From Campylobacterota bacterium (GTDB lineage: Bacteria > Campylobacterota > Campylobacteria > Campylobacterales > Sulfurimonadaceae): a stretch of DNA of 37,149 nucleotides. Positions within the stretch are counted from its first letter, which is position 1. Each line of letters begins with the position of its first letter. Below the pieces are notes generated by a model. It ran no database searches, was not told where the DNA came from, and worked only from the letters and a program-made list of their open reading frames with translations. Both the position numbers and the translations under genes were made by a program. The stretch is taken from the NCBI GenBank assembly GCA_023379705.1, contig JAMCPS010000097.1, positions 1 to 37,149 of the forward strand. The letters are read 5' to 3'. Positions 1 to 37,149 of this stretch are shown here, in pieces.

Positions 1-2
1 CA

Positions 3-212
3 GGATTGATACAAGCAAACAATCGTACATTTCGCCAAAATGTTAAAGTTCCATTAGATGTTCTAATAGAATCTCAAACTAACAGTATTTACAGTGGATT
101 AGACCAATTTTTTAATAAAATAATAGTCAATTCGGATGAAGATTTATCTGGGAATTGGATTCAAATCGAAAATTATGAGGTAACAGATGAACATAACGTG
201 GCCCAATTTTAA
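3..212 (+). CDS. C-terminal end of a probable MiaB/MtaB-type tRNA methylthiotransferase (5' partial)
   Basis: The reading frame is open from the left edge and ends at a TAA at 210-212, so only the last ~69 residues are present. The tail (residue stretch around GLDQFFNK, then GNWIQIENYEV) has the look of a short beta-barrel end such as the TRAM domain that closes MiaB/MtaB radical-SAM methylthiotransferases. No catalytic part is visible, so the identity rests on this tail and on context: in Helicobacter pylori a MiaB-like gene directly precedes the second ftsH-like gene, from memory HP0285-HP0286. It overlaps the next gene by 26 bases. Alternative: some other RNA-binding protein end. Confidence 0.5.
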   Translation, partial: GLIQANNRTFRQNVKVPLDVLIESQTNSIYSGLDQFFNKIIVNSDEDLSGNWIQIENYEVTDEHNVAQF

Positions 213-1851
213 TCGAAATCAGCTGATTCTTCTTGTATCGGGTGGAATAATTCTTATTTTGTTAGTATATGCTTTGTTGCGAGATACCACCGATACGGTC
301 TCTTTAGCAGAAGCATCTCATCTGATTGGTGCAGGAACAGTTGATCATGCCGTGATAGATGGTGAATACGTGTATCTTTCTACACGTGATTATGGCGTTG
401 TTAAAATTCAATCTGCTCAATTGTCTCAGGAATTGGTTTCTCAATTAAAAATTGAAGATAAAAAAAGTTATGGCTGGATTGTTTTTATCTTGATTGTGGG
501 TGGTATTATTGGTGCATTGGGATGGGTTTACAAAGGACGTTTTACGTTTGGAAGCTTGCAGCTTAATGAAGAAGTCGTTGCAGTAAAAGCACATGAGCCT
601 GAGAGTGTAAGTAATGCTTCAGTGATTCCGGTTAAATCCAACGTACGCTTTAGTGATATTGGCGGGATCAGCGATGTCAAGGAAGAGCTTGAAGAAATTA
701 TCGACTTTTTACGCAATCCAAAACGTTACTACAATTTCGGTGCCCGTATGCCGCGCGGTATTTTACTCGTAGGACCTCCTGGTGTTGGAAAAACGATGAT
801 TGCCAAAGCGGTCGCAGCAGAAGCGGATGTTCCCTTCTTTTATCAAAGCGGTGCATCATTTGTTCATATTTATGTGGGGATGGGTGCGAAGAGAGTTCAT
901 GAACTTTTTGCTGCAGCCAAAAAAAATGCTCCTTCTATTATCTTTATCGATGAGATTGACGCGGTAGGGAAAAAACGTGACGGTGGACGTAATGATGAGC
1001 GTGAAGGAACGCTTAACCAGCTCCTTACTGAAATGGATGGATTTGAAGAGACGGCCGGAATCGTCGTTATAGCAGCAACCAACAACATCGAAGTGATGGA
1101 CAGCGCACTGTTACGCGCGGGACGGTTTGATCGCCGTGTGTTTGTTGAATTGCCAACTGCGAGTGAACGTGCTTCCATACTGGAAAAATATCTGCATAAT
1201 ATTCCGCATGAGCTTTCCATTGATGAAATTGCTAAAATGACGGTAGGATTTAATGGCGCCTCTCTTGCGGCACTCACTAATGAAGCGGCCTTGCTGTGTT
1301 TGCGTCAGCGTGAATTTCAAGTAAAAATGGAACATTTTTTGGCAGTCAAAGACAAAGTGATGTTCGGTAAGAAAAAAATAGCAATGCTCTCAGCGCAGCA
1401 GCGCCACTATCAAGCCCGTTACCAAGCGGGTAAAGTATTTGCGGCTACGTGGTCCGATCTCCCCTATGAAAAGATCACTTTGAGCAATGAAACCATTACC
1501 CCTCCCAGTGCTGAACCGTTGCTCAAACATGAAATCGAGTCCCAGATACGGATACATCTAGCCGGAATTGCTGCTTGTGATCTTCGATTTGGTGAACATG
1601 CTTCTAATGCATCCCATGATGTAACGTCCGCGCGTGAATTGGTTCATGCAATGATTTATGAATATGGGATGGGAACGTCACTTCTACCGGCTGAAAACGA
1701 TTGTAATGTTCTTCTGGAACGATTGTATTTAGAGATCAAGACATTGTTAGAACAGTATAGCAATAGCGTTGATAAACTTGAAACAATCTTGAGCGAATAT
1801 GAGCAAATTTCAAAATCGTTGGCAAAAGAGACTATGAATGACGTTTTATAG
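187..1851 (+). CDS. FtsH-like membrane AAA+ ATPase with a degenerate (probably inactive) M41 protease domain
   Basis: The 554-residue protein has two N-terminal membrane segments (about residues 12-31 and 95-115) flanking a short external loop, the FtsH topology. The AAA domain is intact: Walker A GPPGVGKT at 196-203, Walker B IIFIDEID at 251-258, and the SRH with arginine fingers GRFDRR at 312-317. In FtsH the AAA domain is followed by the zinc motif HEAGH; here the matching place reads YQAGK (412-416), so both histidines and the glutamate are lost, although the downstream Asp ligand region (SHDVTSARELV, Asp478) is still recognisable. Length is shorter than the ~640 residues of true FtsH. 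It therefore probably acts as an unfoldase, chaperone or partner subunit without proteolysis. GAGG lies 6 bases before the ATG. The distal part overlaps bioV by 14 bases. Confidence 0.88.
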   Translation: MNITWPNFNRNQLILLVSGGIILILLVYALLRDTTDTVSLAEASHLIGAGTVDHAVIDGEYVYLSTRDYGVVKIQSAQLSQELVSQLKIEDKKSYGWIVFILIVGGIIGALGWVYKGRFTFGSLQLNEEVVAVKAHEPESVSNASVIPVKSNVRFSDIGGISDVKEELEEIIDFLRNPKRYYNFGARMPRGILLVGPPGVGKTMIAKAVAAEADVPFFYQSGASFVHIYVGMGAKRVHELFAAAKKNAPSIIFIDEIDAVGKKRDGGRNDEREGTLNQLLTEMDGFEETAGIVVIAATNNIEVMDSALLRAGRFDRRVFVELPTASERASILEKYLHNIPHELSIDEIAKMTVGFNGASLAALTNEAALLCLRQREFQVKMEHFLAVKDKVMFGKKKIAMLSAQQRHYQARYQAGKVFAATWSDLPYEKITLSNETITPPSAEPLLKHEIESQIRIHLAGIAACDLRFGEHASNASHDVTSARELVHAMIYEYGMGTSLLPAENDCNVLLERLYLEIKTLLEQYSNSVDKLETILSEYEQISKSLAKETMNDVL

Positions 1852-2353
1852 CGGTTTTTCACTTACCAATGATCGCCGTTTTTTTGAACAATTTTTACGA
1901 GAGAGTGACTATACCGTTGCGGGTTTTAGCTATGGTGCGATCAAAGCGGCATTGCATGCGGTAAATTCTAAGAGCCGTATAGACACCTTACAACTTTTTT
2001 CCCCTGCATTTTTTCAAACCAAAAAATCCTCATTTAAACGTCTTCAGCTTACTGCTTTTTCAACGGATAGCCAAAGTTATCTTCTCCGTTTTTTAGAGGG
2101 ATGTTTTGCTCCCTATTGGGTAGAAGAAGTTGAAATAAAAACCGGAACCGTCGATGAGCTTGATGAACTCTTGAATTTTGTATGGGATGATGAGCTGATC
2201 CAAAAGATTGTAGATAAAGGGATAAAAATTGAGGTTTATTTGGGTTTCGAAGATAAAATTATCGACGTCTCAGGAGCAAAAGAGTTTTTTTTACCTTCTG
2301 CGACAGTGACTACGGTTCGCAGAGGAAATCATTTTCTACAGGAGGGTAAATGA
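1838..2353 (+). CDS. bioV: Pimeloyl-ACP methyl ester esterase, BioV type
   Basis: This small (171-residue) alpha/beta hydrolase carries the nucleophile elbow GFSYG with Ser31 very close to the N-terminus, a candidate acid in GFEDKIID (Asp139) and a C-terminal histidine in RRGNHF (His165). The short form with an N-terminal FYSGF motif is typical of BioV, the Helicobacter/Campylobacterota counterpart of BioH that removes the methyl group from pimeloyl-ACP methyl ester so that biotin synthesis can continue. It overlaps the upstream FtsH-like gene by 14 bases and the downstream mog by an ATGA overlap, so it is translated as part of one operon. The family call comes from length and motif layout; substrate specificity is inferred. 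Confidence 0.75.
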   Translation: MTFYSGFSLTNDRRFFEQFLRESDYTVAGFSYGAIKAALHAVNSKSRIDTLQLFSPAFFQTKKSSFKRLQLTAFSTDSQSYLLRFLEGCFAPYWVEEVEIKTGTVDELDELLNFVWDDELIQKIVDKGIKIEVYLGFEDKIIDVSGAKEFFLPSATVTTVRRGNHFLQEGK

Positions 2354-2874
2354 TTAAAATAGGGGTTATCACGGCATCAGACCGTGCGAGTGCGGGGATT
2401 TATGAAGACATATCCGGTGTAGCGATTCAAGATACAATGAAAGCGTATTTAAAAAGTGAACATGAAATTGTTTATCGCTGTATTCCCGATGATCAAAAGA
2501 CGATTGAAGCTACGATGATAGAATTATGCGATGTGCAAGGGTGCTGTTTGGTAGTGACAACGGGTGGAACAGGACCTGCATTGCGTGATGTTACACCAGA
2601 AGCTACTCAAAATGTTTGTCAAAAAATGATGCCAGGGTTTGGTGAACTGATGCGTTCTGTGAGTTTGCAGTATGTTCCTACGGCGATTCTTTCACGGCAA
2701 ACAGCTGGAATACGGGACAAAAGTTTGATTATTAATCTACCAGGAAAACCAAAATCAATCCGAGAGTGTTTGGATGCTGTTTTTCCTGCGGTGCCGTATT
2801 GTATCGATCTTATAGAAGGTCCGTTTTTAGAGTGTAATGAAAATGTTATCAAAATATTTCGCCCGAAATCTTAA
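2350..2874 (+). CDS. mog: Molybdopterin adenylyltransferase (MogA/MoaB family)
   Basis: The 174-residue protein begins with IGVITASDRASAGIYEDISG and contains the molybdopterin-binding signature TTGGTGPALRDVTPEA, both hallmarks of the MogA/MoaB fold. It adenylates molybdopterin before molybdenum insertion, in the cytoplasm. A later stretch, LIINLPGKPKSIRECL, is the usual GKP segment of this family. The start overlaps the bioV stop as ATGA, suggesting translational coupling. Its position after bioV mixes two cofactor pathways in one operon. Distinguishing Mog from MoaB is not certain without alignment. Confidence 0.88.
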   Translation: MIKIGVITASDRASAGIYEDISGVAIQDTMKAYLKSEHEIVYRCIPDDQKTIEATMIELCDVQGCCLVVTTGGTGPALRDVTPEATQNVCQKMMPGFGELMRSVSLQYVPTAILSRQTAGIRDKSLIINLPGKPKSIRECLDAVFPAVPYCIDLIEGPFLECNENVIKIFRPKS

Positions 2875-2894
2875 TCATTTTAAGTATTGAAGAT

Positions 2895-2908
2895 GGGGGG
2901 ATCCCCCC
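2895..2908. terminator. Perfect G6-AT-C6 palindrome between convergent genes; possible terminator stem
   Basis: The 54 bases between mog and the convergent sdhE contain a 14-base perfect palindrome, six G, AT, six C, with one further C. As RNA it could form a five-pair GC stem on a GATC loop on either strand. A clear U-tract is missing on both sides (only CTTTG follows on +), so it would be a weak or bidirectional terminator at best. Confidence 0.35.
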
Positions 2909-2928
2909 CTTTGAAAAAAGAACAGTTG

Positions 2929-3807
2929 TTATACGAAATTAACCTTAGTGACGTGGTGTTGCAGTCCGAGTTCTGCAGGTGTGCAACCAAGAGCAAGTCC
3001 CACCATTTGAGGCATATGCAAAATAGGAAGTTTTACATCACGACCGATAGCTTTAGATGCACTATGGTGCTGAACATCGAGTTTTAGATGACAAAGAGGG
3101 CAGGGTGTTACCATCCAGTCAGCATTAGCATCCATGGCACCAGAAAGTGCATTTCCTGTCAATACGGCTGCAGTGCGCGGAGATTGAAGCTCCGCATGGA
3201 ATCCGCAACACTTGTTTTTTGCATCGTAATCGACATTGTTACCGCCACATGCGATGATAAGATCGTCCAGTGAGGTAGAATTGTAGGGATTTTCACCACC
3301 ATTTGAGAGGTTTTGAAGTTCTGATGGGCGGATGTTGTGACAGCCGTAAAATGGTGCGATGTTAAATTGACTCAGGGGAACATTGACTTTTTTAGAGAGA
3401 TTGTCCAAGCCGTAGTCTTGGATGATCGCATATAAGAAATGCGTTACTTCCGAAGTCCCTTTGTACTCTAATCCTACTTCGGCAAGTTTTGCATTGACTT
3501 TTGCTTTAAGCTCTGGATTGGTATCAAGACGGTGTTTGGTCATTGCCGTATTGAGTTGACAGGTATTACAGATGGTAACCATTGTAAGACCTAGCTTCTC
3601 AGCATAACAAATGTTACGTGCATTGAGAACCAATGAAAGCAAATCATCATAGTCTTGTAAGTGGGATGCACCACAACATGATGCCTCATCCAATAACACA
3701 AGTTCAATTCCCAATTTCTCAGCAACCGCCAAGGTGGACTTGAGAAGTTCAGGGGTACTTTCGCGGGCAGTACAGCCGGTATAGAGTGCGTATCTAAGCT
3801 TTTCCAT
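2929..3807 (-). CDS. sdhE: Succinate dehydrogenase/fumarate reductase subunit E (CCG-domain, HdrB-like)
   Basis: The 292-residue protein has two cysteine-rich CCG domains of the heterodisulfide reductase B type. The first has Cys12, the CCG pair 44-45 and CNTC 80-83; the second has Cys156, Cys187, the CCG at 200-202 and CPLC 236-239. Such subunits replace the membrane-anchoring cytochrome b subunits in type E succinate:quinone reductases and in the MfrE subunit of Campylobacter/Wolinella methylmenaquinol:fumarate reductase. It has no membrane segment, so any membrane contact would be peripheral. AGGAG sits just before the ATG, 8 bases after the sdhB stop. It is unrelated to the flavinylation factor also called SdhE. 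Confidence 0.87.
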   Translation of the reverse strand: MEKLRYALYTGCTARESTPELLKSTLAVAEKLGIELVLLDEASCCGASHLQDYDDLLSLVLNARNICYAEKLGLTMVTICNTCQLNTAMTKHRLDTNPELKAKVNAKLAEVGLEYKGTSEVTHFLYAIIQDYGLDNLSKKVNVPLSQFNIAPFYGCHNIRPSELQNLSNGGENPYNSTSLDDLIIACGGNNVDYDAKNKCCGFHAELQSPRTAAVLTGNALSGAMDANADWMVTPCPLCHLKLDVQHHSASKAIGRDVKLPILHMPQMVGLALGCTPAELGLQHHVTKVNFV

Positions 3808-3815
3808 GGTTACTC

Positions 3816-4793
3816 CTAAAATTTGACGGTAGATGAAGATTTCATAAGTTTTTTGACTTCATCAAGATTTTTAGACTTAGGCATGTTCCATGGCATAACG
3901 ATTTTACCATTTTTCCACATTTCAAATGCTTCGGGCATGTGTTTTAGAACACCGATATTTCCTTCAGAATAACGAACCAACTCTCCTTCGTCGAGTAATC
4001 CGTGTTTTTGAATGGAGTGGGCAAAACCAACTGCGTGGCGTGTTGCAACATTGTCTTTGGCAATACCTGCTTGGAAAATCATGTTATGCAATTTGGTGAT
4101 TTTTTCGATCGGATTAACATCTTTTGGACATGCTTCGGCGCATTCCATACACTTGACACAATCCCAAACACCTTCTGCCTCTTCGTTGACCACATGAAGA
4201 CGCTTTAATGAAGCATCATCACGTACATCCGCGGCAAAACGGAAAGCTGCTGCAAACGCTGCAGGACCGATAAAGCGATCATTGATTTCTAATGCCGGGC
4301 ATGAGTAATGACATGCTCCGCATTGAATACAGTAATCGGCTTCTAGGAGTTTCTCAGCATCGTCAGGGACAACAAGAGTCTCAAGGGTAGGATTTTCATC
4401 AATATCACTAACAAGGAAAGGGGTGACTTGCTCGTGCTTATTCCAAAAATCTTCTTTATCAATAATAAGATCTTTGAGTGCTCTTTTCGTACTTAATGGT
4501 TCAATGGTTAATTCTGTGCCGAATACTTCAATAAGATCAAAAAGGCGTGATTTACATGCCAAAATTGCTTTCCCGTTGACCTTGATAGAACAAATACCGC
4601 AAATACCGTGACGGCAGCTTCGGCGGTACGATAAAGATCCGTCATGGTCCCACTTGATACGGTTAAGGACATCGAGAATCACTTCTTCATGAGTAATATC
4701 TAATACGTACGTATTGTAATAAGGAATATAATCTGTTTCTTGATTAAATCTAAAAAGTTTAAAGGTCACCTGTTGTGATTTTATTTCGTCCAT
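3816..4793 (-). CDS. sdhB: Succinate dehydrogenase/fumarate reductase iron-sulfur subunit
   Basis: The 325-residue protein has the plant-type [2Fe-2S] motif CRHGICGIC with a fourth Cys (60, 65, 68, 80), then CIQCGACHYSCP (155-165) and CVKCMECAEACP (212-222). The last motif has four cysteines in CxxCxxCxxxCP spacing, suited to a [4Fe-4S] cluster, where classical SdhB/FrdB has three cysteines holding [3Fe-4S]. That is a known feature of type E enzymes. The start was placed at 4793 because AAGGAG lies 8 bases before this ATG; a longer frame reaching 4859 would run well into sdhA and has no such site. It carries electrons between the flavin subunit and SdhE. Confidence 0.92.
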   Translation of the reverse strand: MDEIKSQQVTFKLFRFNQETDYIPYYNTYVLDITHEEVILDVLNRIKWDHDGSLSYRRSCRHGICGICSIKVNGKAILACKSRLFDLIEVFGTELTIEPLSTKRALKDLIIDKEDFWNKHEQVTPFLVSDIDENPTLETLVVPDDAEKLLEADYCIQCGACHYSCPALEINDRFIGPAAFAAAFRFAADVRDDASLKRLHVVNEEAEGVWDCVKCMECAEACPKDVNPIEKITKLHNMIFQAGIAKDNVATRHAVGFAHSIQKHGLLDEGELVRYSEGNIGVLKHMPEAFEMWKNGKIVMPWNMPKSKNLDEVKKLMKSSSTVKF

Positions 4794-4803
4794 ACGATGC
4801 TCC

Positions 4804-6516
4804 TTAGTATGTTCTAGCTTTGACTTCATGCTTGCCAAGGGTGACATCCATGTAATCAAGGGAAATAGTGCCGTTTTTATCCATGTATGCCATGGTATGC
4901 TTTAAGAAGTTCTCATCATCACGTGTAGGGAAATCTTCACGGAAGTGGGCCCCGCGGCTCTCATTGCGAGCAAGTGCACTGGCTACGATAAACAGCGAGT
5001 AATCAAGCATATGGCCAAATTCGATTGCTTCTTGCAACTCTGTGTTAAAGATTTTTGATTTGTCACTAACACGGATATTTTTGTAACGTTTTCGCAAGTC
5101 TTCGATTATCTTCATTTGTGTACTAAGAGTCTCTTTTGTACGGAACACACCTGCATTGTCTGTCATAGACTGTTGAAGCTCATCACGAAGAGTTGGAACA
5201 TGCTCTTGACCGTGATTTGTTAATGCCCATTCAACTTCATCGATCATACGTTGCGCATCGGCTTGTGTAGCCACACGTAATGTGATACCATCAACATCGT
5301 TGACCATTGTTTTACCAACGAAACGGCCAAAAAGCAATGCTTCTAGGACGGAGTTCGCACCCAATCGGTTAGCACCGTGAACACTTGAACAAGAACACTC
5401 ACCCGCCGCATAAAAACCTTCAACGTATTCGGTGTTGTTTTTACGAACGTGACCGTCTTTATTCATAGGTATTCCACCCATGGAATAGTGTGCCGTTGCT
5501 GAGATCAAAATAGGCTCTTTTATCATGTCAAGACCCAAGAAAGTAATGGCAAGATCACGAAGCTCTGGGAGGCGCTCCATAATTTTTTCTTTTCCGAGGT
5601 GCACAAGGTCGATGTAAACCGCGTCTTTACGAGGACCTACCCCACGTCCTTCACGAATTTCTTGGATAATCGCACGTGCAACAACGTCACGAGAAGCAAG
5701 TTCAAGAGCATTGGGTGCGTATTTTTCCATAAAACGCTCGCCCAATGAATTGAGCAAACGTCCACCTTCACCGCGCGCAGCTTCAGAGATCAAAACACCG
5801 TTACCGGAAAGCCCTGATGGGTGGAATTGTACGAACTCCATGTCTTCAAGAGGAAGACCGTGACGTGCTACGAGAGAGAGTCCATCGCCGGTGTTAGCAT
5901 GTGCATTTGAGTTAATCTTGAATGCTCTGGCATATCCGCCGGTTGCAAACATAACGGTTTTAGCATTGAATATAGTGTATTCACTGTTACGTATATTATA
6001 GGCTGCAACTCCATATACTTTTCCATTTTCGTAAAGAAGATCAGCCACATACCATTCATCCCAAAACTCTACACCGACACGAAATGCCTGCTCATACATG
6101 GTTTGAAGTAAGGTAAGTCCCGTACGGTCTTTTGCAAAACATGCACGTGGAGAGGATTGTCCTCCAAAAGGACGCTGTGCGATGGTACCGTCTTCTTTGC
6201 GACTAAATACTGCACCCATTTTTTCAACCCAACGGACGGTTTCTGGAGCTTTTTCGCACATAAATTCGACAACATCCTGATCTGCAAGATAGTCAGATCC
6301 TTTGACGGTATCATACTCATGTAATTCAACACTGTCTTTGTCACTAAACGCAGCATTAATTCCGCCTTGAGCCGCACCAGAGTGAGAACGAAGAGGATGG
6401 AGTTTGGTAATAACAGCTACTTTTTTACCGGCAGATTGTAATTCACGAGCTGCAGCACATCCTGCTAAGCCTGCTCCAACGATAATTGCATCGTAAGTAT
6501 AAATGGGAATACTCAT
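4804..6516 (-). CDS. sdhA: Succinate dehydrogenase/fumarate reductase flavoprotein subunit
   Basis: The 570-residue flavoprotein starts with the Rossmann motif DAIIVGAGLAGCAA and carries RSHSGAAQGG with His45, the expected covalent FAD attachment residue. Substrate-site segments QFHPSGL, RGEGGRLLN and HYSMGGI and the FAD-binding SSVHGANRLGANS are all present. It interconverts succinate and fumarate. The Wolinella/Campylobacter MfrA proteins have a twin-arginine export signal; here the FAD motif starts at residue 9 with no leader, so the enzyme should be cytoplasmic. In a probable reductive-TCA organism it could work as a fumarate reductase. Next gene sdhB begins 10 bases after its stop. AAGGAAGG precedes the ATG. 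Confidence 0.93.
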   Translation of the reverse strand: MSIPIYTYDAIIVGAGLAGCAAARELQSAGKKVAVITKLHPLRSHSGAAQGGINAAFSDKDSVELHEYDTVKGSDYLADQDVVEFMCEKAPETVRWVEKMGAVFSRKEDGTIAQRPFGGQSSPRACFAKDRTGLTLLQTMYEQAFRVGVEFWDEWYVADLLYENGKVYGVAAYNIRNSEYTIFNAKTVMFATGGYARAFKINSNAHANTGDGLSLVARHGLPLEDMEFVQFHPSGLSGNGVLISEAARGEGGRLLNSLGERFMEKYAPNALELASRDVVARAIIQEIREGRGVGPRKDAVYIDLVHLGKEKIMERLPELRDLAITFLGLDMIKEPILISATAHYSMGGIPMNKDGHVRKNNTEYVEGFYAAGECSCSSVHGANRLGANSVLEALLFGRFVGKTMVNDVDGITLRVATQADAQRMIDEVEWALTNHGQEHVPTLRDELQQSMTDNAGVFRTKETLSTQMKIIEDLRKRYKNIRVSDKSKIFNTELQEAIEFGHMLDYSLFIVASALARNESRGAHFREDFPTRDDENFLKHTMAYMDKNGTISLDYMDVTLGKHEVKARTY

Positions 6517-6584
6517 GCACCTTCCTTCTTAATAAAAATATTTTCGATTACTAAGCCATTTTTTTTGGCAAAAAGTTATCCACG

Positions 6585-6590
6585 ATTATA
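6585..6590 (-). promoter_or_regulatory. -10 element of the sdhABE promoter
   Basis: On the minus strand the sequence reads TGC-TATAAT, an extended -10 that matches the consensus exactly. It lies about 70 bases upstream of the sdhA ATG. No clear -35 is present, as is common in this phylum. Confidence 0.6.
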
Positions 6591-6690
6591 GCATTTGAAA
6601 TACTTAATTAAGAAGTAAAATAGGGATAAAGATTGAGTAAGAGTCCGTTTTAAGGGATTGTTGTCCATAAAAGTAACAAAACAAAGGAGT

Positions 6691-6726
6691 AAAAAAACAG
6701 TAACAACTATTTTTTAGGTTACTGTT
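6691..6726 (-). terminator. Rho-independent terminator of the GGDEF-like gene
   Basis: On the minus strand, just after the stop of the gene ending at 6732, AACAGTAAC (from 6726-6718 complement) pairs with GTTACTGTT (complement of 6704-6696), a 9-bp stem, followed directly by a T run (complement of the A run at 6691-6695). This is a convincing intrinsic terminator separating that gene from sdhA. Confidence 0.75.
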
Positions 6727-6731
6727 TATAT

Positions 6732-7925
6732 TTATCGGAATTGATCTGCTTTTTCTCTGAGTTGAGCAACACGATTGCCGCCGCTTTCTTTGGCTTTTTC
6801 CATAACTTTATGTGCATCTAAGATAGAGGATTCGAGTGCACTGGCAGGCGTTTTGAGTAAAATACCTCCACTAAGAGTAACTTTAATAGGTCCTTTTGCG
6901 GTGTTAAAAGATGAATCATAAACCGAATGAACAATTTTTTCAGCGTCACTTAGCGCATTGTCTTTTGAATTTCGTGACATTATAAAAACAAATTGATTAT
7001 TCTCAAGATGCGCTATTACGTCCATGGGCTGTTCATACATACTGATAATGTCACCTATTTTTTTATAAAGAGCACCGATGTCTTCTTTTGAGAGTGATTT
7101 CAAGAGAGTAGCGTGTTGATCTATTTCAAAGAGAGCAATAAAAAGTGAATTGGATGTTTTAGCTGTTTTTTTGCTGTTATACATCGTTGACATCCCTTTT
7201 TCATTGTTAAGTCCACTTTGCAGATGAAGTAAAGATTGGCTTGTATTAGCTATGGGAGCCTTGCGAGCAAGACGTTTGAAGATAAAGTCGATTTCTTGGG
7301 TTGATGCTTCAGCTTTTATTCCATCGGTGTCAACTGAACAGGCTTTATTGATATCACGGTATATTTGATTTAAACGGAATCGGTAGAGAAGAAAGGTAAA
7401 TAATCCCAGAAAAAAGAGAACTATGCTTGTATTTTTTGCTATCTCTATGGATTGATTGATACGTTGAATTTGGAAGTCAATCATATGCGAGATGTCAGAG
7501 AGGTAAGCATTGCGTGCGATCATCATATGATGCTGCATGGTCGCACGCCCGCGAGGTGTTGATTCCAGCCAAAAAAGCGCAGCGTCTTGAAATACCGATG
7601 ATGATGTGTGTAATGCATTGGAAAGCTCTGTTTGCTCTTGTGTAAAGGGGAGAAAGAAATCCAATAAGGCATCTTTTGTAGAAAGTTTGACAGCAAGTGA
7701 GAGTTTGGCAATGTGATCATTTAGAAGAATAGTTGCCATTTTAACGTCACTTAAGTCTTGAGTAGTAATAGCTTCAATAAGGGTGTGCTGAGATTTAAGG
7801 GCAGCAAGACGATCTGAATAGTGGGTAATGTTAATGAGTTGAATACCAAGAAAAGTAGCACATAGAAAGAGAATAAAAAGAAAAGACTTAAGGTTGAAAA
7901 ATACTTTTTCTATGGAAAGTAGCAT
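6732..7925 (-). CDS. Membrane protein with degenerate GGDEF domain
   Basis: This 397-residue protein has two membrane segments (about 14-33 and 164-182) with a helical extracytoplasmic sensor region between them. The C-terminal ~170 residues follow the diguanylate cyclase layout: LQSGLNNEKGM in place of DPLTGLPNRR, FIALFEIDQ in place of LLLIDID, KVTLSGGI, and AHKVMEKAKESGGNRV, the usual AD-AL-AK-GRNRV helix. The signature loop reads HLENNQF (306-312) where GGDEF would be, so it should not make c-di-GMP; a role as a non-catalytic sensor or binder is inferred. AAAGGAACC precedes the ATG. It stands alone between its own promoter and terminator. Confidence 0.72.
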   Translation of the reverse strand: MLLSIEKVFFNLKSFLFILFLCATFLGIQLINITHYSDRLAALKSQHTLIEAITTQDLSDVKMATILLNDHIAKLSLAVKLSTKDALLDFFLPFTQEQTELSNALHTSSSVFQDAALFWLESTPRGRATMQHHMMIARNAYLSDISHMIDFQIQRINQSIEIAKNTSIVLFFLGLFTFLLYRFRLNQIYRDINKACSVDTDGIKAEASTQEIDFIFKRLARKAPIANTSQSLLHLQSGLNNEKGMSTMYNSKKTAKTSNSLFIALFEIDQHATLLKSLSKEDIGALYKKIGDIISMYEQPMDVIAHLENNQFVFIMSRNSKDNALSDAEKIVHSVYDSSFNTAKGPIKVTLSGGILLKTPASALESSILDAHKVMEKAKESGGNRVAQLREKADQFR

Positions 7926-7954
7926 ATATAGGTTCCTTTAAATATAGAAATATA

Positions 7955-7960
7955 ATTTTA
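7955..7960 (-). promoter_or_regulatory. -10 element for the GGDEF-like gene
   Basis: The minus strand reads TGC-TAAAAT about 30 bases before the ATG at 7925, an extended -10. It is divergent from the thiL promoter. Confidence 0.5.
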
Positions 7961-8000
7961 GCATAGAATCCTCTTAACGCGGCTATAACCACATTTCGTT

Positions 8001-8006
8001 TATAAT
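8001..8006 (+). promoter_or_regulatory. -10 element of the thiL-truD-psd operon
   Basis: A consensus TATAAT lies 32 bases before the GTG start of thiL in a short divergent intergenic region. Confidence 0.55.
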
Positions 8007-8037
8007 TATGTTTTAAATATATCGCAATAGGGTCGTC

Positions 8038-8862
8038 GTGAACGTTGAAAACTACTTTATCAATGCTATGAGCCGCGGGAGTTCACATATCGGTGACGAT
8101 GGTGCCGTTGTGGGAGAGTGGATTTATAGCAAAGATATCTTCTTTGAGAATATTCATTTTAAACGTCAATGGCTTAGTGCTTATCAAATTGGTTATAAAG
8201 CGATGATTATTAATATTTCAGATGCTATTGCGATGAATGCACAGCCGTTGTATGCACTCGTAGGTGCTGCGATGCCTAAGGGCATGAGCTTGTTCGAGAT
8301 GGATGAATTAGCACGCGGCATGCGTGAATGTGCCTCCCAGTTTGGTATTGAGATTATTGGCGGTGATACGATTGCCAACAGTAAGCTTGATCTTTCAATT
8401 ACCATCATTTCTAAGAGTAAAAATCCGTTGTTGCGTCAGGGGCTAAAAGCTGGTGATGTGATTGCACATACCGGTAATATTGGAAAATCATTACGTCATC
8501 TACGCTATTTGATGGCAGGTGGAAAGGTGAATACCAAGAGCCGCTTTGTTCGTCCTGTATTGCGAAATACGTTTATAAGCAAAGTCCGACCTTTTTTACG
8601 TTGCGGCATGGATCTTTCCGATGGTCTTTATAGTGATGTCGGCAAACTATGTAAAGCTAACCGTTGTGGAGTAATATGGGAAAAACGGTATTCAAAAGCC
8701 ACAGCATGCAGTGGAGAAGAGTATGAGATGCTTATTGCTTTTAACCCAAGCAAAGTGAAGGCAATTAAGCGTATTTCGAAATTAACACGAACCCCATTAA
8801 CGATTGTCGCACGTGCACGTCGTGGTAAGTTTATTAACCGCTGTAAAGCGCATCATTTTTAG
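8038..8862 (+). CDS. thiL: Thiamine-monophosphate kinase
   Basis: The 274-residue protein has the ThiL signatures IGDDGAV (Asp20-Asp21), NISDAIAMNAQP, IIGGDT and GMDLSDGL, which bind Mg-ATP and thiamine phosphate in the PurM-like fold. It makes thiamine diphosphate from the monophosphate. It is shorter than the ~320 residues of the E. coli enzyme, mainly in the C-terminal half, as in other Campylobacterota. The start is a GTG with a weak AGGG 6 bases upstream; no better start is seen. The thiL-truD order also occurs in Campylobacter jejuni. truD starts 10 bases downstream. Confidence 0.88.
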   Translation: MNVENYFINAMSRGSSHIGDDGAVVGEWIYSKDIFFENIHFKRQWLSAYQIGYKAMIINISDAIAMNAQPLYALVGAAMPKGMSLFEMDELARGMRECASQFGIEIIGGDTIANSKLDLSITIISKSKNPLLRQGLKAGDVIAHTGNIGKSLRHLRYLMAGGKVNTKSRFVRPVLRNTFISKVRPFLRCGMDLSDGLYSDVGKLCKANRCGVIWEKRYSKATACSGEEYEMLIAFNPSKVKAIKRISKLTRTPLTIVARARRGKFINRCKAHHF

Positions 8863-8872
8863 GGAGTTACCT

Positions 8873-9964
8873 ATGAACCGTCATTATTATTTACCGCATA
8901 GCCCAATCGAATTCCATTTCCGTCAATCAGCACGTGATTTCGTAGTCGATGAAATACCGTTGTATCCGTTTAGCGGAGAGGGGGAACATTTGGTTCTCCA
9001 TGTGCGCAAAAAGAACCTCACGACATGGCAGATGCTTGATATTTTTGCCAAGCATTTGAATATCAAAAGCCGTGACATCGGTTATGCAGGGATGAAAGAT
9101 AAAAATGCCCAAACCAAGCAGTACATTTCGATTCCTAAAAAGTGTGAACCGTTGTTGGAGAATTTCGAGCATGAGGGGATAAAGATCTTAGAGCGGCAGT
9201 ATCACAACAATAAAATTCGCATGGGTCATCTCAAAGGAAACCGCTTTTTTATCCGTTTAAAAAAAGTGAATCCAACGTCAGCGTATAAGATTCAAGAAGC
9301 ACTTAAAATGATCAAAAAAAATGGGATGCCCAACTATTTCGGGTTTCAACGTTTTGGACGCGATGGTGAAAATTACCTCAAGGGCAAAGCGATTTTAGAG
9401 GGGACACTCAAAGAGAAGAACCGTAAGATGCATCAGTTTTACGTCAACTCGTACCAAAGCTATCTTTTTAACGCGTGGCTGAGCCGTCGTATAGAAATTT
9501 CAAAATTAGTGGAAGCATTCACTCTTGATGAGCTTCATGTGGCGCTTGAAATGGACAAAGCTGAACTGGAAACGATGAAAAAACAGCCTCATCCGTTCAA
9601 ACTGATTCACGGGGATGTGATGATGCATTATCCGTATGGAAAGCTGTTCCATTACGAGAGCGAAGAGGAAGTAGAGCGTTTTAATAAACATGATATTTCG
9701 GTGAGTGGATTGCTCAGCGGAAAACGTGCTACAAGAGCCGTAGGTCTTGCAGGAGAAATTGAAGCAAAATTTGACACAATCGAAGAGGGCATCGACGGGG
9801 CACGCCGTTACGGCTGGGTATATCCGGAAGAGGTCGAGGGGGAATACAAAGAGAATGAGGCATGGTTTGAGCTTCATTTTACTCTTCCAAAAGGGTGTTA
9901 CGCGACGGTATTGATCGAAGAGATCGCCAAGCGTGAAATTCAATCAGATGAGGAACAAGAGTAG
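8873..9964 (+). CDS. truD: tRNA pseudouridine(13) synthase TruD
   Basis: The 363-residue protein contains GYAGMKDKNAQTKQ with the catalytic aspartate (Asp76), NYFGFQRFGRDG and YVNSYQSYLFN, the standard TruD motifs. It converts U13 of tRNA(Glu) to pseudouridine. The start was set at 8873 because AGGGAG lies 7 bases upstream; an in-frame earlier codon at 8804 is inside thiL and lacks a site. The middle segment is compact, giving a protein close to the usual ~350 residues. It is followed immediately by psd. Confidence 0.93.
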   Translation: MNRHYYLPHSPIEFHFRQSARDFVVDEIPLYPFSGEGEHLVLHVRKKNLTTWQMLDIFAKHLNIKSRDIGYAGMKDKNAQTKQYISIPKKCEPLLENFEHEGIKILERQYHNNKIRMGHLKGNRFFIRLKKVNPTSAYKIQEALKMIKKNGMPNYFGFQRFGRDGENYLKGKAILEGTLKEKNRKMHQFYVNSYQSYLFNAWLSRRIEISKLVEAFTLDELHVALEMDKAELETMKKQPHPFKLIHGDVMMHYPYGKLFHYESEEEVERFNKHDISVSGLLSGKRATRAVGLAGEIEAKFDTIEEGIDGARRYGWVYPEEVEGEYKENEAWFELHFTLPKGCYATVLIEEIAKREIQSDEEQE

Positions 9965-9965
9965 T

Positions 9966-10781
9966 ATGAAGCAACATTTTACGTCGGCATTATCGCAAGG
10001 CTTTGGTCGTTTTGCATCCAAACATCATAATCCTAAATTTCAGAATTTTATCAATAACACGTATGTGCGAATGATGGGATTGGACATGAGCGAATTTAAA
10101 TCACCCGATAGTTATGAAAGTTTGAATGAGCTGTTTACGCGCCATTTTGTCACTATGCGTACCTTTTCAACCCAAACTAATGAAGTGATTAGTCCATGTG
10201 ATTCTCTCATTACCGAATGGGGAATGATAGAAGAAACCAGAGCTTTACAGATTAAAGGGATGAGTTACGATGTGAATGCCTTTTTGGGAGAGGATATCAA
10301 TGAAGTCTCCAAAGAGGCAATTCGTGATGGCTCCTATGTGAACTTTTACCTTTCTCCACGTGATTATCATCGTTATCATGCACCGCTGGATATGCAGGTA
10401 ATCAAAGCGGTTCATATCCCAGGAAAACTCTATCCCGTCAATATCCCAACGCTAAAAAATAAAGTGGATTTGTTCATCGAAAATGAGCGTGTTGTTTTGG
10501 AGTGCTTGAGTCATGAGGGCAAACGGTTCTTTTTGGTCTTGGTTGGGGCGCTGAATGTTGGAAAAATGGAAGTTGCTTTTGAACCTAAGATACAAACCAA
10601 TACGACACTAATTCCCTCAGTCTATGAGTATGAAAACCTTCATCTTGCAAAAGGGGATGATTTTGGATGCTTCAAAATGGGGTCAACCATCATCATGTTA
10701 TGCGAAAAAGAGATGTGCGAGTGGAATATAAAAACGGGTGAGAGCGTCCGATTTGGCCAAACCATCGCTAGAATTGTCTGA
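9966..10781 (+). CDS. psd: Phosphatidylserine decarboxylase proenzyme
   Basis: The 271-residue protein has the family core YLSPRDYHRYHAP and the self-cleavage motif GST near the C-terminus, with Ser240 expected to become the pyruvoyl group of the small alpha chain. It makes phosphatidylethanolamine at the membrane. The ATG at 9966 is one base after the truD stop; in-frame GTG at 9933 and ATG at 9948 lie inside truD and are less likely. The C-terminal stop abuts the stop of the convergent gene at 10782 with no base between. Confidence 0.92.
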   Translation: MKQHFTSALSQGFGRFASKHHNPKFQNFINNTYVRMMGLDMSEFKSPDSYESLNELFTRHFVTMRTFSTQTNEVISPCDSLITEWGMIEETRALQIKGMSYDVNAFLGEDINEVSKEAIRDGSYVNFYLSPRDYHRYHAPLDMQVIKAVHIPGKLYPVNIPTLKNKVDLFIENERVVLECLSHEGKRFFLVLVGALNVGKMEVAFEPKIQTNTTLIPSVYEYENLHLAKGDDFGCFKMGSTIIMLCEKEMCEWNIKTGESVRFGQTIARIV

Positions 10782-11390
10782 TTAACGGTTACCTTCAATT
10801 TTGAGTTGAACAACTAAGTGTCCTTTTTCCTCATGGATATCTATGGTGCTGTCAAGTGATGGATGCATTGCATGCAAAGCACCCTGTGCTGAGTGTAGAA
10901 CATGAAGAAATTTGGGGTACATCGGAGTAGTAATATATTGTATGCCACTTTGTTTGATGATTGATGCTAACAATTCGACAGCTGTATAATAGATGCTTTT
11001 GTTGATTGACCGTTGAATACGGTAAGGGCGTAAAATTTCAAGATTTTTTTTGAGTACGTCTCTCTCTGCTTCGTTTAGGATAGGATTAGATTGTGCTCGT
11101 TTGATGTCATTATCAATTTCTTCTGTTGTTTTAGCAACCCAATATTCAACCTGCTCATCGAGATTTGAGTAGCGTTTACGTATCAATTCCAATAAAATAT
11201 TTGCATTCAGCGGTTTATTTCCAGTTTCTACGACATAACGCTGATCGTTAGCATATTCATGTTCCAATGCTTCTATGAGCTCTACTAAGATACTTAAATA
11301 GACAAATTTATCTTCTTTACTGTTATCAAAACTGATACCTGATGAAGAAAATAAAGCTTTTGGTCCTACGTATTTAAGCACTATATCCAT
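10782..11390 (-). CDS. Conserved-looking protein of unknown function
   Basis: A 202-residue soluble protein that I do not recognise. It begins MDIVLKYVGPKALFSSSGISFD and is mostly predicted helix, rich in charged residues in the middle (EEIDNDIKRAQSN, ERDVLKKNLEIL), and ends in alternating beta-like residues (HLVVQLKIEG). No signal peptide, membrane segment or metal motif is visible. It follows the ferredoxin gene by 135 bases and has its own candidate -10 at 11426-11431, so it may be expressed alone. It is convergent with psd with zero spacing. Confidence 0.75.
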   Translation of the reverse strand: MDIVLKYVGPKALFSSSGISFDNSKEDKFVYLSILVELIEALEHEYANDQRYVVETGNKPLNANILLELIRKRYSNLDEQVEYWVAKTTEEIDNDIKRAQSNPILNEAERDVLKKNLEILRPYRIQRSINKSIYYTAVELLASIIKQSGIQYITTPMYPKFLHVLHSAQGALHAMHPSLDSTIDIHEEKGHLVVQLKIEGNR

Positions 11391-11425
11391 TGTTTTCCCT
11401 ATGTTATGCGTGAAGTTTCAAGTGC

Positions 11426-11431
11426 ATTATA
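11426..11431 (-). promoter_or_regulatory. -10 element for the unknown gene ending at 10782
   Basis: The minus strand reads TGA-TATAAT, an extended consensus -10, about 36 bases before the ATG at 11390. Confidence 0.5.
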
Positions 11432-11478
11432 TCACCATCAGCTACACATTGGAGTACAAATATCATAGATAATACATG

Positions 11479-11503
11479 TGGGCGAGGCATTTACCTACGC
11501 CCT
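11479..11503 (-). terminator. GC-rich hairpin after the ferredoxin gene
   Basis: On the minus strand, about 22 bases after the ferredoxin stop, GGGCGTAGG can pair with CCTCGCCC leaving one bulged T. There is no U-tract behind it, so termination is uncertain. Confidence 0.35.
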
Positions 11504-11525
11504 TAAAACGACTAAAAGCGAAGTT

Positions 11526-11879
11526 TTACTCGATGATAGACTCTACATTGCCGGCTTTTCTATCTTCCATAGAGACTTCTTCGCGATGTGGCTGGCTATT
11601 TGCTGCATGTTCTCCTAATTTATAGAGAGAATTTCCTTCAAAATGAGCACGATTGTCATCATCATAAGGGAGATCCCAAACGATACATCCATCTGTAGGA
11701 CAAGCAGCCTGACACGCTGGAGTTCCATGATCGCCTATACACTCAGTACAGGTTTCAGGGTGAACGTAATAGATATCTTCACCCGTTGGATTGTCATCAT
11801 CATTCACAATCGAATTGGTTGGACACTCATCTAGACATGCATCACATGAGATACACATATCGGTAATTCTAACTGCCAT
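11526..11879 (-). CDS. 2[4Fe-4S] ferredoxin, Alvin-type cysteine spacing
   Basis: The 117-residue acidic protein has CISCDACLDECP (Cys 9, 12, 15, 19) and a second motif with the long insert, CTECIGDHGTPACQAACP (Cys 44, 47, 56, 60), followed by Cys65. CxxC-x8-CxxxCP is the spacing of the Allochromatium vinosum-type low-potential ferredoxins, and the C-terminal extension is also typical. Similar proteins are annotated fdx in Campylobacter and Helicobacter. It likely supplies electrons to 2-oxoacid oxidoreductases or similar enzymes. AAAGGATC precedes the ATG. It lies 90 bases after ychF, far enough to have its own promoter. Confidence 0.9.
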   Translation of the reverse strand: MAVRITDMCISCDACLDECPTNSIVNDDDNPTGEDIYYVHPETCTECIGDHGTPACQAACPTDGCIVWDLPYDDDNRAHFEGNSLYKLGEHAANSQPHREEVSMEDRKAGNVESIIE

Positions 11880-11948
11880 TTTTGATCCTTTTTGTATAAA
11901 ATTTAAACGATGATATCTTCATGCATTTTAAAAGAGTGTTAAGTATTA

Positions 11949-11954
11949 TTTATA
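11949..11954 (-). promoter_or_regulatory. Possible -10 for the ferredoxin gene
   Basis: The 90 bases between ychF and the ferredoxin read TATAAATAAT on the minus strand about 70 bases before the start. This is a reasonable but unproven -10. Confidence 0.3.
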
Positions 11955-11969
11955 ATTCCTTGAAGCAGG

Positions 11970-13070
11970 TTAAACGTTAAATCTAAAGTGCATGACGTCA
12001 CCATCAGCGACAATATACTCTTTTCCCTCTAGGCGCATTTTACCAGCTTCTTTGGCTTTGTTTTCCCCACCGCAAGCGATGTAATCCTCATATCCAATCA
12101 CTTCGGCACGGATAAATCCTTTTTCAAAATCGTTGTGGATAACAGCAGCGGCTTTTGGTGCGGTACAGTTTTTTCGAATCGTCCATGCACGTACCTCTTT
12201 GACACCTGCGGTGAAGTAACTCATGAGTCCGAGTTTGTCAAATCCTTTTCGAACGATTTGCTCCAATCCTGACTCTTCGACACCCATATCGCGTAAAAAT
12301 TCGTTACGCTCATCTTCTTCGAGACCGACAAGCTCTTCCTCGATTTTTGCGCACAGTTTGATCACTTCGCATCCGTGTTTTTCGGCATGGGCGCGTAGTC
12401 TTGTGACGAATTCATTGTCTTCGCTCATTCCGTCTTCGTCTACATTGGCACCGTACATGATCTCTTTTGCACTCAAAAGACGCACTTCGCCATTGAGCTT
12501 TTCAAACATTTCACTGTCCGCTTTTGGGAAGTTGCGTGCAAGATTTCCTTCGGCAAGGAATTCAGCTAACTCTTCGGCAAATACCACCATTGCTGCGGCA
12601 TCTTTTTCATTTTTGGCTTGTTTTTTGAGACGTTCGATACGGTTAGTGAGTACTTCGATATCGGCAAAAATAAGTTCATTTTCGATGATTTCAACGTCCA
12701 ATAACGGATCGATACGTCCTTCGGTATGAACAATATTCTCATCTTCAAAACAACGAACAATTTGCAAGATAACTTCTGTTTCACGGATATTGGACAGAAA
12801 TTTATTTCCCAGTCCCTCCCCCTTGCTTGCACCCTTGACAAGACCTGCGATATCGACAAAGTCAAGTGTTGAGTATTGTACACGTTCTGGTTTGACGATT
12901 TTTACGAGTTCGTCAATACGTGCATCGGGTACGGGTACGGTTGCCTTGTTAGGTTCGATGGTACAAAACGGATAGTTGGCAGCTTCTGCATTTTGTGCTT
13001 TGGTAAGCGCATTAAACGTGGTTGATTTTCCGACATTCGGTAGTCCTACGAGTCCGATTGATAATCCCAT
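11970..13070 (-). CDS. ychF: Redox-regulated ATPase/GTPase YchF (Obg family)
   Basis: The 366-residue protein carries the P-loop GLPNVGKST (10-17 region), the switch segment DIAGLVKGASKGEGLGNKFL and the C-terminal TGS-like domain (WTIRKNCTAPKAAAVIHNDFEKGF, ending HFRFNV). YchF binds ATP more readily than GTP and associates with ribosomes. The start is at 13070, where the pepA stop and this ATG share a base (TAATG); longer in-frame extensions lie in pepA. pepA-ychF adjacency is also seen in Campylobacter. It is the last gene of the ten-gene run. Confidence 0.95.
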   Translation of the reverse strand: MGLSIGLVGLPNVGKSTTFNALTKAQNAEAANYPFCTIEPNKATVPVPDARIDELVKIVKPERVQYSTLDFVDIAGLVKGASKGEGLGNKFLSNIRETEVILQIVRCFEDENIVHTEGRIDPLLDVEIIENELIFADIEVLTNRIERLKKQAKNEKDAAAMVVFAEELAEFLAEGNLARNFPKADSEMFEKLNGEVRLLSAKEIMYGANVDEDGMSEDNEFVTRLRAHAEKHGCEVIKLCAKIEEELVGLEEDERNEFLRDMGVEESGLEQIVRKGFDKLGLMSYFTAGVKEVRAWTIRKNCTAPKAAAVIHNDFEKGFIRAEVIGYEDYIACGGENKAKEAGKMRLEGKEYIVADGDVMHFRFNV

Positions 13071-14515
13071 TAATTGTTTCCTTGTTGTTGTAATTTTAAT
13101 AGCCACTGAAGCGTCATACGTACTCCTGCACCCGTGCCGCCATAGGTATGAACATCCCATGCGCTCTCGGTATAGGCAGAACCTGCGATGTCAAAGTGGA
13201 CCCATTTTTGTTTCATGTCTTCATCGATGAAGTTGTCTAGGAACAGGGCAGCAGTTATCGCTCCGCCATACGGTTTTGAAGAGACGTTGCACACATCGGC
13301 AAGATCACTTTTGATCAGTTTTTTGAGATGGCGGTTGAATGGTAAGATACCGCAGTATTCACCGCTTTGCTCTGCCGCACTCAGCCATTCTTGTTTGAGT
13401 GCTTCATTATGTCCCATAACGCCTGTTGTGTAGGGTCCAAGAGCGACCATGCACGCACCTGTGAGGGTTGCGTAGTCGAAGATGAAATCTGCTTTGATCT
13501 TTTCTTGGGCATAGCCTAAAACATCGGCAAGGACTAGGCGCCCTTCGGCATCGGTGTTACGTACTTCGATCGTTTTGCCGTTTTTGGCTACGAGGACATC
13601 ATCGGGCTTGTACGCATTTCCGCCGATCATGTTTTCAACAGCTCCCACAAATGCATGAACTTCAATGTCCAGTTTGAGCTCACTGACCGCTTTGATGATA
13701 CCCATGACGGCACATCCGCCTGCTTTGTCCATTTTCATCGTGACCATGGAGGCTGCGGCTTTGAGGCTCAAACCGCCGCTGTCATAGGTGAGCCCTTTAC
13801 CTACTAGGGTGATTATTTTTTTCGGATTTTTAGGCTTATAGGACAAATGAATGAGTCGCGGAGGATTAATGGAAGCGCGTCCGACGCTCAGCATCGCATC
13901 CATCTTTTCACTTTCGAGACCGTTAACATCGAGAATGGTGCAGTCAAGATTATTTGTTTTAGAAAGAGAATCGGCGGTAACAGCCATCCCTTGCGGTGTC
14001 ATGTCGTAGGGAGTTTGATTCACCAAATCACGTACGAAGTTCGTTGCATTTGCAATAATAAGAGTTTCCTCAAGAATAGAGGTTAAGGTGTCTGCATTTA
14101 AAGAGGTATTGTCAACATTTTCAGTTGAAAAAACAACCTCTTTAAGAGAAGTTGCTTTTGGCTGTGATTTGTAGCTGTTAAACTGATAACTTCCTAAAAT
14201 AGCACCCTCGATTAGTGATTTAAAGAGATTTTCTCCGTACTGAGAGAGTTTCATTGATACATAGCCGTAGTTCATTGCGGTTTTAATGGTTGTGGCCATG
14301 GCACTTCGAAGGTTTTCATGGCTTATGTCACTGATTCCGCAAATTAAAAGACGGTGCTCATGAAGAGGGCATAGCTGCTCTTGTTCTGCTTTGAACCCTG
14401 CTTGGGTTAACAGACCCTTATGGGAGTGGGTTTCAAGCTGTGCTGCTGTTAAAAATTCCAAAGTGAGATCAGTTTGGATTAGTTCAAGGGGTTGGTTTGC
14501 TAGTTTGACGTTCAC
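13070..14515 (-). CDS. pepA: Leucyl aminopeptidase (M17)
   Basis: The 481-residue protein has the M17 signature NTDAEGRLVLADVL and upstream metal-ligand segment VGKGLTYDSGGLSLK, both intact, plus KMDKAGGCAVMG. It cleaves N-terminal residues from peptides using two divalent metals. The GTG start has GGAGAA 5 bases upstream and overlaps the end of the DedA-like gene by 32 bases. The stop overlaps the ychF start by one base, indicating coupled translation. Confidence 0.95.
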   Translation of the reverse strand: MNVKLANQPLELIQTDLTLEFLTAAQLETHSHKGLLTQAGFKAEQEQLCPLHEHRLLICGISDISHENLRSAMATTIKTAMNYGYVSMKLSQYGENLFKSLIEGAILGSYQFNSYKSQPKATSLKEVVFSTENVDNTSLNADTLTSILEETLIIANATNFVRDLVNQTPYDMTPQGMAVTADSLSKTNNLDCTILDVNGLESEKMDAMLSVGRASINPPRLIHLSYKPKNPKKIITLVGKGLTYDSGGLSLKAAASMVTMKMDKAGGCAVMGIIKAVSELKLDIEVHAFVGAVENMIGGNAYKPDDVLVAKNGKTIEVRNTDAEGRLVLADVLGYAQEKIKADFIFDYATLTGACMVALGPYTTGVMGHNEALKQEWLSAAEQSGEYCGILPFNRHLKKLIKSDLADVCNVSSKPYGGAITAALFLDNFIDEDMKQKWVHFDIAGSAYTESAWDVHTYGGTGAGVRMTLQWLLKLQQQGNN

Positions 14516-15089
14516 GGCGTTTCTCCAATAGATTGTTTTCTATACGTTTAAAGATTAAGCTAATGGAAGCAAAAATGGTTATCACCAGTGGAATAGCGAG
14601 ATACCAATGAGATTTTATCCATGCTAATATTGTTAACAATTGTGCACCGAAATAATAGGCCGGGACAATAGTAAGTGCTGCCCAAAAAAGAGCACTAACC
14701 ATGTTGATAATGGCAAATTGGCGTCCTGAATATTTGGTTAAGCCTATGGCCATTGGGATAACGGTACGCATTCCGTACATGTAGCGTTGAACAAAAATCA
14801 ATGGCCATCCGTATTTTTTCAGTAATAGATGCGCAATTGCAAATTTGCGACGCTGAGATCGAAGTTTGTCATGAATGTATTTTTTATTATAGCGCCCGAT
14901 GTAAAAATAAATTTGGTCCCCTACAAATCCGCCCAAAGCACCTATAAGGATCGCAACAAATAAATTCATATCACCCGTATGGGACATAATTCCGGCCATG
15001 ACGAGCCCCAATTCACCCTCAAGGATACTCCAAGCAAAGAGGACAATATAGCCGTATTCTTTAAGCCATTCTAAAAATAGATGTTCCAC
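14484..15089 (-). CDS. DedA family membrane protein
   Basis: The 201-residue protein has four to five membrane segments and the DedA motifs GGFVGDQIYFYIGR and FVQRYMYGMRTVIPMAIGLTK, where conserved charged and proline residues sit in re-entrant loops. DedA proteins take part in lipid carrier or phospholipid recycling across the inner membrane; the exact substrate here is unknown. Start is a GTG with AAGG 8 bases upstream, 12 bases after the trpB stop. The end is basic (KRRERQ), likely cytoplasmic. Confidence 0.9.
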   Translation of the reverse strand: MEHLFLEWLKEYGYIVLFAWSILEGELGLVMAGIMSHTGDMNLFVAILIGALGGFVGDQIYFYIGRYNKKYIHDKLRSQRRKFAIAHLLLKKYGWPLIFVQRYMYGMRTVIPMAIGLTKYSGRQFAIINMVSALFWAALTIVPAYYFGAQLLTILAWIKSHWYLAIPLVITIFASISLIFKRIENNLLEKRRERQTSKPTP

Positions 15090-15101
15090 TAGTAACCTTA
15101 A

Positions 15102-16298
15102 TTAATCAAATTTGAGCAGTTCTTTTGCTTGTATCATGTCTTTATCCCCACGTCCGGAAATATTGACAATGATGGTTTTCCCTTTAATATTATCCATTTT
15201 CTTTAGATAGGCTACTGCATGAGCCGATTCAAATGCGGGGATAATGCCTTCTGCACGGCTGAGCCATACAAAAGCATCCATAGCTTCTTGGTCAGTAATA
15301 TTGTCATACTGTACCGTCTCATTTTCTTTATGAAAAGCATGCTCAGGCCCGATGCCAGGGTAATCTAAACCTGCCGAAATAGAGTGAGCTTCGAGAATTT
15401 GTCCATCGTTATCTTGGAGTAAATAGCTCATTTGTCCATGAAGTACACCTGGACGTCCTTTTTCCAAAGAACAGCCGTGTTTATCCGTTTCAATGCCAAG
15501 CCCACCTGCTTCAATACCGATGCATTGAACTTCTTTGTCTTCTAGAAAATGTTGAAAGGTTCCGATTGCATTAGAACCTCCACCAATGCAAGCGATAACG
15601 TAATCAGGAAGTTTTCCCTCTTTTTCCAAAATTTGTGCTCGAGCTTCATAACCGATTATTGCTTGAAAGTCTCGTACCATCATAGGGTAGGGGTGGGGTC
15701 CTGCAACGGTGCCGATAATGTAAAAAGTGTCACGTGCATGCGTTACCCAGTGGCGTATGGCATCGTTCATTGCATCTTTCAGTGTCTTGGAACCGCTTTG
15801 CACCGCATGAACTTTTGCTCCTAAGAGCTTCATGCGAAAAACATTCAATTCTTGACGTGCTACGTCTTTAGCCCCCATGAAGATTTCACATTCAAGCCCA
15901 AGAAGTGCGGATATGGTAGCGGTTGCAACGCCGTGCTGTCCTGCTCCTGTTTCAGCGATGACTTTTTTCTTTCCCAATCTTTTTGCCATGAGCCCCTGTG
16001 CGATGACATTGTTGACTTTGTGGGCACCTGTGTGATTTAAATCTTCCCGTTTCAGATAGATTTTCGCCCCTAATTCTTCTGAAAGATTAGCCGCATAATA
16101 CAAGGGGCTGGGACGACCAACGTAATCGGTGAGATAACCGTCTACTTCTGCCCAAAAAGTTTCATCAAAACGGATTTCTTCATATGCTTTTTCAAGCTCC
16201 AATAAGGCGGGCATTAGAGTTTCAGGAACATACCGCCCTCCGAAAATACCAAAATGGCCATTTTGGGGATCGAATTTTGAGGGTGAAGGAATGTACAT
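15102..16298 (-). CDS. trpB: Tryptophan synthase beta chain
   Basis: The 398-residue protein has the PLP lysine motif [11 protein letters not shown], the phosphate cradle GGGSNAIG and the sequence [13 protein letters not shown] of TrpB. It condenses indole and serine to tryptophan. The start is the ATG at 16298, which shares a base with the apt stop (TGATG). Length and the N-terminal [12 protein letters not shown] fit the standard TrpB1 form that pairs with TrpA. No trpA or other trp gene is next to it; it sits between apt and dedA. Confidence 0.96.
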
Positions 16299-16846
16299 CA
16301 ATCAACTCCGATAACAGTATATATATCAACAACTTCTGCTAATTTTGATTGACCTTCTAAAAAATCAAGACCCATGATAAAGCAGGCTTCGACGCACGTT
16401 GCTCCGACTTTATTGATTAAACTTGCAGCAGCAAAGGCAGTTCCCCCAGTTGCAATCAAATCATCGATGAGTAAGACTTTTGGATTTTGGACATTACTGA
16501 ATGCGTCAATATGGACTTCCACTTCATCAACTCCGTATTCAAGTGCGTACTTTTCAGAGACAGTTGTGTATGGAAGTTTCCCTTTTTTACGAATAGGAAC
16601 AAATCCTACGCCCAGCATCTGCGCCAGTGCAGCACCAAAAATAAAACCTCTAGCGTCGATACCAGCGATATGCGTTAGATTATAGGTTGTGTATCGGTCA
16701 TGAAGATGTTTCATCAACAGGGCATACGCATTCTTATCAGAAAGTAATGTCGTAATGTCTTTAAAAACAATTCCCGGTTTTGGAAAATCGTGTATGTCAC
16801 GAATAGAATCCATTAAAATGGCTTTGTCCTGTGCGCTTAAAGTCAT
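16298..16846 (-). CDS. apt: Adenine phosphoribosyltransferase
   Basis: The 182-residue protein has the PRPP-binding motif [14 protein letters not shown] and the Apt N-terminal segment [16 protein letters not shown]. It salvages adenine to AMP. Length is standard. The stop overlaps the trpB start by one base, and the start lies 18 bases after the coiled-coil gene. Confidence 0.95.
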
Positions 16847-16864
16847 AAAAATCCTTAATTGAAA

Positions 16865-17197
16865 TTATATAAGTGCGTCAATACGCCCTTCGAGTTCTGC
16901 AATTTTATTTTGAAGGCGATCGGTATCGATACGGTACTTTGAATTACGTTGTTTAAGCGTTTTCACTTCGTTACGCAAATTGTTAAGTTCTTCACTAAGT
17001 ATGTCTACATTTCCAAGGGCCCGCTGCAATTGGATTTGATATTTTCGTATCAATATTTCCGCTTCTCGAAGGGTCAGTTTCATCATTTCGCTTGTGCGTT
17101 GTTCTTTGACGGTAATACTGCGAAAGTAGAACATTTTAACCAAGAAAAAGAGAGCTCCCAAGGTAACAACCGTGAGCAATGACCACTCAAGAAACAT
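16865..17197 (-). CDS. Small membrane-anchored coiled-coil protein, unknown function
   Basis: This 110-residue protein has one N-terminal membrane segment (about residues 5-24) and then a basic patch and a long heptad-rich helix (SEELNNLRNEVKTLKQRN... LQNKIAELEGRIDALI). I do not recognise a named family. Such a layout fits a membrane-tethered scaffold, but no function can be claimed. It lies 3 bases after rpiB and 18 bases before apt, so it is clearly co-transcribed with them. Confidence 0.75.
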   Translation of the reverse strand: MFLEWSLLTVVTLGALFFLVKMFYFRSITVKEQRTSEMMKLTLREAEILIRKYQIQLQRALGNVDILSEELNNLRNEVKTLKQRNSKYRIDTDRLQNKIAELEGRIDALI

Positions 17198-17200
17198 CCA

Positions 17201-17638
17201 TTATCCTTTGATCGATTCGATTTTTTCCACTCGACCGCAATGTCGACCTGCTTTAAATTTACCTGCAATCCAAGCATCTAAAATGGATTCGGCAACTCCC
17301 TGTCCCACGATGCGCTCTCCAAAACACAATACATTGGCATCGTTATGCCCACGTGCGACAGTAGCGGTATAGGCATCATGGCACAATGCCGCACGGATGC
17401 CGTGGAAACGATTGGCAGCCATGGACATGCCGATACCTGAACCGCAGATGAGAATACCTTGTGCGTTAGCATCATTGAGGACGTGTTCACATACTTTTAT
17501 TGCGTAATCGGGATAGTCAACTCTCTCTTTCTCAAAGGGTCCAAGATCAACAACTTCATGCCCTTTGTTACGTAAAAGTTCAACGGTAAAGTTTTTTAGA
17601 TCAAGTCCTGCATGATCGGTTGCGATGTAAAATTTCAT
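17201..17638 (-). CDS. rpiB: Ribose-5-phosphate isomerase B
   Basis: The 145-residue protein begins FYIATDHAGLDLK and contains ILICGSGIGMSMAANRFHGIRAALCHDAYTA across several short family motifs, with the catalytic cysteine in CGSG. It interconverts ribose- and ribulose-5-phosphate in the pentose phosphate pathway. Length is standard for the LacA/RpiB family. It lies 10 bases after the M50 protease gene. Confidence 0.95.
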   Translation of the reverse strand: MKFYIATDHAGLDLKNFTVELLRNKGHEVVDLGPFEKERVDYPDYAIKVCEHVLNDANAQGILICGSGIGMSMAANRFHGIRAALCHDAYTATVARGHNDANVLCFGERIVGQGVAESILDAWIAGKFKAGRHCGRVEKIESIKG

Positions 17639-17648
17639 TCTTATCCTT

Positions 17649-18326
17649 TTAACTGAGCAATAGATTGAGTAATGTTGACACGGGCCATATCAAAAGAGGC
17701 ATTTTCAACGGTGTCATTAAAATGATGATGATAACAATCATTCCATAAGGTTCGGCTTTAGCGAAAAATTCGGCAACTTTAAAAACACGAAATTTTAAAG
17801 CCACATAACTAACAAAATGGGCTCCATCAAATCCTGGGATAGGGAGGAGATTGAGGACAGCTAGAACCACATTGATTTTGACAAGTGCAATAATCAGCAT
17901 CAAGGTAAAGACGTAAGTGAGGCTCTCTTGAGCTTGAGGCTCATGCATGGAGGTGAGAATGACAGAAAACAAGGTAGCTAAAAAGAGATTGTAAACTATT
18001 CCCGCGAGACTTACCTGCATCGCCGCGTTGTATCCGCCATTTCGAATAACGGTTTGCATGTTTACGGGAACAGGTTTTGCCCATCCGAATAAAAATCCGC
18101 TTGATGCCCCTAAAAGCATGGGTAAAAAATAAGTCATGAGGGGAACGAGAATAGAACCGATCGGATCGATATGGACGAGCGGATTGATGCTCAGACGGCC
18201 ATGTTGTTTGGCTGTCGTATCTCCATATTTGTAAGCAACCCAGCCGTGCATGATCTCATGGCCGATAATGGCGATGAGCAGTGCAATAATCGCGGTTGGG
18301 ATACCTAAAAGGTCAATAAAGTTCAT
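17649..18326 (-). CDS. Site-2 protease family (M50) membrane metalloprotease
   Basis: The 225-residue membrane protein has HEIMH (23-27) inside its first membrane helix and the partner motif LLPIPGFDGAHF near residue 165, where the aspartate is the third zinc ligand. This is the short rhomboid-like-sized M50B form without a PDZ domain, unlike RseP. Substrate is unknown. It overlaps lepB by 14 bases, which puts two intramembrane/membrane-surface proteases in tandem. Confidence 0.88.
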   Translation of the reverse strand: MNFIDLLGIPTAIIALLIAIIGHEIMHGWVAYKYGDTTAKQHGRLSINPLVHIDPIGSILVPLMTYFLPMLLGASSGFLFGWAKPVPVNMQTVIRNGGYNAAMQVSLAGIVYNLFLATLFSVILTSMHEPQAQESLTYVFTLMLIIALVKINVVLAVLNLLPIPGFDGAHFVSYVALKFRVFKVAEFFAKAEPYGMIVIIIILMTPLKMPLLIWPVSTLLNLLLS

Positions 18327-19131
18327 TGTCTTTGGCGTCTTCTATAATCCGTGCAGCAACGGCACGATCTAATACCTCTTTTTGTTCTAAGTCGTACGGT
18401 GTTTTACCGATACGATCCCAGCGAACTTCATAATTATCGTCGATGCTGAAATAGACAAACCATGGTGTCCCTTCAACCAAACCGTATGGAACAGCTCCCC
18501 AAAAACGGCTGTCATTGGAGTGATCACGATTGTCACCCATCATAAAGTATTCTCCCTCGGGAACAATAATATGGTTGGTGTTGAATATTTCAGCAGGGAA
18601 GACACCGTTATCAATGATATTGTCATCATGATGAATCCCCGGATGCTCTAACGTATAAGGGTCCTTGATCCACAGCTTGCCATCGATATCTTTGAGCTCA
18701 TAGTTGCTAAATGCTTTTTTGGCGTAGTCATTGCCTTCTCTAGGGTGCAGATACAAAACTTTATCCAAAATAAAAAGCTCATCTCCCGGTAGGGCAACGC
18801 AACGTTTGACGTAGTGCAATTTCACATCATTGGGATAGCGAAAGATAACGATGTCGCCGCGTTTTGGCTCATCTCCATTATAAATGTGTCCATCAGTCCC
18901 TGGTACCAGAGGAATTTCAAGGAATGGGAGGTGAGGGGTGGGAATTCCATAAGCAAATTTTTTGGCGAAAAGATGGTCACCGATCAACAGAGAGTCTTTC
19001 ATCGAACCGCTGGGAATACGAAATGCCTGTGCAACAAAAAAGATCACAAACAGGACGATAATAATCGTTCCTGTCCAACTGTTTGAAAAATGGTAAGTTT
19101 TTACGAGAGTGTCGAGAATTTTTTTCTTCAT
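18313..19131 (-). CDS. lepB: Signal peptidase I
   Basis: The 272-residue protein has one N-terminal membrane anchor (about 21-37), the nucleophile motif PSGSM (Ser43), the general-base motif VKRCVALPGD (Lys109) and the closing box MMGDNRDHSNDSRFWG. It removes signal peptides from exported proteins. A long inserted stretch between the Lys box and the GDNR box is usual in this phylum. The start overlaps the folD stop by four bases (ATGA). Confidence 0.95.
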   Translation of the reverse strand: MKKKILDTLVKTYHFSNSWTGTIIIVLFVIFFVAQAFRIPSGSMKDSLLIGDHLFAKKFAYGIPTPHLPFLEIPLVPGTDGHIYNGDEPKRGDIVIFRYPNDVKLHYVKRCVALPGDELFILDKVLYLHPREGNDYAKKAFSNYELKDIDGKLWIKDPYTLEHPGIHHDDNIIDNGVFPAEIFNTNHIIVPEGEYFMMGDNRDHSNDSRFWGAVPYGLVEGTPWFVYFSIDDNYEVRWDRIGKTPYDLEQKEVLDRAVAARIIEDAKDNELY

Positions 19132-19988
19132 GAGTGCTGCTCTTTTGCATGGTTTTGTGCGGCTTTTAGAGTGTTCGACAGTAGCATCGCTATGGTCATC
19201 GGCCCTACGCCTCCGGGAACAGGGGTGATATAAGAAGTTTTAGGGGCAACCGCATCGTAGTCGACATCTCCAACAAGACGCCCGTCACTGGCACGGTTGA
19301 TTCCGATATCAATAACAACACATCCTTCTTTGACCATATCTTCTTTGATAAGATTGATAACACCGGCACCTACAAGCAAAATATCGGCTTGGAGGGTGTG
19401 AGCTTTGAGGTCTTTGGTATGAATATGGGTGACAGTTACCGTTGCATGAGCATTCAGGAGCAATGCTGCCATCGGTTTGCCCACTATGTTGGATGCTCCT
19501 ACGATGACGGTGTCTTTGCCTTTTGGATTGATATTGTATTCGTTTAGAAGATGCATAACACCCAATGGGGTACAAGGGACAAATCCGTCAAGCCCTGTTG
19601 CCAAACGACCAACATTGTAGGGATGAAACCCATCAACATCTTTGTTGGGTGCGACGACTTCGAGAATTTTGGTGGTGTCAATATGGCTTGGGAGAGGCAG
19701 CTGGATCAAAATACCGTCAATATTAGGATTTTGGTTCATCATCTCGATGGTTTTAATAATGGCATCTTGAGAAATGTCCTCAGGCATCTCATGCGTAACG
19801 GAGTAAAATCCGGCACGATCGCATGCTTTTTTCTTCATACCGACATAGGCTTGACTCGCGGCATCATGACCGACCAATATTACGGCCAATCCGGGAACAT
19901 TTCCCGTTCGATTTTTAAGTTCTTTCGCCTCTAGAGTAACATTCTCTTCGATTTTTTTGGCGAGGGATTTACCGTCTAATAGCTGCAT
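19128..19988 (-). CDS. folD: Methylenetetrahydrofolate dehydrogenase/cyclohydrolase
   Basis: The 286-residue protein has the FolD signatures VGHDAASQAYVGMKKKAC, GILIQLPLP and PVPGGVGPMTIAMLLSNT. It converts methylene-THF to formyl-THF with NADP. The GGTGA before ATG serves as the ribosome site. It is the first gene of the minus-strand ten-gene run ending with ychF. Confidence 0.96.
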   Translation of the reverse strand: MQLLDGKSLAKKIEENVTLEAKELKNRTGNVPGLAVILVGHDAASQAYVGMKKKACDRAGFYSVTHEMPEDISQDAIIKTIEMMNQNPNIDGILIQLPLPSHIDTTKILEVVAPNKDVDGFHPYNVGRLATGLDGFVPCTPLGVMHLLNEYNINPKGKDTVIVGASNIVGKPMAALLLNAHATVTVTHIHTKDLKAHTLQADILLVGAGVINLIKEDMVKEGCVVIDIGINRASDGRLVGDVDYDAVAPKTSYITPVPGGVGPMTIAMLLSNTLKAAQNHAKEQHS

Positions 19989-20014
19989 TTAGTCACCGTC
20001 AAATTGTTTTTGGG

Positions 20015-20021
20015 TATGATA
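20015..20021. promoter_or_regulatory. Overlapping -10-like elements of folD (-) and the cytochrome gene (+)
   Basis: The near-palindrome GGTATGATACC gives TATGAT on + and TATCAT on -, at suitable distances from both divergent starts (about 30 bases). Shared use is plausible but not proven. Confidence 0.35.
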
Positions 20022-20051
20022 CCGACAAAAGACTAACAATTGGTTAAAGGG

Positions 20052-20417
20052 ATGATGTTGAGAGCACTGTTGGCTTTGTTTATCGGAATGCATGTTTATG
20101 GCGCTGCTACGTTTATCACCAAAGAAGAATATGCTGCGAATTTGTATCACAATCCACGCGGAATCGGATGCCAAATGTGTCATGGTGAATCGGGTGAAGG
20201 GCGACGGATCGCTACTTATAGAGACAAAGGTGAAAAAAAAACATTCGAGGGCAAACCGATCAATAAAATCCCTTTTTCGTTGTTTTATCATGCTGTGAAC
20301 AGCAAAATAGTCGGCATGCCCCGTTATTATCTCACCGATACTGAGATCCAAACCCTCTACTATTACCTCCACCGAGAAGAGTTTAAACGTGCCGCTTCAC
20401 AACGAAAATCTCACTAA
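20052..20417 (+). CDS. Small periplasmic c-type cytochrome
   Basis: The 121-residue protein has a signal peptide (residues 1-18, ending YGA) and one heme motif CQMCH (40-44); a later Met in KIVGMPRYYLTD is the likely distal heme ligand. It belongs with the cytochrome c class I electron carriers. The exact start is unsure: ATG 20052 or 20055 gives a clean signal peptide, while a TTG at 20040 is in frame. The last 29 bases overlap the start of the CitE-like gene. Confidence 0.8.
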   Translation: MMLRALLALFIGMHVYGAATFITKEEYAANLYHNPRGIGCQMCHGESGEGRRIATYRDKGEKKTFEGKPINKIPFSLFYHAVNSKIVGMPRYYLTDTEIQTLYYYLHREEFKRAASQRKSH

Positions 20418-21321
20418 CCTCATTGACAGTCACAATTTAGAGGCGTTAAACCGCTTGGCCGTTGCTGCACCTAGAACACAAAATCGCTCCCTCTCTTTTC
20501 GCTCATGCTTGATGCTTTCAACCCATAATCTCAAACATTTGAGGAAAATCCCTACGTTGAGTGCTGAATGTATTATTCTGAATCTCGAAGATGGCGTTTC
20601 TTTAGAGCAAAAACCTTATGCACTTGCTTTGTGCGCTATGGCACTTGCATCTCATTCACAGTTGGATAAAAAACTGGTCGTACGTATCAATGCGCTGGAT
20701 GAGGGGGGACTAGAAGAGATAGCTTATCTGAATCCTTTTATGCCCGATGCTATTCGTATTCCAAAAATACGCAGCGTTGAAGAGGTGCAAAAAGCGCTTA
20801 AGCTTATCGATGAAAACATCGAAGTTCATCTCTCTATCGAAACCAAAGAAGCGTGGTTGGCGTTAGGAACTCTCGCAAGCCATGCTCGTGTTAAAGCGTA
20901 TTATCTAGGGGTGCTGGATTTATTTGCTGATTTAGGGCTGTCGCAGAGTCTATTGACTCCTGATAATCCTACCATTCAGTACATGCTGTCTCATTTTATG
21001 ATCACCGCGAGAGCCTGCGGCGTCAAGCCGGTATCATTTGTCTACCAAGACTACAAAAACAATGACGGATTTCGCAATTGGTTGGAATTGGAAAAAACAA
21101 TCGGACTGGATGCCAAGGGGTGTATTACTCCTGATCAAGTGACATTGATTCATGAGATTTTCGGACACAGTGAATCTGAGATACAGCGGTGCCAAGAAAT
21201 TATGAAATTATTTGAAGAACAGAAAAGCAAAGGGATTACAGGTTTTGTGGATGAACGACACGGGTTTATTGATGAGCCAATTTACAAGGGTGCGTTAGCG
21301 GTACTCAAAAACTTACCGTAA
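20389..21321 (+). CDS. HpcH/HpaI aldolase / citrate lyase beta-like protein
   Basis: The 310-residue protein fits the CitE-like TIM-barrel family: LNLEDGV (Glu67-Asp68), VVRINALD (Arg99), a Lys in RIPKIRSVEEV, an Asp/Glu pair in SIETKEA and GVLDLFADLG. The Glu/Asp residues bind Mg and the Arg the acyl group in this family, which includes citrate lyase beta, malyl-CoA and citramalyl-CoA lyases. Substrate cannot be told. It starts with GTG inside the cytochrome gene. In an autotroph it could serve C4/C5-CoA cleavage, an inference. Its end overlaps the convergent TonB-like gene by 9 bases. Confidence 0.8.
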   Translation: MPLHNENLTNLIDSHNLEALNRLAVAAPRTQNRSLSFRSCLMLSTHNLKHLRKIPTLSAECIILNLEDGVSLEQKPYALALCAMALASHSQLDKKLVVRINALDEGGLEEIAYLNPFMPDAIRIPKIRSVEEVQKALKLIDENIEVHLSIETKEAWLALGTLASHARVKAYYLGVLDLFADLGLSQSLLTPDNPTIQYMLSHFMITARACGVKPVSFVYQDYKNNDGFRNWLELEKTIGLDAKGCITPDQVTLIHEIFGHSESEIQRCQEIMKLFEEQKSKGITGFVDERHGFIDEPIYKGALAVLKNLP

Positions 21322-22176
21322 ATTGTACCAAACCCGATAACGGATGAGTGTTTTTTGTGCGGGACGAGGGTATCGGGCGTAAGCGAGTTCTATGGTCTCT
21401 TTGGTCGTATCATTGAGTATCGAAAATCGACTGTTTTTTAGAAAATGGATATCCGAAATACTGCCATCAGGATGGAGATAAAATTCGATGGTATTGGTTT
21501 CATCCACATGGAGATTATCGGGAATCTTGGAGCGTCCATAGCGATCCAAAACGCTTTGGGTAATGCGGCGCATCGTCTCTTGATGATCGAGAATGTATTT
21601 TTGTTCCCCCTCAGAAAGCTCCCCAAATTTGTCCCCATAGAGCTTTTGTATGTTGTCACTGACTTTAGTGCTTGATTCTGATGAAGATCGTAGATTTGGA
21701 TCGGCTTTTGAGAGAAAGTCATAGAGCCCTTGCTCTTTTTTAGGTTGCGGTTGGCGCTCTATTGTGGCTACTTGCGGAGCAACATGGCGTTCAAAGGCAC
21801 GTTTGGGTTCAGGAGGTGTTGGGGCGGCTTGGGGCATTGGCGTGTCGGGCTGTGCCGCTTGGGGTTTGGATGTGGGTTGTGAAGTCGGTGATTTTTGCGC
21901 TTTGGGGGCAAAGGTTGGTTTTTTGAGCTGTTCTCCTTTTGGCATAGGGGGAGCTTTGGTTATTTTTTGAATCGTATTTTTGACGATCGCCTCTTTGGGT
22001 GCTTCAGGTTGTGTCTTAAGAGAAACTTTAAAACGCGATTCCTCAGGTTTTTCTTGGGGCTTTGGAAAGAGTTTTGGAGCGAGAGTATTAAACAATACAA
22101 TCATCAAAAAAACAATAAAATGAAGCAATAATGCAATGATAAATGCATAAAGAGAAAAAGATTTGGTTCGCGGCAT
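21313..22176 (-). CDS. TonB-like energy-transducing protein
   Basis: The 287-residue protein has one N-terminal membrane segment (about 9-30), a Pro/Lys/Gln-rich spacer with repeated PKxPTSQPTSKPQ- and PTPPEPK-type stretches, and a C-terminal TonB-type domain (YLHPDGSISDIHFLKNSRFSILND). It would pass proton-motive force to outer-membrane receptors. The start at 22176 was preferred over a TTG at 22218 because a -10 element lies between them. No exbB/exbD is beside it, so TolA-like roles cannot be excluded. Confidence 0.75.
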   Translation of the reverse strand: MPRTKSFSLYAFIIALLLHFIVFLMIVLFNTLAPKLFPKPQEKPEESRFKVSLKTQPEAPKEAIVKNTIQKITKAPPMPKGEQLKKPTFAPKAQKSPTSQPTSKPQAAQPDTPMPQAAPTPPEPKRAFERHVAPQVATIERQPQPKKEQGLYDFLSKADPNLRSSSESSTKVSDNIQKLYGDKFGELSEGEQKYILDHQETMRRITQSVLDRYGRSKIPDNLHVDETNTIEFYLHPDGSISDIHFLKNSRFSILNDTTKETIELAYARYPRPAQKTLIRYRVWYNLR

Positions 22177-22207
22177 AAGTCTCAATCGTTTGGGTTGGGG
22201 TTGGATA

Positions 22208-22213
22208 ATTATA
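22208..22213 (-). promoter_or_regulatory. -10 element for the TonB-like gene
   Basis: The minus strand reads GGC-TATAAT about 32 bases before the chosen ATG. Confidence 0.55.
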
Positions 22214-22235
22214 GCCAAATTAATGGCTTAATGGT

Positions 22236-22241
22236 TATAAT
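22236..22241 (+). promoter_or_regulatory. -10 element of the hemL operon
   Basis: Consensus TATAAT 40 bases before the hemL ATG, only 28 bases from the opposing -10, so the two promoters lie back to back. Confidence 0.55.
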
Positions 22242-22280
22242 TAGAAAACATATATAACAGATTAGATTGGAAAATTATTT

Positions 22281-23564
22281 ATGAATATTGAACATTCACA
22301 ACAAGCATTTTTAAAAGCTCAAGAGCTGATTCCAGGGGGTGTAAATTCGCCAGTACGTGCATTTAAAAGCGTTGGAGGGATTCCACGTTTTATTGCAAGC
22401 GGTGAAGGTGCCTATTTGATCGATGTTGATAACAATCGATACGTTGACTATGTTCAAAGCTGGGGGCCGTTGATTTTTGGCCATCGTGATGAGAGTATTG
22501 AAAACGCGGTTATTGAAGCAGTCAAACACGGGCTTAGTTTTGGGGCACCTACCGAAGCAGAGAGTGAGTTGGCGGAACTTATCATTTCTATCTATGATTC
22601 GATCGAAAAAGTTCGTTTTGTGAGCAGCGGTACGGAAGCTGTGATGAGTGCTATACGTCTTGCCCGCGGATTTACGGGACGGGATGATATTGTAAAATTT
22701 ACCGGATGTTATCACGGACACAGTGACGCGTTATTGGTACAGGCAGGTTCGGGTGCTGCAACGTTTGGAACGCCTAGCTCGCCGGGTGTTCCTGCTGATT
22801 TTACCAAACATACCTTGTTAGCTGAATATAACAATATAGACAGTGTTAGAGCGTGTTTTCAGGATAGTCCAGGAATTGCGTGTATTATTATCGAACCTAT
22901 CGCGGGTAATATGGGACTGGTTCCTGCCAATAAAGAGTTCTTGGCACAATTGCGAGCGGTATGTGATGAACATGGGGCTTTGTTGATTTTTGATGAGGTG
23001 ATGAGCGGCTTTCGTGCCTGCTTGCATGGGGCCGAAAGTATTACAGGGACGAAACCGGATTTGGTAACGCTGGGTAAAGTGATCGGCGGGGGTATGCCTG
23101 TTGGAGCTTTTGGCGGACGTCGAGATATCATGGCGTGTCTTTCACCTGAGGGTGGAGTGTATCAAGCCGGAACGCTCAGCGGTAATCCTGTGGCTATGGC
23201 CGCGGGTCTGGCGTCAATTCGTAAGCTTAAAGAAAATGGCAGAGTATTTAGTATTTTAGAAGATAGGGCTAAACGATTGATGGATGGTTTTAAAGCAGCA
23301 GCGCTTAAGCATAACATACCGCTGCAAACCGATGTGCGTGGATCAATGTTTGGATTTTTCTTTAGCGAAGGTCCTGTGCGTAATTTTGCCGATGCGCTTA
23401 AAAGCGATACGCAACGCTTTGCACGTTTTCACAGTGCCATGTTGGATGCCGGATTTTATTTTGCATGCTCCCAGTTTGAAACGGGTTTTGTTTCAACCGC
23501 AATCACCGATACGATGATTGAAGAGACCATCGTTGCCGCTGAATCTATCTTTGGAGCCTTATAA
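22281..23564 (+). CDS. hemL: Glutamate-1-semialdehyde 2,1-aminomutase
   Basis: The 427-residue protein has GVNSPVRAF, the [16 protein letters not shown] substrate loop, DEVMSGFR and the PLP lysine motif [17 protein letters not shown]. It makes 5-aminolevulinate for haem, the C5 route used in this phylum. The stop overlaps the next start by one base (TAATG). In Campylobacter jejuni hemL is likewise followed by two small membrane-protein genes, from memory. Confidence 0.96.
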
Positions 23565-23866
23565 TGGAATATGAAGAAGAAAAAAAACCTAGACTAAAAC
23601 CTATTATCGAGGGAGCAGAGAGTCTTTCTCTGGGCATTTCGATGGTAGTGGCTGTTTTGATCGGTGTGGGCATCGGTTTAGGGCTGAAAAAGCTGACAGG
23701 AATAGGATGGTTGTTGTGGGTCGGTGTAGCTATCGGGATTGCCGCTGCCATCGTGAATGTCTACAAAGCCTATAGTAAACAGTACAAAGAATTTGAAAAA
23801 TTAGCCAAAGATCCCCGATATAATATGGGGCAAACCATTGGCAAAGATGATGATGACGAAGATTAA
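23564..23866 (+). CDS. AtpZ/AtpI-like small membrane protein
   Basis: The 100-residue protein has two membrane segments (about 22-42 and 47-66) with the Gly-rich hairpin VGIGLGLKKLTGIGWLLW and a charged C-terminus ending in acidic residues DDDDED. The pattern matches the AtpZ/AtpI family, which assist F-type ATP synthase assembly or cation supply, but here it sits with hemL, away from atp genes. ATG shares a base with the hemL stop. Confidence 0.7.
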   Translation: MEYEEEKKPRLKPIIEGAESLSLGISMVVAVLIGVGIGLGLKKLTGIGWLLWVGVAIGIAAAIVNVYKAYSKQYKEFEKLAKDPRYNMGQTIGKDDDDED

Positions 23867-24356
23867 AAAAACTGCTCTTTTTATCATTTTAGTACACGTT
23901 CCGATTGCACTTTTGTTAGTGATTTCTGTATCTGTATTTGCCAGTTTTGAAATAGCGATGCTCTCAAGTGCTATGATAACCATCGGATCGCTTTACGCGT
24001 ATCGCAATATGATCCGTTCAAAAGTAGGTGAAGTTGATCCTGAAGATCATAAAGATAGTATAGATATGATAGATGATCCGTATGATTTGTATGAAGATGA
24101 GCGTGTTTTAGAGATAGCAGACTTCAAAGAGATGATTAAAACAGAAAAAAAGCTTCAAAAGAAAGCAACGATGGAAAATACCGTCAAAAATATTTCTGCT
24201 ATGGTTTCTCTTTATCGTCTTGCTCCTTATGGCTTTTTTGCTTTAGGATTTATTGTGCTTCAGAACAATCATATGATGCAGTTACTGGCTTATTTAATTG
24301 GTCTGGGATACGGTATTATTATCGGGTATCTAATCGCTAGAGAATGGTTTATTTGA
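23847..24356 (+). CDS. Integral membrane protein of unknown function
   Basis: About 169 residues with two N-terminal segments, an acidic cytoplasmic stretch (PEDHKDSIDMIDDPYDLYEDE) with charged helix after it, and two further segments near the C-terminus. No family is recognised beyond its place after hemL and the AtpZ-like gene. Three ATG codons in a row begin at 23847; a TTG at 23838 is also in frame. It overlaps the preceding gene by about 20 bases. Confidence 0.7.
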   Translation: MMMTKIKKTALFIILVHVPIALLLVISVSVFASFEIAMLSSAMITIGSLYAYRNMIRSKVGEVDPEDHKDSIDMIDDPYDLYEDERVLEIADFKEMIKTEKKLQKKATMENTVKNISAMVSLYRLAPYGFFALGFIVLQNNHMMQLLAYLIGLGYGIIIGYLIAREWFI

Positions 24357-24378
24357 TTATTTTGAGGTTATGAAATAG

Positions 24379-25065
24379 CTATTTTGTAATCATTGGGATA
24401 TTAATAGTCACTTTGGACTCTCTCGCATCACAGGAGAGATTGTTTTCTTCTGCAAGACGGATAAGTTCTGATGTGTATCTACGATTCATATTTGGCGCAG
24501 AAAACTCGATACCAAAAAGAGAATATTTTTCACCTTCATACTTTATATGTTCACCAACTCTGAAAAAAAGACGCGTTAATACGGTGTCATTATCACTAAA
24601 TGATTGATAAATTTTATTAAGAAGTTTGATGAAAATTTCTGCATGTAAGCGTATTTCAGGGATAGATGGATCAAGCTCTTTGATGTATTTAACCGGCGAG
24701 CCAATGGAATTCGAACTGATACACAGGTCAATGAGTGTATAAACATTGACCAAACTTCCTTCAGGTTTTTGTTTGGTAAATTGAAATGATGGGAGTTGGT
24801 AGAGGCGAATACCGATTTGTTCTTCATCCTCATAGCCAATGGTAATACCAAAAAATTTGAATCGGCCAAATTCAAGTTCCATAAAAGTTGTTTTAAATCC
24901 AAAGGTAGCATTGGCATTGGCCATAGCGATTTTATAAATAACGGAAGGTTCAGCGGCTCCCAGCAGATATTGAGCCTCTGTATTGAGTGAGAGGACTTTA
25001 CCGCTTGCGCTAAAGAGGATAAATGGATTAAAGTCGTACTCAATCCATTGTTGATCGAACGTCAT
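24379..25065 (-). CDS. PAS-like protein translationally coupled to rpoD
   Basis: A 228-residue soluble protein. Its first ~60 residues read like a PAS core (NPFILFSASGKVLSLNTEAQYLLG). The middle is helical (IRLHAEIFIKLLNKIYQSFSD) and the end runs SLFGIEFS...KVTINIPMI, reminiscent of the tail of a histidine-kinase ATPase fold, but no phospho-acceptor His or N/G boxes are visible. The ATG shares a base with the rpoD stop (TAATG). A role in sigma factor control or stress sensing is only an inference from this coupling. Could also be a divergent sensor kinase remnant. Confidence 0.7.
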   Translation of the reverse strand: MTFDQQWIEYDFNPFILFSASGKVLSLNTEAQYLLGAAEPSVIYKIAMANANATFGFKTTFMELEFGRFKFFGITIGYEDEEQIGIRLYQLPSFQFTKQKPEGSLVNVYTLIDLCISSNSIGSPVKYIKELDPSIPEIRLHAEIFIKLLNKIYQSFSDNDTVLTRLFFRVGEHIKYEGEKYSLFGIEFSAPNMNRRYTSELIRLAEENNLSCDARESKVTINIPMITK

Positions 25066-26933
25066 TAGTCTTCGATGTAGTTTTTCAATTTACGACCCAC
25101 TTTTGGGTGTTTAAGCTTTTTAATCGCACTGCTTTCGATTTGACGTACACGTTCACGGGTTACATTGAGCTCTTTTCCGATCTCTTCGAGAGTACGGTCA
25201 CTCTCATCGTCCATGATTCCAAAACGCATTTTAATAACTGCTTTTTCACGCTCATTGAGCTGTTCAAGAACACCCTCAATTTGAACTTTGAGGTCATCTT
25301 TGAGAACTGCATCAGAAGGAGAAAGGGACATTTTGTCTTCGATAAAATCTCCAAAACGTCCATCTTCCTCGTTACCGATAGGCGCTTCGAGTGAAATAGG
25401 CTCTTTGGTGATTTTGATGACATTTTTGACTTTCTCAACCGAAAGTCCCACTTCTTCTGCAATGGTTTCAACATCCGGCTCTTTACCATGTTCTTGAAGA
25501 TGTTTACGCATGATTTTATTGATACGGTTGATCGTCTCAATCATGTGAATCGGGATACGAATCGTACGGGCCTGATCGGCAATGGCACGACTGATTGCCT
25601 GACGAATCCACCACGTAGCATAGGTTGAAAATTTATACCCTTTTTGATATTCAAATTTATCAACCGCTTTCATCAATCCGATGTTTCCTTCTTGGATCAG
25701 ATCCAGGAATGGAAGACCGCGATTGGTGTAACGTTTTGCAATGGAGACCACGAGACGCAGGTTACTTTTTGCCATACGTGTTTTCGAGGTTTCAGAGATG
25801 TTTTTTCCGCGCTTGATCTGTTCCAAAATATCCGCGAGTTTTTCAGGTTCCATGTCAAAGCCGCCTTTAGAAGCTTCTTTGGTTTGGATGAGTTTTTTGA
25901 TTTCCATGTAAGTACTGACCATGGTAGCTTCAGGAACTTTAGCAGCAATCTCTTCTTTGGTAAGTTCAGTGATTTTATTCACAATAATGACGTGATTTTT
26001 TTTCAACTGGTCATTGAACAACGGAAGTTTGTACTCCAATCGTTTAAGCTCACGATCAAATCCTTCATCGCTGCGTAGTGCTGTTTCCATAGAACGAACA
26101 AGCTCATTGATCAGTTTTGAGGTTGGTCCCAAATCCATCAGCGCATCTTTGAGTGTTTTTTTCTTAAAACTAACATTCAAGAAAAAGAGGACATAATCAG
26201 GATCCATTTCTTCGAGTGAGCGTTCTTCAAGCATTTTTTCGGTTGCTTTTGCCCAATCTTTTTTTGCTTTTTCGAGTGCTTTAAACGAAGTAATAACTTT
26301 TTCAATTCGTTTTTTGTCTTTAGCAGAAGGAGCTTTTTCTTTACTCTCTTCATCGTCTGCGTCGTCTGTGTCGTCATCAGAAACACCGTCTTCTTCTTCA
26401 GCATCGTCTTCGAAACTTTTAAAGAGTTCTTTAACACGTCGTTCTCGATTGATCAGAGGATCTTTATAATCTAGAATAAATTCAATGAGATAAGGGACAG
26501 AACAAATAGCATCAATAATGATTTCTTCACCCATCTCCATACGTTTGGAAATTTCTACCTCTTCTTCTTTGGTCAAAAGAGGAATCTGTCCCATTTCACG
26601 CAAATACATACGAACCGGCGAATCTGATCGTGACCATTCAAGAAGCTCATGTTGCTTAAGAATATCAAATTGATCGCTGCTTGCTTCTTCAATGTATTTA
26701 ATCTGAGCAGCACGCTTGGCATTGGCTTCTTGCTGATTAAGAATCTTTGCATGTTCCGAAGAAGTAAAAAGACAGGTTTTGTATTTTTCTGCTAATTTCA
26801 AGATATTTTTAGCTTGAGCGAGGGTCGGTTGTTTATCAAACGCCTCTACAATGGCCTCATAGGTAAGACAGTTTTTGGATTTATGTTCCGTGAATAGTGT
26901 TTCAATGTGTTTGTTTAAGTCTTTGACGCTCAT
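25065..26933 (-). CDS. rpoD: Primary RNA polymerase sigma factor RpoD
   Basis: The 622-residue protein has region 1.2 ([21 protein letters not shown]), region 2 with [34 protein letters not shown] in pieces and the -10 binding [11 protein letters not shown], region 3, and region 4.2 ending [21 protein letters not shown] strongly acidic insert ([22 protein letters not shown], about 168-190) lies in the non-conserved region between 1.2 and 2. It directs housekeeping transcription. A PAS-like gene is coupled at the stop codon. Confidence 0.97.
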
Positions 26934-26971
26934 TATGAAGAAGGCTCCCTTGCGCTTATAAAAAGAACAGG

Positions 26972-26977
26972 ATTATA
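26972..26977 (-). promoter_or_regulatory. -10 element of the rpoD promoter
   Basis: Consensus TATAAT on the minus strand (CGG-TATAAT-CC), about 40 bases before the rpoD ATG. Confidence 0.6.
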
Positions 26978-27032
26978 CCGAAATAATATTAAATGAGCCA
27001 TCTTATTAAAAAAGTTGTTTTGATATGAAATA

Positions 27033-27048
27033 TGGAATAGCCTTTGCT
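27033..27048 (+). promoter_or_regulatory. Sigma-54 (RpoN) promoter of flgF-flgG
   Basis: TGGAAT-N5-TTGCT places the GG and GC dinucleotides at the exact -24/-12 spacing of RpoN promoters (consensus TGGCAC-N5-TTGCA). It lies 36 bases before the flgF start. Rod and hook genes in Campylobacter and Helicobacter are RpoN-dependent, which supports the call. Confidence 0.75.
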
Positions 27049-27083
27049 TACTTGCTCTAAATATCAGTTTTTAAGGATCAGGA

Positions 27084-27896
27084 ATGCAAACGGGATATTA
27101 TGCGGCAACAGGTGGAATGGTTGCTCAATTTAACCGAATGGACACAATAGCAGCCAATTTAGCAAACGTTAATACAGCAGGTTATAAAAAAGAGCAGCTA
27201 ATTACAGGTGACTTTGCCCGTTTGTATAAAGAAGCCAGAGATGAGCTTCCTTTAAAAAACCATACTGAACAAGCAGCACAGTATTTGAACCGATCATTAT
27301 CCAGAGTTCCTCAAATCAGCGATGCTTATACTGATTTTTCACTTGGGACATTACAGGCAACCGATAACACTTTTGATATTGCTTTAAACAAAGAAGGTGA
27401 ATTTTTTGCAGTAAACACACCGCAAGGAGTTCGACTGACACGAGATGGCTCATTTATGATGAATCAAGAAGGAAAACTGGTCAATAAACAAGGTTATGAA
27501 GTGATTGGAACTGACAATAAAGAGATAAGGTTTAATCCAGGAGACAGCATTGTCAATTTGGATAAAAATGGTCAATTTTCTACAAATCTTCCAGATTCAA
27601 CGCAAATGATTGCTGGAAAAAGTATATTGATAGTGCAACCTGAAAATCTTCGTATGTTAAAAAAAGAGGGGGATGGCCTTTATCTTCCAGATCCTGCCGA
27701 TCCATTAAAGCCGGTTGCTCAAAGTGGCGGTGTAATGCAGGGATATGTTGAAAAAAGCAATGTCAATGCCGTCAATGAAATGATTGCACTCGTAGAAGCG
27801 AACCGTTTGGTAGGAATGTATCAAAAAGCAATGGACTCACAAATGAATGATCTTAACCGTGATGCGATTGAAAAAATTGCTGTTACACGACGATAA
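27084..27896 (+). CDS. flgF: Flagellar basal-body rod protein FlgF
   Basis: The 270-residue protein begins MQTGYYAATGGMVAQFNRMD and carries the rod signature ANLANVNTAGYKK, a central FlgG-like barrel and a C-terminal helix ending in EANRLVGMYQKAMDSQ. Together with FlgG downstream it forms the proximal/distal rod. In Campylobacter the same pair is named flgG2-flgG. GGATCAGGA precedes the ATG. It is placed first behind an RpoN promoter. Confidence 0.9.
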   Translation: MQTGYYAATGGMVAQFNRMDTIAANLANVNTAGYKKEQLITGDFARLYKEARDELPLKNHTEQAAQYLNRSLSRVPQISDAYTDFSLGTLQATDNTFDIALNKEGEFFAVNTPQGVRLTRDGSFMMNQEGKLVNKQGYEVIGTDNKEIRFNPGDSIVNLDKNGQFSTNLPDSTQMIAGKSILIVQPENLRMLKKEGDGLYLPDPADPLKPVAQSGGVMQGYVEKSNVNAVNEMIALVEANRLVGMYQKAMDSQMNDLNRDAIEKIAVTRR

Positions 27897-27913
27897 CCTA
27901 AGGAAATAATACA

Positions 27914-28702
27914 ATGATGCAATCACTTTATACCAGTTCTACTGGAATGTTGGCAATGCAAACACAAATCGATACAACGGCGAATAATATTGCTAACGTT
28001 AATACAATGGGGTATAAAAAGTCACGAGCGGAATTTGCAGATTTAATGTATAAAGTTATGACATATGCCGGAACATCTACGAGTAATACAACGCAATCTC
28101 CGACAGGTATTGAAGTCGGGCTTGGGGTACGGGCAACAGCTATCAATAAAATATTTTCAGCAGGAAGTCTAAAGCAAACGGATAATTCACTTGATTTGGC
28201 GATTACGGGTAAAGGATTTTTAAGATTACAACTTCCGAATGGCACAGAAGTGTATACGCGCAACGGTTCTTTGAAAATTGATCAAAATGGGACTTTAGTG
28301 AATTCAGATGGTTATGCGGTAGTTCCCAATGTCGTTTTGCCTGAAGATGCGACCAATATCAGTATTGGAACCGATGGTATCGTAAGTGTCACACAGCCAG
28401 GGCAGGCTCAAGCAACTCAAGTGGGTCAGCTTTCACTTACCAATTTTATCAATCCGGCTGGTTTACATGCAATGGGAGATAATCTTTTTGTTGAAACGGA
28501 TGCTTCGGGTCAGCCAGTTGAGGGGGTGGCAGGTGAAAATGGGCTTGGTAATATTCGTCAAGGCTTTGTAGAGCTTTCAAATGTACAACTCGTGGTGGAA
28601 CTCACAGATTTGATCACAGGTCAGCGCGCTTATGATGCGAACTCCAAAGTCATCACAACCAGTGATGAAATGCTCGCCACAACAAACAGTTTGAAACGTT
28701 AA
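27914..28702 (+). CDS. flgG: Flagellar basal-body distal rod protein FlgG
   Basis: The 262-residue protein has MQSLYTSSTGMLAMQTQID, ANNIANVNTMGYKKSRAEF, the TDNSLDLAITGKGFL segment and a C-terminal VVELTDLITGQRAYDANSK, the standard FlgG layout and length. It builds the distal rod, exported by the flagellar type III apparatus. AAGGAAAT precedes the ATG, 17 bases after flgF. Confidence 0.96.
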   Translation: MMQSLYTSSTGMLAMQTQIDTTANNIANVNTMGYKKSRAEFADLMYKVMTYAGTSTSNTTQSPTGIEVGLGVRATAINKIFSAGSLKQTDNSLDLAITGKGFLRLQLPNGTEVYTRNGSLKIDQNGTLVNSDGYAVVPNVVLPEDATNISIGTDGIVSVTQPGQAQATQVGQLSLTNFINPAGLHAMGDNLFVETDASGQPVEGVAGENGLGNIRQGFVELSNVQLVVELTDLITGQRAYDANSKVITTSDEMLATTNSLKR

Positions 28703-28730
28703 TCCTCTCTTTGAGGTAAGTCGATTTTTA

Positions 28731-28739
28731 TGATAAAAT
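28731..28739 (+). promoter_or_regulatory. -10 element for the GNAT gene
   Basis: TGA-TAAAAT, an extended -10, lies 38 bases before the ATG at 28777 in the gap after flgG. Confidence 0.45.
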
Positions 28740-28776
28740 ACACTTTTAAAAGAATATGTTAACAAAGGGAAGAACA

Positions 28777-29052
28777 ATGTCTTACACACTTATTCACAAC
28801 GAACCTGAATGCAAATATGAATACCATATCGATGGGCATATCGCCTATATTACGTATGATGACCAAGATGGTAATATGCACCTTACGCACACGATTGTTC
28901 CTGATGAACTTGCAGGAAAAGGTCTCGCGGGTATTTTGTTAAAAGATGTTCTTGACGTGATTAAAGCAGATGGTAAAAAGGCCGTAGCTGAATGTTCATA
29001 CGTTGTTAAATATCAAGAAAAACACCCTGAATTAAGCGATGTTTTCGCTTAA
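28777..29052 (+). CDS. Small GNAT-type N-acetyltransferase (YidJ/COG2388-like)
   Basis: The 91-residue protein consists only of the short GNAT core: ITYDDQDGNMHLTHTIVPDELAGKGLAGILLKDVLD with the acetyl-CoA-binding GKGLAG and a following AVAECSYVVKYQEKHPE. These small forms are widespread, their acceptor is unknown. Start at 28777 is set by AAAGGGA 6 bases upstream; an in-frame upstream ATG at 28756 has no site. Confidence 0.85.
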   Translation: MSYTLIHNEPECKYEYHIDGHIAYITYDDQDGNMHLTHTIVPDELAGKGLAGILLKDVLDVIKADGKKAVAECSYVVKYQEKHPELSDVFA

Positions 29053-29092
29053 TTCCTGCGACCAATTTAAAACTCTTTCAACTCATCTTCGC

Positions 29093-29098
29093 TATAAT
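29093..29098 (+). promoter_or_regulatory. -10 element of the leuD operon
   Basis: Consensus TATAAT 31 bases before the leuD ATG, with AGGATAAA as the ribosome site between. Confidence 0.55.
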
Positions 29099-29128
29099 CA
29101 CTACAATATTAGAACATTAGGATAAAGT

Positions 29129-29632
29129 ATGCAAAAAATTGAAGGTAAAGTTTGGAATTTCGGTAAAGATATCGATACCGATCTCATTATCGCTGCTCGA
29201 TATCTCAGTACCTCAAACCCGATTGAACTTGCAAAACATGTTATGGAAGATGCCGATCCAACGTTCGTGGGGAAAATGACTCCAGGTGATATTATCGTCG
29301 CAGGTGATAACTTCGGCTGCGGTTCATCTCGTGAACACGCTCCAATCGCCCTTAAAGCTGCCGGTGTTGCCGCGGTTATCGCCCCTACGTTTGCCCGTAT
29401 TTTTTACCGTAATGCTTTTAACATGGGGTTACCGATTTTTGAGTTAACCGAGAGCCCAGAGATCAAAGAAGGTGAGTGTGTAAGTATTGATATGGATGCA
29501 GGAACCATCACCAATACGACAACGGGTAAAGTCTACAGCTTCATCCCAATCCCACCGTTTATGCAAGAGCTTATCGCTGCTGGCGGACTTATGAATTATG
29601 CTGCAGCTGAAATTGCAGCTCAAGGAAACTAA
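29129..29632 (+). CDS. leuD: 3-isopropylmalate dehydratase small subunit
   Basis: The 167-residue protein has [16 protein letters not shown] and [14 protein letters not shown], the swivel-domain motifs of bacterial/archaeal-type LeuD. With LeuC it isomerises 2- to 3-isopropylmalate in leucine synthesis. LeuC is not beside it here. The next gene, leuB, begins 4 bases later. Confidence 0.95.
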
Positions 29633-29636
29633 TCGA

Positions 29637-30713
29637 ATGAAAACTTATAATATTGCACTGATTAAAGGGGACGGAATTGGTCCTGAAATTATTGATGAAG
29701 CGGTCAAAGTACTCGATGCGATTGCACCAAGTGAAAACATTGCGTTTAATTATCGTGAGGCATTGATGGGGGGATGCGCCTATGATGCTGTAGGCGATCC
29801 ATTGCCACAAGAGACCATTGATATTGCTTTTGCAAGTGATGCTGTACTTTTTGGTGCAATTGGCGGAGAAAAATGGGATACACTCCCACGTGAAAAACGC
29901 CCTGAGAGCGGATTGTTGCGCTTTCGTAAAGAGCTAGGGGTATTTGCAAACCTTCGTCCAGCCAGCGTGTATGACGAACTCGTCAACGCAAGTTCATTGA
30001 AGCCAGAAATTGTCAAAGGTGTTGATTTGATGGTTGTACGTGAGCTTATCGGCGGAATCTATTTTGGTGAACCAAAAGGGCGTGATGAAAACAAGGGTTG
30101 GAATACCATGGTTTACACACGCGATGAAGTGATTCGTATCGCACACGTTGCTTTTAAAATCGCTATGGAACGTACTAAAAAAGTGTGTTCTGTAGATAAA
30201 GCTAATGTCCTCGATGTCAGTCAGCTTTGGCGCGAAGTGGTTATAGAGGTGGCAAAAGAGTATCCGGAAGTGGAACTTACGCATATGTATGTTGACAATG
30301 CAGCCATGCAGCTTATTCGTGACCCAAAACAGTTTGATGTTATTTTGACAGGAAATATTTTCGGTGATATCCTAAGCGATGAGGCAAGCATGCTTTCGGG
30401 TTCTATTGGTTTGCTTCCATCTGCGTCTGTTGGGGCAAAAATAGGTGTGTATGAGCCAATTCACGGTTCTGCTCCCGATATTGCAGGGCAGGGGATTGCG
30501 AATCCGATTGCTACCATTGCAAGTGCATCCATGATGCTTCGTTTCGCATTGGGTGAGAATAAAGCAGCGGACCGTATTGATTATGCGATCAAACAAGCCC
30601 TTTCACTTGGATATCGGACTGCTGACCTCGCGGCATTTGATGCAAAAGAGATTTGTAGCACCAGCGTTATGGGTTCCATCATCGCTGATTTTGCGGCTAA
30701 ATGCAAACTCTAA
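29637..30713 (+). CDS. leuB: 3-isopropylmalate dehydrogenase
   Basis: The 358-residue protein has [16 protein letters not shown], the LRPASVY segment, and [31 protein letters not shown] in successive pieces, standard for LeuB. It oxidises and decarboxylates 3-isopropylmalate. The ATG at 29637 has AAGGAAAC in the leuD end as its ribosome site; an earlier in-frame ATG at 29598 lies inside leuD. It overlaps the next gene by 13 bases. Confidence 0.96.
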
Positions 30714-30949
30714 CCCTCGCTAATATTTACGAACTTCAAGGTCTCAAAGAAGAGGCGTTGGAAATCTACAAAGAAATTTTGAAAAAAGACCCCACTAACA
30801 GTGATGCTAAAATCGCTATTCGGCGGCTATCGGGAATGCGTAAAAAATTTCTTGGGGTTAATAACGAAATGAAAGCTTTTTTTGTTCAGATGGATGAAAA
30901 AGCAGAGTTTATCCAGTTTGAAAGGTGGCTATTACGCGCATGGAATTAA
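30701..30949 (+). CDS. Small TPR-like protein, unknown role
   Basis: This 82-residue protein has a single clear tetratricopeptide helix pair ([22 protein letters not shown] then [16 protein letters not shown]). The tail has no recognised motif. It starts inside leuB (13-base overlap) and its own end overlaps the CiaD-like gene, so it is tightly built into the leuB-purU run. It might act as an adaptor for the next gene product, an inference only. Confidence 0.7.
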
Positions 30950-31299
30950 AAGATGTCATTTTATCGACGTTAGCCGAATTAGACGATGCGGTTATACAGT
31001 CTTCTGCCGTTAAAACTCAAGAAGTACCTGTTGAAGTTGAAGAAACAATCGTAACTAAAGCAATTGAAGAAGTACAGAACGTGCAATCGTTTGCCAGTGT
31101 ATTGTCTCAGGAAATGCCAAGTGCTGGATCGGATGATGAAGTACGGATGCTCGAGGGGATACGCGAGCGTTTGTTGGTTTTATTTGAAGGATTTCAATCT
31201 CCTAATAACGTGAATATCGAAGCAAAAGTGGATTTGACGTTGAATTTTTTTGAATATCTATTGGCGACCATTGACAATCGTTTGGATACAATTCGCTAA
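30940..31299 (+). CDS. CiaD-like domain protein
   Basis: The 119-residue protein has an N-terminal acidic helical part and a conserved C-terminal end, ERLLVLFEGFQ... KVDLTLNFFEYLLATIDNRL. This end matches my memory of CiaD (Cj0788) of Campylobacter jejuni, which lies close to purU there too. In C. jejuni CiaD is a secreted invasion effector; here, in a probable environmental organism, the role must differ. ATG 30940 has AAAGGTGG upstream; a GTG at 30925 is in frame but lacks a site. It overlaps the TPR gene, and shares a base with the purU start (TAATG). Confidence 0.65.
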   Translation: MELKDVILSTLAELDDAVIQSSAVKTQEVPVEVEETIVTKAIEEVQNVQSFASVLSQEMPSAGSDDEVRMLEGIRERLLVLFEGFQSPNNVNIEAKVDLTLNFFEYLLATIDNRLDTIR

Positions 31300-32150
31300 T
31301 GAATGTCAATATGAATGAACAATATCGTGTACTTATACAATGCAATGATGAAAAAGGACTTGTGTATAAAGTTTCCAGTATTTTTTATCATCGTAATCTC
31401 AATATTATTTCCAATCATGAATTTGTAGATAAAGTTCACAACAAATTTTTTATGCGCAGTGTCGTGGCGGGTGATATTGATGTAGAAGAGCTCAAGCAAG
31501 AACTCTCCAATGTATTGCCAAAAGATACTATCCTAGAAGTAATCGCACCGCGTAAAAAGCGGATAGTATTGATGGCAACGAAAGAATCACACGCTCTTGG
31601 GGATATTCTTATCCGATATGAAGCGGGAGAATTGGATGCTGAAATTGTGGCGGTTGTCTCAAACTATGATCTTTTGGAACCATTGGTCTCTAAATTTGGG
31701 ATCCCTTTTTATACCGTGTCTCATGTTGGATGTGAGCGTGATGAGCATGAGTCAAAAGTTTTAGAGTGTTTAGAGTCTCTGGGTGAAATTGATTATATTG
31801 TTTTGGCTAAATACATGCGTATTTTGACATCACGGTTTGTGGAAGCATACGAAGATAGAATTATTAACATACATCATTCGTTTCTTCCGGCATTTATCGG
31901 TGCTAATCCGTACAAGCAAGCCTATGAACGCGGGGTTAAGATTATTGGAGCAACGGCGCATTTTGTAAATAATAATCTGGATGAAGGTCCTATTATCGCT
32001 CAAAACGTTATTCATATTGACCATGCGTACAGTTGGGAAGATATGCAGCGTTCGGGAAAAGATGTTGAGAAGATCGTTTTGTCAAAAGCCTTGAAGCTTG
32101 CTTTGGAAGACCGTATTTTTGTTCACGCAAATAAAACGGTTATTTTTTAG
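31299..32150 (+). CDS. purU: Formyltetrahydrofolate deformylase
   Basis: The 283-residue protein has an N-terminal ACT domain (YRVLIQCNDEKGLVYKVSSI) and a C-terminal formyltransferase-like domain with HHSFLPAFIGANPY and GATAHFVNNNLDEGPIIAQ, holding the catalytic Asn/His/Asp. It releases formate from 10-formyl-THF, linking to the folD product. The start shares a base with the previous stop; a second ATG lies 12 bases in. Confidence 0.94.
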   Translation: MNVNMNEQYRVLIQCNDEKGLVYKVSSIFYHRNLNIISNHEFVDKVHNKFFMRSVVAGDIDVEELKQELSNVLPKDTILEVIAPRKKRIVLMATKESHALGDILIRYEAGELDAEIVAVVSNYDLLEPLVSKFGIPFYTVSHVGCERDEHESKVLECLESLGEIDYIVLAKYMRILTSRFVEAYEDRIINIHHSFLPAFIGANPYKQAYERGVKIIGATAHFVNNNLDEGPIIAQNVIHIDHAYSWEDMQRSGKDVEKIVLSKALKLALEDRIFVHANKTVIF

Positions 32151-32153
32151 ATT

Positions 32154-32624
32154 ATGTTTAATATAGTCCTTGTAAATCCGCAAATTCCTAATAATACCGG
32201 AGCAATTGGTCGCTTGTGTGTAAATACGGGAGCAACATTGCATCTTGTTAAACCTCTTGGCTTTGATATCAGCGAAAAAGCGGTTCGAAGATCAGGATTG
32301 GATTATTGGCATAAAATTGATTTAAAAGTATGGGAAAATCTGGAAGATTTTTTTGATTCCGTTCAAAAAAGTGACCGGTTTTTTTATGCAACAACCAAAA
32401 CGGATAAACCTTATTTTGAGTTTAAATTTCAAGAAGGAGACTATCTCTTTTTTGGCAGTGAAACAGCAGGTTTGCCTGCTGATTTATTGGCTAAGTTTCC
32501 GCAGCAATGCATAACTATACCGATGACCAAAGAGGGACGAAGTCTTAATCTTGCCATTAGTACGGGAATTATACTTTATGAAGCAATTAAGCAAAACTTC
32601 ACAGGCTACAAGGAAACAATGTGA
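32154..32624 (+). CDS. trmL: tRNA (cytidine(34)-2'-O)-methyltransferase
   Basis: The 156-residue SPOUT methylase has NIVLVNPQIPNNTGAIGR, FGSETAGLP and MTKEGRSLNLAIST, which form the knotted AdoMet site. It methylates the wobble ribose in tRNA(Leu). It begins 3 bases after purU. The stop overlaps the GTG of a 41-residue membrane protein (GTGA). Confidence 0.93.
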   Translation: MFNIVLVNPQIPNNTGAIGRLCVNTGATLHLVKPLGFDISEKAVRRSGLDYWHKIDLKVWENLEDFFDSVQKSDRFFYATTKTDKPYFEFKFQEGDYLFFGSETAGLPADLLAKFPQQCITIPMTKEGRSLNLAISTGIILYEAIKQNFTGYKETM

Positions 32625-32746
32625 TCTTTCAAATTTTTGATACGCTCATGATTATTGGATTGATCCTTTTTCTCATTTTCATTTTTAGAGGCTATCATCT
32701 TTCACGAATCGATCACTTTGAAAAAGAAGACTCTACTTCTAATTAA
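32621..32746 (+). CDS. 41-residue single-span membrane protein
   Basis: A short frame starts at GTG 32621, overlapping the trmL stop by four bases (GTGA), with AAGGAAAC 5 bases upstream, and ends at TAA 32744-32746. It encodes an N-terminal hydrophobic segment (DTLMIIGLILFLIFIFRG region) and a short charged tail (HFEKEDSTSN). The coupling and ribosome site support translation. Function is unknown; a small regulatory or assembly subunit is a guess. It overlaps the stop of the minus-strand micro-ORF at 32743. Confidence 0.65.
   Translation: MIFQIFDTLMIIGLILFLIFIFRGYHLSRIDHFEKEDSTSN
32725..32740 (-). terminator. Weak terminator-like hairpin after the micro-ORF
   Basis: On the minus strand, AGAAG and CTTCT (complement of 32740-32736 and 32729-32725) form a 5-bp stem followed by a T run. 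It lies just past the micro-ORF stop, inside the 41-residue ORF on the other strand. Confidence 0.3.
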
Positions 32747-32826
32747 AATATTTTTTTTGCCCAAATTTCCATTTTCTCTTCGAAACGATTCATAATTGTA
32801 TTTGCTTTTTTGATTACGTGTGCCAT
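32743..32826 (-). CDS. 27-residue micro-ORF divergent from the S24 repressor
   Basis: ATG at 32826 has TAGGAG 7 bases upstream, an unusually good ribosome site, and the frame runs 27 codons to TAA 32743-32745. The peptide begins MAHVIKKANTIMNRFEEK and ends EIWAKKIF; it is basic and can form an amphipathic helix, without a membrane span. Both the perfect palindrome and an imperfect copy lie upstream, between it and the repressor gene, so it is probably the repressed gene. Translation is not shown; the site quality is the main evidence. No function assigned. Confidence 0.5.
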   Translation of the reverse strand: MAHVIKKANTIMNRFEEKMEIWAKKIF

Positions 32827-32892
32827 TTTGTACTCCTAATTTGCTTTATAAGCTTTTGAATTGACAAATAGTAATTAATTATTAACTTTACC

Positions 32893-32898
32893 ATTATA
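32893..32898 (-). promoter_or_regulatory. -10 element of the micro-ORF promoter, overlapping the operator
   Basis: The minus strand reads TATAAT at this place, overlapping the left end of the palindrome by three bases. The transcript would have a leader of about 60 bases. Repressor binding at the palindrome should block it. Confidence 0.45.
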
Positions 32899-32922
32899 AA
32901 TATGTCAAATTGACATATTTAT
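32896..32922. promoter_or_regulatory. 27-bp perfect inverted repeat, probable S24 repressor operator
   Basis: Arms of 13 bases (ATAAATATGTCAA and its exact complement) flank a single central A at 32909. A weaker copy, with the core TTGAATTGACA matching 9 of 11 bases of TCAAATTGACA, is centred about 49 bases away near 32860. The palindrome contains TTGACA on each strand and lies 59 bases before the repressor ATG, positions typical of an autoregulatory operator. Confidence 0.7.
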
Positions 32923-32934
32923 TGAAATATATGC

Positions 32935-32940
32935 CATAAT
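32935..32940 (+). promoter_or_regulatory. Possible -10 of the S24 repressor gene
   Basis: TGC-CATAAT lies 41 bases before the ATG; TTGACA in the right arm of the palindrome is 19 bases upstream. Spacing is slightly long, so the -35 assignment is tentative. Confidence 0.4.
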
Positions 32941-32980
32941 ACATACAATATCACACTCAATTAAAACATGGAGAGGCACA

Positions 32981-33640
32981 ATGAAAAGTTTTTTTGAAAT
33001 AGTCGAAACGATCAAAGACATCGTTTCGGGTGAATTTCCTGAAAAAAAAGTATTCGATAAAGACGTGGCGGAGTTATTGGAAATAACGCAAATGAATTTT
33101 GCAACAATGAAAAAGCGTAATAAAATTCCTTTTAATGAATTACTCGATTTTTGTGCAAAACGTTCTATTGCGATCAATTGGATTCTTTACAATCAATCTC
33201 CCGAAAGTTTGATCGAACCGACCAATCGCTTTTATATGGTACGGTATTTCTCTTCGGTCAGTGCCTCCGCAGGTGGGGGCGCAGAAAATGATGAGTTGGA
33301 TTATGAGCCGTTGATGCTCGAAGAGAATTTTGTACTCTCTTTGGGCGGAGAGAGTGAACTACGAAATATTGAAGCTATTAATGTGTCAGGCGATTCGATG
33401 GAACCTTCTTTTAGTTATAACGATATTGTTTTTATAAATCGTGCGAAGAAAGAGGTAAGCCGTGGAGGTGTATTTACCATACGAACCGAATATGGACTAT
33501 TTATCAAAAGAGTACAAGTGAGAATTGATGGTAAACTTGATATTATTTCGGACAATAAAGACTACCCAACCTATGTCGCACAGCGCAATGAAGTAGAGAT
33601 CATTGGGCGTGTCGTCGGGCGTTTTGGCGGTGTTGAGTAA
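32981..33640 (+). CDS. S24-family (CI/LexA-like) transcriptional repressor
   Basis: The 219-residue protein has an N-terminal helix-turn-helix of the phage CI type (VFDKDVAELLEITQMNFATMKKRNKIP in parts, residues ~24-65) and a C-terminal S24 peptidase domain: GDSMEP with Ser139, and LFIKRV with Lys176 as the Ser/Lys dyad. An Ala97-Gly98 bond in SVSASAGGGAEN is a likely self-cleavage site. It should repress from a palindrome and be inactivated by RecA-stimulated autocleavage, as for the family. GGAGAGG precedes the ATG. It is followed after 25 bases by a C40 peptidase gene. A true LexA is not implied; the HTH differs. Confidence 0.85.
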   Translation: MKSFFEIVETIKDIVSGEFPEKKVFDKDVAELLEITQMNFATMKKRNKIPFNELLDFCAKRSIAINWILYNQSPESLIEPTNRFYMVRYFSSVSASAGGGAENDELDYEPLMLEENFVLSLGGESELRNIEAINVSGDSMEPSFSYNDIVFINRAKKEVSRGGVFTIRTEYGLFIKRVQVRIDGKLDIISDNKDYPTYVAQRNEVEIIGRVVGRFGGVE

Positions 33641-33665
33641 GTGTATCTCGTATCAAAGTGAAGTA

Positions 33666-35138
33666 ATGAACAGTATCGTACAGTGTGCAGGAGTTTTGGG
33701 AATATCATTTTTATTATATGGGTGCAGTCAATCGCATCCAAAAATAGATTCTTCCAATGTATCCTTACAATCCTTGGCACCTGTTTGTAAAGATCAAAAT
33801 ACCTCTGTAGATATTTATGATACCCCGTTCCCACAAGATCTTGAACCGGAACTTCCTTCAATTTCTAAAAAAATCAGTGATTTAGAATATTTCCCACAAA
33901 CCATAGCACCCTATCTTGACCATAATTTTACGAATCAGGAAATTCCTTTAGGGCATCAAAAACATTTTGAAGAACATTATTATACGCCATGGAGCTATTC
34001 TGCGGCGCCTATTTGCAGTAAAGAAGCTCAATGGCCGGTCAGTGCTTTTAAAGGTGGTTATGGGAGCAATTTGAAAACAGTTGATCCAACGTGGATTCCC
34101 CAAATGGTTACTCAGAGCAATTTTTTGGCTTTTTCAATGGTGAACAAACCGGCCATTACGACCAAGTGGATGAATATTCGTGTATTCCCAACACAAAAGC
34201 CTTTGTATAAAAACCCTACTTTGCCAGGTGAGGGGTATCCGTTTGATCTCTTGCAAAACAGCAGTGTAGCATTTAATGAACCTATCTTTATTTCACATTA
34301 TTCCAAAGATGGATCATGGGTGTATATTTTTACGAATAATGCATCTGGATGGGTTGAAAGTGATGGAGTTAGAGAAATTACTCAGGAACAAATAAAACGA
34401 ATACAGGATAAAGAAAAAGTTTTTATTACCCAAGATCAAATACCTTTGTATGGCGATTCAAACCAGTTTGTTGTTCATTCGCGTATAGGGATGGTTCTAC
34501 CACTCAAGGAGGAGACTCCTGATGGTTATAAAGTTCTATTTTTAAAAAATAGTGGCGATATGAAAGAGATGCTTGTGCCAAAAGAGTCAGCTCACATAGG
34601 TGTACATTTATTCAATAAAGAAGATATGATTAAAATTGGGTCTGATATGTTGCGTAATACATATGGCTGGGGAGGGATGTTTGGGGAACGTGATTGTTCT
34701 TCTATGATGCGTGACTTTTTCACACCATTTGGTATTTGGCTTCCTAGAAATTCTGCTTCACAAGCTAAAAAAGGGGAAGTAATATCATTTAATGGACTTG
34801 ATAATAGTCAAAAGATTGCTTTAATCAAAGAAAAAGGTGTCCCGTTTGAAACCATCTTGTATAAAAAAGGACATGTTCTTCTTTATATTGGGACGTATGA
34901 AAATAATGTTATGGCAATGCACAACATTTGGGGGATACGGACTATTGATTCTACTGGAAAAAAAGGAAGGGTTATCATTGGAAAAACAGTTATTACCACA
35001 CTTCAGCTAGGTCAGGAAGTTGAAAATTTTGATTCAAACAATATGCTTTTAAATAAATTAGTAAGTATGAATATTTTTACACATACCCCTGTAAATTATG
35101 CACGTACAAAGCAAAAAGGTAAATTATCTAAGCTTTAA
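33666..35138 (+). CDS. SH3-domain C40 (NlpC/P60-like) cell wall peptidase lipoprotein
   Basis: The 490-residue protein has a hydrophobic N-terminus ending in LYGC (Cys20), a probable lipoprotein signal, then SH3b-type segments (FISHYSKDGSWVYIFTNNASGWVE) and a C-terminal NlpC/P60 domain with YGWGGMFGERDCSSM (Cys344), KGHVLLYIG (His403) and AMHNIW (His419) as catalytic triad. It likely cleaves peptide stems of peptidoglycan in the periplasm. The signal lacks positive charges when started at ATG 33666; TTG codons upstream at 33603 and 33633 inside the repressor gene would add a Lys. It lies 25 bases behind the repressor and is probably co-transcribed. Confidence 0.82.
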   Translation: MNSIVQCAGVLGISFLLYGCSQSHPKIDSSNVSLQSLAPVCKDQNTSVDIYDTPFPQDLEPELPSISKKISDLEYFPQTIAPYLDHNFTNQEIPLGHQKHFEEHYYTPWSYSAAPICSKEAQWPVSAFKGGYGSNLKTVDPTWIPQMVTQSNFLAFSMVNKPAITTKWMNIRVFPTQKPLYKNPTLPGEGYPFDLLQNSSVAFNEPIFISHYSKDGSWVYIFTNNASGWVESDGVREITQEQIKRIQDKEKVFITQDQIPLYGDSNQFVVHSRIGMVLPLKEETPDGYKVLFLKNSGDMKEMLVPKESAHIGVHLFNKEDMIKIGSDMLRNTYGWGGMFGERDCSSMMRDFFTPFGIWLPRNSASQAKKGEVISFNGLDNSQKIALIKEKGVPFETILYKKGHVLLYIGTYENNVMAMHNIWGIRTIDSTGKKGRVIIGKTVITTLQLGQEVENFDSNNMLLNKLVSMNIFTHTPVNYARTKQKGKLSKL

Positions 35139-35433
35139 GATCTAAGAGAGAACCGAGCATATTATCTTGTGTTCTGATTGCTTGGACATTCGCTGCAGTA
35201 ACGTTTTCAATCGTAATTTGATCTGTAATCTCTTTGACTAGATTGGTTTGCGACTTTTCGCTTCCATTATCAGTTGCTTTTGTAGTAACAGCCTGCGTTG
35301 AGCCCTTTTCACTTTCTTTGATAACGGTATTTTGTGGAACATAGTGATCAGTATTAATATTCGCAACATTATTTGCGTTATTATTCATATAGGTTTGATG
35401 AGAGAGAATGGAGGATACATTTGAGCTTATCAT
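35128..35433 (-). CDS. Orphan rod-like flagellar protein
   Basis: This 101-residue protein begins MISSNVSSILSHQTYMNNNANNVANINTDHY, in two pieces the rod/hook N-terminal signature ANNVANINT, and ends with TAANVQAIRTQDNMLGSLLDL, like the C-terminal helix of FlgB/FlgC/FlgE proteins. The two helices are joined by a short Ser/Thr/Lys-rich linker with no barrel domain. It may be exported and join the rod or hook-basal body. The start at 35433 has AAGGAGT 8 bases upstream; longer frames to 35478 do not. It overlaps the C40 gene's end by 11 bases. Confidence 0.75.
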   Translation of the reverse strand: MISSNVSSILSHQTYMNNNANNVANINTDHYVPQNTVIKESEKGSTQAVTTKATDNGSEKSQTNLVKEITDQITIENVTAANVQAIRTQDNMLGSLLDLKA

Positions 35434-35504
35434 CACGATACTCCTTTTTTTAATTATGTCATAGTATAGACTCCACAACCTTAAGAGTTGTAGAGTAAAT
35501 TAGT

Positions 35505-36704
35505 TTAGTGTAAATCAGCGTTTAGTTTGACTTCACGCGTTGAACGTCGACCAATTAACACTCCGTTTTGAGAATCTTGACGGAAGTGTATCCCGTTGAG
35601 TCCTGAGAGTTCAGATCCTTTAAATATATCAGTATCTTTGATGGATTGGGTAGGGTTGGCTGATTTAATAAGAGCAAGTTGATCTGCTGATATTTGAATT
35701 TTTGTTCCTGATAAAATTGCTATACCGGCATCAATGATACAGCCATCACCCAATGGAATTCCGCAAACGCTGTTTGCTCCTAGTAGAGTGTTTTTACCGA
35801 TGGAGATTGGATTGCCATCGGTTCCGCTAAGAACGCCCAAAATAGATGCTCCACCTCCAACATCTGAACCGTCGCCGACAATTGCAGAGCTTGAAATTCG
35901 CCCCTCAACCATACTTACACCTGTTGTGCCTGCGTTGAAGTTAACATAACTTGCTCCTGGCATGATCGTGGTACCTGCATGCAGCTGCGCGCCGAAGCGA
36001 ACTTTTGAATCATCCAAAATACGTGTATTGTTAGCAGGGATAATGTGCTGAAGGAAACGAGGAAATTTATCGACGAAATCAATTTTTGGGTATTGATTGG
36101 CAATTTTGAGTTCTATTTCATTTTCACGCAGCCATTCCAGCTCAATGGGTTGACCATCAGACCATGCAACGTTGTGCAATGCTCCAAATGCACCATTGAG
36201 GTTCAACGAACGCAAAGCGGCTTTTCCGGTAGAGAGGGCATAAAGTTTAAGATACGTTCCTTCAATACTTTTACATGGAGCATCTTTAAAAATCAAGACC
36301 AAACGAAACTCTTCGTCGCGCATACCGTTTTCTTTGATATGATTGTAAAGTGCTGAAATAACTTGAATATTCTTATGAGATTCACCATACGCTTCCTCAG
36401 CGTAGGGAGTAAATGCATTTAGGCATCCTTCTAGAAATTTTAGCGTTACAGGAACAACAACTTCATCGGCATTAAAATCAATAGAGTGCCCTTGCTCTTG
36501 TGCATTTTTAATAAAAACAGCGGCACTGCCAAAATTTTCGTTCCAATTCATTGATGGATAGGTAGCTTGAAGAACTTTAGTTGAGTCTAATTGTCCAAAA
36601 TCAACACGGCAGATACCGAAACCTATTGGATTTATGTAGCCTGAACTGTTTTGAATCTCTTGAATACTTGCTTTGAAAGCGGATTCTGTTTCTAAAATTT
36701 CCAT
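35505..36704 (-). CDS. dapD: Tetrahydrodipicolinate N-succinyltransferase
   Basis: The 399-residue protein is of the long DapD form of this phylum: a large N-terminal domain and then hexapeptide-repeat left-handed helix (VRFGAQLHAGTTIMPGASYVNF; VGDGSDVGGGASILGVLSG; ISIGKNTLLGANSVCGIPLGDGCII as successive turns). It succinylates tetrahydrodipicolinate for lysine and meso-diaminopimelate synthesis. A 5-bp hairpin (ACAAC/GTTGT) follows its stop. It lies upstream of the orphan rod-like gene. Confidence 0.94.
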   Translation of the reverse strand: MEILETESAFKASIQEIQNSSGYINPIGFGICRVDFGQLDSTKVLQATYPSMNWNENFGSAAVFIKNAQEQGHSIDFNADEVVVPVTLKFLEGCLNAFTPYAEEAYGESHKNIQVISALYNHIKENGMRDEEFRLVLIFKDAPCKSIEGTYLKLYALSTGKAALRSLNLNGAFGALHNVAWSDGQPIELEWLRENEIELKIANQYPKIDFVDKFPRFLQHIIPANNTRILDDSKVRFGAQLHAGTTIMPGASYVNFNAGTTGVSMVEGRISSSAIVGDGSDVGGGASILGVLSGTDGNPISIGKNTLLGANSVCGIPLGDGCIIDAGIAILSGTKIQISADQLALIKSANPTQSIKDTDIFKGSELSGLNGIHFRQDSQNGVLIGRRSTREVKLNADLH

Positions 36705-36735
36705 ATTTTCTCACTTGTGTTAATATTAATATGGA

Positions 36736-36741
36736 ATTTTA
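36736..36741 (-). promoter_or_regulatory. -10 element of dapD
   Basis: The minus strand reads TGC-TAAAAT, an extended -10, 32 bases before the dapD ATG. Confidence 0.5.
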
Positions 36742-36796
36742 GCATAAACCCCTAGTACTGTGTTGAAGTTAGTAGATTATACTGATGAAGCAAGAA

Positions 36797-36931
36797 CTAC
36801 TCATGCTCAATTTTTAGGGTAAAGTGAGGCTTTGAAGGTGGCTTGATTTTATGCTTTTGGAAAAAATAACGTCGATAACCTATATAGGCGATTATTATAA
36901 CTACCAATGCAATTAGTAAATAATTTAGCAT
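36797..36931 (-). CDS. 44-residue single-span membrane protein
   Basis: ATG at 36931 has GGAGA 5 bases upstream and the frame runs to TAG at 36797-36799. It begins MLNYLLIALVVIIIAYIG, a single membrane span, followed by a basic stretch (YRRYFFQKHKIKPPSKPH) and a short acidic end. The positive-inside pattern puts the tail in the cytoplasm. Function unknown. A TATAAA-like -10 lies at 36951-36956, so it may have its own promoter. It is upstream of dapD on the same strand. Confidence 0.6.
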   Translation of the reverse strand: MLNYLLIALVVIIIAYIGYRRYFFQKHKIKPPSKPHFTLKIEHE

Positions 36932-37022
36932 CTTTTTCTCCGAGTATTCATTTATAATCATTGCTGAAATACAAAATCTTAAGACTATATCGTCATTATC
37001 GGGGAAAATGTTAAAAAAAGTA

Positions 37023-37149
37023 CTAAATTACAGTGTAAGAAATTGCGTTTTTATCCAAATCACGAATAAATAATGTAAAACTTTGATCACATAATAGTTC
37101 ATTTGTTGAAGCAACAGAGATTTCTACGGATGGATGTCCGCCATTTAGC
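37023..37149 (-). CDS. C-terminal end of an unidentified gene (5' partial, runs off right edge)
   Basis: An open frame on the minus strand enters from the right edge and ends at TAG 37023-37025, giving about 41 residues, including ISVASTNELLCDQSFTLF and ending NAISYTVI. The segment looks like a beta-rich domain end. I do not recognise the family, and only the unbroken frame supports it as coding. Confidence 0.4.
   Translation of the reverse strand, partial: LNGGHPSVEISVASTNELLCDQSFTLFIRDLDKNAISYTVI

Follow-up and report, generated by a model that had tools for sequence, protein, structure and literature searches.

What does a cleavable repressor of the S24 type do in a bacterium without a classical LexA, when a perfect palindrome lies between its gene and a divergent open reading frame (ORF) of only 27 codons? 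The question is raised by 37,149 nt of a Campylobacterota bacterium (assembly GCA_023379705.1, contig JAMCPS010000097.1, forward strand), a stretch referred to as a whole as the window, whose closest named relatives belong to Sulfuricurvum (97-98% identity). Helicobacter pylori and Campylobacter jejuni have been reported to lack lexA, and in H. pylori DNA damage has been described as linked to competence genes in a RecA-dependent manner, with repair genes reported not to be induced (PMC2912397). An earlier note on the window had proposed a resident, damage-responsive unit that stands alone and controls a tiny peptide.

The Divergent Locus

The S24 repressor gene is an ORF of 219 amino acids on the plus strand (32981-33640), and the micropeptide gene, recognized by its conservation, pN/pS and profile match, occupies 32743-32826 on the minus strand with 27 codons (MAHVIKKANTIMNRFEEKMEIWAKKIF) and a TAGGAG ribosome-binding site. 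The two are separated by a gap of 154 bp (32827-32980), just as the earlier note had laid them out. Its 27-bp palindrome is also real, spanning 32896-32922 without a strand of its own, with arms ATAAATATGTCAA-A-TTGACATATTTAT in a 13+1+13 arrangement that are 100% complementary. Inside this palindrome lies a 19-bp operator core (ATATGTCAAATTGACATAT, 32900-32918), the proposed SOS box of the lineage.

A Pfam scan of the window ORFs found housekeeping-type genes around the repressor, and among all 42 non-overlapping ORFs of at least 90 amino acids there was no integrase or phage family match but that of the repressor itself, in agreement with the earlier reading of a locus without neighboring phage genes. 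Eight of 38 of these 42 ORFs had no match at E 1e-8, and Rfam returned no match at 32600-33100. A 41-aa ORF with a single hydrophobic stretch (32621-32746, plus strand) is convergent with the micropeptide gene and overlaps its stop codon; the C-terminal end of this ORF seems, by eye, to be conserved in several genus loci.

A Phage-Type Repressor Encoded by a Core Gene

The repressor is made up of an N-terminal HTH region (residues ~1-72), all-helical in the structure model, a linker and a C-terminal S24/LexA protease domain (~86-219). This S24 domain has both an Ala-Gly bond and a Ser/Lys dyad, as had been noted before: the predicted self-cleavage bond Ala97-Gly98 (codons at 33269-33274) and the catalytic residues Ser139 (33395-33397) and Lys176 (33506-33508), all on the plus strand, are invariant in 108 of 108 repressor homologues. 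A sequence search of solved structures returned nothing at E 0.01, whereas a fold search with the predicted structure matched the C-terminal domain to LexA and lambda CI, including RecA-bound entries. Judged by sequence models the repressor is not a canonical LexA by family, with no match at E 1 to PF01726, the winged-helix LexA DNA-binding domain, and 20.4 bits for TIGR00498 against a cut-off of 110.95, in the C-terminal part only.

The combination of a CI-type HTH with an S24 domain is that of a prophage CI repressor. The locus could be a domesticated or remnant prophage switch, in which a phage CI repressor would serve a local lysogeny-type decision and the micropeptide would be Cro- or antirepressor-like. 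The best full-length Foldseek matches are indeed lambda/186 repressors (rank 1 being a lambda-186 hybrid), the PHROG repressor family is matched at E 1.8e-29, and identity to the repressors of seven Helicobacter/Campylobacter (pro)phage records is 28-33%; Pfam Phage_CI_repr reached 17.4 bits, under its cut-off of 22.

The distribution of the gene speaks against such a switch. Repressor matches were present in 122 of 150 genomes of relatives of Sulfuricurvum and were strong in 114 (E 4e-40 or better); weak matches (E no better than 2e-24) were those of G097, G100, G103, G110, G115, G118, G121, and G135, and eight of the genomes without a repressor match (G126, G127, G132, G133, G134, G140, G146, and G147) were identified by elimination. 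Repressor identity tracks RecA identity (Spearman 0.90, 61 genomes), and with its housekeeping neighbors the gene has the character of a chromosomal core gene and not of a mobile one, which bears out the resident, non-phage unit of the earlier note. We set the prophage remnant aside because the repressor is a core gene and the scanned ORFs hold no phage family; nothing in the window places the gene in a prophage whose lytic genes the repressor would control, and the operators before recA, dprA, comM, and repair genes described below also argue against it. A prophage switch is thus highly improbable: phage ancestry of the repressor is likely, a present phage function is not. Two more S24 domains occur in the same genome (G000:C143:17473-17781 and G000:C175:9000-9254), the second near a transposase-like ORF and an operator-like site.

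The earlier statement that a classical LexA is lacking also holds, with no PF01726 match in the genome itself and a weak match in four of the 150 genomes, one of them above the cut-off. Five drafts without a repressor match (G005, G008, G032, G060, and G070; 57-91% complete) have the recA operator, and draft incompleteness is the likely cause of the missing repressor in these genus and family genomes. G115 (L394; 99% complete, family f7) has a weak S24 match, yet it carries a recA operator and six exact genomic operators, and either loss of the repressor or a gap in the draft is possible. Family f9 was taken as Arcobacteraceae because its identities and operators resemble those of named Arcobacter loci.

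The Predicted Operator

Alignment of the repressor/micropeptide gaps gave the operator consensus ATATKDCAWWWTGHMATAT, which is matched exactly by 61 of 80 family gaps and within two mismatches by 78. The palindrome is beyond chance: searched exactly in one orientation, the 19-bp core consensus had 181 matches in 59 of 90 genomes, compared with 0 for a reversed control pattern. The window's own genome has the exact operator three times, once in the gap described here and twice ahead of recA, these two being 28 bp from each other, with looser matches before comM/yifB, dprA, and a cytosine methylase. From its position and co-occurrence we propose that this predicted operator is bound by the S24 repressor.

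The imperfect copy that had been placed about 49 bp from the palindrome is present, with AATTGACAAAT at 32859-32869 against AATTGACATAT at 32908, but it amounts to a half-site and was rejected as a second full operator. The stretch recurs as TAGGCAAATAGTA in many relatives (gap alignment, by eye), which gives a promoter -10 (TACTAT, minus strand) the same likelihood here as a second operator. The corresponding element TTGACAAATAGTA (32861-32873, no strand) may be an operator half-site, the putative -10 of the micropeptide promoter, or both. The exact -10 and -35 positions assigned earlier stay tentative: a promoter scan of 32700-33050 gave two matches, compared with a shuffle mean of 2.3. Three order-level loci with a divergent polymerase (L099, L114, and L118) have AATTAACAAATTGTTAATT-like dyads in the gap before the repressor, and these may be a diverged operator.

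Predicted Operators Before recA and Other Genes

The operator matrix was trained solely on repressor/micropeptide gaps and then applied upstream of recA, where a site of at least 14.4 bits was found in 30 of 30 genus loci (scored without shuffles) and a second box of at least 18 bits, 28 or 29 bp away, in 22 of the 30; the loci of named relatives overlap the genomes used for training and are not independent of it. With 100 dinucleotide shuffles of each region, 18 of 19 genus loci scored above all 100 (L178 was equalled by 1/100), the test having taken in 19 of the 30 recA loci, with 11 unparsed. Across the family, 44 of 46 regions exceeded 100/100 shuffles, L301 and L317 being the failures. 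At order level the signal is divided. Where the genome has a strong repressor match, every shuffle was beaten in 10 of 29 regions and not in 19, the set leaving out G145 (partial recA) and G148 (no recA match); every f9 genome (four) and every f7 genome (three) is among the ten, and two of the ten (L360 and L362) score only ~6 bits. L356, with 17 bits, was equalled by 1/100 shuffles. Where there is no repressor match (18) or a weak one (6), a single region of 24 beat all shuffles, that of G115; G101, G119, G121, and G135 were left out of these 24, and also left out of the recA regions were G067 (not fetched) and G078 (L296, at 72 bases too short).

Two further genes of the genus have predicted operators upstream. 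The 30 best loci were taken for each, and L432 (incomplete) was dropped. In 29 of 29 assessable dprA loci of the genus the highest-scoring site falls at -71 to -80, and in 21 of them it has at least 12 bits; comM loci attain this score in 22 of 30; the background at 12 bits was seven matches in 238,560 positions, taken from the last 3 kb of 80 named loci. Six comM loci have no site within 200 bp, and three of these genomes (G009, G012, and G017) carry an exact operator ~0.5 kb upstream. One genome of the family, G051, has 17 exact operators, including those before recA, its own repressor, RuvB, RadC, and a RecD2-type helicase, and further ones before a Pol-IV-like protein, Dam, an RlmI-like methyltransferase, restriction-modification-like genes, and others. 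In G098, of family f9, recA and a Pol-IV-like gene are each preceded by an operator.

At order level, 15 of 30 loci have a gene for a Y-family polymerase next to the repressor gene and divergent from it. A good matrix site is absent from 12 of these 15, and therefore the operator there, if any, differs. The genus Y-polymerase genes, among L395-L424, carry only degenerate operator cores (TGTCAATCTGACA or TGCATTCTGCCATAT), in many cases near -64, which suggests weak or altered boxes. Separately, similar-looking CxxC proteins with an operator upstream occur in two families (118 aa at L202:2088-2441 in G051 and 116 aa at L210:2123-2470 in G116); neither has a Pfam match, and they are possibly a new SOS gene.

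The same operator thus stands before recA, dprA, and comM and, in relatives, before ruvB, radC, recD2, and Y-family polymerases. The idea that the repressor controls nothing beyond the tiny peptide has to be abandoned, and on account of these operators the protein has the look of a genome-wide SOS regulator. As for the responsiveness to DNA damage that the earlier note had ascribed to the unit, we infer it.

The Micropeptide

The note had taken the micro-ORF for a real gene, and of the 78 family loci that can be assessed, 75 have an ORF of 26-28 codons beside the repressor; these 78 are the 80 family loci minus L045 and L057, which run into contig ends. These 75 comprise 68 parsed 27-aa ORFs together with L063, L065, L067, L069, L068, L089, and L056; L068 (28 aa) was included by position and size only, with an HMM E of 1.7. 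The exceptions are L047 and L048, without a micropeptide, and L090, with a 21-aa ORF only. Conservation of palindrome and micro-ORF beside homologous repressors, whose absence the note had named as fatal to its proposal, is seen in 78 of 80 gaps and 75 of 78 loci, respectively, and on this point the proposal stands. In two groups cut by identity rather than by tree, pN/pS was 0.22 (n = 9) and 0.26 (n = 24), and third codon positions accounted for 268 of 418 differences in the first group and 2869 of 5500 in the second; taken together, the 68 aligned 27-mers gave a pN/pS of 0.51, with synonymous sites saturated. Sequence evolution of this kind indicates that the micro-ORF is a genuine gene under purifying selection. 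Were it untranslated and conserved as a transcript or as DNA, for which its mere 27 codons might speak, neither the low pN/pS and third-position bias nor the near-fixed length, the ribosome-binding sites and the empty Rfam search would be expected, and we give this reading next to no credence.

By sequence the micropeptide is a charged amphipathic helix with a mean hydrophobicity near zero. The helical hydrophobic moment falls in the top 5% of shuffles for 68 of 68 micropeptides, and there is hardly any variation at Ala8, Glu16, Ala23 and a pair of hydrophobic residues at the C-terminal end. The micropeptide matched nothing in Pfam or NCBIfam above the cut-offs and nothing in PHROG below E 0.08, 27 residues being too short to exclude a distant relation to DdrR, DinI or other known small SOS proteins. 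A type I toxin was set aside since the peptide is not hydrophobic (antitoxin RNA was sought in Rfam only), and a beta-clamp-binding motif at the C-terminus was set aside since the conserved Gln is absent (by eye).

A whole-genome profile search gave the micropeptide at E 5.6e-14; over 90 genomes it was found in 49 at E 0.01 (G102 being doubtful), adjoining the repressor wherever coordinates were compared. In other families the family HMM matched ORFs in the same divergent place in L108 (E 1.4e-4), L110 (2.4e-4), L100 (0.009), and L095 (0.036), among 3216 ORFs. Stray copies were also seen in G035 (L496, 27 aa), G051 (L497, 27 aa), and G013 (L498, 31 aa). Their surroundings resemble plasmids or phages, with genes identified by eye as ParA, a tyrosine recombinase or a DNA methylase nearby and no operator of 8 bits; one micropeptide searched against plasmids had no match.

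Small partners of SOS repressors and of RecA are of several kinds: GIL01 gp7 is of the corepressor/antirepressor type, DinI and PsiB are RecA modulators, and YneA is a membrane-anchored division inhibitor. Within an SOS system the micropeptide could regulate the response, either as an S24 corepressor or antirepressor like DdrR and GIL01 gp7 or as a RecA modulator like DinI and PsiB. Its pairing with the repressor in the family loci would suit this role, as would the stray copies on plasmid-like elements adjoining parA and the precedent of ddrR, described as divergent from the S24 gene umuDAb with both -35 elements overlapping the binding site (PMC7273328). Three of the four f9 genomes and some named Arcobacter loci, on the other hand, keep the repressor and the recA operators with no micropeptide detected, and we offer response regulation as a tentative possibility.

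The micropeptide might instead be an accessory to a translesion polymerase. An ORF of similar size sits between the repressor and a Y-polymerase in three loci, with a TAATG stop-start overlap with the polymerase in L106, 5 nt from it in L102 and ~80 nt from it in L105. None of these ORFs is significant with the family HMM, so that homology rests on position, size and C-terminus, and within the family of the window the micropeptide gene has no polymerase gene after it; such a role is rather doubtful.

The arrangement of a small gene divergent from an SOS repressor at a shared operator is also that of SOS cell-division inhibitors of the YneA/SosA kind, divergent from lexA, and the micropeptide could act like these or like the tiny SidA. 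SidA is described as membrane-anchored (PMC6851548), against a charged amphipathic helix here, and the similar ORF is coupled to a Y-polymerase in other loci, which makes an inhibitor of division unlikely. The position beside the repressor fits modulator, translesion accessory and division inhibitor alike, while the Y-polymerase coupling elsewhere and the stray mobile copies lead us to lean toward a modulator of RecA or the repressor, or a translesion accessory, over a division inhibitor. Overall, the micropeptide is probably an SOS-induced modulator.

Proposed Mechanism and Implications

Because the operator precedes recA, dprA, comM and, in relatives, the genes for repair and translesion synthesis named above, the set of predicted sites has the anatomy of an SOS regulon. 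The genomic evidence makes it very probable that SOS control in this lineage lies with the S24 protein as master repressor, a non-canonical LexA whose DNA-binding domain is of the phage CI type, and that the micropeptide is an SOS-induced effector. The conservation of the genes, the operator, the regulon, the catalytic residues and the coding selection were all observed computationally, and to these the proposed mechanism would add DNA binding by the repressor, induction by damage and the action of the micropeptide.

In undamaged cells, repressor dimers would occupy the 19-bp palindromic operator and shut off their own gene and the divergent micropeptide gene, along with recA, dprA, and comM and, depending on the lineage, ruvB, radC, recD2, and Y-family polymerases. 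Upon DNA damage, RecA-ssDNA filaments would stimulate the repressor to cut itself at Ala97-Gly98 through Ser139/Lys176, lifting repression of the whole regulon, the repressor and micropeptide genes included. We infer this RecA-triggered cleavage and derepression from catalytic residues that do not vary, a fold shared with LexA, and a regulon of recA and repair genes, with LexA, UmuDAb, and the Bacteroidetes regulators as the analogy. The micropeptide would then, as an amphipathic helix, most likely bind and tune a protein of the response, be it RecA, the repressor or a Y-polymerase complex.

On a larger scale, we cautiously favor the view that the Campylobacterota have their own lineage of phage-derived SOS regulators that replace LexA and date from a deep ancestor of the order, and that the 27-residue helical partner represents an SOS effector of a new class that targets RecA, the repressor or a translesion polymerase and was picked up alone by mobile elements. 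If the S24 protein is indeed the SOS repressor, many members of the order hold a conventional SOS regulon under an unrecognized repressor, lost or rewired in others, and a single operator with a single repressor would allow DNA damage sensing in these bacteria to be tested directly. The repressor would be another phage-type protein acting as a host SOS switch, with a bearing on the origin of LexA. The micropeptide, with its near-fixed length across the family, makes a convenient target to which a defined function could be assigned.

Comparison With Known Systems

In the open-access literature we found no description of an SOS regulator for Sulfurimonas, Arcobacter/Aliarcobacter or Campylobacterota generally. 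The accessible portions of the Arcobacter butzleri genome paper (PMC2147049) make no mention of SOS, LexA, umuC, recA or a repressor, nor is the system described in those of PMC12710356, PMC11424552, PMC10092268, PMC2734928, and PMC7092418. The damage response reported for H. pylori (PMC2912397) offers a likeness within the phylum through its link to competence, as here dprA and comM share the predicted box of recA.

Unlike the CI repressors of phages 186 and lambda (PDB 7jvt, 2fjr, and 3bdn), the S24 repressor is encoded by a core chromosomal gene and has predicted operators at host repair genes. In the lexA-sosA and lexA-yneA pairs of Firmicutes the repressor is a canonical LexA and the inhibitors are membrane proteins. 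Those pairs resemble the present locus in that a small gene of the SOS response is transcribed away from the repressor gene, SosA being given as 77 aa compared with the 27 aa of the micropeptide (PMC6851548). The UmuDAb/DdrR system of Acinetobacter, as described in PMC7273328, is similar in that an S24 repressor in a LexA-less genus shares a binding site with a small divergent protein; it differs in that UmuDAb is a homologue of UmuD and DdrR has 78-81 aa against 27.

The nearest precedent is the non-canonical LexA of Bacteroidetes, going by the account in PMC8565304, which proposes that such repressors be named LexA by function, as the chromosomal repressor of a canonical SOS network. The present repressor, with predicted sites before its own gene, recA, and repair and translesion genes, fits the genomic side of that definition, and we would file it as a LexA-type SOS regulator by function, predicted from sequence, and not as a canonical LexA by family. 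The Bacteroidetes regulators are backed by binding experiments (PMC8565304); the Campylobacterota system is predicted from sequence. In both cases a phylum thought to be free of LexA has a chromosomal S24 repressor with a lambda-CI-like HTH and a motif of fixed spacing, and the Bacteroidetes regulon likewise takes in recA, dinB, radC, and others (PMC8565304). The system described here differs in its phylum and its operator, in the presence of dprA and comM in the predicted regulon, and in the conserved micropeptide that stands divergent from the repressor.
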